Part shown: piece by piece, positions 1-43,905 of the stretch
How the letters are laid out: each line of letters starts with the position of its first letter
Numbering within the stretch: position 1 is the first letter of the stretch
NCBI GenBank assembly: GCA_022842165.1
Contig: JALHQC010000034.1
Span: 1-43,905 of the forward strand
Length of the DNA: 43,905 nt
Reading direction: 5' to 3'
Source: a bacterium
GTDB taxonomy: Bacteria > Pseudomonadota > Alphaproteobacteria > Rhizobiales > Aestuariivirgaceae
Notes under the pieces: generated by a model
Told to the model about the DNA's origin: nothing
The model's database searches: none
What the model saw: only the letters and a program-made list of their open reading frames with translations
Made by a program: the position numbers and the translations under genes

Positions 1-1647
1 GTCATGGATTGCGACACGACCGGCATCGAGCCCGATTTCGCGCTGGTGAAGTTCAAGAAGCTGGCCGGCGGCGGCTATTTCAAGATCATCAACCAGGCGG
101 TGCCGGAAGCGCTCCGCACCATGGGCTATCAGGCGGACCAGATCGAAAAGATCATCGGCTATGCCGTGGGCCACGGCACGCTGGCCGATTCCCCCGGCAT
201 CAACCACGCGGCGCTGAAGGCCAAGGGCTTCGGCGACGAGCAGATCGCCAAGATCGAGAGCGGGCTTGCTTCCGCCTTCGACATCAAGTTCGTGTTCAAC
301 AAGTGGTCGCTTGGCGAAGACTTCTGCCGCAACGTGCTGAAGCTGTCCGACGCGCAGCTGAACGACTACGGGCTCGATCTGCTGGCCTATCTCGGATTCT
401 CGAAGTCCGATATCGACAAGGCGAACATCCATGTGTGCGGCGCGATGACTCTCGAAGGCGCCCCCGGCCTCAAGGACGAGCATCTGCCGGTGTTCGACTG
501 CGCCAACCCCTGCGGGCGGCTGGGCAAGCGCTATCTCTCTGTCGACAGCCATATCCGCATGATGGCGGCGAGCCAGCCCTTCATCTCGGGCGCCATCTCC
601 AAGACCATCAACATGCCGAACGATGCGGCAGTTGAGGATTGCGCAGCCGCCTACATGCTGTCGTGGAAGCTGGCGCTGAAGGCCAATGCGCTCTATCGCG
701 ACGGCTCTAAGCTCTCTCAGCCCCTCTCCTCGCAGCTTCTGGCGGATGAGGACGACGAGGCGGACGATGTGGCCGACACGCTGATGCAAAAGCCCATGGC
801 GGCGCGTGTCGAGACGGTTGTCGAGAAGATCGTGGAGCGGATCGTCGAGCGTGAGCGTTCGCGCGAGAAGCTGCCGAACCGCCGCAAGGGCTATACCCAG
901 AAGTCGGTCGTCGGCGGGCACAAGGTCTATCTCCGCACCGGCGAGTATGATGACGGGAAGCTGGGTGAAATCTTCATCGACATGCACAAGGAAGGTGCCG
1001 CACTTCGCGCGATGATGAACAATTTCGCCATCGCCGTATCGGTCGGCCTGCAATATGGCGTGCCGCTGGAAGAGTTCGTCGACGCCTTCACCTTCACCAA
1101 GTTCGAGCCCGCGGGCATGGTGCAGGGCAACGACTCGATCAAGAACGCGACCTCGATCCTCGATTATGTGTTCCGCGAACTGGCCGTTTCCTATCTCGGC
1201 CGCAGCGATCTTGCGCATGTCGATGCCTCCGAAATGGGCTTCGATGCATTGGGCAAGGGCGTGGGAGCGGAGGAAGCACCGCGCGTTCCGGCGGCGCGCG
1301 TGCTGTCGTCGGGCTTCGTGCGGCGTCCGAACCTCGCCACATCGAACGTGGTGGTGATGTCGCAGGCATCACCCGCACCGGCCCAGGTGCAGGCGCTGGC
1401 GATCAGGGCCGAGGCCGTGGGTGCGCTGGCTCTTGCCGAGGCAACGCCATCGGCCGGTGCCTACGAGACCTCAGCAACGGTGACCGCATCGTCGGTGGCG
1501 ATGAACCTCACCATCGACCGCCGCGCCGAAGCCCGCATGAAGGGCTATGAAGGTGACAGCTGCTCGGAGTGCGGCAACTTCACGATGGTGAGGAACGGCA
1601 CCTGCCTCAAGTGCGATACCTGCGGCTCGACGAGCGGGTGTTCGTAA
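1..1647 (+). CDS. nrdJ: Vitamin B12-dependent (class II) ribonucleotide reductase, 3' part
   Basis: The reading frame is open from the first base and ends at TAA 1645-1647, so only the C-terminal ~548 residues are present. The family reduces ribonucleotides to deoxyribonucleotides with adenosylcobalamin as radical source, in the cytoplasm and independent of oxygen. Seen here are the late catalytic-barrel and C-terminal parts of an alphaproteobacterial NrdJ, a charged linker with a [13 protein letters not shown] stretch around codons 280-293, and a Cys-rich C-terminal tail with CSEC, CLKC and DTC motifs. In this family the tail passes electrons from thioredoxin to the active site. The last 90 bp (1559-1648) occur again at 2114-2203, beyond an inserted HNH gene. 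No terminator lies directly after this stop; the likely original terminator is 580 bp downstream, after the second tail copy. Confidence 0.93.
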
Positions 1648-1648
1648 G
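1559..1648 (+). repeat. Direct repeat, copy A: functional nrdJ tail
   Basis: This is the upstream copy of a 90-bp direct repeat with partner at 2114-2203, offset exactly 555 bp. It encodes the Cys-rich end of NrdJ plus stop codon. Sequence identity stops one base after the TAA, so the repeat is defined by the end of the gene rather than by downstream sequence. Confidence 0.95.
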
Positions 1649-1667
1649 GCAATTTCGCCTCTCAACC

Positions 1668-1700
1668 TTGACCTCGAATATCCCTGATGTTCGAGGTCAA
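1668..1700 (+). other. Perfect 11-bp inverted repeat downstream of nrdJ stop
   Basis: TTGACCTCGAA (1668-1678) and TTCGAGGTCAA (1690-1700) are perfect reverse complements around an 11-nt loop. No T-run follows, so it is not a standard intrinsic terminator. It lies at the left end of the inserted cassette and may be a structural element of the cassette RNA or a recognition site. Confidence 0.6.
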
Positions 1701-1705
1701 ACACT

Positions 1706-1732
1706 AAAGGAGTACAAAACATGAATCGATGA
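1706..1732 (+). other. Strong Shine-Dalgarno followed by a three-codon ORF
   Basis: AAAGGAG at 1706-1712 lies 8 nt before ATG 1721, an ideal ribosome binding site. The frame reads only M-N-R before TGA at 1730-1732. It could be a leader mini-ORF controlling the HNH gene, or the start of a gene destroyed when the cassette formed. The HNH gene itself has a much weaker site. Confidence 0.4.
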
Positions 1733-1756
1733 TCTGAAAGGCGCAGAAATAGAAAT

Positions 1757-1788
1757 GGGCACCACATCACTGCAATGACGTGGCGCCC
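1757..1788 (+). other. Hairpin in the leader of the HNH gene
   Basis: GGGCACCAC (1757-1765) pairs with GTGGCGCCC (1780-1788) with one mismatch and a 14-nt loop, 36 nt before the HNH start codon. With the hairpin at 1668-1700 it makes the 176-nt leader of the cassette look structured. No T-run follows. Confidence 0.45.
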
Positions 1789-1824
1789 TCACGATAGACC
1801 CCACTAGCAATTTAGGAATCTAAC

Positions 1825-2094
1825 ATGTCTCTTTTCTCACTACCCAGTACCGAAATCAAGAAAATCGCGGCTTGGGCCAGAGCTCTCGAAATAAACGGCC
1901 ATGACCGGAATGTGTTCCGCCAAGATCGATTTGGAATGTGGATCAAGTATTCAGAGTATGGAAAGTGCTCTCAGTATGGTTGGGAGATTGACCACATCGT
2001 CCCTCAGTCCTGGGGCGGCCTCCCTTCGTTGGAAAACGAAGTAGCCACTCACTGGAAGATGAACCGCAGCAAGGGCGACAGCTTCGCAGGCTGA
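1825..2094 (+). CDS. Small HNH endonuclease
   Basis: An 89-residue protein that is almost entirely an HNH nuclease core. Residues 38-51 carry the aromatic/glycine stretch GMWIKYSEYGK, residues 53-60 the WEIDHIVP motif with the first catalytic His at 57, and residues 71-84 the NEVATHWKMNRSKG motif with Asn71 and Asn80. This is the ββα-metal fold that nicks or cuts DNA with a divalent ion. HNH enzymes of this size occur as free-standing homing endonucleases and inside introns; ribonucleotide reductase genes are classic hosts. The start ATG 1825 has only a weak AGGA upstream. The gene is lower in GC (51%) than its neighbours, consistent with transfer. It shares reading frame with nrdJ and with the displaced nrdJ tail downstream. 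Target specificity cannot be read from sequence. Confidence 0.85.
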   Translation: MSLFSLPSTEIKKIAAWARALEINGHDRNVFRQDRFGMWIKYSEYGKCSQYGWEIDHIVPQSWGGLPSLENEVATHWKMNRSKGDSFAG

Positions 2095-2113
2095 TGTCTG
2101 CCGCCTGAAGTGG

Positions 2114-2202
2114 GCTGCTCGGAGTGCGGCAACTTCACGATGGTGAGGAACGGCACCTGCCTCAAGTGCGACACCTGCGGCTCGACGAGCGGGTGTTCGT
2201 AA
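2114..2202 (+). pseudogene. Displaced 3' tail of nrdJ (copy B)
   Basis: This stretch repeats the last codons of nrdJ with stop TAA 2200-2202, but it has no connection to the body of the gene. It differs from the functional tail by one synonymous base. A GTG at 2110-2112 is in frame and would give a 30-residue Cys-rich peptide, but no ribosome binding site precedes it. Homology may extend a few bases upstream in weakened form (TGAAGTG 2106-2112 resembles TGAAGGTG before copy A). It is best read as the original end of nrdJ left behind by the insertion. Confidence 0.85.
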
Positions 2203-2229
2203 GCGCCTCAGCGAGACCCTGAACGAGCA

Positions 2230-2262
2230 AGAGGCCGGATAAAGATCCGGCCTCTTCTGCTT
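2230..2262 (+). terminator. Likely original nrdJ terminator
   Basis: AGAGGCCGGAT (2230-2240) and ATCCGGCCTCT (2245-2255) form a perfect 11-bp stem with a 4-nt loop, followed by a short pyrimidine-rich TCTGCTTG. It sits 27 bp after the displaced nrdJ tail. That position suggests it terminated nrdJ before the cassette inserted. Confidence 0.75.
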
Positions 2263-2739
2263 GTCGGCATGCGATGGCGGGCCTTCGACTGGTGGCCTGA
2301 CATGATGGGCCGTGTACGGAGAAGGAGTGTTGCGGCCGCTTGCAAGGGTCTTGCCAGACGCTTCATCGCAAGGTTTTCCACAAAATTTTTCGGAGTGGCA
2401 TTTGAGCCACTTGACAGGGTGTCCCCGAAAAACCGGTCTGAATCGGGTGGTCGTCCGCATACGGACAATCGCGAAAGATGCCTGATTCCAGTGATGTTTC
2501 GCGCCATCCCGGAGAAATCGTCCGTTTACGGAACGAATTCCGGTTTTGCCAGCATTTACCGATTGTTAGCGAGATTTCCACATGCTGCCGAATGTTGTCG
2601 GCATATTGCCGAATCACACAAGCGGGTGCAGAAAATAAAACAATGACGGGTCAACAGCGTGATCATCATAGCTGCGTATCCGTCGGTGTGAGGCTTACCT
2701 GCGTTGTGGGGCACTAACAACACACTAGGAGAGACAGCA
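2263..2739. other. Hairpin-rich region without a recognisable gene
   Basis: About 480 bp with no convincing protein; open frames here lack a plausible start site and family resemblance. It contains several short inverted repeats: GCAAG/CTTGC (2342-2354), GTCCG/CGGAC (2453-2466), CGCGAAA/TTTCGCG (2470-2503), TCCGT/ACGGA (2521-2532) and TCGGCA/TGCCGA (2598-2612). The word TGCCGAAT occurs twice (2586-2593 and 2607-2614). It presumably holds the promoter of the Lys/Ala-rich protein and may hold a small RNA, but no known RNA family is recognised. Confidence 0.5.
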
Positions 2740-2865
2740 ATGGCTGCGAAGAAAGCTGCGAAGAAGCCTGCCAAGAAGGCGGCGAAGAAGCCTGCAAAGA
2801 AGGCTGCCAAGAAGGCCGCCAAGAAGCCGGCTAAGAAGGCCGCCAAGAAGGCCGCGAAGAAGTAA
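2740..2865 (+). CDS. 41-residue Lys/Ala tetrapeptide-repeat protein, histone H1-like
   Basis: ATG 2740 is preceded by AGGAGA (2727-2732), a good ribosome binding site, and a terminator follows the stop. After the initiator Met the protein is exactly ten tetrapeptides: seven AAKK and three PAKK, at positions 3, 5 and 8. There is nothing else, so half the residues are lysine. This resembles the C-terminal tails of histone H1 and of bacterial H1-like proteins, which bind and compact DNA or RNA by charge. Third codon positions of Ala and Pro vary between repeats (GCT, GCG, GCC, GCA; CCT, CCG), which argues for an old repeat kept for its protein sequence rather than fresh slippage. There is no signal peptide. 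A nucleic-acid-binding role is inferred from composition only. Confidence 0.8.
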   Translation: MAAKKAAKKPAKKAAKKPAKKAAKKAAKKPAKKAAKKAAKK

Positions 2866-2886
2866 CATCTTCGGACTACAGGACTG

Positions 2887-2924
2887 GACCCCGGTTGGCT
2901 CTGCCTCCGGGGTCAGTTCTTTTC
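2887..2924 (+). terminator. Rho-independent terminator of the Lys/Ala-rich gene
   Basis: GACCCCGG (2887-2894) pairs with CCGGGGTC (2907-2914) around a 12-nt loop, followed by AGTTCTTTTC. It lies 21 bp after the stop codon. Confidence 0.85.
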
Positions 2925-2941
2925 AGAACCTGCGCAAACAT

Positions 2942-2969
2942 GAAAAGGGCCGCATCATCTGCGGCCCTT
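2942..2969 (-). terminator. Rho-independent terminator of the first L,D-transpeptidase gene
   Basis: On the minus strand, AAGGGCCGC (2969-2961) pairs with GCGGCCCTT (2953-2945) around a 7-nt loop and runs into TTTTC. It sits 21 bp past the stop codon of the gene at 2991-3851. Confidence 0.85.
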
Positions 2970-2990
2970 CATGCATCCGGGGTCTTGCGG

Positions 2991-3851
2991 TTACTGGTAG
3001 ACGTAGACCTTGGCGCCCACTTTCACCCGGTCATAGAGATCGATGACGTCGGTGTTCATCATGCGGATGCAGCCAGAGGAGACGGCGCCGCCGATCGAGG
3101 CGGCATTGTTGGTGCCGTGAATGCGGTACATGGTGCCGCCGATATAGAGTGCTCGCGCCCCCAGCGGATTTTCCGGCCCGCCTTCCATCACGTCCGGCAG
3201 GAAGTGGCCCTTCGCGGCTTCGCGCTCGATCATCACCTGCGGCGGGCGCCATGTGGGCCACTCGGCCTTGTTGACGATGCGCGAATTGCCCGACCACTGG
3301 AAGCCCTCGCGGCCCACGCCCACCTTGTAGCGCCGCGCCTTGCCGTCACCCATGACGAGATAGAGCGCGCGTTCCGGCGTTCTGACGATCAGGGAGCCGG
3401 CGGCGTATTTGGCGCCTTCCTTCCAGCTCACGACTTCCGACGTCGCATAGTCGGCCGCTGCCGCCTTGCCGGTCGAAGTGCGTTGCAGGCCGGAACGGGG
3501 CTTGTTGCCGAACAGGCACTTGAGGAAACCGCCGCAGCCGCTGCGGCTGGCGGCAACGCGCCGGGGCGCAGGCGTCGCGCGGGCGGCCTCGCGCTTTTTC
3601 TTCGCGGCAAGTAGCTTTGCCTTCGTCGCGGCTTCAGCCTTGTTCCTGGCGTCGAGCTTCTTGGCCTCGGCCTTCCTGGCCTCGAGCTTTTTGGCTTCCG
3701 CCTTGCGGTTGGCCTCCGCCTTCTTCTTCTTGATGAGGATCAGTTCCTGCTCGGTCGGCGTTGCGGCCTGAGAGGAAACCTGCGGCACCGCCAGAACCGG
3801 CAAGGCCGCGACCATGAGAAACATCAGAACTTTCCGCATCCACCTATCCAT
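2991..3851 (-). CDS. L,D-transpeptidase (YkuD domain) with basic Ala/Lys/Glu-rich N-terminal segment
   Basis: A 286-residue exported protein. A signal peptide (about residues 5-30) is followed by a highly charged KKAEA-type segment (about 40-92), probably helical or coiled. The C-terminal half is the YkuD catalytic domain with HGTN (245-248) and SSGCIRM (258-264), Cys261 being the nucleophile. Such enzymes make 3-3 crosslinks in peptidoglycan or attach proteins to meso-diaminopimelate in the periplasm. The [14 protein letters not shown] block before the active site is shared with the enzymes at 26278 and 38160. An internal ATG at 3839 starts directly at the hydrophobic core, but AGGTGG abuts it with no spacing, so the upstream start is kept. 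The gene is divergent from the secreted protein at 4006. Confidence 0.9.
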   Translation of the reverse strand: MDRWMRKVLMFLMVAALPVLAVPQVSSQAATPTEQELILIKKKKAEANRKAEAKKLEARKAEAKKLDARNKAEAATKAKLLAAKKKREAARATPAPRRVAASRSGCGGFLKCLFGNKPRSGLQRTSTGKAAAADYATSEVVSWKEGAKYAAGSLIVRTPERALYLVMGDGKARRYKVGVGREGFQWSGNSRIVNKAEWPTWRPPQVMIEREAAKGHFLPDVMEGGPENPLGARALYIGGTMYRIHGTNNAASIGGAVSSGCIRMMNTDVIDLYDRVKVGAKVYVYQ

Positions 3852-3871
3852 TCATCTGCCGTCTGGCCCCC

Positions 3872-3891
3872 TGCCGGGTTCTAACCCGGCA
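3872..3891. promoter_or_regulatory. Near-perfect palindrome between divergent genes
   Basis: TGCCGGGTT (3872-3880) and AACCCGGCA (3883-3891) are perfect reverse complements separated by only 2 nt. A 20-bp dyad with almost no loop is more typical of a protein-binding operator than of an RNA hairpin. It lies between the divergent starts at 3851 and 4006, so it could serve either gene. Confidence 0.4.
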
Positions 3892-4005
3892 AAGCCTGCG
3901 CAATCAATCACTTTGCCGTTCCGGGACGGATCGCAATTGCCGTTCATGGCATGTTCACCTATGTTCGGCGACAAGTCCCCGCCCCCTGCAAACAAGGAAC
4001 ACCGG

Positions 4006-5217
4006 ATGCACTATTCCCGTAAAATCTTTATTATTCTTTGCCTTTCCGGCACCGCTCTCGCGTTTCCCGCCATGGCGCAGGAAGACGAGGTGCCAGCGGT
4101 CGCACAGGCCTTCTTCGACAATATCGAGCGTCAGACCCAGTCTGAGGTCGACTATGAGTCGGCCGAGGAAGACGGTGACGGCAACGTGACCATCACCAAC
4201 ATGACGATGACCCGCAAGGCCGTAGGCGAGGAGCCGGCTCTGACCTTCAAGATGGCGGAAGCCACGCTCGAAGACGTCACTGAAGAAAGCGAATCGCTTT
4301 ACAAGGTCGGCAGTGCCAGCTTCACGGGCGTGACGGTGGATGTGACCAGCAAGGACTTCTCCTTCACCGTGGCGATGCCCGAAAGCTCGGCCGAGGGCTG
4401 GTTCATCCGCGAGCTTGGCGACAACCCGACGCCGCTGGAAACCATGCTGTCCGCCTCGACGCTGGCCAACAAGATGACGGGCGGCAAGATCACCATCACC
4501 GCGATGGGGCAGACGGTGACCGCCGATGGCCTCGAATCGACGTGGGATGGCGACCCGAACACCGGCTCCGGCAGCTACACGATGAAGCTCGTCAACATCG
4601 CCATCCCGGAATCGATCATCGCGCTGGCGGACCAGGGCGGCATGCTGAAGCAGCTTGGCTACACGAGCCTCAGCTTCGACATTTCCGGCGGCGGCAAGGT
4701 GGAGATGAACAAGGAGATGGTCAACTACGACGTGAACTTCGGCATCGCCGGGCGTGACATGGCGGCACTCAAGTTCAACGTGAATGCCGGAGACATTCCG
4801 CTGGCCGTATTCGCCGAACTGCAGAACGCGCAGAAGGCCGGCAAGGAACCGGACTTCGCGGCGCTGATGCCGCAGATCCAGAACATCACGCTCTCGGGCC
4901 TGTCGTTCCGTTTCGAGGATGCTTCGCTGACGAAGAAACTGCTGCCGATGCTGGCAGCCATGCAGGGGATGGACGAGAAGACGCTGGTCGCCAGCGCCGG
5001 GCCGATGATGCAGCTGGGCCTCATGCAGCTTCAGAACGAGGCCTTCGCCAAGCAGGCGAGCGCGGCGGTGAACAGCTTCCTCAACGATCCGAAGTCGATC
5101 ACCATCACGGCGGCGCCTGCCGCTCCGGTGAAGGTGTCGGACATCATGGCGATGAACCCCAATGCGCCGGGTGAAGCGATCACCAAGCTGGGCGTATCGG
5201 TAAGCGCCAACGACTGA
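4006..5217 (+). CDS. Exported protein of unknown function, 403 aa
   Basis: ATG 4006 is chosen because AAGGA (3994-3998) precedes it and the product then starts with a standard signal peptide ending in AMAQ (about residue 25). The frame is open further upstream, but that extension is not protein-like. The mature part is acidic and rich in Thr, Met and Gly, with repeated beta-strand-like phrases such as ITITNMTM, ITLSGLSFRF and DFSFTVAMP. It has two similarly built halves, each ending in a Met/Leu/Ala-rich stretch, and no transmembrane segments after the signal. This suggests a periplasmic beta-rich protein that binds lipid or the envelope. I do not recognise a named family. A GC-rich hairpin with TTTT follows at 5244-5274 and probably terminates it. 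Confidence 0.8.
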   Translation: MHYSRKIFIILCLSGTALAFPAMAQEDEVPAVAQAFFDNIERQTQSEVDYESAEEDGDGNVTITNMTMTRKAVGEEPALTFKMAEATLEDVTEESESLYKVGSASFTGVTVDVTSKDFSFTVAMPESSAEGWFIRELGDNPTPLETMLSASTLANKMTGGKITITAMGQTVTADGLESTWDGDPNTGSGSYTMKLVNIAIPESIIALADQGGMLKQLGYTSLSFDISGGGKVEMNKEMVNYDVNFGIAGRDMAALKFNVNAGDIPLAVFAELQNAQKAGKEPDFAALMPQIQNITLSGLSFRFEDASLTKKLLPMLAAMQGMDEKTLVASAGPMMQLGLMQLQNEAFAKQASAAVNSFLNDPKSITITAAPAAPVKVSDIMAMNPNAPGEAITKLGVSVSAND

Positions 5218-5235
5218 GTCCTGTTCGTCTCCTCA

Positions 5236-5316
5236 CTCTCGTCATGGCCGGGCGCGTCCCGGCCATCTGCTTTTGTGGATGGAGATGCCCGGGACTGCGC
5301 CCGGGCATGACGAGAG
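5236..5316. repeat. REP-like double-palindrome intergenic element
   Basis: Two GC-rich hairpins, ATGGCCGGG/CCCGGCCAT (5244-5266) and ATGCCCGGG/CCCGGGCAT (5285-5308), are nested inside an outer inverted repeat CTCTCGTCATG (5236-5246)/CATGACGAGAG (5306-5316). This 'GTCATGGCCGGG...CCCGGGCATGAC' arrangement is a common extragenic repeat in alphaproteobacterial genomes. It lies between the convergent ends of the 4006 gene and aspS and probably ends transcription of both. Confidence 0.75.
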
Positions 5317-5325
5317 TAGTGGAGA

Positions 5326-7104
5326 TCAAGCCTCCGGCAGGTTCAGCCGGATGTGCAGCTCACGGAGCTGCTTGGGCGTTGCGACCGAGGGCGCGCCCAT
5401 CAGCAGGTCCTGGGCCTGCTGGTTCATCGGGAAGAGCGTGATCTCGCGGAGGTTCGTCGCGCCCACCACCAACATCACGATGCGGTCGACGCCGAAGGCC
5501 ATGCCGCCGTGGGGTGGCGCGCCATACTGGAAGGCGCGGTACATGCCGCCGAACTGCTCCTCGACCTCGGCCTTGCTCTTGCCGGTCAGTTCGAAGGCCT
5601 TCACCATCGTTTCCGGCGAGTGGTTGCGGATCGAGCCCGACGCAATTTCATAGCCGTTGCAGACCATGTCGTACTGATAGGCCTTGATGGTCAGCGGTTC
5701 CCTGGTGTTCAGCGCTTCAATCCCGCCCTGTGGCATCGAGAAGGGATTGTGCGCAAAGTCTACCCGCTTCTCCTCATCGTCCCACTCGTAGAAGGGGAAG
5801 TCGACGATCCAGGCGAGCGCGAATTCATTCTCGTTGACCTGGCCCAGTTCCTTGCCAACACGCGTGCGGGCATCGCCGGCGAACTTGACGAACTTTTCGG
5901 GCCGTCCGGCGACGAAGAAGCAGGCATCGCCCACGCCTAGGCCCATCTGTGTGCGGATGGCCTCGGTGCGCTCTGCTCCGATGTTCTTGGCGATGGGGCC
6001 GGCGCCCCCCTCCTCGCCTTCGCGCCAGAAGACGTAGCCCAAGCCCGGCTGGCTTTCGCCCTGCGCCCAGGAGTTCATGCGGTCGCAGAACGCGCGGCTT
6101 CCGCCTTTCGGCGCGGGAACGGCCCAGACTTCGACCTTCGGATCATTGGCGATCATGTTGGCGAAGACCTTGAAGCCCGAGCCTGCGAAATGCTCGGTCA
6201 CCGCTTGCATGACGATGGGGTTCCTCAGGTCCGGCTTGTCGGTGCCGTATTTCCGCATCGACACGTCATAGGGAATGCGCGGCACGTCGCGGCGCACCGT
6301 CTTGCCATTGGCGAAGCTCTCGAAGGTGTCGAGGATCACCGGCTCCATGGTTGCGAAGAGGTCTTCCTGGGTCACGAAGCTCATCTCGAGGTCGAGCTGG
6401 TAGAATTCGCCGGGCAGCCGGTCGGCGCGCGGGTCCTCGTCGCGGAAGCAGGGCGCGATCTGGAAGTAGCGGTCGAAGCCCGCCACCATGAGAAGCTGCT
6501 TGTATTGCTGCGGCGCCTGCGGCAGGGCGAAGAACTTGCCGGGATGAATGCGGCTGGGAACGAGGAAATCGCGCGCGCCCTCTGGCGAGGAAGCCGTGAG
6601 GATCGGCGTCGAGAATTCGTTGAAGCCGATGTCGTTCATCTTGTTGCGCAAGGTGGAGACCACGCGGGTGCGCGTCATGATGTTCTTGTGCAGCGTCTCG
6701 CGGCGGAGATCGAGGAAGCGGTACTTGAGGCGGATGTCTTCAGGGTAATCGGGCTCGCCGAAGATGGGCAGCGGCAGTTCAGCGGCCTGGCTCAAGACCT
6801 CGATGCCGGTGGCATAGACTTCGATCAGGCCGGTGGGCATCTCGGCGTTTTCAGTGCCTGCGGGCCGGGCCCGCACCTTACCGTCGACCCGGATCACCCA
6901 TTCGGAGCGGACCTTCTCGGCGGTCTTGAACGCCGCAGAGTCGGGGTCCGCCACGACCTGGGTCATGCCGTAATGGTCGCGGAGGTCGATGAACAGCACG
7001 CCGCCATGGTCGCGGACACGGTGAACCCAGCCGGAAATACGGATATCCTGGCCAGCATGATCGGCGCGGAGCTGGCCACAGGTGTGGCTGCGGTAGGCGT
7101 GCAT
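5326..7104 (-). CDS. aspS: Aspartyl-tRNA synthetase
   Basis: A 592-residue class II synthetase that charges tRNA with aspartate in the cytoplasm. The order is an N-terminal OB-fold anticodon domain ([20 protein letters not shown]), the class II catalytic core with motif 2 in [10 protein letters not shown], the bacterial insertion domain (GAD), and motif 3 in [18 protein letters not shown] near the end. ATG 7104 is chosen because GAGG lies 7 nt upstream and the protein then starts [10 protein letters not shown], as in relatives; the frame continues 18 codons further without resemblance. No asnS or gat genes are in the window, so whether the enzyme also charges tRNA-Asn cannot be judged. It is convergent with the 4006 gene and divergent from the DUF1615 gene. 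Confidence 0.96.
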
Positions 7105-7222
7105 AGAAACCTCGCAAAGAAACAGGCAAATTCGTGCGCCAAAGCGCATGCGGGGCACGATTTGTCAAGTTTGCGGGGGTGCCGCCAGCCAGAAGCCCGG
7201 TCGCAATGGGAACAATTTTGCG

Positions 7223-7239
7223 CCGTTAACGTCCGTTAA
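7223..7239. promoter_or_regulatory. Tandem CCGTTAA direct repeat in a divergent promoter region
   Basis: CCGTTAA occurs at 7223-7229 and again at 7233-7239, one helical turn apart, between aspS and the divergent gene at 7269. It looks like a regulator site, but it has 6 bp rather than 7 bp between the TTAA cores, so it does not fit a standard CtrA box. Confidence 0.25.
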
Positions 7240-7268
7240 TCTTGTCCTCACGGTCGGGGAATGGCGGA

Positions 7269-8435
7269 ATGGGCGGATTGAGATTGCGGCATGGCGTGAT
7301 GGCGGTCGCCCTTTGGCTGGCCGGCATGCCATCACCTGCCGCCGCCCACGAGATGCGAGACCCCGTATTGAGCCGTGCCGACACGCAGCGGCTTGCCCAT
7401 CGCATCATCGCGAAACGGAAAGACCCGGACGGCTGGGCACGCGACATCTGGCACGCGCTGGAGATGAACGGCATTGCGCAGAAGAAAAGCAATATCTGCG
7501 CGGTGATGGCGGTGATCGAGCAGGAATCGACCTTCACCGCAAATCCGGAGGTCAAGGGCCTCGGCAAGATGGCCGAAGGCGAGATCATGGCGAAGCTCGA
7601 AGAGGTTCCGGTACTGTCCGGCGCGGCCTCGCACGGGGCCCGATGGTTTCTCGAGAACAAGCCGAGCCCCGAAAAAAGTTACCTGAAGCTTATCCGCGCG
7701 GCACGCACCGAGCGCGATCTCGACCTCGTGTTTCGCAATCTGGCCTTCTACCTGTTCAAGGAATATGCCTCGACCCGCATCCTGAATACGCCGCCGGTGG
7801 CGAGGCGCGTGGACAGGATCAACCCCGTCTCCACCATCGGCTCGATGCAGGTGTCAATTGCCTATGCGCTGGCCGAGACGGAGCGGCGCGAAGACAGGAG
7901 CCTGGCGCTCGAACGGGTGTGGCAGTTGCGCGATCACCTCTACACCCGTGCCGGCGGCGTCGACTTCGGCACGCGCATGCTGCTTGGCTATTACGCGGGC
8001 TATGACACGCGGCTGCATGTGTTCGCCGATTTCAACGCCGGGCGCTATGCCAGCCGCAATGCCGCCTTCCAGCACATGGTCTCGGTTCTCGGGCGCACGA
8101 AGCTCGCACTCGATGGCGATCTCCTGCTCTATGACACCGGCATTCCCAGCGGCAAGGACAGTGGCACCGAGAAAGCGGTGCGCGCCCTGAAACTCGGGCT
8201 GGATGACAGGCAAATTCGCGGCGATCTGCTGCAGGAGAAGCATTACAGGTTCCGCAAGACCGAAACCTACAGGCGGGTGGCGGCGCGATACGAGAAGACG
8301 ACTGGCAAGGCAGCGCCCTATGCGATGATCCCGCAGATCAAGCTCGACAGCCCGAAACTTTCGAAAACCATGACGACGGAGCGCTTTGCCCGCGCCGTGA
8401 TGGCCCGCTACGAGCGCTGCCTGAAACTGAAATAG
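7269..8435 (+). CDS. DUF1615 family exported protein, lysozyme-like
   Basis: A 388-residue protein with a hydrophobic N-terminal signal ending near SPAAAH. The body matches the DUF1615 family: a long helical domain with VIEQESTFTANP (about residues 80-91), where the Glu lies in a position like the catalytic Glu of goose-type lysozymes and lytic transglycosylases. Further on are STIGSMQVSIAYA and YYAGYDTRLHVFADFNAGRYASRN, the latter resembling the AYNAG motif of transglycosylases. This suggests peptidoglycan binding or cleavage in the periplasm, which fits the many wall genes here, but activity is inferred. ATG 7269 is the most likely start; an in-frame TTG at 7242 is possible. It converges on the next L,D-transpeptidase with 9 bp between stops. 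Confidence 0.75.
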   Translation: MGGLRLRHGVMAVALWLAGMPSPAAAHEMRDPVLSRADTQRLAHRIIAKRKDPDGWARDIWHALEMNGIAQKKSNICAVMAVIEQESTFTANPEVKGLGKMAEGEIMAKLEEVPVLSGAASHGARWFLENKPSPEKSYLKLIRAARTERDLDLVFRNLAFYLFKEYASTRILNTPPVARRVDRINPVSTIGSMQVSIAYALAETERREDRSLALERVWQLRDHLYTRAGGVDFGTRMLLGYYAGYDTRLHVFADFNAGRYASRNAAFQHMVSVLGRTKLALDGDLLLYDTGIPSGKDSGTEKAVRALKLGLDDRQIRGDLLQEKHYRFRKTETYRRVAARYEKTTGKAAPYAMIPQIKLDSPKLSKTMTTERFARAVMARYERCLKLK

Positions 8436-8444
8436 CTTTAAGCC

Positions 8445-9023
8445 CTACTCCCAGGGGAAGAACTTTTTCTTCTTCTTTTTCCGGTTGCCGCCGTCATCGT
8501 CGTAGCCGCCATCGAAGAAGCCGCCCTTGACGACGACCCGCGTGCGGCTCATGCCGGTTTCGCTGACGAGGGCGAAGAGCTTTGCCGCATTGTCGGGGTG
8601 CAGGCGCACGCAGCCGTGCGACGCGCGGCGGCCGAGGCTTTTGACATGATAGCTGCCATGGACGGCGTGGCCGCGCGTGGTGAAGAAGATCGAATGCGGC
8701 ATGGGCGCATCGTCCCACTCCTTGGAGTAGTGCTCTTTCTCCATCCGGAACGGCTTGTAGTTGCCGCTCGGCGTTTCATATCCCGCAGCACCGGTCGAGA
8801 CCGGCCACTTGAATTTCGTTCGCCCGTCGAGTTCGACGGTCATCTTCTGTGACACCTTGTTGATGGTGATGACCAGAAGCTTCTGCTTGTCCTTGGCTGC
8901 GGGTTTCTTGGCGGCGGCTTTCTTCGGCGGCTTGGCCGGCTTGGCCGGGGTTGCGGCCTCCGCAGCGGCGGGAAGTGCCAGCCCTGCCAGACCCAGTAAG
9001 ATGTTCCGCCTCGTTGTCATCAT
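8445..9023 (-). CDS. L,D-transpeptidase (YkuD domain) with Lys/Ala/Pro-rich linker
   Basis: A 192-residue exported enzyme. The N-terminus has a twin-arginine-like start ([12 protein letters not shown]) and a signal peptide ending near AEAA, then a linker of alternating Ala, Pro and Lys (about 24-48). The YkuD domain carries HGSY (122-125) and SHGCVRLHP (135-143), with Cys138 as nucleophile. It belongs to a different subtype from the other three enzymes here, which have SSGCIRM. The C-terminus is odd: an acidic GGYDDDGG stretch followed by six lysines and FFPWE. The role is crosslinking peptidoglycan or linking proteins to it. Divergent from rimO. Confidence 0.9.
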
Positions 9024-9138
9024 ATTCCCCGTAAAGTCGTCGTTCCGCCGGGATCATGCCGCAATCCGCGCGCTACGGGAAGCCCCGGCCGCCGCTTCGG
9101 TTTGCATGGGGCCCGGCACTCCGCTATGGGTCGCCCCC

Positions 9139-10464
9139 ATGAACCATCATGTCCCGAAAATAGGCCTTGTCTCGCTGGGCTGCCCCAAGGCGCTGGTCGA
9201 TTCCGAGCGGATCATCACACAGCTTCGCGCCGAAGGTTACGTAATGTCGCCCGGTTATGACGGGGCAGACGTCGTCATCGTCAATACCTGCGGCTTTCTT
9301 GATTCGGCCAAGGCGGAATCGCTTGCCGCCATCGGTGAGGCGATGGAGGAGAACGGCCGCGTGATCGTGACGGGCTGCATGGGAGTTGAAGCCGAAACCA
9401 TCATGAAGGCCCATCCCGGCGTTCTGGCGGTGACCGGTCCGCACCAGTATGAGGCCGTGGTGGGGGCGGTTCACAACGCGCTGCCGCCGGTGCATGACCC
9501 GAAGTATGATCTGGTGCCGCCGCAAGGCCTGCACCTGACGCCGAAGCATTACGCGTATCTCAAGATCTCGGAAGGCTGCAACAACCGCTGCTCGTTCTGC
9601 ATCATCCCGTCGATCAGGGGCGATCTCGTTTCGCGGCCCGTCGCTTCGGTGCTTTATGAGGCCGAACGGCTGGTGAAGGCGGGCGTCAAGGAGCTGCTGG
9701 TGATCTCTCAGGACACCTCGGCCTATGGCGTCGACATCAAGTATGCGCCCACCAAGTTCCATGGCCGCGAGGTGCGCGCGAAGTTCTATGACATGGCGAA
9801 GGAACTGGGCGATCTCGGCGCCTGGGTGCGGATGCATTATGTCTATCCCTATCCGCATGTGGACGATGTGATTCCGCTGATGGCGGAGGGCAAGATCCTT
9901 CCTTATCTCGACATACCGTTCCAGCATGCCTCGCCGACGGTTCTGAAAGCGATGCGGCGGCCGGCGAACCAGGAGAAGGTGCTGGATCGTCTCGCCTCAT
10001 GGCGCGGCGTGTGCCCGGACATCGCCATCCGCTCGACCTTCATCGTCGGCTTCCCCGGCGAGACGGATGCCGATTTCGACTATCTGCTGGAGTGGATGCA
10101 GGAGGCGAAGCTCGAACGCGTCGGCTGCTTCAAGTATGAGCCGGTGTCCGGCGCCAAGGCCAATGACCTTGGCCTGGCCCAAGTGCCCGACGAGGTGAAG
10201 CAGGAACGCTGGGAGCGCTTCATGGCCGCACAGCAGGAGATTTCGGCGGCGATCTTCCAGGGAAAAGTCGGCCGCGAGATCGACGTGCTGGTCGATGAAA
10301 TCGACATGGAAAACGAGGAGGCCATCGCCCGCTCGCCCTGGGATGCGCCGGAGATCGACGGCAATGTGTTCCTGCCGGGCGAGACGGACCTGAAGCCCGG
10401 CGACATGGTGCGGGTGAAGATCGTCGAAGCGGAAGAATATGATCTGATCGGTGAGCGGGTCTAG
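9139..10464 (+). CDS. rimO: Ribosomal protein S12 methylthiotransferase
   Basis: A 441-residue radical-SAM enzyme that methylthiolates an aspartate of ribosomal protein S12. Domains in order: N-terminal MTTase domain with the Cys of a first 4Fe-4S cluster at 15, 51 and 80 ([22 protein letters not shown]); radical-SAM domain with CNNRCSFC (Cys147, 151, 154); and a C-terminal TRAM domain, here acidic. The CPKALVDSE signature separates RimO from the related MiaB. ATG 9139 gives the usual family length and start ([17 protein letters not shown]). The frame is open upstream, overlapping the divergent promoter region, and no clear ribosome binding site decides. Its stop abuts the stop of the convergent gene with no base between. 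Confidence 0.95.
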
Positions 10465-11328
10465 CTACACTGTTTCGGCCTGCGCCATCGGCGACACGCT
10501 ATCGGCGGCATCGCGTTCCGCCTTGGCCGACGTAAAGTGGTAATAGTGGCTGGTCGCGATCGTCATGATGAGGAACAGCGCCAGCCACGCGAGCAGACCG
10601 ATCAGCGCGAAGGCGGCGGCCGTTGCCCATGGGTTGCCGAGCGCCTGCTGCGCGAAGAAGGCCCCTGCCCCGACTGCGCCCGCTATTGCGAGGCCAAAGA
10701 GCAGCCAGAAGGTGAAGCCGAGATAACGCATGGAATTGCGTCGCGTGGTTTTCCACGCCGTCCACAGGCCATAGTCCCTGTCGCGCGTGGCGATGGCGGG
10801 AAGCCAGGTTGACAGGCGATACCAGGTGAACAGCGCGACGAGGCCGAGGACCGCCGCCACAGCCTTTCCGGCATTGGCCGCTGTGGGGCCGAGGTTCGGC
10901 TCGAGCGCGGGCGGCAGATAGGTGAGGGCCGCGAAGATCGCCGCACCGATGATGGCGAGGATGACCCACACGGCGATGAAACCGAGGAGATATCTCCACA
11001 CCACGCTATCGAGCCTGATCCAGCCCAGACGGCGCGGGGTTTCATCAAGCAGAATGCGGCGGTGCCAGTTCACCGCGAGAGAGAACGAGGCCAGAAGCGC
11101 CGCCACCGCGATGGCGATGAAAATGGCAAGCGATGCCGGCGGCAGGGAGTTCACATCCGGCATGCCATTCCTGAAGGCCATGAAATAGGCAGTAATAAAC
11201 AGCGGCGACAGCACCACGGCCCAGCCCAGAACCAGGCGCAGTCCAAAGAAGAAGTTGCGGAAGGTCTGTTCGATGGCGAATTCAAGCGCCGTCATCGGCG
11301 GAAGCTTGCGGCGGACAGTCTTGCTCAT
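10465..11328 (-). CDS. Integral membrane protein of unknown function
   Basis: A 287-residue protein with about six hydrophobic segments (roughly 28-52, 65-88, 111-138, 158-175, 203-226, 232-258), separated by short basic loops containing NWHRRILLDE and TTRRNSMRY. The NWHR loop recurs in uncharacterised alphaproteobacterial inner-membrane proteins, but I cannot assign a function. It is followed 9 bp further upstream on the same strand by the YARHG-like gene and may be its downstream partner. Its stop codon touches that of rimO. Confidence 0.8.
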   Translation of the reverse strand: MSKTVRRKLPPMTALEFAIEQTFRNFFFGLRLVLGWAVVLSPLFITAYFMAFRNGMPDVNSLPPASLAIFIAIAVAALLASFSLAVNWHRRILLDETPRRLGWIRLDSVVWRYLLGFIAVWVILAIIGAAIFAALTYLPPALEPNLGPTAANAGKAVAAVLGLVALFTWYRLSTWLPAIATRDRDYGLWTAWKTTRRNSMRYLGFTFWLLFGLAIAGAVGAGAFFAQQALGNPWATAAAFALIGLLAWLALFLIMTIATSHYYHFTSAKAERDAADSVSPMAQAETV

Positions 11329-11337
11329 GGCGGAATT

Positions 11338-11664
11338 TCAGCAGCCTTTTTCGGATTCGACCTTGGCGATAGTCTTGAAATTGGAGCGTTCGGTGGGATT
11401 GAGCGGCAGCTTGGTGATATCGGTGACCACGCACTTGGCGTCGCCATAGAATTCGGCGGCGCGCGCATCGTCGAAGCAATAGCCGTTTTCGGCGAGGATC
11501 GACGTCCGCATCAGCCAGAGCTTTTCGCAGTCGGCGCGGCGGAGGTCGGAGGTACGGAAGCGCTTGCGGTCGGTGCAGCCCACCATGTCATAGCAGGCCG
11601 ATAGCACCGGAGCGCTATTCAAGGCGATCAGCATCAGAACCAGCGGCGTCTTGAGCATCTTCAC
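11338..11664 (-). CDS. Small exported protein resembling the YARHG domain
   Basis: A 108-residue protein with a signal peptide (cleavage near VLSAC, residues 20-23) and six to seven cysteines in the mature part, probably paired in the periplasm. The segment LWLMRTSILAENGYCFDD followed by NPTERSNFKTIAKVE follows the pattern of YARHG domains (RN-IYA--GY-F ... E--N---I---E), extracellular modules of unknown function. It lies between two membrane-protein genes on the same strand, 16 bp from the MgtC/DUF4010 gene, so all three may be co-transcribed. Confidence 0.7.
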   Translation of the reverse strand: MKMLKTPLVLMLIALNSAPVLSACYDMVGCTDRKRFRTSDLRRADCEKLWLMRTSILAENGYCFDDARAAEFYGDAKCVVTDITKLPLNPTERSNFKTIAKVESEKGC

Positions 11665-11680
11665 TTTCCTGTCGAAGCGT

Positions 11681-12931
11681 TCAGGATAGCAGTAAGCGGA
11701 CGCCCGCGGCTACTGCCAGAGTTGCCGCGTTCTGGACGAGCAGCATGCGGCCGAGACGCGCGCCGCCCACAACCCAGGCATAAACGGATTTGGCGGCCGT
11801 ATTGACCGCCACCGCCAGCAGAATGGCATTGGCCGCGGCGGGTGCCGCAGTGCCAAGCCGCGAGACCGAGAGCGTCACGGCATCGACGTCCGCAAGCCCC
11901 GAGAGCGCCGCGACTCCAAGCAGGCCGACATCGCCCAAAAACCGGCGGGCGAGTTCGATTGCCAGCGTCACGATCATCAGAAGCGTTCCGAATCGCAATA
12001 CCTCCAGAAGATCGAAGGGGTTCTTCAGCCGCAATGGGCGAGCGGCTTCTTTCCCGATGTCGCCGTAGCTGACCAGGAACATAGCCGATATCGCCATGAC
12101 GGCTGCTGCTGCCAGCATGACGGGCGCGAGGGCCAAGGCCAGTTCCGGATTGATGAGGCCCGTCACGATCAGTACACGGAACATCATCACGCAGCCCGAG
12201 GCCGAGATTCCGCCGGCAAATAGCCGTAGGCGGGAGGATTCCTCACGCGCCATCCGCGCCAGCGACAGGGTGACAACGGTCGATGCGAAAAGCCCGCCCA
12301 GGGCCGCGGCAAGGATGACGCCCTGTTTGGAACCTCGCAGCTTCACCGCCACATAGCCTGCAAAAGATACCGTCGCGATGAGAATCGTCATCAGCCAGAG
12401 ATCGTGCGGGTTGATGGTAAGCCATGGGTCGACCGCCCGGTCGGGCAGCAGCGGCAGGGCGATGAAGGTCATCGCCGCCAGCAGGAGCCCGGATCGCAGT
12501 TCCGCCCAGGTGATGCGCGCGAGCCAGCCGTGCAGCGTGCTCTTGTAAGTGAGCAAAATGACGGCGGCGACGCCCGAGCCCGCGGCAACCGCCATGTCGC
12601 CCACAACAGCGAGCGCGCCCAGTATGAAGGTGAGCATGGCGGCCACTAGGCTGGTGGCGCTGAAATCATGCACGTGTTCGCCCTCGCGCCACATGTAGGC
12701 AGCCAGAACTGCGCTGACAGCGACGAAGCCCGCCGCCAGCAGCACCCGATCTCCGCCCATCGAAAATACGCCGAAGATGCCGCCCAAGAGTCCGATCAGC
12801 GCAAAGGTGCGGAGACCCGCAGTGCGGTGTCCCTCCACTTCGTCGCGCTCTTTCCAGCCGCGTTCGAGGCCGATGACGAAGCCGATAGCGAGCGCCAGGC
12901 CCAGTTTCAGTGCAAGGTCGCCGAGTTCCAT
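11681..12931 (-). CDS. MgtC/SapB N-terminal plus DUF4010 membrane protein
   Basis: A 416-residue inner-membrane protein. The first ~140 residues show the MgtC/SapB pattern (GFVIGLERGWKERDEVEGHRTAGLRTFALIGLLGG), followed by a second multi-span half typical of DUF4010 (LRGSKQGVILAAALGGLFASTVVTLSLARMA). In all about ten to twelve membrane segments are visible. Two-domain proteins of this kind are widespread; MgtC itself affects magnesium stress and ATP synthase in pathogens, but the fused family has no firm function. No clear ribosome binding site precedes ATG 12931. The 5' side abuts the degenerate pccB fragment. Confidence 0.85.
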   Translation of the reverse strand: MELGDLALKLGLALAIGFVIGLERGWKERDEVEGHRTAGLRTFALIGLLGGIFGVFSMGGDRVLLAAGFVAVSAVLAAYMWREGEHVHDFSATSLVAAMLTFILGALAVVGDMAVAAGSGVAAVILLTYKSTLHGWLARITWAELRSGLLLAAMTFIALPLLPDRAVDPWLTINPHDLWLMTILIATVSFAGYVAVKLRGSKQGVILAAALGGLFASTVVTLSLARMAREESSRLRLFAGGISASGCVMMFRVLIVTGLINPELALALAPVMLAAAAVMAISAMFLVSYGDIGKEAARPLRLKNPFDLLEVLRFGTLLMIVTLAIELARRFLGDVGLLGVAALSGLADVDAVTLSVSRLGTAAPAAANAILLAVAVNTAAKSVYAWVVGGARLGRMLLVQNAATLAVAAGVRLLLS

Positions 12932-12994
12932 GGTGGAGGTTTTAGGTCAGTTCGCAGGCGATGTCGTGACCTGCATCAACATGGGCCTCCGCCC

Positions 12995-13089
12995 TCACGA
13001 CAGAAATGTTGCCATGATTCCTCCAGGGGTTCTGGAGTTCCTTGTTGCGGAGCATGTTGAGGCCGCAGGCGATTCGCTTTCTCGTCGAG
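12995..13089 (-). pseudogene. Degenerate displaced 3' tail of pccB
   Basis: Read on the minus strand, 13089-12995 encodes [20 protein letters not shown] and then PWRNHGNI. The end of the intact PccB reads [20 protein letters not shown] and then [13 protein letters not shown] identity with 14291-14198 is about 79 of 94 by hand alignment, with one inserted base near the end that destroys the stop. Identity ceases abruptly at 13089/14291. It has no start and cannot be functional. It marks the former end of pccB, now separated by ~1.1 kb carrying the membrane gene at 13208. Confidence 0.85.
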
Positions 13090-13142
13090 ACGCAGCGGCC
13101 TTGGTGACCGTTCCATATCCAATTGTGAATTCTGGCCCTTAG

Positions 13143-13167
13143 GGAACCTCCTGCACAGGCGCGAGTT
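13143..13167 (+). promoter_or_regulatory. Possible σEcfG (general stress response) promoter
   Basis: GGAAC at 13143-13147, a 16-nt spacer, then AGTT at 13164-13167, against the alphaproteobacterial EcfG consensus GGAAC-N16/17-cGTT. It is correctly oriented 40 bp before the start of the membrane gene at 13208. One base of the -10 box differs from consensus, and this is a short motif, so the call is tentative. Confidence 0.4.
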
Positions 13168-13207
13168 AGCCCGGATAGGTTTCATCTCAACATGAAAGGC
13201 CAAGGCC

Positions 13208-14143
13208 ATGTCAGCAACGCATGCACATCCGAATCAGCCGGACACCCCGCGCAACCGCGGCGACAAGGACGCTCCCCATGTCACCCCCGTTACGCCTGCG
13301 GAAGATGCCCGTTCGATCATGATCAACTCGGTCAGCTGGGGCGCCATTCTGGCCGGCGTCGCGGTGGCGCTGGTGACGCATCTGATCCTCAGCATGATCG
13401 GCATCGGCATTGGCCTTTCGACACTCGATCCCGGCACGGCTGACAATCCGAGTGCCACCACCGCTTCGATTTCGGCTGCCATATGGTGGGGGCTTTCGGG
13501 CATCATCGCCGCATTTCTGGGCGGCCTCACCGCGGGGCGGCTGTCAGGCGCGCCGAAGGAAACAACTGCGGCATGGAACGGCCTCACGTCGTGGGCGGTG
13601 ACGACGATCGTGGTATTCTATCTTCTCACCACGACGCTCGGTTCAATCCTCGGCGGTACGCTCAGCACGATGACTTCGGCCATCGGCGGAGCGGCGACGA
13701 CGGCAGCGGGCGCTGCCTCGCAGTCGACCACCGATCCCTTCACGGCCATCCAGCAGGCCATTCAGGGCCAGGGTGCGAATGCAACCGGTGACCAGGCTGC
13801 GCTGCGCGATGCGGCGGTGGCCTCCGTCCGGGCGCTGGTGACCGGAAACGAAGCCGATGCGGAACGGGCGCGCGAAGAAGCCGCCCAGGCCATCGCCCAA
13901 GCTCAGGGCATTCCGATCGAGCAGGCCCGCGCCCAGGTGCAGCAATATGAACAGCAGTATCGCGACACCGCGCAGCAGGCCACGCAGGTTGCGGAAACCG
14001 CGGCGTCCACGGTTTCGACGAGTGCGCTTCTTGGCGCGGTGGCCCTGCTTCTGGGTGCTGTCGCCGGCTGGTTCGGCGGCCGCGCGGGCGCAGTCGACCC
14101 GACAGTCACGGGTGGCATCGCCGTAACCCGGCGCAGGATGTGA
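13208..14143 (+). CDS. Membrane protein of the alphaproteobacterial 'PhnA-like' type
   Basis: A 311-residue protein. A polar, proline-rich N-terminus (1-36) is followed by SWGAILAGVAVALVTHLILSM and two further membrane segments (about 88-110 and 122-148). Then comes a long Ala/Gln-rich coiled segment (about 160-270) and a last membrane helix with a GWFGGRAG glycine motif (about 275-297). The SWGAI start and repeated glycine-zipper helices recur in proteins annotated 'PhnA-like', which have no known role in phosphonate metabolism; I infer no function. An EcfG-like promoter lies upstream and a terminator downstream. The gene sits inside the stretch bounded by the intact and the displaced pccB tails, so it may be the cargo of that rearrangement. 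Confidence 0.8.
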   Translation: MSATHAHPNQPDTPRNRGDKDAPHVTPVTPAEDARSIMINSVSWGAILAGVAVALVTHLILSMIGIGIGLSTLDPGTADNPSATTASISAAIWWGLSGIIAAFLGGLTAGRLSGAPKETTAAWNGLTSWAVTTIVVFYLLTTTLGSILGGTLSTMTSAIGGAATTAAGAASQSTTDPFTAIQQAIQGQGANATGDQAALRDAAVASVRALVTGNEADAERAREEAAQAIAQAQGIPIEQARAQVQQYEQQYRDTAQQATQVAETAASTVSTSALLGAVALLLGAVAGWFGGRAGAVDPTVTGGIAVTRRRM

Positions 14144-14167
14144 TCCAATCCTTAAGCGCCATGGACT

Positions 14168-14196
14168 GGCGGCCGGCGACGGCCGCCTTTCCTTTT
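14168..14196 (+). terminator. Rho-independent terminator of the membrane gene
   Basis: GGCGGCC (14168-14174) pairs with GGCCGCC (14181-14187) around a 6-nt loop, followed by TTTCCTTTTG. It ends 2 bp before the stop codon of the convergent pccB. Confidence 0.85.
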
Positions 14197-14197
14197 G

Positions 14198-15730
14198 TCA
14201 CAGCGGAATATTGTCGTGCTTCTTCCAGGGATTTTGAAGTTCCTTGTTGCGCAGCATGTTGAGGGCGCGGGCGATGCGCTTTCTCGTCGAGTGCGGCATG
14301 ATCACCTCGTCGAGGAAGCCGCGCTCGGCGGCGACGAAGGGGTTGGCGAAGCGCTGCTCATATTCCTTGATGCGGGCCTGTATCTTCTCAGGGTTTCCGA
14401 GTTCCGGGCGATAGAGGATTTCAGCGGCGCCCTTCGAACCCATCACCGCGATTTCCGCGGTGGGCCAGGCGTAGTTCACATCACCGCGCAGGTGTTTTGA
14501 CGCCATGACGACGTAGGCACCGCCATAGGCCTTGCGGGTGATGACGGTGATCTTCGGAACCGTCGCCTCGGCGTAGGCGAAGAGCAGCTTGGCGCCGTGC
14601 TTGATGAGGCCGCCATATTCCTGCGCGGTGCCGGGAAGAAAGCCCGGAACATCGACCAGCGTGACGATCGGGATGTTGAAGCAGTCGCAGAAACGCACGA
14701 AGCGCGCGCCCTTACGGCCGGCATCCGAATCCAGCACGCCGGCCAGAACCATGGGCTGGTTGCCGACGATGCCCACCGTGCGCCCGTTGACGCGGGCAAA
14801 ACCGGTGACGATGTTTCGCGCATGCGTATCCTGGATTTCGAAGAAGTCGCCCTCGTCCACCATCTTCACGATCAGCTCCTTCATGTCGTAGGGCTGGTTC
14901 GGGTTGGCGGGGATCAGGGTATCGAGCGACATGTCGATGCGGTCGGCGGCGTCGAAGCTCGGCAGCTCCGGCATCGGCGAGGTGTTGGAGGATGGCAGGA
15001 AATCGACCAGCCGCCGCATCTGAAGCAGGGCTTCAACGTCATTGTCGAAGCCCTTGTCGGCAATCGATGATTTGGTGGTGTGAACAGAGGCGCCGCCGAG
15101 TTCTTCCGCCGTCACCGTCTCGTTGGTGACGGTCTTCACCACGTCAGGGCCGGTCACGAACATATAGCTCGTGTCGCGCACCATGAAGATGAAATCCGTC
15201 ATCGCCGGCGAATAAACGTCGCCGCCCGCGCACGGCCCCATGATGACGGAAATCTGCGGGATGACGCCCGATGACAGCACATTGCGCTGGAAGACCTCGC
15301 CATAGCCGCCCAAGGCATTGACGCCCTCTTGGATGCGGGCGCCGCCGGCATCGAACAGGCCGATGATAGGCGCGCGGTTCTGCAGCGCCATGTCCTGGAT
15401 CTTGGTGATCTTGCGGGCGTGAGCTTCCGACAGCGAGCCGCCGAAGACGGTAAAATCCTTGGCGAAGACATAGACGACCCGGCCATTCACCGTGCCCCAG
15501 CCGGTGATGACGCCATCGCCCGGCAACTTCTGGTCTTCCATGCCGAAATCGGTGCAGCGGTGTTCGACGAACATGTCGAACTCCTCGAAGGAGCCCTGGT
15601 CGAGCAGCAGTTCGATCCGCTCGCGCGCGGTGAGCTTGCCCTTGGCATGCTGGGCGGCCACGCGGCGCTCGCCCCCGCCGGCGCGCGCCTGCCTGCGGCG
15701 CTCTTCAAGCTTTTCGAGAATGTCCTGCAT
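14198..15730 (-). CDS. pccB: Propionyl-CoA carboxylase beta subunit (acyl-CoA carboxyltransferase)
   Basis: A 510-residue carboxyltransferase that moves CO2 from biotin to propionyl-CoA, giving methylmalonyl-CoA, in complex with a biotin-carrying alpha subunit not in this window. Both crotonase-like halves are intact. The N half has [19 protein letters not shown] and the [12 protein letters not shown] oxyanion region. The C half has [25 protein letters not shown] and [17 protein letters not shown]. Length and end (KKHDNIPL) match the family. The last 94 bp occur again, degenerate, at 12995-13089. pccA is not adjacent, so the operon is split. Substrate preference for propionyl-CoA is inferred from overall resemblance. 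Confidence 0.92.
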
Positions 15731-15915
15731 GGGGAGCCCCGCCGTCTCTTTTCGTGATGAAACTTGTTAGGCGGCAGTGGCCCATCCGTCAAATCAGCCG
15801 AAAGGCGGGTATGCAGAGGCAAGATTAAAAGTGGACTGCCGAACGGGTTCAGTATTGGCCGTTTCAGCCAGACCTTCCTGCCGCCATTGAAGCGCAACCT
15901 GCAAGGATTACCGAA

Positions 15916-16554
15916 ATGTATGTGCCGCCCGCCTTCAAAGTGGATGACCCTGCCGAACTGATCGCCATGATCATGGCCGTTCCGCTGGCCCAGCTCGTGA
16001 CGTCCACGGCTGATGGCCTGATGGCGACGCCGCTGCCGCTTCAGCTTGATGCATCAGAAAGTACGCATGGGGTTCTTTATGGCCATGTCGCAAGGGCCAA
16101 TCCGCAATGGCGATCCGCACCCGTCGGCGAGGCGCTGGCGATCTTCATGGGTCCTGATGCCTATGTCTCGCCAGCCTGGTATCCGACGAAGCAGGAGACC
16201 GGAAAGGTGGTGCCGACGTGGAACTACACCGCCGTCCACGCCCATGGCGCCGTGGAATTCTTTGAAGATACCGAGCGGTTGCTGGCGCTGGTGACACGGC
16301 TGACGGACCATCATGAGAAGCCGCGCGCCAAGCCGTGGGCAGTGAGCGATGCGCCCGAGAGCTATATCCAGTCGCAGCTCAAGGGCATCGTCGGCGTGAA
16401 GCTGACGATCAGCCGCGTCGAGGGCAAGCGGAAGCTCAGCCAGAACCGCAACGCGCCGGACCACCGGGGCGTGATCGACGGGCTCGCCGCAAGTCTGTCG
16501 GAAAAGGACCACGCTGTCCGCGCACTCATGCAATCCTCAAAGCAAATCAGCTGA
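15916..16554 (+). CDS. FMN-binding protein of the PaiB family
   Basis: A 212-residue protein starting MYVPPAF, the usual PaiB beginning, with AAGGA upstream of the ATG. It shows LVTSTADGLMATPLPL near residue 30, HVARANPQW near 57, the YVSPAWYPTK motif near 82, the VPTWNYTAVHAHG motif near 98, and a C-terminal KLSQNR block. Members have a split-barrel flavin-reductase-like fold. Bacillus PaiB was described as a regulator of sporulation and protease genes, but most members are not DNA-binding in any obvious way. The next gene, a LysE-type exporter, begins 10 bp after the stop, so the two probably form an operon. Confidence 0.88.
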   Translation: MYVPPAFKVDDPAELIAMIMAVPLAQLVTSTADGLMATPLPLQLDASESTHGVLYGHVARANPQWRSAPVGEALAIFMGPDAYVSPAWYPTKQETGKVVPTWNYTAVHAHGAVEFFEDTERLLALVTRLTDHHEKPRAKPWAVSDAPESYIQSQLKGIVGVKLTISRVEGKRKLSQNRNAPDHRGVIDGLAASLSEKDHAVRALMQSSKQIS

Positions 16555-16564
16555 ACGCAAGATC

Positions 16565-17188
16565 ATGTCCTCACTTGGTCAGTTTCTCACATTCCTCGTC
16601 ACCGCCTCGATCTTCGCCTTCATTCCCGGCCCGGCGATGCTCTATGCGGCGGCGCAAACCATGGCACGGGGCCGCCGTTCGGGGCTGATGGCCTCACTTG
16701 GCCTGCATCTTGGCGGTTATGCCCATATCCTCGCCTCGGCCTTCGGGCTTTCCCTGCTGCTTCATGCGGTGCCGGCGCTGTATCTGGCGGTGAAGATTGC
16801 AGGCGCGGTCTATCTCATCTGGCTCGGCGTCTCGCTGTTCCGCAGCGCTTCGGAAGAACTGGCCGTTGCCACAGGAGAAGGCGGAAAGCGCAGCTTTCTG
16901 CAGAGCGTCACCGTGGAGGTGTTGAATCCCAAGACCGCGATGTTCTATCTGGCCTTCCTGCCGCAGTTCATCTCGCCCGACGCGGGCATACCGACGGCGC
17001 TGCAGTTCGTGATCCTCGGCAGCATCGTGAATGTCATGTTCTCGCTGGCCGATCTGGTCGCCGTCTATCTCGCCGGGCTGGTGATGACGCAGCTCAAGCA
17101 ATCGGACAACGTGCGGCGCTGGCTGCAGCGCGCGGGCGGGACGATCCTCGTGGGGCTTGGGGTGAACCTCGCCGTTCGCAATGCCTAA
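16565..17188 (+). CDS. LysE/RhtB family amino-acid exporter
   Basis: A 207-residue inner-membrane protein with six hydrophobic segments and the family signature FIPGPAMLYAAAQTMARGRRSGL near the first loop, plus NPKTAMFYLAFLPQF around residue 120. The family exports amino acids such as lysine, homoserine or threonine; the substrate cannot be read here. It probably shares a transcript with the PaiB-like gene. The stop overlaps that of the convergent ATP12 gene in the tetranucleotide CTAA (17185-17188). Confidence 0.88.
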   Translation: MSSLGQFLTFLVTASIFAFIPGPAMLYAAAQTMARGRRSGLMASLGLHLGGYAHILASAFGLSLLLHAVPALYLAVKIAGAVYLIWLGVSLFRSASEELAVATGEGGKRSFLQSVTVEVLNPKTAMFYLAFLPQFISPDAGIPTALQFVILGSIVNVMFSLADLVAVYLAGLVMTQLKQSDNVRRWLQRAGGTILVGLGVNLAVRNA

Positions 17189-17880
17189 ACCCGGCTGAGT
17201 TCCAGGAAGCGGCAGCAGGCCATGAACTCGCGGTAGCGGGCGGTGCGACGGGCCTGGGCTTCCTCGTCCTGGCCCCATTGTTCGATCTGGTAGTCCTCGT
17301 CGACATGCGCGGCGATCCAGGCCGCTTCGGGAATGATCGCATTGCGGGCCAACATCATGGCGATGAGGGCCGAGCCAGTCATGGTCATGATGGAGTAGTA
17401 AGCCGAAAGCTCGAAGTGGCTGAGGCTGGCAAGTGCCGCCTCGTGCGCCTTCAGCGCGGCAGGGGGCTGATCCACATGGATGACGCCCGCCGTCACCACG
17501 AAGGGTGCGTCGAGAACGGTGCGTGCCCAGTCGATGACGGGGTTCCAGGCAGTCGCATGGCGTTCCACCAGCGCTTCGGGGGTTTCCGCGCGATAGCAGA
17601 CGAGATCGCTGCCGGCATATTCGAGGATTTCGGAGACGATCCGCGCGCGGTCTGGCCCCACGCGGTCGATGGCCGTATTGGCCAGCCTGGTGAACAGCAT
17701 GGTTGCGGGGTCGATCGTCCCGGCCTGCGCCTCCCACTCGGCGGCAACGGCTTCTGCCAGCGCCCTGGTAGGCAATTGAAGCTTCGATTTCAGCGGCGTT
17801 TTCACCGCGCGGCCATCGAGCGCGATGCCGAGATCATCCGTGACCGTGACAGACTTGTAGAAACGCTTGGCCGGGGTCAC
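17185..17880 (-). CDS. ATP12 family F1-ATPase assembly chaperone
   Basis: A 231-residue protein starting (V/M)TPAKRFYKSVTV. GTG 17880 is preferred because GAGGG (17890-17886) lies 5 nt upstream. An in-frame ATG at 17901 has no ribosome binding site and would overlap the rluC-like gene. Motifs include DGRAVKTPLKSKLQLPT, AVAAEWEAQAGTIDP, MLFTRLANTAIDR, WARTVLDAPF, SHFELSAYYSIMTMTGSALIAM and AAHVDEDYQIEQWGQDEEA, all diagnostic of ATP12. In mitochondria ATP12 binds the F1 alpha subunit during assembly; the bacterial protein is thought to do the same. It is the last gene of crcB-rluC-ATP12, one base after the previous stop. The atp operon itself is not in the window. Confidence 0.92.
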   Translation of the reverse strand: MTPAKRFYKSVTVTDDLGIALDGRAVKTPLKSKLQLPTRALAEAVAAEWEAQAGTIDPATMLFTRLANTAIDRVGPDRARIVSEILEYAGSDLVCYRAETPEALVERHATAWNPVIDWARTVLDAPFVVTAGVIHVDQPPAALKAHEAALASLSHFELSAYYSIMTMTGSALIAMMLARNAIIPEAAWIAAHVDEDYQIEQWGQDEEAQARRTARYREFMACCRFLELSRV

Positions 17881-17881
17881 G

Positions 17882-18868
17882 TCAGCCCTCGTCCTTGCCA
17901 TAGCGGTTGGGGTCGAAGCCGAACATCTTGAAACTCTGCAGCATGTGCTCGGGCAACGGGGCGGTGATGTCGATCGTTCCCTCACGCGGGTGTGGAAAGG
18001 TAATGCGGCGGGCGTGGAGGTGGAGGCGCTCCGCCATGCCCTCTGGCATGTTGAGGTGGCCGCCATATTTCTCGTCGCCCATGATCGGCGTTCCGATATG
18101 CGCCATGTGAGCGCGAAGCTGGTGCTGGCGTCCCGTCACCGGTTTCAACGAGACCCAGGCGGCGATGATGGATGCCTTGTCGATGACGGAATAATGCGTC
18201 ACGGCGCGCTGCTCGTCGTCCTCCTCGCCCGCCTTGCTGGCGCGCATGCGGTCGCCGTCCAAGCCCTTGGCCTTGATGAGGGCCACTTCGATGCGGCCCT
18301 GCGCCGGCTTCGGCACGCCCTGTACGATGGCCCAGTAGGTCTTCTTCACCGCGCGCGTCGCGAACATCTTGCCCAGCGCCGCTGCCACCGCGCGGCGCTT
18401 GGCGATGACGATGACGCCAGACGTATCACGGTCCAGCCGGTGCACCAGAAGCGGGCGCTCGCCCAGTTCGACACCCAGCCCCATCAGCAGGCCATCGAGA
18501 TGATGATGCGTCTTCGAGCCGCCCTGGACGGCGAAACCGGATGGCTTGTTGAGGATGAAGATGTCGCGGTCTTCGTGCATCACCATCGACTGGAAGAGTT
18601 TCCGTTCCTGCGACGTCAGCGGCTTCACGTCGGCCTTGGGCGTATCGGCGGGGCGCTTGTCGAAAGCCAATGGCGGAACGCGGATTTCCTGCTCGGCCTC
18701 AAGCCTCGTGTTGGTCTTGGCGCGCGCACCCGCCACGCGCACCTGGCCGGTGCGGGTGAGCTTGTTGAGGTAAGCGAAGGTCACCTGCGGGAAATGGACC
18801 TTGAACCAGCGGTCAAGGCGCATCCCCGCCTCTTCGGCGGCAACGACGTGGCGTTTCACTTCATTCAT
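17882..18868 (-). CDS. rluC: RluC/RluA family 23S rRNA pseudouridine synthase
   Basis: A 328-residue protein with an N-terminal S4 RNA-binding domain (RLDRWFKVHFPQVTFAYLNKLTRTGQVRV, about 17-46). The catalytic domain contains HRLDRDTSG (143-151, with Asp146 as catalytic residue) and LKPVTGRQHQLRAHMAHIG. It isomerises specific uridines in large-subunit rRNA; RluC-type sites are likely but the exact positions are inferred. Its ATG overlaps the crcB stop as ATGA (18868-18865), so translation is coupled. Pairing of this gene with an ATP12 gene is common in alphaproteobacteria. Confidence 0.9.
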   Translation of the reverse strand: MNEVKRHVVAAEEAGMRLDRWFKVHFPQVTFAYLNKLTRTGQVRVAGARAKTNTRLEAEQEIRVPPLAFDKRPADTPKADVKPLTSQERKLFQSMVMHEDRDIFILNKPSGFAVQGGSKTHHHLDGLLMGLGVELGERPLLVHRLDRDTSGVIVIAKRRAVAAALGKMFATRAVKKTYWAIVQGVPKPAQGRIEVALIKAKGLDGDRMRASKAGEEDDEQRAVTHYSVIDKASIIAAWVSLKPVTGRQHQLRAHMAHIGTPIMGDEKYGGHLNMPEGMAERLHLHARRITFPHPREGTIDITAPLPEHMLQSFKMFGFDPNRYGKDEG

Positions 18869-19242
18869 TGTGCGGCTGCACGTACCAGATAAAGGCCGGC
18901 GAATACAGCCGCGAGCGACAGAATGACGGAACCTGCCGCATAGGCGCCCGCGAGGCCGTAGGATTTCCGCTCGACCAGCAGCGCGAAATCGAGCGAGAAG
19001 GCGGAGAAGGTGGTGAAGCCGCCGAGGATGCCCGTGGTCAGGAAGGCACGGGTTTCATTTCCCACATTGAGCTTCAACGCCATCATTTCGACGATGACGC
19101 CCATGGCGAGGCAGCCGATGATGTTGACGGCCAGCGTGTGCCAAGGAAATGCGGAGCCCAGCAGCCTGCCCGACCAGACGTTGACGCCATAGCGCGCCGC
19201 CGATCCGATTGCTCCGCCGAGTGCGACCCACAAAATGGTCAT
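18865..19242 (-). CDS. crcB: Fluoride exporter CrcB/Fluc
   Basis: A 125-residue inner-membrane protein with four hydrophobic helices. It shows the Fluc signatures GGAIGSAARY (9-18), the pore Asn at 40 in HTLAVNIIGC, TTGILGGFTTFSAFSLD (69-85, with the phenylalanine ladder), and the ER pair after the third helix. It works as an antiparallel dimeric fluoride channel. ATG 19242 is chosen over 19272 because of the family's usual MTILWVALGG-like start and the G-rich stretch upstream. No fluoride riboswitch fold is recognisable upstream; instead there is a large dyad at 19275-19320. First gene of the crcB-rluC-ATP12 operon. Confidence 0.93.
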   Translation of the reverse strand: MTILWVALGGAIGSAARYGVNVWSGRLLGSAFPWHTLAVNIIGCLAMGVIVEMMALKLNVGNETRAFLTTGILGGFTTFSAFSLDFALLVERKSYGLAGAYAAGSVILSLAAVFAGLYLVRAAAQ

Positions 19243-19274
19243 GCGCCAGTTCCCCCCCGCCCCTTGTTTCAACG

Positions 19275-19320
19275 CGCGAAAATGTCAGCGTCACATGTGA
19301 CACTGGCATCAGCTTTCGCG
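19275..19320. promoter_or_regulatory. Large dyad upstream of crcB
   Basis: The core GTCACATGTGAC (19290-19301) is a perfect 12-bp palindrome. It lies in a longer imperfect repeat (TGTCAGC left, ACTGGCA right) and is flanked by CGCGAAA (19275-19281) and TTTCGCG (19314-19320). It starts 33 bp before the crcB ATG, a good operator position. Confidence 0.45.
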
Positions 19321-19381
19321 CTGCATGCGGGTGGATTATGCGCGAACTGCTGAACAAATAGCAGCCCTTCGCCGAACGAAA

Positions 19382-19406
19382 GCCTCTTCCGCGGCACGGA
19401 AGAGGC
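19382..19406 (-). terminator. Terminator of the cysteine-rich secreted protein gene
   Basis: GCCTCTTCCG (19406-19397 on the minus strand) pairs with CGGAAGAGGC (19391-19382) in a perfect 10-bp stem with a 5-nt loop, followed by TTTCGTTC. It lies 24 bp after the stop at 19430. Confidence 0.75.
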
Positions 19407-19429
19407 GTCCGGAGTTGCCTCTAATCCTG

Positions 19430-19873
19430 TCAGTACCCGCCGCAGTCCCAGAATTCGCCGCAATAGGACGAAGTGCACTGGTAGTTCCAATAGCAAATCG
19501 TCTTGCCGGGCTCGGTGTACTTGGACGAGAGTTTCACGCTCATCGCGACGTCCTTGCCGCCCTGCAGACTGCTGATGCTGTCCATCAACGAGCGGGGATT
19601 GTAGAACTGAACCTTGCCGCCTTCTGCCGCGGCGGCGGGGTCAACAACGTCGGCTTTCAGTTCAGACAGAATTCTCGCACCCACGGCAATATATTGTGGG
19701 TCGCCATCCTTCTGGCCCATGGCGATCAGGCCCTTGGCGATCTTCACGCGGTTGCCCATTTCGGCGATTTCCGCCGCATTCAGCTGTTTCAGGTCGGCAC
19801 CGTCACTCGCAGAAGCGCCGGTGGGCGCCAGCAACAAAGTTCCAAACAGAATCGCCGCCGTATATTTCAACAT
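19430..19873 (-). CDS. Small exported cysteine-rich protein of unknown function
   Basis: A 147-residue protein. ATG 19873 is chosen because AAAGG lies just upstream and the product then starts with a signal peptide ending near GASAS (residue 22); the frame continues upstream without sense. The mature part has a helical, Ala/Lys-rich middle (AAEIAEMGNRVKIAKGLIAMG) and a C-terminal tail of ~25 residues with four cysteines and many aromatics (ICYWNYQCTSSYCGEFWDCG). That tail is probably a disulfide-stabilised module exposed in the periplasm or secreted. I recognise no family. It has its own terminator. Confidence 0.7.
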   Translation of the reverse strand: MLKYTAAILFGTLLLAPTGASASDGADLKQLNAAEIAEMGNRVKIAKGLIAMGQKDGDPQYIAVGARILSELKADVVDPAAAAEGGKVQFYNPRSLMDSISSLQGGKDVAMSVKLSSKYTEPGKTICYWNYQCTSSYCGEFWDCGGY

Positions 19874-19992
19874 TCTGTAGCCTTTCCCGTTGAATGAAAT
19901 CGATTGCCCGGAAAAATTTCCATCGCAACCATAGGCTGTCAATTCACTTCTGTTTGATCGGACCGTTGCACTGGTCGCGGCGCTGGCGACTG

Positions 19993-21006
19993 CTAGAGCC
20001 AGCCCTTCTGCTTGAAGTAGAGGAAGGGCAGGATGGCGGAGAGCACCATGAGGCCCAGCGCGAAGGGGTAGCCATAGGTCCATTCGAGTTCGGGCATGTG
20101 CTTGTAGTTCATGCCGTAGATCGAGGCGACGAGCGTTGGCGGCAGAAAGACGACGGCGGCCACCGAGAAGATCTTGATGATGCCGTTCTGCTCGATCGAG
20201 ATGAGGCCCAGCACGGCATCGAGCAGGAAGCTGATCTTGCCATTGAGGAACGACGCGTGATCGGTGAGCGAGACGATGTCGCGCTGCAGGATCTTGATGC
20301 GGGCGCGGTTTTCCTTCATCGCCTTCGACTCGCGCATCTGGTCGATGATCGCCTGCATGAAGGCGACGACGCGGCCGATGGAGACGAGGCTTTCGCGCAT
20401 CTTGGAGGTGAAGTCGCCCTCCTCGCCGATGTTCTCGATCAGCTCTTGCAGGTTCACGCCGCGGCGGCGCGGCTGGCGCTTCGCCTTCGCTTGGCCCATG
20501 GCGCGGCCCGAACCGAAGGTTTTCTTCGAGGTCTCGTCAACGATCTGGCCGACGCGTTCCAGATGGTCGGCGGCGCGGTCGACCACGGCTTCGAGAAGGC
20601 TGATCAGCACGCCCCAGCCGGTCATGGCGGTGGTCTGCGGCTTCATCGCGCGCTTGACGTAGGCCGGAAAGGCCTGCGGATGGTGATATCTGATCGTTAT
20701 CAGCACGTTATCCTTGATGATGAAGGTAACGGGCGAGGATTCGGGCTGATCGTGTTCGCCGCGGCGGATCAGGTTTGCGGTCATGAAGGCCGCGCCATCC
20801 TCTTGGTAGAGGCGGCTCGAGGCCTCGATCTCGGCCAGTTCTTCGCGTGTCGGAATGTCGATGCCGAGAGCCGTTTCGACGGCGGCTTCCTCTTCCGCAG
20901 TGGGCTCCACCAGATCAAGCCAGATGGTGCCCGCCTCGACGCCCGGCGACGCGGACGCGGCAAATTCGGTGAGGCAGCCGTTGGCTGTTCCATAGGCATT
21001 GAGCAT
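19993..21006 (-). CDS. corA: CorA family magnesium/divalent metal transporter
   Basis: A 337-residue protein. The large N-terminal cytoplasmic funnel domain contains LGIDIPTREELAEIEASSRLY. The long stalk helix is followed by two C-terminal membrane segments and the YGMN selectivity motif (GMN at 298-300), then HMPELEW. It forms a pentameric channel for Mg2+, possibly Co2+ and Ni2+. An unusual basic insert (GRAMGQAKAKRQPRRRG, about 170-186) lies in the stalk region. The gene stands alone. A short palindrome CCTGCA-ATC-TGCAGG lies at 21100-21114 upstream, but no M-box riboswitch is recognisable. Confidence 0.95.
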   Translation of the reverse strand: MLNAYGTANGCLTEFAASASPGVEAGTIWLDLVEPTAEEEAAVETALGIDIPTREELAEIEASSRLYQEDGAAFMTANLIRRGEHDQPESSPVTFIIKDNVLITIRYHHPQAFPAYVKRAMKPQTTAMTGWGVLISLLEAVVDRAADHLERVGQIVDETSKKTFGSGRAMGQAKAKRQPRRRGVNLQELIENIGEEGDFTSKMRESLVSIGRVVAFMQAIIDQMRESKAMKENRARIKILQRDIVSLTDHASFLNGKISFLLDAVLGLISIEQNGIIKIFSVAAVVFLPPTLVASIYGMNYKHMPELEWTYGYPFALGLMVLSAILPFLYFKQKGWL

Positions 21007-21130
21007 GAGGGACTCGGGCGGTGAGGGGTCAGGCTACCCTTTCCGTAACCCTCCTTACCGCCAATGGCAAGGCAGTCGCCTGCCTGTTCAATGATAGAAC
21101 CTGCAATCTGCAGGACTGTGAAGACCAATG

Positions 21131-22174
21131 CTACTGCGGTGTCCGCACCCATCTTTCGCATTCTGCGAACGGCACATCTTCCCAGGCGGCTGCCAGAGGT
21201 TTGCTGTCTATCCTCGCCATCAATTCGGCAGTCATCTGGCGATCGCCTGCGAGGCAGGCAAATTTTGCGAAGTGGTTTACATTCCAGTCATCGTCATATC
21301 TTGCAAGCACATCGATGATGCCGCGCTTCATGTCGGACCAGTTGGCCTCAGAGTGCGTAAAAAGTGCAGCGCCAAACTGATACTGCGATGCTGCCCAATA
21401 GATGCGGGCATACATGCCGTCGCCCTCGCTTGTCCTAGTGAATTTCGCGGCGGCTCGAGCGAAGTCTTCGACCGCGCGAACATCCCCACCCCATTTGGGG
21501 AGGTAATGGTTCATGATCGTGAAATAGATCTGGTAGTAGCCGGGATTGGCCGTCATCGCCTTTTCTGCCAATGCCTGAAACTCTGCTTCCGGTACCTGTA
21601 GCTCGCTGGTAATAGTAAGCATCAAGTCGTGATGCCGCGGGTCAGCAGCCGCGAAAGCCGCTTCGCCCAACAGATAGTTCCGCGCCTTCACCAGATATTC
21701 GCGGTAGGGTTTCCAGTTCTCCGGCGGCACATTGTGGGCCCAGTCGGAACCCCTGTAGGCCCTGCCATGCGCAAAATATACCTCTGCAACGACAATGTGA
21801 GCACCTGGCGACCGCGGATAGGCCGTGGTCCAGCCAAGGGCCAATTCCTCGAAACTTTTCCAGCGGTCTTCGTCGCGATAATCGCAGTATTGCAGGTCGT
21901 TGAAAGCGCCCTGGAACAAGGACAGTTTCCACAGGCCGCTCGCGGTCCGCTCGGACGTTGAGGCATAGCGCGTACTCAGGCCTTCGAGCCTGGCATAGTC
22001 CCTGGAAAGAAACGCAGCTATGACTTCGGCCTCGATAGCGTTACGATCCTCCAACTCACCGGCCTGGGTGCTGACCGGCAACATCAGTGCGAAAAATATG
22101 GCCACTGTTGCGGCCAGGCGGCGCACCGTTCCAGAGAATACTCCTAGAATCCGAATGGCCATGACATGCCCCAT
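21131..22174 (-). CDS. Exported helical-repeat protein, possibly DUF4034-like
   Basis: A 347-residue protein with an N-terminal signal segment (about 17-38, ending in STQAGE); ATG 22162 is an alternative start with a better-spaced G-rich site. The mature part is alpha-helical and rich in Trp, Tyr and Phe. It starts FLSRDYARLEGLSTRY, and further segments resemble TPR-like pairs (PGAHIVVAEVYFAHGRAYRG, HFAKFACLAGDRQMTAELMARI). The end (AWEDVPFAECERWV) resembles DUF4034-type proteins seen in proteobacteria. The function is unknown; a periplasmic scaffold is plausible. It stands alone between tdh and corA. Confidence 0.7.
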   Translation of the reverse strand: MGHVMAIRILGVFSGTVRRLAATVAIFFALMLPVSTQAGELEDRNAIEAEVIAAFLSRDYARLEGLSTRYASTSERTASGLWKLSLFQGAFNDLQYCDYRDEDRWKSFEELALGWTTAYPRSPGAHIVVAEVYFAHGRAYRGSDWAHNVPPENWKPYREYLVKARNYLLGEAAFAAADPRHHDLMLTITSELQVPEAEFQALAEKAMTANPGYYQIYFTIMNHYLPKWGGDVRAVEDFARAAAKFTRTSEGDGMYARIYWAASQYQFGAALFTHSEANWSDMKRGIIDVLARYDDDWNVNHFAKFACLAGDRQMTAELMARIDSKPLAAAWEDVPFAECERWVRTPQ

Positions 22175-22256
22175 CTTTCAGACGTAAGGGCACGTTAGGG
22201 CATCAACGTTTAGATGGCATTGAACAATCGACTAAAGTTGTATCGACCTGACGTGG

Positions 22257-23282
22257 TCACGCCCAATCGAGCACCACCTTGCCGCAGCTGCCCTGTTTCA
22301 TCAGCGCGAAGCCCTGCGCATAATCCGCCGCTTTCATGCGGTGAGTGATGACTTTCCTCACGTCGAGGCCCGATTGCAGCATGGCGATCATCTTGTACCA
22401 TGTCTCGAACATCTCGCGGCCGTAGATGCCCTTGATGGTGAGAGCCTTGAAGATCACGCGGTTCCAGTCCACCGTCGTCGGGCCGGACGGGATGCCGAGC
22501 ATGGCGATCTTGCCGCCCATGATCATATGATCGACCATCTGGTCGAAGGCTTTCGGCGCGCCCGACATTTCAAGCCCGATGTCGAAACCCTCGCGCATGC
22601 CGATGCGCTGCATGACCGATTTCAGGTCTTCCTTCGAGACGTTTACCGTCACTGCGTCCGTCACCTGGTTGCAAAGGTCGAGGCGGTAGTCGTTGACATC
22701 CGTCACCACGATATGGCGGGCGCCAACATGGCGGCAGACGGCTGCAGCCATGATGCCGATGGGGCCAGCGCCGGTAATCAGCACATCCTCGCCCACCAGA
22801 TCGAAGGAGAGCGCGGTGTGAACAGCATTGCCCAGCGGATCGAGGATGGCGCCGATTTCGTCATCGACTTCGGGCGGCAGGTGGATGGCGTTGAAGGCCG
22901 GGATTTTGAGATATTCCGCGAAGGCGCCAGGAAGGTTGACGCCAATGCCCTTGGTTTCGGGATCGAGGTGGAAGTGCCCTGCCCGCGCCATGCGGCTTTT
23001 CATGCCGATGAGATGGCCCTCACCCGAGACGCGGTCGCCCACCTTCACGGTGCGGACATGGGTTCCAACATCGGTGACTATGCCCGCGAATTCATGGCCG
23101 ACGACCATGGGCACGGGGATGATCTTCTGGGCCCACTCGTCCCACTTCCAGATGTGGAGGTCGGTTCCGCAAATGCCGGTCTTGGCGACCTTGATCAGGA
23201 TATCGTCGGGGCCGATCTGCGGCACGGGTTCGTCCCGCATCGCCAGGCCTTCGCTTCGTTCCGCCTTCACCAGTGCACGCAT
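22257..23282 (-). CDS. tdh: L-threonine 3-dehydrogenase without structural-zinc cysteines
   Basis: A 341-residue zinc-dependent medium-chain dehydrogenase that oxidises threonine to 2-amino-3-ketobutyrate with NAD+. Catalytic-zinc residues are present ([15 protein letters not shown]), as are the nucleotide-binding [10 protein letters not shown] and the family block [16 protein letters not shown]. The structural-zinc lobe is altered. Aligned without gaps to E. coli Tdh, the four Cys (93, 96, 99, 107) are Gly, Ser, Ala and Asp here ([18 protein letters not shown]). The second of two adjacent ATGs (23282) is best spaced from AGGAG. It probably follows the FMN-enzyme gene in one transcript, and kbl, which uses its product, lies just upstream. 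Confidence 0.92.
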
Positions 23283-23311
23283 CATCTTCTCCTGTTGGAG
23301 AGGTGATACAC

Positions 23312-24958
23312 CTATTCGGCGGCGAGTTTGAGGGGCTCCATGGGTGAAAATGTATCACTCCGCGCTGCCGCCCAGGCCTCCTCGAACATCGGGCCGCCGT
23401 TGCCGTGCAAGAGTTCGCCCGGCTGCAGCAGGTGATACTGCTCGGCAAAGGTGATGATGCGGCCATCATGGGCGCGGTGCATGAAATGCCGGGGCGAAAG
23501 GTCGCGCGGATGATCGAGGCCAGCGGCCGCCACCAGTTCGGCCAGCGCTTTCACCGTCTCGCGGTGGAAGCTTGCCACGCGGGCGGCTTTGTCCGGCACG
23601 ACGATGGCGCGCTGGCGGGTGTGGTCCTGCGTGGCAACGCCGGTGGGACAGGCGCCGGTGTGGCATTGCTGGGCCTGAATGCAGCCCACGGCGAACATGA
23701 AGCCGCGCGCGGCATTGCACCAGTCCGCCCCCAGCGCCATGACGCGCGCCATGTCGAAGGCCGACGTGATCTTTCCCGAACAGCCGATGCGGATCTGCGG
23801 GCGCAAGCCGCTACCCACCAGTGCCGAATGCACGAAGGCCAGCGCATCGCGGAGCGGCATGCCGAGGTGATCCATGAATTCAAGCGGGGCCGCGCCGGTG
23901 CCGCCTTCCTTGCCATCGACCACGATGAAGTCCGGCGTGATGCCGGTTTCGAGCATGGCCTTGACGAGGCTCAGAAATTCCCAGGGATGGCCGATGCACA
24001 GCTTGAAGCCAGTGGGCTTGCCGCCGGACAGGCTGCGCAGCCGGTCGATGAAGTGGATGAGTTCGAGAGGCGTTGTGAATGCGGAATGCGAGGCGGGCGA
24101 AATACAGTCCCTCCCCATCTCCACGCCGCGGATCAGGGCGATTTCCTCCGTCACCTTGGCGGCGGGAAGTACGCCGCCGTGGCCCGGCTTGGCACCCTGG
24201 CTCAACTTCACCTCGATCATCTTGATCTGCGGATCGGCCGCGGCGGCAGTAAATTTCTCGGCGCTGAAGGTGCCGTCCGGATTGCGGCAGCCGAAATAGC
24301 CGGAGCCGATTTCCCAGATGATGTCGCCGCCATGCTCGCGATGATAGGGGCTGACCGAGCCTTCGCCCGTGTCATGCGCAAAGCCGCCGAGCTTCGCCCC
24401 CTTGTTCAGCGCGCGGATCGCGTTGGCCGAGAGCGAACCATAGCTCATCGCGGAAATATTGAAGATCGAGGCGGAATAGGGCTTCAGGCAGTGCTTGCCG
24501 CCGATCATCACGCGGAACAGCTCGTCCGAGACGGGCTTCGGCGCCATTGAATGGTGCAGCCACTCATACTGGCTTTCATAGACATTGTAGTGGGTGCCGA
24601 AGGGCCGCTTGTCCAGCTGGCGCTTGGCGCGCTGATAGACGATGGCGCGCTTGTCCCGCGCGAATGGCATGCCGTCCTTGTCGCCCTCGAAGAAATACTG
24701 CCGCATTTCCGGCCGGATGTTCTCGAGGAGAAAGCGGAAATGCGCGATGATGGGATAGTTGCGCAGGATGGCGTGGCGCTTCTGCATCAGGTCGCGCAGG
24801 CCGAGGATCGACAGCCCGGTGGCGAGCGTCGCCGGCAATGCGAACCACGATCCCCAGGCCGGATATGTGCTCCAGGATGCAACGAGGGCCAGCATGAACA
24901 TCAGGGCCAGCGTCAAGGCAAGATAGCGCGGCGCGAAAGGCAGCAAGAAATTCTGCAT
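23312..24958 (-). CDS. FMN-binding glutamate synthase family protein, membrane-anchored
   Basis: A 548-residue protein. Two hydrophobic segments at the N-terminus (about 12-30 and 33-50) anchor it. They are followed by the FMN-binding TIM-barrel domain of glutamate synthase, with [58 protein letters not shown] and the 3Fe-4S cluster motif [15 protein letters not shown]. It lacks the amidotransferase and the C-terminal GXGXG domain of full GltB, as in the short COG0069 proteins of many bacteria, whose substrate is generally unknown. It lies between kbl and tdh on the same strand, which suggests a link to threonine or glycine metabolism. That link is inference from position only. Confidence 0.85.
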
Positions 24959-25046
24959 GGTATTATACCGTCCCCCGCAGTGAAACTACGCACGAAAGCT
25001 TGTGCGCGTCTTGTGACAAAAGCACTACACGAAGTGCAGCAGGCCG

Positions 25047-26228
25047 CTACACGATTCCGAGATCGCGGCCCGCTTCGGTAAAGGCTGAGATTGCGGCATC
25101 GACGTCGGCCGTGGAATGGGCGGCGGACATCTGGGTGCGGATACGGGCCTGGCCCTTCGGCACCACGGGGAAGAAAAACCCGGTGACGTAGATGCCGCGT
25201 TCATAAAGCTTGACCGCCATGTCCTGCGCGAGCTTCGCCTCGTCCAGCATGACGGGAATGATCGGGTGCTCGCCGTCAAGAAGCCTGAAGCCCGCGGCGG
25301 CCATTCCGGCGCGGAAGCGCTTCGCATTCTCGAAAAGTTTCGCGCGGAGGGCATCCCCCTGCTCGGCCAGGTCGATCGCCTTGAGGCTGGCGGCGACGAT
25401 GGGGGGCGGCAGCGCGTTGGAGAAGAGATAGGGCCGCGCCCGCTGGCGCATCAGGTCGACAATCGGTTTCGAGGCCGCGATGTAGCCGCCGGCCGAGCCG
25501 CTTAAGGCCTTGCCGAAGGTGCCGGTGAGGATATCGACCATAACGCCGGCCCGCTGCGGCGTGCCCCGGCCCTGCGGCCCGATGAAGCCGGTGGCGTGGC
25601 AATCATCCACCATGATCAGCGCGTCATGCCGGTCCGCCAGCTTGCGGATGTCGCCCAGCCTGGCGAAATACCCATCCATCGAGAAGACGCCATCGGTGAC
25701 GATGATGACGCGGCGGGCGCCGCCCTCGCGCGCGGATTTCATCTGGGTTTCGAGGTCGTTCATGTCGCCATTGGCGAAGCGGAAGCGCCTGGCCTTCGAG
25801 AGCCTGATGCCGTCGATGATGGAGGCATGGTTCAATGCGTCCGACACGATCGCGTCCTGCTCGCCGAACAGCGGTTCGAACACGGCGCCATTGGCATCGA
25901 AGCAGGCGGCAAACAGGATCGAATCCTCCATGCCGAGATAATCCGCGATGCGGCGCTCGAGCGCGAGGTGCAGATCGGACGTGCCGCAGATGAAGCGGAC
26001 CGAGGCCATGCCCAGCCCGTGCGTGTCGAGCGCTTCCTTCGCGGCGGCGATCAATTCCGGATGATCGGCCAGGCCAAGATAGTTGTTGGCGCAGAAGTTC
26101 AGAACCTCGCGGCCGCCCGCCACCTCGATATGGGACGACTGGTGTCCGAGGATGGGCCGCTCGGTCTTCCACAGGGACTGGGCGCGGATCGCTGCAAGTT
26201 CGGCGGAGATGTCGCTCAGGGTGCTCAT
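25047..26228 (-). CDS. kbl: Glycine C-acetyltransferase (2-amino-3-ketobutyrate CoA ligase)
   Basis: A 393-residue PLP enzyme that cleaves 2-amino-3-ketobutyrate with CoA into glycine and acetyl-CoA, completing the threonine pathway begun by Tdh. Seen are [34 protein letters not shown], the [17 protein letters not shown] block, [18 protein letters not shown] and the PLP lysine K240 in [13 protein letters not shown] 26228 is preferred because AGGG lies 8 nt upstream; an in-frame GTG lies 9 bp earlier. The FMN-enzyme gene and tdh follow on the same strand with gaps of 88 and 29 bp. Confidence 0.94.
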
Positions 26229-26277
26229 GGGCGGCACCCTACTCCGGGCCGCGCGCCAGCAAAAGCGTCGATGTCTC

Positions 26278-26889
26278 TCACCTGACGACGACTTTGGCCC
26301 CTACGGGCACGCTGCCGTAAAGCTCGAAGGCATCCTCGTTCAGCATGCGGATGCAGCCTGAGGATGCCGCCTTGCCGATCGACCACGGTTCATTTGTGCC
26401 GTGGATGCGATAGAGCGTGTCGATGCCGTTCTGGAAGAGATAGAGGGCGCGGGCGCCAAGCGGGTTTTCTGGCCCGCCCTTCACCTGAACTGGAAGCTTC
26501 GGGTTGCGGCGGCGCATGTTGGCGGTGGGCGTCCAGGTCGGCCACTTGGCCTTCCGGCCGACCACGGCACTGCCCTTCCAGGCGGCCCCTTCGCGGCCCA
26601 CCGCGATGCCGAAGCGTATGGCGCGGCGGGGCGCGGTGACGAAATAGAGAAAGCGGTTGGCGGCATCGACGACCAGCGTATCGGGGCCTTCCGGCCCCTC
26701 GAAGCGCACATCCTGACGGCGGAAGGCGGGCGGGATCTTCCGTATGTTGACGATGTCGATGTTGAAAGGCTTGTCCGGAATGACGCCCACCACCCATTCG
26801 GATTCGTCCCGATCCTTCGCGGCATGAGCGGACGGAACAAGCGCGGCGGCGGAGGCGGCGAGCAGAAGACTGCGGCGGGTAAGCATCAT
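26278..26889 (-). CDS. L,D-transpeptidase (YkuD domain), third copy
   Basis: A 203-residue exported enzyme. It starts [16 protein letters not shown], a possible twin-arginine signal, with cleavage near AHAA (residues 21-24). The YkuD domain spans about 70-203, with HGTN (163-166) and SSGCIRM (176-182), Cys179 as nucleophile. It shares the [11 protein letters not shown]-type and [14 protein letters not shown] blocks with the copies at 2991 and 38160, so these three are paralogues. ATG 26889 starts directly at the signal; the frame is open upstream but that part overlaps the promoter of the divergent TPR gene. Expected role: 3-3 crosslinks or protein attachment to peptidoglycan. Confidence 0.9.
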
Positions 26890-26963
26890 GGTGCGGTCAT
26901 ATCCGCAACGGTGAAAGATTTGAAGCGAAAGCGCGATGCTCCGCACAGTTCCGGAGCGGGGAC

Positions 26964-26992
26964 TTGACACGCAGTCAACACTTTCATGTAAT
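26964..26992 (+). promoter_or_regulatory. Near-consensus σ70 promoter of the TPR gene
   Basis: TTGACA (26964-26969), a 17-bp spacer, and TGTAAT (26987-26992), 27 bp before ATG 27020. The -35 box and spacing are perfect, and the -10 box has one change from TATAAT. This predicts a leader of about 20 nt. Confidence 0.7.
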
Positions 26993-27019
26993 CCTTGGCC
27001 ATCGTCATTTTCGGTTCAC

Positions 27020-29137
27020 ATGTTCCGGCGTCCTCGCTCCGCGCTTTCCACGGCTGTCCTGCTGGTCTTGCTGCTGGCCATCTCCGCCCGGCCCAGCGCG
27101 GCCTCGTGGACGGACTGCATCACCGATCCCGCGCAAGAGGCGCTGGCGAGTTGCACGGCGATGCTCAGAGTCTTTCCGGAGCCTGGGCATTTCTGGGCGA
27201 TTGCCCTCCGGAAACGGTCGATCGCTCATTTCGAACTCAAGAATTACGCGGACGCGATTTCCGACAGCGGCACGATAATCACGGTGGGCTACGGACTTGC
27301 CGAGGATTTCGAGCGGCGATCCAACGCCTATACCTGGCTCAACGACTGGGAAAAAGCGCTGGCGGACGCGCGGCAGGCTCACAGGATGGACCCGCAAAGC
27401 GAGACGGTGAGATGGAGCCTGGCCGTTGCCGAACTGGAAATGGGCCATTACGGCGAAGCTGTCCAGCATCTCAATGCGTTGAAGCTGGCCTATCCCAGGG
27501 ATGCGGATATCGAGTCCAAGCTTGGCCTTGCCCATGATGGGCTGGGGGAGACGGAAAAAGCGCTCGAATTCTACCGTCAGGCGACTATCCTGAAGCCCGA
27601 GGACAGTTGGCGGTGGCTCGACCGCGGCATCTTGGAATTCGAACTGGACCTGAACGCGGAGAGTGAGAAGAGCCTTGGCGAGGCGTTGAGGCTCGATCCG
27701 CGCAATTCCGACGCGTTTTACTGGCGGGCCTGGCAACAGTACCTCCGCAATGACTATGCCCGCGCAGCAGCCGATATCGGCGCCGCCATCGCGATCGATC
27801 CGCAAGCACGATACAAGGTGCTGCGCGGCTTCAATGACGTTGCGTCCGGAAATCTCGACGCGGCGCAGAAGGAACTCGACGGGTTGTGGGCCAGCGGCGG
27901 CAGCGACGACACGAAGTATCAGCTGCGCGGCCGAATCGAGGCGGCACGGGACGATCATGCGGCGGCGGTAAAATCCTTCGAGGAAGCGATCGCCCGCGAC
28001 AGCAAGAATACTGCGGCGCTGTTCGACAGCGCCAAATCCTACCGGGCGCTGGGAGAAAATGAAAAGGCCGATCAGCGTTTCAGCGCCACTCTGGCGCGCT
28101 GGACCACGAATGCCGAAGTCTTCTATCTGCGGGCTGGCGTGCGCCTCGACCTCGGCAACATCGAGGAGGCGCTTGCCGATGCTGAAGCCGCGGTGAAATT
28201 CGATCCGGCCTGGGCGGCTGCCTATGCGAGGCGCTCGCAGGTCCATATGCGGAAGCTGCTCTACGTGAATGCGGAAGCAGACTGCCGCAAGGCATTGACG
28301 ATCGACGCCGCCTTTGTGGATGCGCGCATCGACTGTGCATGGGCTGCATGGAACCTCGACGGGCTCGAGCGTGCGCTTGCCGACTACGACATATTGCTGA
28401 AACGATTTCCGGAAGATACCGGCCTAATCGGCGAAAGGGCGGAACTGCTTTACGCCCTGAACCGCCGCGCCGAAGCCTTCGAGGAAGCGGAGCGCGCGGT
28501 GAAGATGACGCCGTCTTCGGCCACGGCGCTGCTGCATCGTGGCTCGATCATGGAGCAGGACGGGCGCTATCAGGCCGCCTTCAGCGATTACTCGCGAGCC
28601 ATCGGAATCGACCCCGAAAACGCCTGGGGATACGAGGCGCGGGCCTACTGGTATCTGGGTGAGGACCTGATCGCCAACGCCATGGCGGACTGCCGCGTCA
28701 TGATGGCGAAGCTGCCGAAGGCGCCCGCTTCCTACCGCTGCATGGCCCGGACAGCACGGGAGGGAGGCGAAATCGCCGATGCGCTGGCATGGCTCGACAA
28801 GGCACGGGAGATGAATGTGAACTACGGCCCGGCCTATTACGACCGCGCGGTGATACAGAGAGAGAATGGCCTCTATGAGGATGCGCTCCAACTCTTCGGC
28901 AAGGCAGTATCGCTGAGCTACCGGAAGGCGGACTCGCTGATCCTGCGCGGCGACACGCATTTCGACCTGGGCGACATGGCTTCCGCCCTGAAGGACTATC
29001 GCGCGGCAGCGGGCATTGCGCGCGGCTGGCGGATCGAGAGTGCACGGTCGCGCATAACGGCCATCGAGAACCGGACTGGCGCTTCGGGCGACGATGACCG
29101 CAGGCTCTATCCCGGGCGTGGCCACCGGCGGCACTAG
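27020..29137 (+). CDS. Exported multi-TPR protein, 705 aa
   Basis: ATG 27020 gives a signal peptide ([20 protein letters not shown], cleavage near PSAAS). The mature protein is almost entirely tetratricopeptide repeats of ~34 residues, about sixteen to eighteen by eye. Recurrent phrases are AL-LDP-N--A-Y-RA and EEAI-RD-KN--ALF. TPR superhelices bind other proteins; a periplasmic scaffold or assembly role is likely, but the partner is unknown. It has a near-consensus promoter and is divergent from an L,D-transpeptidase gene. The C-terminus is short, basic and disordered ([15 protein letters not shown]). trmFO starts 53 bp after its stop. Confidence 0.85.
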
Positions 29138-29190
29138 GTAGGCGTGTCCCATCGTTTGAAGGGACAGGCCGCGCGTGCTACATGCCGCCC

Positions 29191-30597
29191 ATGAAACAGG
29201 AACTCCATATCATCGGCGCCGGAATGGCGGGTTCGGAAGCGGCGTGGCAGGCGGTGAGTGCCGGCGTGCCCGTGGTGCTGCACGAGATGCGCCCTCATAT
29301 TGGCACCGAGGCCCACAAGACCGGGGGCTTTGCCGAACTCGTCTGCTCCAATTCGTTCCGCTCGGATGATGCCGAGCAGAATGCGGTGGGGCTTCTCCAC
29401 TGGGAAATGCGGCGGGCGGGTTCGCTCATCATGGGCATGGCGGACCGCCATAAGGTGCCGGCCGGAGGCGCGCTCGCCGTCGACCGCGATGCCTTTTCTG
29501 AGGAAGTGACGGAAACGCTGAAGCGCCATCCGCTGGTGCGCGTTGAGACTGGAGAAATTGCGGGCCTGCCGCCGCCCGACTGGCGGCACGTCATCATCGC
29601 CACGGGGCCCCTCACCTCGCCCGCGCTGGCTGAAGCGATCCGCGCGTTGACGGGCGAGGAGTCGCTCGCCTTCTTCGACGCGATTGCGCCGATCATCCAC
29701 CGCGAGACGATCGACATGGATATTGCGTGGTTCCAGTCGCGCTACGACAAGGTGGGGCCTGGCGGCACCGGCAAGGACTATATCAACTGCCCGATGGACC
29801 GCGAGCAATATGCTGCATTCATCCGTGCACTGATGGAAGCGGAGAAGGCCGATTTCAAGGAATGGGAGAAGTCGACTCCCTATTTCAACGGCTGCCTGCC
29901 GATCGAGGTGATGGCGGAAAGCGGGCCCGAAACGCTGCGGCATGGGCCGATGAAACCGCGCGGGCTGACCAATGCGCACAAGCCGGACGAGAAGGCCTAT
30001 GCCGTCGTCCAGCTTCGCCAGGACAACAGGCTTGGCACCCTCTACAACATGGTCGGCTTCCAGACGAAAATGAAATATGCCGATCAGGTGAAGGTGTTCC
30101 GCACCATTCCGGGGCTGGAAAAGGCCGAGTTCGCGCGGCTGGGCGGGCTGCACCGCAACACCTTCCTCAACAGCCCGCGTGTGCTGGATCAGCAGTTGCG
30201 CCTCAAGGCCGACCTGAGGCTGCGCTTCGCTGGCCAGGTGACGGGCGTCGAAGGCTATGTGGAAAGCGCGGCGATGGGCCTGATGGCGGGGCGCATGGCG
30301 GTTGCCGAAATCAGAGGCGAGGCCTTTGCGCCGCCCCCGTCCACCACCGCGCATGGCGCACTCATCAACCACATCACCGGCGGACATATCGAGACGACCG
30401 ATGCGGGCGGCTCGTCCTTCCAGCCGATGAACGTGAATTTCGGGCTGTTTCCACCGATCGAGAAGATCAAGGTGCTGGAAGGCAAGCGCCTGAAGCATCC
30501 CGAACAGGCGGTTGCGCGGAAACTCGCCTACACGGCGCGGGCAAAGGCCGCTTTCAGTGAGTGGCTCGACCGTTCGCGGGCGAAGGCGGCGGAGTAG
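29191..30597 (+). CDS. trmFO: Folate/FAD-dependent tRNA m5U54 methyltransferase
   Basis: A 468-residue flavoprotein that methylates U54 in the T-loop of tRNA using methylene-tetrahydrofolate. It has the FAD-binding [14 protein letters not shown] at the N-terminus, [17 protein letters not shown] (with the catalytic Cys in LVCSNS), [45 protein letters not shown] and HRNTFLN, all diagnostic of TrmFO (formerly Gid). ATG 29191 gives the usual MKxxxHIIGAG start; an ATG 9 bp earlier is possible. It converges on the amphi-Trp gene with 12 bp between stops. Confidence 0.96.
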
Positions 30598-30609
30598 ACG
30601 AAAGCTGGC

Positions 30610-30840
30610 TCAGTCTTTCAGCCTGGACCATTTGATCTGGAACTCGATCTCCTCGTCGTCCTCGCCGCGCTCATGCTCGAGATTGTAGGTTGCGCCGGTG
30701 GGGACCGAAATTCTTTCGCCGGCGATGCTGATCTCGAATCGCGCGCCGGTTTCCAGAGCATCGGCAAGACGCCGGAGCTTGTCGATGAAGGCTGGCAGCG
30801 GATAGTCCTTCTCAATGTCCCGTTTCGGTTTCATCGCCAT
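30610..30840 (-). CDS. amphi-Trp domain protein
   Basis: A 76-residue protein preceded by AAGGAG 7 nt before ATG 30840. The whole length fits the amphi-Trp domain: a helical start (DIEKDYPLPAFIDKLRRLADALE) and alternating beta-strands ending in EIEFQIKWSR, with the conserved tryptophan. The family is small, widespread and of unknown function. It lies 31 bp downstream of the NDUFAF6-like gene on the same strand and may be the last gene of the sec operon transcript. Confidence 0.8.
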   Translation of the reverse strand: MAMKPKRDIEKDYPLPAFIDKLRRLADALETGARFEISIAGERISVPTGATYNLEHERGEDDEEIEFQIKWSRLKD

Positions 30841-30871
30841 GTCGGTTCTCCTTCATCGATTGAAGTTCAGC

Positions 30872-31627
30872 CTAGAAGCGGTCCTGTCTTGCCGACCACC
30901 AGAGTGCGAGCTGGCGGCGGGCTTGCGAGACGTCCGTCAGATTTTCCGGATTGCGCAGGGTTTTTCGGAGATAGAGGTTCGTGAGGCTTGACGGCAGAAA
31001 TGCGGCGAGGGCTTCGTGCGGGATGCTGGGCCGCAGAGCGCGCGCCTCGTTCAGCCGCTTTTCGGCATGCGCGGCCGCAGCTTTCACGTCCATGCCGGGC
31101 GGCAGGAACTTGCCGCGATGCCGGGGGTCGCGCAGTACCTGAGAAAGCCCGTAGCCAACGCCTGCCAGGCCGGCGGCATCGGAGGCAGACTGGGCCGCAC
31201 TGCCGGCGAGGATCAATGCCGCCATCTGGATCAACGCCGAAGACGTTTCGCCGAGATAGCCTTCAAGCTGCGTGAGGCCGGGCATGGGGTCGTCGAAGAG
31301 ATCGAATTCATGCGCGGTGACGAGATTCAGCAGCGCGTGTTGCGGCAGGCTGCCAGCCTCGATGGCGCGGGCGAGCGGTTCGGCCACCGGATGGCCAGCA
31401 ACCGTACCCTCGTAGATTCCATCGATCGTATCGCGCCACCATTGGAGGCGGATCAGCCCAATCTGCGGCTCGCTCACGGCCTCTCTGATGCGGGTGATTT
31501 CGAGATTGAAGGCATAGAGCGCCAGCAGGTGCGGACGCTTGCTGTCCGGCGCGAAGAGGCTAGCGAGGAAGCGGTCCTTGTCGCCCGAGCGCACCAGTTC
31601 GAAGCAATGATCGTCCGCTGCGGTCAT
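30872..31627 (-). CDS. Squalene/phytoene synthase family protein, NDUFAF6-like
   Basis: A 251-residue member of the isoprenoid synthase fold. It resembles NDUFAF6, the mitochondrial complex I assembly factor, rather than a carotenoid enzyme. The first Asp-rich motif of true phytoene synthases is replaced (LYAFNLEITRIREAVSEPQ), and the second is reduced to YGLSQVLRDP. It also contains GLIRLQWWRDTIDGIY. Its ATG overlaps the stop of the NDUFAF3-like gene (ATGA, 31627-31624). Pairing with that gene supports a role in respiratory complex assembly over lipid synthesis, but this is inference. Confidence 0.85.
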   Translation of the reverse strand: MTAADDHCFELVRSGDKDRFLASLFAPDSKRPHLLALYAFNLEITRIREAVSEPQIGLIRLQWWRDTIDGIYEGTVAGHPVAEPLARAIEAGSLPQHALLNLVTAHEFDLFDDPMPGLTQLEGYLGETSSALIQMAALILAGSAAQSASDAAGLAGVGYGLSQVLRDPRHRGKFLPPGMDVKAAAAHAEKRLNEARALRPSIPHEALAAFLPSSLTNLYLRKTLRNPENLTDVSQARRQLALWWSARQDRF

Positions 31628-31998
31628 GGGGCGTGATCGACGGCAATCAGCGCTGCCGCGACCTTGCGGCCCTCGTGAAGCAACAGATTGTAGGTGGCGA
31701 TGGCGTGGCCTGTCGCCATCGGGTCGATCATCATGCCGGACGACTCGATTGCCTCGCGCACGGCCTTGGGAGGGCGGGCCATTGTTGGTCCCATGCCGAT
31801 CAGCAGCAGGTCGATCTCGCCGCTTTCAGCCAGCGCCATGGCGAAATCCCCAGGCTTAAGCTCCAGGGGATCGGGGTTCCATGCATAGATGCCGGAAGGC
31901 AGCACGAGGATCGAGCCCCGGTGCGACATGCCTGCGAAGCTGAAGCCGCCCTGGCCATAGCCATCAACTGGCGCCTTGCCGGGGAAATGCGCCGTCAC
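31624..31998 (-). CDS. Mth938-like (DUF498) domain protein, NDUFAF3-like
   Basis: A 124-residue single-domain protein with the Mth938/DUF498 pattern: PVDGYGQGGFSF, GSILVLPSGIYAW, LLIGMGPTM near the middle, and MATGHAIATYNLLLHEGRKVAAALI at the end. The mitochondrial homologue NDUFAF3 is needed for complex I assembly. It overlaps secF upstream and the NDUFAF6-like gene downstream, each by the 4 bp ATGA, so translation of the three is coupled. No signal peptide is visible. Confidence 0.88.
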   Translation of the reverse strand: MTAHFPGKAPVDGYGQGGFSFAGMSHRGSILVLPSGIYAWNPDPLELKPGDFAMALAESGEIDLLLIGMGPTMARPPKAVREAIESSGMMIDPMATGHAIATYNLLLHEGRKVAAALIAVDHAP

Positions 31999-32945
31999 GG
32001 CTTGGCAGCCACCGCTGCCTTTCCTGCCGCTTCGGCCGCTTTCTTGGCATCGCGTTCGGTGCCGAGAAGAATGATCACCGGCGCCGCGATGAAGATCGAG
32101 GAATATGTGCCGATGATGACGCCCCAGATCATCGCGAAGGTGAAGCCGCGGATCACCTCGCCGCCGAAGATATAGAGCGAGAGCAGCGCGATCATGGTCG
32201 AGACGGAGGTCAGCAGTGTGCGCGGCAGCACCGAGTTGATCGAGAAGTCGATCAGGTCGGCCAGCGGCATCGACTTGTATTTCCGGAGATACTCGCGGAT
32301 GCGGTCGAAGACGACGACGGTATCGTTCAGCGAATAACCGATGATGGTGAGAATGGCGGCGATGATATTGAGGTTGAACTCCAGCCCGATGACGGCGAAG
32401 AGGCCGATCGACAGGATCACGTCATGGAAGAGTGAAAGCACACCGCCGGCCGCGAACTGCCATTCGAAGCGGATCCACAGATAGGCCAGGACGCCGATAA
32501 TCGACACGACCACCGCGAGAATGGCTTCCTGCGTCAGCTCCTGCGACACCTTGGGGCCGACGACTTCGACGCTTCTGAATTCAACACCAGCGCCGAGCGC
32601 CTGTTTCACCTTGGCGACGGCGGCCTGCTCCGCCGCTTCGCCGCCCTCCTGCGAGCCGATGCGGATCAGCACATCGCGCGGACTGCCGAATTCCTGAAGC
32701 TCGACGCTGCCAAGGTCCAACCCACCCAGCGTCGAGCGCAGCTGCTCGATATTGGCGGGCTCCGCGGTGCGGATGGTGATGACCGTGCCGCCCTTGAAAT
32801 CGACGCCATAGTTCAGGCCAATGGTAGCGAAAGCGAGAATGGACAGCGCGCAGAAGATGCCGGACAGCAGAAAGCCGAAACGGCTGACACGCAGAAAATT
32901 GAATTTCGTGCCATCTGGAATGAAGCGAACCGGTTTCCAGCGCAT
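31995..32945 (-). CDS. secF: Protein translocase subunit SecF
   Basis: A 316-residue inner-membrane protein with six membrane segments and the periplasmic domain. It has FGFLLSGIFCALSILA near the N-terminus, GVDFKGGTVITIRT, SLNDTVVVFDRIRE and RTLLTSVSTMIALLSLYIFGG, all typical of SecF. With SecD it uses the proton gradient to pull exported proteins through SecYEG. The start codon overlaps the secD stop by one base (TGATG, 32947-32943), and the stop overlaps the next gene. Confidence 0.96.
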   Translation of the reverse strand: MRWKPVRFIPDGTKFNFLRVSRFGFLLSGIFCALSILAFATIGLNYGVDFKGGTVITIRTAEPANIEQLRSTLGGLDLGSVELQEFGSPRDVLIRIGSQEGGEAAEQAAVAKVKQALGAGVEFRSVEVVGPKVSQELTQEAILAVVVSIIGVLAYLWIRFEWQFAAGGVLSLFHDVILSIGLFAVIGLEFNLNIIAAILTIIGYSLNDTVVVFDRIREYLRKYKSMPLADLIDFSINSVLPRTLLTSVSTMIALLSLYIFGGEVIRGFTFAMIWGVIIGTYSSIFIAAPVIILLGTERDAKKAAEAAGKAAVAAKP

Positions 32946-34621
32946 CAGAGCGGTATCTCCTTAGGCTTCGTTCTCTTGACCCAGAGGGCCGCGATCAGCC
33001 GCGTCAGGGTGAAGGCCGTGAACATGGTGGTGAAGATGCCGACCGCCAGCGTGACCGCGAAGCCGCGCACCGGGCCGGAGCCGATGCCAAAGAGTACGGC
33101 CGCCGCAATCAGCGTCGTGATGTTGGCGTCGAGAACGGTTGTGAGGGCTTCCTTGAAGCCGGTTTCGACCGCATTCACCGGCGTCCGCCCGTTGCGCCAT
33201 TCCTCGCGGATGCGCTCATAGACCAGCACGTTCGAGTCGATGGCCATGCCAAGCGTCAACACGATGCCGGCGATTCCCGGAAGGGTCAGCGTGAAGCCAA
33301 AGAACGACATGATAGCAAGCAGCATCAGAAGGTTCGCCACCAGCGCGATGTTGGCGAAGATGCCGAACAGCCCGTAAGGCAGAATGATGAAGAGCATGAT
33401 GCCGATGAGGCCGATGATGGCGGCGATGACGCCAGCGCGGATCGAATCCGAGCCGAGGCTGGGGCCAACGGTGCGTTCCTCGACAATGGTGAGCTTCGCG
33501 GGCAGCGCGCCCGAGCGCAGCACGATCGAGAGGTCGTTCGTCTCCTGAACCGTGAAGTTGCCGGAAATCTGGCCGGAGCCGCCGAGGATCGGCTCGTTGA
33601 TGCGCGGCGCGCTGACGATCACATCGTCAAGGATGATGGCGAAGGGGCGGCCGACATTGTCGCGCGTCAGGCGGGCGAAGCGCTCGGCGCCCTTGGTGTT
33701 GAAGCGGAAGGACACGACCGGATTGTTCTGCTGGTCGAAGGCGCCGCGCGCGTCGACCAGGTCGGCGCCGTCGACGGTGGCGCGGCTCGAGGTCTGCACC
33801 CAAAGCTTGTTGGGCAGCGCTTCGATCTCTGCTTCCGTGGGAACGGAAGTGGGGTCGCCGCGGGATTTCTTTTCTGCAATCAGGCTGTCGATGTCTTCCT
33901 TCTGCGGCAGCGCCCTGCAGTCCGGCGGCGGGTTCTGGCCAGGTGCCGTTGCCTGGTCCTCGCACAGCAGCTGGAAAGTCAGCTTGGCAGTGCGGCCGAT
34001 CACACTTTTCACCTGATCCGGATCCTGGATGCCCGGCAGCTGCACCACGATGCGGTCCTTGCCCTGCTGCTGGATCACCGGCTCGGAGGTGCCGAGCGCG
34101 TTGACGCGGTTCTCGACGATCCTGAGCGATTGTGAAACCGCGAGTGCAATCCTCGCATCGATACCGGCCTCGGAAAAATCGAAGGTGAACTGCTGGTCGC
34201 CGCTCGACAGGCTGAACAGCGTCGTCGCGGCGCCGGTGCCGAACATGCCGGTATCGAGCGGCTGCAGCAAGGTGCGGAGAGCGGTTTCCGCGTTCGCCAT
34301 GTCTTCCGGCTTGGTGATGCGCACGCGCACCCCGTTGTCGAAGCGGTTGAGGCCGCTGTAGCCGATCTTGGCCTCGCGGAGCGTGCCGCGGATATCGCTC
34401 GTCAGCTGCTGGGAGAGCCGCTCACGCAGGTCGACACGGTCGACTTCCAGCAGAACGTTCGAACCGCCCTGAAGATCGAGGCCCAGCGTCACCGGCCGCA
34501 GATTATAGGGCGCAAGCGCCCTTTGCATGTCCGCTGGGAGGATATTCGGCAGGGCAACGACGATCGAGAGAATCACCGAAGCGATAATCGCGATGATCTT
34601 CCAGCGGGGAAAATGCAGCAT
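32945..34621 (-). CDS. secD: Protein translocase subunit SecD
   Basis: A 558-residue protein with an N-terminal membrane helix and LGLDLQGGSNVLLEVD. Its large periplasmic P1 domain contains a hydrophilic insert with two Cys (LLCEDQ and PPDCRALPQ, about residues 218-236). The C-terminal bundle has NLSIVLRSGALPAKL-like and TLGMAIDSNVLVYERIREE motifs. It partners SecF and YajC at the SecYEG translocon. The length is moderate for an alphaproteobacterial SecD. It follows yajC by 6 bp. Confidence 0.96.
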   Translation of the reverse strand: MLHFPRWKIIAIIASVILSIVVALPNILPADMQRALAPYNLRPVTLGLDLQGGSNVLLEVDRVDLRERLSQQLTSDIRGTLREAKIGYSGLNRFDNGVRVRITKPEDMANAETALRTLLQPLDTGMFGTGAATTLFSLSSGDQQFTFDFSEAGIDARIALAVSQSLRIVENRVNALGTSEPVIQQQGKDRIVVQLPGIQDPDQVKSVIGRTAKLTFQLLCEDQATAPGQNPPPDCRALPQKEDIDSLIAEKKSRGDPTSVPTEAEIEALPNKLWVQTSSRATVDGADLVDARGAFDQQNNPVVSFRFNTKGAERFARLTRDNVGRPFAIILDDVIVSAPRINEPILGGSGQISGNFTVQETNDLSIVLRSGALPAKLTIVEERTVGPSLGSDSIRAGVIAAIIGLIGIMLFIILPYGLFGIFANIALVANLLMLLAIMSFFGFTLTLPGIAGIVLTLGMAIDSNVLVYERIREEWRNGRTPVNAVETGFKEALTTVLDANITTLIAAAVLFGIGSGPVRGFAVTLAVGIFTTMFTAFTLTRLIAALWVKRTKPKEIPL

Positions 34622-34627
34622 CGGCGC

Positions 34628-34963
34628 TTACTTGGTTTCAGCCTTGATGGGCTCGCCCTTGGCGCGCACATCGGCGATGCCTGAGCGCAGGACGCGAACC
34701 TTGATGTTTTCGCCGATCTCGACCTGTAGTTCGCTGTCGTCGACGACCTTCACGACCTTGCCGATAAGTCCGCCCGAGGTGATGATGGTGTCACCCTTGG
34801 CAACCTTCTTCAGCATTTCCTGATGGTCCTTCATCTTGCGCTGCTGCGGGCGGATCAGGAGGAAATAGAAGACGCCCATGATCAGCACGAGCGGCAGGAT
34901 CATGCCGATGAAGTCACCAGCACCGGGCGCGGCGGCCTGGGCATAAGCCGGGGTAATGAACAC
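34628..34963 (-). CDS. yajC: Preprotein translocase subunit YajC
   Basis: A 111-residue protein. The start is GTG 34963, with GGGAG 7 nt upstream; the frame is open further up but that part is not YajC-like. The product begins (V/M)FITPAYAQ, has one membrane segment (FIGMILPLVLIMGVFYFLLI), then the diagnostic RPQQRKMKDHQEMLKKVAKGDTI and TSGGLIGKV. First gene of yajC-secD-secF and the two assembly-factor-like genes. Divergent from the DUF815 ATPase with 110 bp between starts. Confidence 0.94.
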   Translation of the reverse strand: MFITPAYAQAAAPGAGDFIGMILPLVLIMGVFYFLLIRPQQRKMKDHQEMLKKVAKGDTIITSGGLIGKVVKVVDDSELQVEIGENIKVRVLRSGIADVRAKGEPIKAETK

Positions 34964-35073
34964 AGGTAGTCTCCCGAATAAAGTGTGCGCGGAATATAGC
35001 GACGGTTCTTGGCATTGCAACCAATGGATTGGGGTGGCTTTACGGGTCCTGCCCACTCGGATAAGAGGCTGCC

Positions 35074-35937
35074 ATGACACAGGAAAACGACATTTCTTTG
35101 CTGAACCGCATCGCCGAGGCACTGGAGCGGATGGCGCCTGCCCGGCCCGCCCCGGCTGACGTTGCCCAGCATGATGCCTTCGTCTGGCATGCATCGCCGC
35201 CGGGGCTGGAACCGGTGCCGAAGGTGAACCGCGTTGAAATGGGGCTTCTGAAGGGCATCGACCTGACGCGGGATATCCTGATCGAGAATACCGAGCGTTT
35301 TGCCAAGGGGCTTCCCGCCAACAATGCGCTTCTATGGGGCGCGCGCGGCATGGGGAAATCATCGCTCGTCAAGGCGGCGCACCACCAGGTGAACGGCCAG
35401 CGGGGCGGCGTCCTGAAACTCGTCGAAATCCATCGCGAGGATATCTCGAGCCTGCCCGTGCTCATGAACATCATCCGCAAAGCGGACGGTTTCCGCTTCA
35501 TCGTGCTGTGCGACGATCTCTCGTTCGATGCCGATGACACGTCCTACAAGTCACTCAAAGCCGCGCTCGATGGCGGCATCGAGGGGCGGCCCTCCAACAT
35601 GGTGTTCTATGCCACCTCGAACCGCCGCCACCTGCTGCCGCGCGACATGATCGAGAACGAACGCTCAACCGCCATCAACCCTTCCGAAGCGGTGCAGGAA
35701 AAGGTTTCGCTGTCGGACCGGTTCGGGCTGTGGCTTGGCTTCCACAATTGCAGCCAGGACGAATTCCTTGAAATGATCGAGGGTTACGCGAAATTCTTCG
35801 GGCTTAAGGTGAGCCCCGAGGAGCTGCGCGCCGGGGCTATTGCGTGGCAGGCGACGCGGGGCAGCCGCTCTGGCCGCGTGGCGTGGCAGTATATTCAGGA
35901 CGTCGCGGGACGAACCGGGCAGCGGCTGGAGGGCTGA
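35074..35937 (+). CDS. DUF815 family ATP-binding protein
   Basis: A 287-residue AAA-type P-loop protein. Walker A is GARGMGKSS (about 88-96), with a Walker B-like FIVLCDDLSFD near 142-152, then SYKSLKAALDGGIEGRPSNMVFYATSNRRHLLPRDM and the C-terminal GRSGRVAWQYIQD-like helix, all typical of DUF815. The cellular role is not established; its position opposite yajC is common in alphaproteobacteria. AAGAGG precedes ATG 35074. The stop is 1 bp from that of the convergent glutathione S-transferase. Confidence 0.88.
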   Translation: MTQENDISLLNRIAEALERMAPARPAPADVAQHDAFVWHASPPGLEPVPKVNRVEMGLLKGIDLTRDILIENTERFAKGLPANNALLWGARGMGKSSLVKAAHHQVNGQRGGVLKLVEIHREDISSLPVLMNIIRKADGFRFIVLCDDLSFDADDTSYKSLKAALDGGIEGRPSNMVFYATSNRRHLLPRDMIENERSTAINPSEAVQEKVSLSDRFGLWLGFHNCSQDEFLEMIEGYAKFFGLKVSPEELRAGAIAWQATRGSRSGRVAWQYIQDVAGRTGQRLEG

Positions 35938-35938
35938 A

Positions 35939-36604
35939 CTAGCCCTCTTCGCGCTCGATACGGTTCCATTCCTCGAGGGTTTTGGCGCGCGGCACATCGC
36001 TGACGCCGAGCTTGAAGGCTTCGCGCTTCTCGATCGCGTCCATCCATTCGCGCACATGCGGCACGTCGGGCTTGGTGCAATCGAGGCCCATGTAGCGCCA
36101 CAGGAAGGCACCCATCACGATATCGCCGAAGGAGAAGGCGGGGCCTGCAAACCAGTCGTTCCGGGCCAGATGCCCGTCGGCCACCTTGAGCGCCTCGATT
36201 GCCTTGTTCTCGGCATCGGCGACGGCGGCGGCGTTCCGCTTTTCAGGTGGCGTGCGCACGGTGTTCATGAAGATGACGCTGACGGCGGGGGCAAAGGCAT
36301 TATGCTGCCACTCCATCCACTGTTCCGCCATGGCGAGATGGCGGTGATCGTCGGGCCGCAGCACGCCGGAGCGATACCTCGCGCTCAAATAGCGGACGAT
36401 GGCGTTGGATTCGAACATGGTGACATCGCCATCGCGGATCACCGGAACGAGGCCCATTGGGTTCATGCGCAGGAAATCGGCATCGCGGTTGCCGCCGAAG
36501 CTGCCGCCGACCTTTTCGCGCGTGAAGGGCACGTCGAGTTCAGCGAGCGTCCACAGCACCTTCTGCACGTTGACGGAATTCCGCCTGCCCCATACCGTGA
36601 CCAT
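35939..36604 (-). CDS. Glutathione S-transferase family protein
   Basis: A 221-residue two-domain GST. The N-terminal thioredoxin-like domain starts VTVWGRRNSVNVQKVLWTLAELD, with a Ser in the position usual for theta-type enzymes, and contains NPMGLVPVIRDGDVTMFESNAIVRYL (the cis-Pro and ESNAI glutathione site). An all-helical domain with AFSFGDIVMGAFLWR follows. ATG 36604 is chosen for the standard MVTVWG start, with AAGGA about 10 nt upstream. Substrate unknown. It stands alone. Confidence 0.9.
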   Translation of the reverse strand: MVTVWGRRNSVNVQKVLWTLAELDVPFTREKVGGSFGGNRDADFLRMNPMGLVPVIRDGDVTMFESNAIVRYLSARYRSGVLRPDDHRHLAMAEQWMEWQHNAFAPAVSVIFMNTVRTPPEKRNAAAVADAENKAIEALKVADGHLARNDWFAGPAFSFGDIVMGAFLWRYMGLDCTKPDVPHVREWMDAIEKREAFKLGVSDVPRAKTLEEWNRIEREEG

Positions 36605-36650
36605 GAGAGCAATTCCTTCCTCGATGGGCGGGCAGCATGCAGCAGAATGC

Positions 36651-36687
36651 GACAAAAGCAAGAGCCCGGACCTGAAGCCCGGGCTCT
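36651..36687 (-). terminator. Terminator of the NlpD-like gene
   Basis: On the minus strand, AGAGCCCGG (36687-36679) pairs with CCGGGCTCT (36669-36661) around a 9-nt loop, followed by TGCTTTTGTC. It is 30 bp after the stop at 36717. Confidence 0.75.
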
Positions 36688-36716
36688 CGTTTCAGAATAT
36701 TGGCTTCAACCCGAAA

Positions 36717-38057
36717 TCAGTTCGAGGCGGTGGCCGAAGACAGGAACTTTATCGGATCGAGAGCCGTTGCACCTTTCCGCACTTCGAAGTGCAGCTGCGG
36801 GCTGGAAACCGATCCGGTCTGACCGGCCTTGGCGATGACGTCGCCGCGCTTCACGGTGTCGCCGCGCTTGACGAAGAGTTCCTTGGCGTGGGCATAGGCG
36901 GTGACGTAACCGCTGTCATGGCGGATCAGCACGAGATTGCCATAACCCTTGAGCTCGTTGCCGGAATAGGCGACGACGCCGCCTTCCGCGGCGCGGACGC
37001 TGGTGCCTTCCGGCACTGCGATGTTGATGCCCTCGTTCTTGAGGCCATTGGCCTTCGGCCCGAAACCGGAGATGACCTTGCCGCGCACCGGCCAGCGCAT
37101 GCCGGCGGAACCGCCTTCAACAGGCGCACCTTCTGCCACCTGCCCTGCCGCGGGAGCGGCGGGTTCGGCCTTGGGCACAGCCGCGATGTCCTGCTGCTTG
37201 GCCGGCGCGGCCTCGACTTCATTCGTACCCGGAAGATCGTTGCTGGCGGCCTGGGTGGCGGGGGCGGCGGTCGTCTTCTTCGGCGCCGCGGCGATGGTTG
37301 CGGCCTTGGCGCCCGGTATCCGGACCTGCTGGCCGAGCGTCAACTGCGCGTTCTTCGGAAGGCCGTTGGCGCTGGCGATCGCATAGGGCGAAACGTCGTA
37401 CTTGCGGCCCAGCGAGAACAGGGTTTCGCCCGAGCCGACGCGATGGAGCCCGGCCTGTGCGGACGATGTTTCGACCGACGGGCCCTCCTTGAAGGGCTTT
37501 GCAGCGGGCGCTTTGGCGGCCGTCTGCGGCATGGCGGGCTGGCGGCTGCCGGGAATGCGGAGCTTCTGGCCGGTGTGAACGGCGTAAGGCGCCCTGATGT
37601 TGTTGGCTGATGCAAGCTGCGAGACGGAGAGGTTGTTGGCCCGCGCAATCGAATAAAGCGTCATGCCGGGGCCGACCGTTACGGTGCCGCCTGACGGTGC
37701 AGGGACAGTTTCGGCCGTGTCATAACCGGTCTGCGGCGCCTTCGGCGCTTCGGCCAGGGAGGGCTGCTTGTATTTCGGGGCCTGATAGGACTTCGAATAG
37801 TCGTAGGCCGGCGCCTTGTTCGAAGCGCCGGTCAGCGGCTTCGAGGTGATGGCGTCATCCGTTTCCGCCGCCAGGTAGGGCTTCGCGGAAGCGCTCTTGG
37901 GAACCGAGGCGGTGTAGACGGGATCTGAATCAGAGGGATTTTCCGCGAAGCGGTCCGCATCCGCGGAGCAGGCTGCCAGCATAAGCGATGCGGCGGCCGA
38001 GAGAAGGAACTTGGACTTGGACGCATTCCAAGCGGAACGATTTACGATGGACGACAT
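36717..38057 (-). CDS. NlpD-like lipoprotein: two LysM domains and a degenerate M23 domain
   Basis: A 446-residue protein. ATG 38057 has GGAG 7 nt upstream. A signal peptide ends in the lipobox LAAC (Cys30). Two LysM peptidoglycan-binding domains follow (TLYSIARANNLSVSQLASAN and TLFSLGRKYDVSPYAIASAN), then an Ala/Pro-rich linker and a C-terminal M23 (LytM) domain. The zinc ligands are lost: the HxxxD motif reads NEGIN and the HxH motif reads QLH. As in E. coli NlpD and EnvC, such domains do not cut peptidoglycan but activate amidases at the division site. It has its own terminator and no operon partner. The role is inferred from that parallel. Confidence 0.9.
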   Translation of the reverse strand: MSSIVNRSAWNASKSKFLLSAAASLMLAACSADADRFAENPSDSDPVYTASVPKSASAKPYLAAETDDAITSKPLTGASNKAPAYDYSKSYQAPKYKQPSLAEAPKAPQTGYDTAETVPAPSGGTVTVGPGMTLYSIARANNLSVSQLASANNIRAPYAVHTGQKLRIPGSRQPAMPQTAAKAPAAKPFKEGPSVETSSAQAGLHRVGSGETLFSLGRKYDVSPYAIASANGLPKNAQLTLGQQVRIPGAKAATIAAAPKKTTAAPATQAASNDLPGTNEVEAAPAKQQDIAAVPKAEPAAPAAGQVAEGAPVEGGSAGMRWPVRGKVISGFGPKANGLKNEGINIAVPEGTSVRAAEGGVVAYSGNELKGYGNLVLIRHDSGYVTAYAHAKELFVKRGDTVKRGDVIAKAGQTGSVSSPQLHFEVRKGATALDPIKFLSSATASN

Positions 38058-38159
38058 GCCCGCACTCCAGAACAAACTGACACAATGAAAATGACTTGTT
38101 TAGGTTAAGGGAGAGTTAGCGCGGGAACGATTCCCACAGTCCGTTTGCAAAAGGATTCT

Positions 38160-38783
38160 TCAATCCTCGACCACTACCTGCGCGCCGACCTGGACGCGGT
38201 CGTAGAGGTCGATCACTTCCTCGTTCATCATGCGGATGCAGCCAGAAGACACCGCCTGCCCGATGCTCCATGGCTGGGTGGTGCCGTGAATGCGAAATTC
38301 GGTATCGCCGATATAGATCGCGCGGGCGCCCAGCGGATTTCTCGGACCGCCCGGCATGAAGGCCGGCAGGTCGCGCCCTTTTCGGGCTTCGCGGCGGATC
38401 ATCTCCTGCGGCGGGCGCCAGTCGGGCCATTCGGCCTTTCGCGACACGCTGTTGGAGCCGCTCCACGTGAAGCCTTCGCGGCCGACGCCCACATTGTACA
38501 GGATCGCCTGGCCGTCGGGCAGAATGTAGTAGAGCTTGCGCTGACCGGTCTTCACCAGAATCGAGCCCGGCGGAAGCAGGCTTTGAAAGCTGATGGTGCG
38601 GCTGCGCATGGCCTCCGGGACATCTGGCTCGGCCAAGGAGACGGATGAAGACGTGCCATCATCCATGCCACCGAAAATCTTGAACGCCTTGGGCGAAAAT
38701 TTCACCTTTTCGGCCAGGGCGGGGCCAGCGGCAAGACTTGCAGCGGCAGCTGCCGCCACCGCGATCATCGTCAATCTACGCAT
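38160..38783 (-). CDS. L,D-transpeptidase (YkuD domain), fourth copy
   Basis: A 207-residue exported enzyme. ATG 38783 is chosen because GGAG lies 5 nt upstream; a GTG 21 bp earlier is less likely. A signal peptide ends near PALAE (residue 25). The YkuD domain has HGTTQPWSIG and SSGCIRMMN, with Cys182 as nucleophile, and shares EWPDWRPPQEMIRREARKG and GGPRNPLGARAIYI with the copy at 2991, its closest paralogue here. A CtrA-box-like sequence lies 53 bp upstream. Confidence 0.9.
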   Translation of the reverse strand: MRRLTMIAVAAAAAASLAAGPALAEKVKFSPKAFKIFGGMDDGTSSSVSLAEPDVPEAMRSRTISFQSLLPPGSILVKTGQRKLYYILPDGQAILYNVGVGREGFTWSGSNSVSRKAEWPDWRPPQEMIRREARKGRDLPAFMPGGPRNPLGARAIYIGDTEFRIHGTTQPWSIGQAVSSGCIRMMNEEVIDLYDRVQVGAQVVVED

Positions 38784-38835
38784 AAATGCTCCGGCGCCGT
38801 TCACACCAATGATGAAGAATAGTGCGGGAACGTCC

Positions 38836-38850
38836 TTAACCGGGTCTTAA
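38836..38850 (-). promoter_or_regulatory. CtrA-box-like sequence upstream of an L,D-transpeptidase gene
   Basis: TTAA (38836-38839), 7 bp, TTAA (38847-38850) matches the alphaproteobacterial CtrA half-site arrangement TTAA-N7-TTAA. It overlaps the folK stop and lies 53 bp before the start of the downstream transpeptidase gene. It is a short motif, so chance occurrence is possible. Confidence 0.35.
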
Positions 38851-39335
38851 AGCACGCCACCGCCGCCCTGCGGATCGAGACGCCGAAGCATGCTGGCCGC
38901 ATCGCGCCTGCTGACCGGATGACGCCATGCCGGAGCGATTTCAGCGATGGGCGCCAGCACGAAGATGCGCTCTTCAATTCCCGGATGCGGCAGAACCGGC
39001 CGCATCGGCTCTGGCTGGACTAGGCCGTTGTAGTCCAGAAGATCGAGATCGAGCGTTCGCGGCCCCCAGCGCAGGGTGCGGCGGCGTCCCGCCAATCTTT
39101 CGATGTGATGCAGCTTCTGCATCAGCGCAGGCGGACTCAGCGCCGTTTCGATTTCCGCCACGGCATTGACGAAAGGCGGCTGATCGGTGCGGCCAAAGGG
39201 CGAGGACTGCAACAGCCTCGAGGCCCGCTTCAGTTTCAGGCCGCCGCGGTTCAGCATTTCCAAGGCGTGCGACACCGTCTCATGCGGCGTTCCCCATGGT
39301 CCGATGCGGTTGCTTCCGAGGGCGACGAGGATCAT
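38847..39335 (-). CDS. folK: Hydroxymethyl-dihydropterin pyrophosphokinase
   Basis: A 162-residue HPPK that transfers pyrophosphate to the pterin precursor of folate. Starting at ATG 39335 the protein begins MILVALGSN, the family's standard start; the long upstream extension of the frame runs antisense to the NYN gene and is not real. It contains SPFGRTDQPPFVNAVAEIET, the WGPRTLDLDLLDYNG motif with the Mg2+-binding Asp pair, and LPHPGIEERIFVLAPIAEI. It is divergent from the NYN-domain gene. Confidence 0.95.
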   Translation of the reverse strand: MILVALGSNRIGPWGTPHETVSHALEMLNRGGLKLKRASRLLQSSPFGRTDQPPFVNAVAEIETALSPPALMQKLHHIERLAGRRRTLRWGPRTLDLDLLDYNGLVQPEPMRPVLPHPGIEERIFVLAPIAEIAPAWRHPVSRRDAASMLRRLDPQGGGGVL

Positions 39336-39401
39336 TTTCGCTTGAGCGGCTTTGGATGGGTGTCTAAGACCCCTCCCATACAGGACTGGGAGATTTGATC
39401 C

Positions 39402-40013
39402 ATGCACTTTTATCAGGACGAACGCGTTGCACTGTTCATCGACGGCTCCAATCTTTATGCGACCGCCAAGACGCTCGGCTTCGACATCGACTACAAGAAG
39501 CTGCTTGGCTATTTCCGCAAACGTTCGCGCCTGATCCGCGCGATCTACTACACCGCACTTCTTGAAGATGCCGAGTATTCGCCGATCAAGCCGCTGATCG
39601 ACTGGCTGGACTACAACGGCTACCGCGTGGTGACGAAGCCCGCCAAGGAATATACCGACGCCATGGGCCGCCGGAAGGTGAAGGGCAACATGGACATCGA
39701 ACTCGCCATCGATGTGATGCAGCTGGCGGGCGAACTCGATCACATCGTGCTGTTCTCGGGCGATGGCGATTTCCGCTCGCTGGTTGCCGCCGTGCAGGCC
39801 AAGGGCCGCCGCGTGTCGGTCGTTTCGACGCTTACCACGCGGCCACCGATGATTGCCGACGAACTCCGCCGCCAGACCGACCAGTTCATCGACCTCGCGG
39901 ATCTGCGCGACGAGATCGGCCGCGACCCGGCCGAGCGTGAAGTGCGGCTGCGCGAGCGCGCGCCGGCACCGGCGGCGCCGCGGGAAAGCTTCGAAGACTT
40001 CGCCGACATCTGA
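39402..40013 (+). CDS. NYN domain protein (LabA/DUF88 family)
   Basis: A 203-residue protein with the PIN-like NYN nuclease fold. The acidic residues sit in VALFIDGSNLYATAK (Asp14), KGNMDIELAIDVMQLA (near 95-110) and IVLFSGDGDFRSLV (near 115-128), followed by RRVSVVS and the LRRQTDQFIDLADLRDEI end. NYN proteins are probable Mg2+-dependent ribonucleases; the cyanobacterial LabA relative affects circadian output. The C-terminus is Ala/Pro/Arg-rich and disordered. GGGAG precedes ATG 39402. The uracil-DNA glycosylase gene starts 2 bp after its stop. Confidence 0.9.
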   Translation: MHFYQDERVALFIDGSNLYATAKTLGFDIDYKKLLGYFRKRSRLIRAIYYTALLEDAEYSPIKPLIDWLDYNGYRVVTKPAKEYTDAMGRRKVKGNMDIELAIDVMQLAGELDHIVLFSGDGDFRSLVAAVQAKGRRVSVVSTLTTRPPMIADELRRQTDQFIDLADLRDEIGRDPAEREVRLRERAPAPAAPRESFEDFADI

Positions 40014-40015
40014 GC

Positions 40016-40648
40016 ATGACCGTTACAGATCCCGGGCGCGATTGCCCGCTGTGCCCGCGCCTTGTGGCCTACCGGCATGAACAGCGCGCAGCTCACCCCG
40101 GTTGGTTCAACGCGCCGGTGCCGTCGTTCGGGACGGCGCAAGCCGAGCTGCTGATCGTCGGGTTGGCACCCGGCGTGCAGGGCGCCAACCGCACCGGCCG
40201 TCCCTTTACGGGAGATTTCGCCGGAGACCTGCTCTACGGCACGCTCATCAGATTCGGCTTCGCCACAGGCCAGTTCAAGGCGGACCCGAATGACGGCCTC
40301 ACTCTTCAGGGCACCATGATCGCCAATGCCGTGCGCTGCGTGCCGCCGCAGAACAAGCCGGTGCCAGCCGAGATCAAGACCTGCAACCAGTTCCTCAGTG
40401 CGCGGATTAATTCGCTGCCGGGGCTGCGCGCCATCGTGGCATTGGGCCGGATCGCCCACGAGGCGACGCTGACTGCGCTGGCGGAGCGGAAGGCATCCTA
40501 TCCTTTCGCCCATGGCGCGGAACACGCGCTATCCCGCGCGAGGCTTTTCGACAGCTATCACTGCTCGCGCTACAACACCAACACGCGGGTGCTGACGCCG
40601 GAGATGTTCGAAAACGTGTTCCGCGCGGTGCGGAACTACCTGGGGTGA
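40016..40648 (+). CDS. Uracil-DNA glycosylase, family 5 (UdgB type)
   Basis: A 210-residue enzyme with an N-terminal iron-sulfur Cys pair (CPLCPRLVAYR, residues 10-20) and further Cys at about 107 and 122 that could complete the 4Fe-4S cluster. The UdgB signatures are GLAPGVQGANRTGRPFTGD (about 49-67) and SYHCSRYNTNTRVLTPEMF near the end. Family 5 enzymes remove uracil and other deaminated bases without the usual catalytic Asp or Asn in the first motif, and that motif here reads GLAPG. It is probably co-transcribed with the NYN gene. The 3' end overlaps the convergent peroxiredoxin-like gene by 13 bp. Confidence 0.9.
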   Translation: MTVTDPGRDCPLCPRLVAYRHEQRAAHPGWFNAPVPSFGTAQAELLIVGLAPGVQGANRTGRPFTGDFAGDLLYGTLIRFGFATGQFKADPNDGLTLQGTMIANAVRCVPPQNKPVPAEIKTCNQFLSARINSLPGLRAIVALGRIAHEATLTALAERKASYPFAHGAEHALSRARLFDSYHCSRYNTNTRVLTPEMFENVFRAVRNYLG

Positions 40649-41151
40649 GATTGCAGCATCCGCAGCACTTCCGCGGCATCGTGCTCCGGCTCGGACACGG
40701 GAAAGCGCACTGCGGCGATGACGCCATCCTGCACGATGAAGGTGAGACGCTGGACATAGGCGACGCCGCCGGTCTCGAACAGCGGCAGGCCAAGACGCGA
40801 ACTGAAGACGCGGGTATCGTCCGAGAGGAGCCGGTAGGTCAGGTTGTTGCGCGCCACGAAATCGCGCTGCCATTCGGTGCGCAGCAGACTCAAGCCGAAC
40901 AGCTTCACGCCCAGCCTGCGAAAATCGCCGTAAGCCGCTGAATAGGCCAGCGCCTGCGGGGTCGAGCCATGGGCGCCGGGGATATGGTCCCAGTTCGGCG
41001 GATCGGCATGGCCGGGCCTTCCGGTGAAGGGGTAACAGAAGATGACCGAGGTGCCCAGTATCTTGGCGGGATTGACGGGGCTGCCCGAAGTGGCCTCGAG
41101 GTCGACATTCGGCATCTTGCGCCCGACGAGATGCTGCATGAAGACCGTCAT
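40636..41151 (-). CDS. Peroxiredoxin-like protein lacking the peroxidatic cysteine
   Basis: A 171-residue thioredoxin-fold protein with the redoxin pattern: VIFCYPFTGRPG (36-47), NWDHIPGAHGSTPQ (53-66), LGVKLFGLSLLRTEWQRDF, LLSDDTRVFSSRLGLPLFE and RLTFIVQDGVI. In typical relatives the motif reads IPGARGCTPQSC with the peroxidatic Cys after Gly. Here that position is Ser63 and the following Cys is also replaced (Leu68). The only cysteine in the protein is Cys39. It is therefore unlikely to work as a normal peroxidase. It starts 1 bp after the smpB stop, in the dapA-smpB transcript. Confidence 0.8.
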   Translation of the reverse strand: MTVFMQHLVGRKMPNVDLEATSGSPVNPAKILGTSVIFCYPFTGRPGHADPPNWDHIPGAHGSTPQALAYSAAYGDFRRLGVKLFGLSLLRTEWQRDFVARNNLTYRLLSDDTRVFSSRLGLPLFETGGVAYVQRLTFIVQDGVIAAVRFPVSEPEHDAAEVLRMLQSHPR

Positions 41152-41152
41152 G

Positions 41153-41650
41153 TCAGTTCTTGTCGCGCAGAATGCGGGCGCGCTCGCGGTCCCATGAACG
41201 CTCCTTGATCGTTTCGCGCTTGTCGTGAAGCTTCTTGCCGCGCGACAGGGCGATATCGACCTTCACCTTGCCCCGCTTGTTGAAGAACATCTTCAAGGGA
41301 ATGATGGTGAGGTGTTCCTTCAGCACGCCGCTCGAGAGCTTGTCGATCTCGCTCTTGTGCAGCAGCAGCTTGCGCGGGCGCTTGGGCTCGTGGTTGAAGC
41401 GGTTGGCCTCGCGGTATTCCGGGATATTGGAGTTGATCAGCCACAGCTCGCCGCCCTTCATCGCGGCATAGGCTTCGGCCAGGTTGGTGTGGCCGGTGCG
41501 CAGCGACTTGACCTCGGAACCTTTCAGTTCGATTCCGGCCTCGAAGGTTTGCAGGATTTCGTAGTCATAGCGGGCGCGGCGGTTATCGGAAATAACCTTG
41601 ATGCCCTCTTCCTTGCGCGACGCCTTTGCGCCGCCGGCCTTTGAACTCAT
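41153..41650 (-). CDS. smpB: SsrA-binding protein SmpB
   Basis: A 165-residue trans-translation factor that carries tmRNA to stalled ribosomes. It has [32 protein letters not shown], the [24 protein letters not shown] block, and the basic C-terminal tail [24 protein letters not shown] that enters the ribosome A site. The ATG lies one base after the dapA stop (TGAGATG). No tmRNA gene is seen in this window. Confidence 0.97.
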
Positions 41651-41651
41651 C

Positions 41652-42533
41652 TCAGTTCAAGAGTCCTGCGTGCATCATCGCCTCGTGCACGGCTTTCTTC
41701 GTCGAATCGATCACGGGCACCAGCGGCAGCCGCGCTTCCGCCTCGCACAGGCCGAGCAGGCTTGCGGCATATTTCACCGGGCCGGGGCTCGATTCCACGA
41801 ACATCGCATGGTGCAGCGGCATCAGCCGGTCCTGCAGCTTCAGGGCAGCGGCATAGTCGCCCTTCAGGGTCGCTTCCTGGAGTTCGGAGCAGAGGCGCGG
41901 GGCAACGTTGGCGGTAACCGAGATGCAACCCGTTCCGCCATGGGCGTTGAAGCCGAGCGCTGTTCCATCCTCGCCCGAGAGCTGGATGAAATCCTTGCCG
42001 GACATCAGGCGCTGGCGCGACGGCCTCGTCAGGTCGGCCGAGGCATCCTTGGTGCCGATGATGTTCTTACAGTCAGCAGCGAGCCTTGCCAGCGTCTCGC
42101 AGGAGATGTTGGCCACGGTGCGGCCCGGCACGTTGTAGACGAAGATCGGGATGTCGACACTGTCGGCGATCGCCCGGAAGTGGGCGTAGATCCCGTCCTG
42201 CGTGGGCTTGTTGTAGTAGGGCACGACGACCAGTGCGGCGTCGGCGCCGGCTTCCTTGGCGTGGACCGTGTATTCGATCGCCTCGGCCGTGCTGTTCGAA
42301 CCGGTGCCGGCGATGACGGGAACACGGCCCCGCACCTCCTCGATGCAGATTTCGATCACCGCCTTGTGTTCGTCCGGCGTCAGGGTCGGGCTTTCGCCGG
42401 TGGTGCCGACGGGAACCATGCCGTGGCTTCCCTGCTCGATCTGCCAGTTGACGAATTTCCGGAACGCCTGCTCATCGACCTTGCCGTTCTTCATGGGGGT
42501 GATCAGCGCAGGAAAAGAACCTCTGAACGGCAC
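41652..42533 (-). CDS. dapA: 4-hydroxy-tetrahydrodipicolinate synthase
   Basis: A 293-residue TIM-barrel enzyme that condenses pyruvate with aspartate semialdehyde in the diaminopimelate/lysine pathway. The start is GTG 42533, with GGAG 8 nt upstream, giving (V/M)[12 protein letters not shown] at the usual family position; the frame is open 46 codons further without resemblance. The Schiff-base lysine is K162 in GTKDAS, with Tyr133 in VYNVPGR and Thr44-Thr45 in GTTGESPTL. Diaminopimelate is the acceptor for the L,D-transpeptidases of this window. First gene of dapA-smpB-peroxiredoxin-like, divergent from slt. Confidence 0.96.
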
Positions 42534-42730
42534 GGGGCATACTCCGGTAAGGACTTGGAAACCATGGGGGACACATAGTGGGGCAACGAAACCGCTACCC
42601 TTCGGATGGCGCGGCACCTTAGACGTTTGCCCTGCCAGCGGCAAGCGCCCTAAAGTGCAGTTCTGGGCCATATGATGGGCGTAATTTCGATGTAGCGGCG
42701 AAACTGAACTCGGGTGCGATTGGACAGTAC

Positions 42731-43905
42731 ATGCGCTTCAACCGGTACATGCGTATCAGCCTCATTGCCTTGGCCGCAGCCGTGGCAACCGTTTCCCCGC
42801 CGCTTCAGGCAGAGTATGGACAGGCTATAGCCGCGCCGAAGGTTTCCGGCCTCGCGGTGCAGGCCACCAAGCTGGCGCTGAAAGGCGATTTCGTTGCGGC
42901 AGGCCAGATTGCCCAGCGCTCGGGCGATGCGGCGGCGATCAAGCTCGTCGAACTTCTCTATTTGCGCGATCACCCCAATGACGCCGGTTACCGGCGCATC
43001 ATGGATTTCCTCGAAGCGGCACCCAAGTGGCCGCTGACCGAGTCGCTGATGCAGCGGGCGGAACGCTCGCTCTATGTCAACAACGAGTCCCCCTCCCTCA
43101 TCATGGAGCATTTCGCCAAGCGCCAGCCGGTGACCTCGCAAGGCGCGCTGGCGCTGGCCCGCGCGCTGCTCACCAACGGCGACCGGGAAACCGCGCGGAA
43201 ATACGTTCAGAAGGTCTGGTTCGACCCCGATATCGATGCGAAGCTCGAAAGCTCGGTCAACGGGGAATTCGGCAAGCTGCTGACGGCGGATGACCACAAG
43301 AAGCGCATGTGGCGGCTGGTCTATGCGCAGGAAACCAATGCGGCGATCCGCGCTGCCAAGCGCCTTTCGGGCGAGCACCAGAAGGCCGCGGCGGCCGCGC
43401 AAAAACTGATCCGTGGCGAAAAGGGTGCGGAGAAGAGCTATTCGGCGCTGCCCGCCTCGATGCGCGAGGCGGCAGGCATGAAATATGCGCTGACACGCTA
43501 TTACCGCAAGAATGAAAGCTATTCGAAGGCCCGCGCCATTCTGGCCACCGTCCCCGGCGATCCTGCCGCGATGGGCGATCCGGAAGCCTGGTGGACGGAG
43601 CGCCGCATCATCGCTCGTCACTCGATCGGCGTGAAGAACCGCGGCCATGCCAAGGCGGCCTATCAGATTTCGAAGAACCACGGTTTTGCCAAGGGCGAAG
43701 GGGCGCTCGAGGGCGAGTTCCTGGCAGGCTGGATCGCGCTTCGCTACATGAAGGAACCTGGCGTTGCGCTGAAGCACTTCACGAAGCTTGGCGAGATTGC
43801 GGAATCGCGCACCGAAAAGGCCCGGGCGGGCTACTGGACGGGCCGCGCGCTGGAAGCGCTGGGCCAGAAGGGCGATGCCAAGGCCGCCTACAAGCGCGCC
43901 GCGCA
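42731..43905 (+). CDS. Soluble lytic murein transglycosylase, N-terminal part
   Basis: An open frame from ATG 42731 runs off the window after ~391 codons. It starts [20 protein letters not shown], a signal peptide ending near PPLQA (residues 23-27); ATG 42749 is an alternative start. The rest is the helical U-shaped superhelix of Slt70-type enzymes, with [90 protein letters not shown] and a last repeat [21 protein letters not shown]. The catalytic SLT domain must lie beyond the window. Divergence from dapA is a usual Hyphomicrobiales arrangement. Confidence 0.88.

Follow-up and report, generated by a model that had tools for sequence, protein, structure and literature searches.

The 3' end of nrdJ is encountered twice in one stretch of DNA from a bacterium of the Aestuariivirgaceae, with a small HNH endonuclease gene in between, which raises the questions of how a second gene end came to lie behind this gene and which of the two is the original. 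The stretch analysed (43,905 nucleotides, hereafter the window) is an entire contig (C34) of a single draft assembly of 117 contigs, and the 5' part of nrdJ lies outside it. The locus contains the following features:

1..1647, + strand: 3' part of nrdJ, encoding B12-dependent ribonucleotide reductase; the contig starts within the gene
1559..1648, + strand: tail 1, the functional nrdJ end, with a zinc-ribbon-like CSECGN... and the stop; direct repeat, in the nrdJ frame
1649..2113, + strand: insert between the tails, 465 bp, 49.9% GC; 29 family loci have other DNA behind a single tail
1668..1700, + strand: leader hairpin 1, 15-nt arms; genome G041 has a hairpin at the corresponding place
1721..1732, + strand: mini-frame ATG-AAT-CGA-TGA, 8 nt past AAGGAG, read from the sequence
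1757..1788, + strand: leader hairpin 2; its G041 counterpart keeps the pairing with partly different bases (alignment of two sequences only)
1825..2094, + strand: predicted HNH endonuclease gene, 89 aa; motif DH and N positions common to G041
2114..2203, + strand: tail 2, the displaced native nrdJ end (direct repeat, flank alignment, base found in relatives)
2228..2257, + strand: terminator-like hairpin of native nrdJ, past tail 2, followed by few T and absent from the terminator consensus-scan list

A repeat search confirmed the duplication reported in a preliminary description of this DNA, in which the final 90 bp of nrdJ recur at an offset of 555 bp with 89 of 90 positions identical; the sole mismatch is GAT/GAC, encoding Asp either way. 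Exact repeats in the window reach 58 nt at most, compared to 14-16 in 20 mononucleotide shuffles. The host gene was recognised as the C-terminal part of a B12-dependent ribonucleotide reductase by its match to PRK07562. The 89-residue HNH nuclease of 51% GC previously placed between the tails was recovered as well, its ORF (51.5% GC) matching PF13395 (HNH_4) at 25.4 bits (cut-off 22), while the overall GC content is 49.9% for the insert and 62.3% for the window. This gene sits between the host gene end and the displaced 3' fragment of nrdJ, and tail 2 shares its frame, following its TGA and seven further codons. Upstream, the mini-frame has a counterpart at the corresponding place in G041 (AGGAG-AACAAAAA-GTG...TAG). 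The HNH gene aside, the insert contains no integrase-sized ORF. Rfam gave no match with E <= 1 in positions 1450-2900, and a group I or II intron or another structured RNA was rejected on this basis.

The native gene end could be assigned by comparison with 29 family loci, which represent other species rather than alleles of one species. All 29 carry a single tail in the region read (some 1.5 kb past the stop; 998 bp for L008 and 56 bp for L018), and 27 have a stem of at least 8 bp that begins 16-30 nt past the stop; of the two loci lacking such a stem, L018 ends 56 nt past the nrdJ stop. The empty site for which the preliminary description proposed a search thus exists in relatives, in line with its proposal of an insertion that enters the terminal region of an essential gene and restores the tail. 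In relatives a single tail precedes a terminator-like hairpin, so the downstream copy is the native end, as had been proposed: the hairpin behind tail 2, with its GGCCGG-type stem, is as far from the tail as the one behind the single tail of near relatives, the mismatch base agrees with tail 2 in 22 of the 29 relatives (six agree with tail 1 and one with neither), and the DNA past tail 2 aligns with that of G001, G034, and G036, starting at -89 of the tail and reaching past +1.2 kb. In G033, the top local match to this DNA does not start until +334. The earlier argument that the second tail and not the first is followed by a strong hairpin was incorrect, since the first tail is followed by one too (1668-1700). 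On these alignments, the window appears to carry a young 555-bp tail-restoring insertion with tail 2 as the native copy. The nearest relative compared (L013) has 4-5 differences per 90 positions from the window tails, which differ from each other at only one. The displaced copy is native by position, and both tails are of one lineage, so that a donor tail is not visible and the occupied allele has no obvious protection through a sequence difference.

Second tails behind nrdJ were found in other members of the order. Out of 397 order genomes, 365 had a tail match, and ten of these, spread over eight families, had a second tail behind nrdJ: G000 (the window's genome), G117, G182, G209, G284, G369, G376, G394, G425, and G434. 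These were counted from 21 genomes with at least two tail matches, after dropping pairs at contig edges (G105, G109, G245, G287, and G310), genomes that contain nrdJ as two genes (G391, and G414 as judged by its ORFs), and remote weak matches (G214, G327, and G351); G376, G284, and G434 were retained despite decayed second copies and the absence of a foreign end. G278, with a 585-bp repeat of 100% identity and a rearrangement, was counted apart and would raise the number to 11. In the one-contig genome G209, a 97-bp tail repeat (99% identity) brackets approximately 3.9 kb if the record is circular. The gene end of aspS, the one control gene, was matched in 192 of 199 order genomes with no second copy on the same contig; the lone second copy (G018) lay on a different contig, and one of the two matches stood at the edge of a contig. 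The contrast between 10/365 for nrdJ and 0/192 for aspS corresponds to a one-sided Fisher p of 0.014, and within the 199 shared genomes four of the ten (G000, G117, G182, and G209) compared to none for aspS gave p 0.06. This supports replacement-tail insertion behind nrdJ as a recurrent event, and the replacement-tail design that had been suggested for the window gains from the similar insertions in the order, some of which have foreign tails.

Foreign nrdJ ends were detected in five genomes besides that of the window (G182, G425, G394, G117, and G405). For both G182 and G425, the downstream tail is nearer than the functional tail to 7/7 genus mates, and in G425 it continues into the 3' flank of these genus mates; in both genomes the functional tail is foreign and the displaced tail native, and the cargo is not a nuclease. 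The foreign 3' ends of G182, G394, G117, and G405 are marked by an abrupt drop in identity, mostly accompanied by a drop in third-position GC, and the left breakpoints vary from about 60 to 160 codons from the stop. The nrdJ ends of G041 and G209 look native, as do the functional tails of G376, G284, and G434, in which the second copy is decayed and the cargo unrecognised. Measured from the stop end, the closest three tail pairs begin at -89 (G000), about -92 (G209), and -81 to -84 (G369), and the other insertion points are found at -101/-102 (G117 and G394), -125 (G425), -128 (G434), -167 to -211 (G182), and -222 (G376 and G284).

Cargo was recognised in seven of the ten second-tail genomes and comprises HNH, M78 (CapP/ImmA-like) peptidases, and SLATT with ThsB-TIR; six of the nine genomes other than the window's carry recognisable non-HNH cargo. 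The second tail of G394 and G117 is in fact the C-terminus of an M78 reading frame (64% and 54% identical, respectively), and the M78 proteins of G182, G394, and G041 terminate in a four-cysteine stretch, which in G394 closely resembles the nrdJ tail. The M78 proteins behind nrdJ resemble the CapP-type peptidases of defence operons (PADLOC capP), a profile matched by all four of them that were scanned (G041, G405, G328, and G209; 1.1e-12 to 7.5e-7). The M78 gene behind nrdJ in G328 is followed by a CD-NTase gene; this genome has one tail match and a native end. The A4 peptidase profile detected six of 397 genomes at E <= 1e-12, five of them with the gene behind nrdJ; since G182 and G394 were used to build this profile, the independent count is three of four (G117, G405, and G328, but not G435). 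CapP-type M78 peptidases have a role in CBASS control, and we know of no case of capP behind nrdJ.

The HNH family itself was found at E <= 1e-5 in three of 69 family genomes, the window's own included, and in two of these, belonging to two genera, it lies directly behind nrdJ. The second is G041, where a 44%-identical HNH gene with a similar leader and conserved motif positions links the HNH to this site. Of the same HNH unit with a tail, for which the preliminary description proposed a search in relatives, the nuclease was thereby found and the tail was not: no second tail follows the G041 cassette, and its remnant score of 38 does not exceed the maximum of 43 reached in 100 shuffles, so that no remnant is assumed. 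The other nine second-tail genomes have no relative of the window HNH at E <= 1e-7, and consequently the HNH gene is not supported as driver of the insertion, nor as the agent of mobility that the preliminary description saw in it. Among the 80 relatives kept from 216 found, nrdJ was absent nearby (within at most 5 kb a side, often less). Moreover, duplicated gene tails around HNH genes were sought at 84 loci (L001-L003, the 80 relatives, and L125; several with short flanks), and the window alone was positive. The order and class matches L036-L044 were inspected by ORF list only. Three other repeats were rejected as gene tails: a repeated HNH leader and start in L102 (score 71), a 29-nt repeat in L050 (25/29 alike) starting 18 nt past the stop of a gene, and a 28-nt repeat in L069. 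Plasmids and phages yielded no donor molecule. A phage origin was rejected with a single 35%-identical HNH record in the phage collection, and a plasmid origin with 14 records containing distant HNH matches (best 47%); two viral scans yielded two short matches in phage genes, judged not to be HNH homologues, in the first, and in the second a single locus, situated behind an IS1595-type transposase.

In phages, free-standing HNH homing endonucleases are encoded by small genes next to nucleotide-metabolism genes. The window likewise has a small HNH gene beside a nucleotide-metabolism gene, with putative cleavage activity, but we know of no phage endonuclease of this type that leaves a duplicated host-gene tail. 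The preliminary description knew of no named element of this design, which does not hold in general, as two sources describe it in eukaryotes. The mORFs of fungal mitochondria, in atp6, atp9, cox2, and nad3 of Glomus sp. and atp6 of Allomyces, have the order of host gene with inserted C-terminal part, endonuclease ORF, and displaced native C-terminal part (PMC3630166). According to the same text, foreign and native tails were told apart there through a close relative, as they are here for G182 and G425, and the nucleases are mitochondrial LAGLIDADG or GIY-YIG enzymes, whereas here the setting is a bacterial chromosome with an HNH in the window (PMC3630166). Elsewhere in the order the cargo is M78 or SLATT/TIR, without a recognised nuclease. 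The WHO elements at yeast FBA1 are described as lying behind an essential gene whose 3' end they replace without splicing, the old end being displaced downstream, and the window shares this placement and replacement (PMC7282813). In contrast, WHO proteins are intein-zinc finger proteins, their tails are different enough for the new allele to be protected, and they accumulate in clusters (PMC7282813), while the window has an HNH protein, tails of 99% identity, and one unit. The literature search found no bacterial gene-end replacement without splicing, and no description of an HNH gene in a tail-replacing design in a bacterium.

The anatomy of the locus, the empty site in relatives, the recurrence, and the foreign nrdJ ends in five other genomes are established, and with these the reading considered the probable one, with some reserve, is that the window holds a young tail-replacing insertion at the nrdJ 3' end, a dock common to other cargos of the order. 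The incoming DNA would have consisted of an nrdJ end followed by cargo (leader hairpins and HNH gene). We infer that it recombined on its left side with the resident gene through nrdJ homology and was joined on its right side to the resident tail about 90 bp before the stop, by which nrdJ would keep a whole, incoming tail, with the cargo just behind the stop and the resident tail and terminator persisting downstream as a relic. Elsewhere in the order, other cargos, several of them defence-like, would have used the same dock. The window event may be the same in kind despite its one-lineage tails, if the incoming tail came from the same species or was converted later. Counted against replacement in the window are the single difference in 90 positions and the nrdJ sequence of G000 just upstream of the tail, which is slightly less like nine relatives (0.62 and 0.49) than the relatives' minima (0.69 and 0.51); G000 is also at or under this minimum in a few other intervals. 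Further points against this reading are the variable insertion point, the restriction of the control to one gene, the native-looking functional tails of G376, G284, and G434, the native end of G328, the M78 frames that supply the second tail of G394 and G117, the missing donor molecule, and the single assembly behind the window event. More tentative, and rather doubted than believed, is the extension that the nrdJ 3' end is a dedicated dock for bacterial splice-free cassettes with a substitute tail and a cargo of selfish or defence genes (an HNH nuclease; a CapP-like peptidase together with CD-NTase or AbiU/AIPR; SLATT plus ThsB-TIR). Insertion would then start from a preferred break some 90 bp ahead of the stop, and the displaced resident tail would sometimes be turned into the C-terminal zinc ribbon of a cargo protein, as in G394. 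The HNH may cut an empty nrdJ end and aid its own spread, or may be cargo like the others, the latter being considered the likelier of the two.

A true homing element, in which the HNH cuts HNH-free nrdJ near the tail start and repair copies tail 1 and the HNH gene with tail 2 as right homology arm, would match the architecture of WHO and mORF elements. The position of two of the three family members behind nrdJ in two genera and the motif positions retained at 44% identity fit this account, but tails that differ by one silent change leave the occupied allele without visible protection, G041 lacks a second tail, an 89-residue protein has little space for a separate DNA-binding domain, and neither the nine second-tail genomes without this HNH family at E <= 1e-7 nor the 80 relatives, with no nrdJ in the flanks examined and no duplicated gene tail, agree with it; it is regarded as unlikely. 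Just as improbable is chance, in the form of one-sided homologous recombination and illegitimate joining of a conspecific nrdJ-HNH fragment acquired by ordinary DNA uptake, with no element or recurrent dock. The small indel-like blur at the junctions, the variable left breakpoints, and the weak control contrast in shared genomes favour this account; against it, one gene was hit in eight families and aspS in none, and M78 peptidases recur as cargo, a recurrence that calls for a reason for the site preference.

Gene-restoring direct repeats at gene 3' ends are typical of attachment sites of integrative elements, and the 90-bp repeats could accordingly be attL and attR of a larger element, now a remnant, with the nrdJ tail as recombinase attachment site. 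Contigs break exactly at the tail in several draft genomes, and the displaced native part of G182 extends to about -211, near the start of its foreign nrdJ part. This is nevertheless quite improbable: the insert lacks an integrase, none was recognised by eye among the listed ORFs that lie between the tails or next to them, the G182 tails share 75% identity and lack a long identical core, and the start of the foreign part varies by genome. An assembly artefact, or a 555-bp tandem duplication without insertion, could be suspected in a draft of this many contigs, but is very improbable given an insert composition unlike the window, the other DNA behind the tail in the 29 relatives, the difference between the tails, and the tail repeat of one-contig G209.

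Gene-end replacement without splicing has been described in fungal mitochondria and yeast. If the dock is real, it would provide a simple, integrase-free travel route for defence genes and selfish nucleases, which would be protected by their position behind an essential gene that is left whole. It would also imply that the terminal 60-160 codons of nrdJ may differ in history from the remainder of the gene, a point of relevance to nrdJ trees and to the reading of duplicated gene ends in genomes.

A repeat search of the window returned the same duplication as the preliminary description, i.e., the last 90 bp (the zinc-ribbon-like tail) of the B12-dependent ribonucleotide reductase gene nrdJ, present twice at an offset of 555 bp with 89 of 90 positions identical. 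The exact repeat of 58 nt in the window compares with a longest repeat of 14-16 nt in shuffled windows. The window spans an entire contig (C34), which starts within nrdJ, and the source genome (G000) consists of 117 contigs. The region is organized as follows:

1559-1648: tail 1, the functional nrdJ end
1668-1700: strong hairpin behind tail 1
between the tails: insert of 465 bp with a GC content of 49.9% versus 62.3% for the window, encoding an HNH protein of 89 aa that scores above the Pfam HNH_4 cut-off
2114-2203: tail 2, located 3' of the HNH stop codon and in the HNH reading frame, a frame match that may be due to chance (one in three)
2740-2865: gene of 41 codons with lysine/alanine repeats (AAKK type), 3' of nrdJ

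Similar genes are also encountered 3' of nrdJ in G274, G140, and other genomes of their genus.

The proposal that the downstream copy represents the original gene end is corroborated by hairpin stem, hairpin spacing, and 3' flank. The 29 family nrdJ loci examined (L005-L033; DNA covered to approximately 1.5 kb past the stop codon, 998 bp for L008 and 56 bp for L018) contain a single tail, which in 27 loci is followed by a hairpin that starts 16-30 nt past the stop codon, in agreement with the empty site anticipated for relatives. The hairpin behind tail 2 has a GGCCGG stem and is spaced from the stop codon as in near relatives, e.g., L005 and L006; the hairpin behind tail 1 is of unlike sequence, and its presence contradicts the earlier statement that only the second tail is followed by such a structure. 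Moreover, three genomes (G001, G034, and G036) align with the window from position -89 of tail 2, counted back from the end of the stop codon, to beyond +1.2 kb, and the best local match of G033 to the DNA 3' of tail 2 begins at +334. The tail 2 state of the single differing base is shared by 22 of the 29 relatives. Both tails display 6-7 differences per 90 positions with G034. Because they differ from each other at 1/90 positions and from the nearest family locus (L013, genome G021) at 4-5/90, the copy was either derived recently from the species' own nrdJ or homogenized afterwards.

Recurrence was investigated by searching the nrdJ tail peptide in 397 genomes of the order, of which 365 contained a match and 21 at least two; the 20 multi-match genomes besides G000 were re-searched for coordinates. 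A second tail was located behind nrdJ in ten genomes from eight families (G000, G182, G425, G376, G284, G369, G394, G117, G434, and G209, the latter provided that its one-contig record is circular). Counted apart was G278, in which nrdJ end and flank form a 585-bp repeat, 100% identical at several contig ends (L147, L148, L159). Tails within short open frames were seen in L143-L146 (genomes G271, G272, G274, and G140), perhaps reflecting frameshifts or contig ends. For the aspS end, employed as a control in 199 genomes, 192 genomes had a match and one of these a second copy, located on another contig, with one of the two matches at a contig edge. Second tails are found in 10/365 genomes for nrdJ versus 0/192 for aspS when copies on the same contig are counted (Fisher one-sided p = 0.014; p = 0.009 for 11/365), with only 4 of the ten nrdJ cases within the 199 control genomes (p = 0.06); a single control gene is a thin control. 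The nrdJ tail also matches nine plasmid records, of which the two examined are from Hyphomicrobiales, as are presumably most of the others, so the order is likely Hyphomicrobiales.

Foreign 3' ends were judged in windows of alignment columns. In G182 and G425 the downstream tail is nearer than the functional tail to 7/7 congeners, and in G425 it continues into their 3' flank. The functional end is foreign over approximately 80-90 codons in G182 (third-position GC of about 0.3-0.45 versus 0.85-0.91), 60 codons in G117, 120 codons in G394 (with uneven GC), and 160 codons in G405; in these four genomes, nrdJ further upstream resembles that of the comparison genomes. G369 falls below its comparison genomes over approximately 200 codons, but was left out of this count because of its high third-position GC and the origin of these genomes from other genera. 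No clear sign of a foreign functional end was seen in G376, G434, G041, G328, and G209 (two comparison genomes only for the latter), and G000 displays at most a weak dip at codons -30 to -90.

Genes between the tails (cargo) could be identified in seven of the ten genomes; none were identified in G376, G284, and G434.

Cargo between functional and second nrdJ tail
G182, G394, G425: M78 (CapP/ImmA-like) peptidase
G209: M78 peptidase, HTH protein, and two transposase-like ORFs (the ORFs by eye)
G117: M78 peptidase in pieces
G369: SLATT and ThsB TIR
G000: HNH

The M78 reading frames of G394 and G117 terminate in the second tail copy: the C-terminus of the G394 peptidase (L154, ORF 12-671 past the nrdJ stop codon) shares 64% identity with the nrdJ tail, and the G117 fragment ends in a tail-like stretch with 54% identity. 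Apparently, the displaced tail was incorporated into the cargo protein. Two genomes with a single tail match have an M78 gene behind nrdJ, followed by an AIPR/AbiU gene in G405 (L212) or a CD-NTase gene in G328 (L214), making a defence-gene hotspot in this region possible. The G328 M78 protein scores 18.3 in Pfam, under the cut-off of 22, and matches capP at 7.5e-7; in PADLOC, which was applied to the M78 proteins of G041, G405, G328, and G209, all four match capP.

The HNH family was detected at E <= 1e-5 in 3/69 family genomes (G000, G041, and G024), in G024 on a different contig than nrdJ. G041, from another genus, encodes an HNH protein 44% identical to that of the window approximately 200 bp past the nrdJ stop codon, followed by an M78 peptidase gene. 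A second nrdJ tail was looked for in G041 and not found. G041 is non-homologous to its congeners from the nrdJ stop codon to about +1975 to +2078; three congeners resume homology at their own +143 to +350, and the fourth (G039) only from +3440. The window and G041 share a leader layout of a hairpin, an AGGAG-type stretch with mini-frame, and a second hairpin that is retained with partly different bases (two sequences only). By eye, a GAGAACAAAAA-like stretch and a G+C-rich hairpin precede the HNH genes in L048, L097, L125, G000, and G041. HNH relatives in L070 and L125 lie directly 3' of IS1595-type transposase genes, with similar leaders noted by eye in L097 and L048, and in L036 and L037 (G310) the HNH domain ends a longer ORF with a start that is TIR-like by eye. 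HNH leader and gene start are repeated in L102 and L117, from one Planctomycetota genome that contains several small-HNH copies, two of which seem to be in tandem.

A tail-replacing insertion is probably the best account of the window anatomy. Homologous recombination within nrdJ would fit the left breakpoints, which vary among genomes. Right-hand junctions lie at -89, about -92, and -81 to -84 in the three pairs with the most similar tails, and the remaining second tails begin at -101 to -222. Clustering of these three junctions, despite displaced tails having no known selection on their start point, suggests that breakage is favoured close to the codon for the first zinc-ribbon cysteine, although the number of cases is small. 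Such breakage could be the work of the HNH protein in G041 and the window. The other nine second-tail genomes contain no relative of this protein at E <= 1e-7, so there it cannot be responsible unless it was lost, and HNH may be either driver or cargo. The alternative that these loci are remnants of an integrative element, with a recombinase using the nrdJ tail as attachment site, is considered unlikely.

Fungal mitochondrial mORFs resemble the present cases in their three-part anatomy and in the evidence for native versus foreign tails (PMC3630166), and yeast WHO elements home into FBA1, the 3' end of which is replaced (PMC7282813). Among the records listed by literature searches, some of them off topic, there was no bacterial counterpart of the tail-replacing design. 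Confidence in both the insertion and its generalization is lowered by the weaker control in shared genomes and by cargo being known in 7/10 cases. Tentatively, and with considerable doubt, the nrdJ 3' end may serve as a dedicated dock for bacterial splice-free tail-replacing cassettes.
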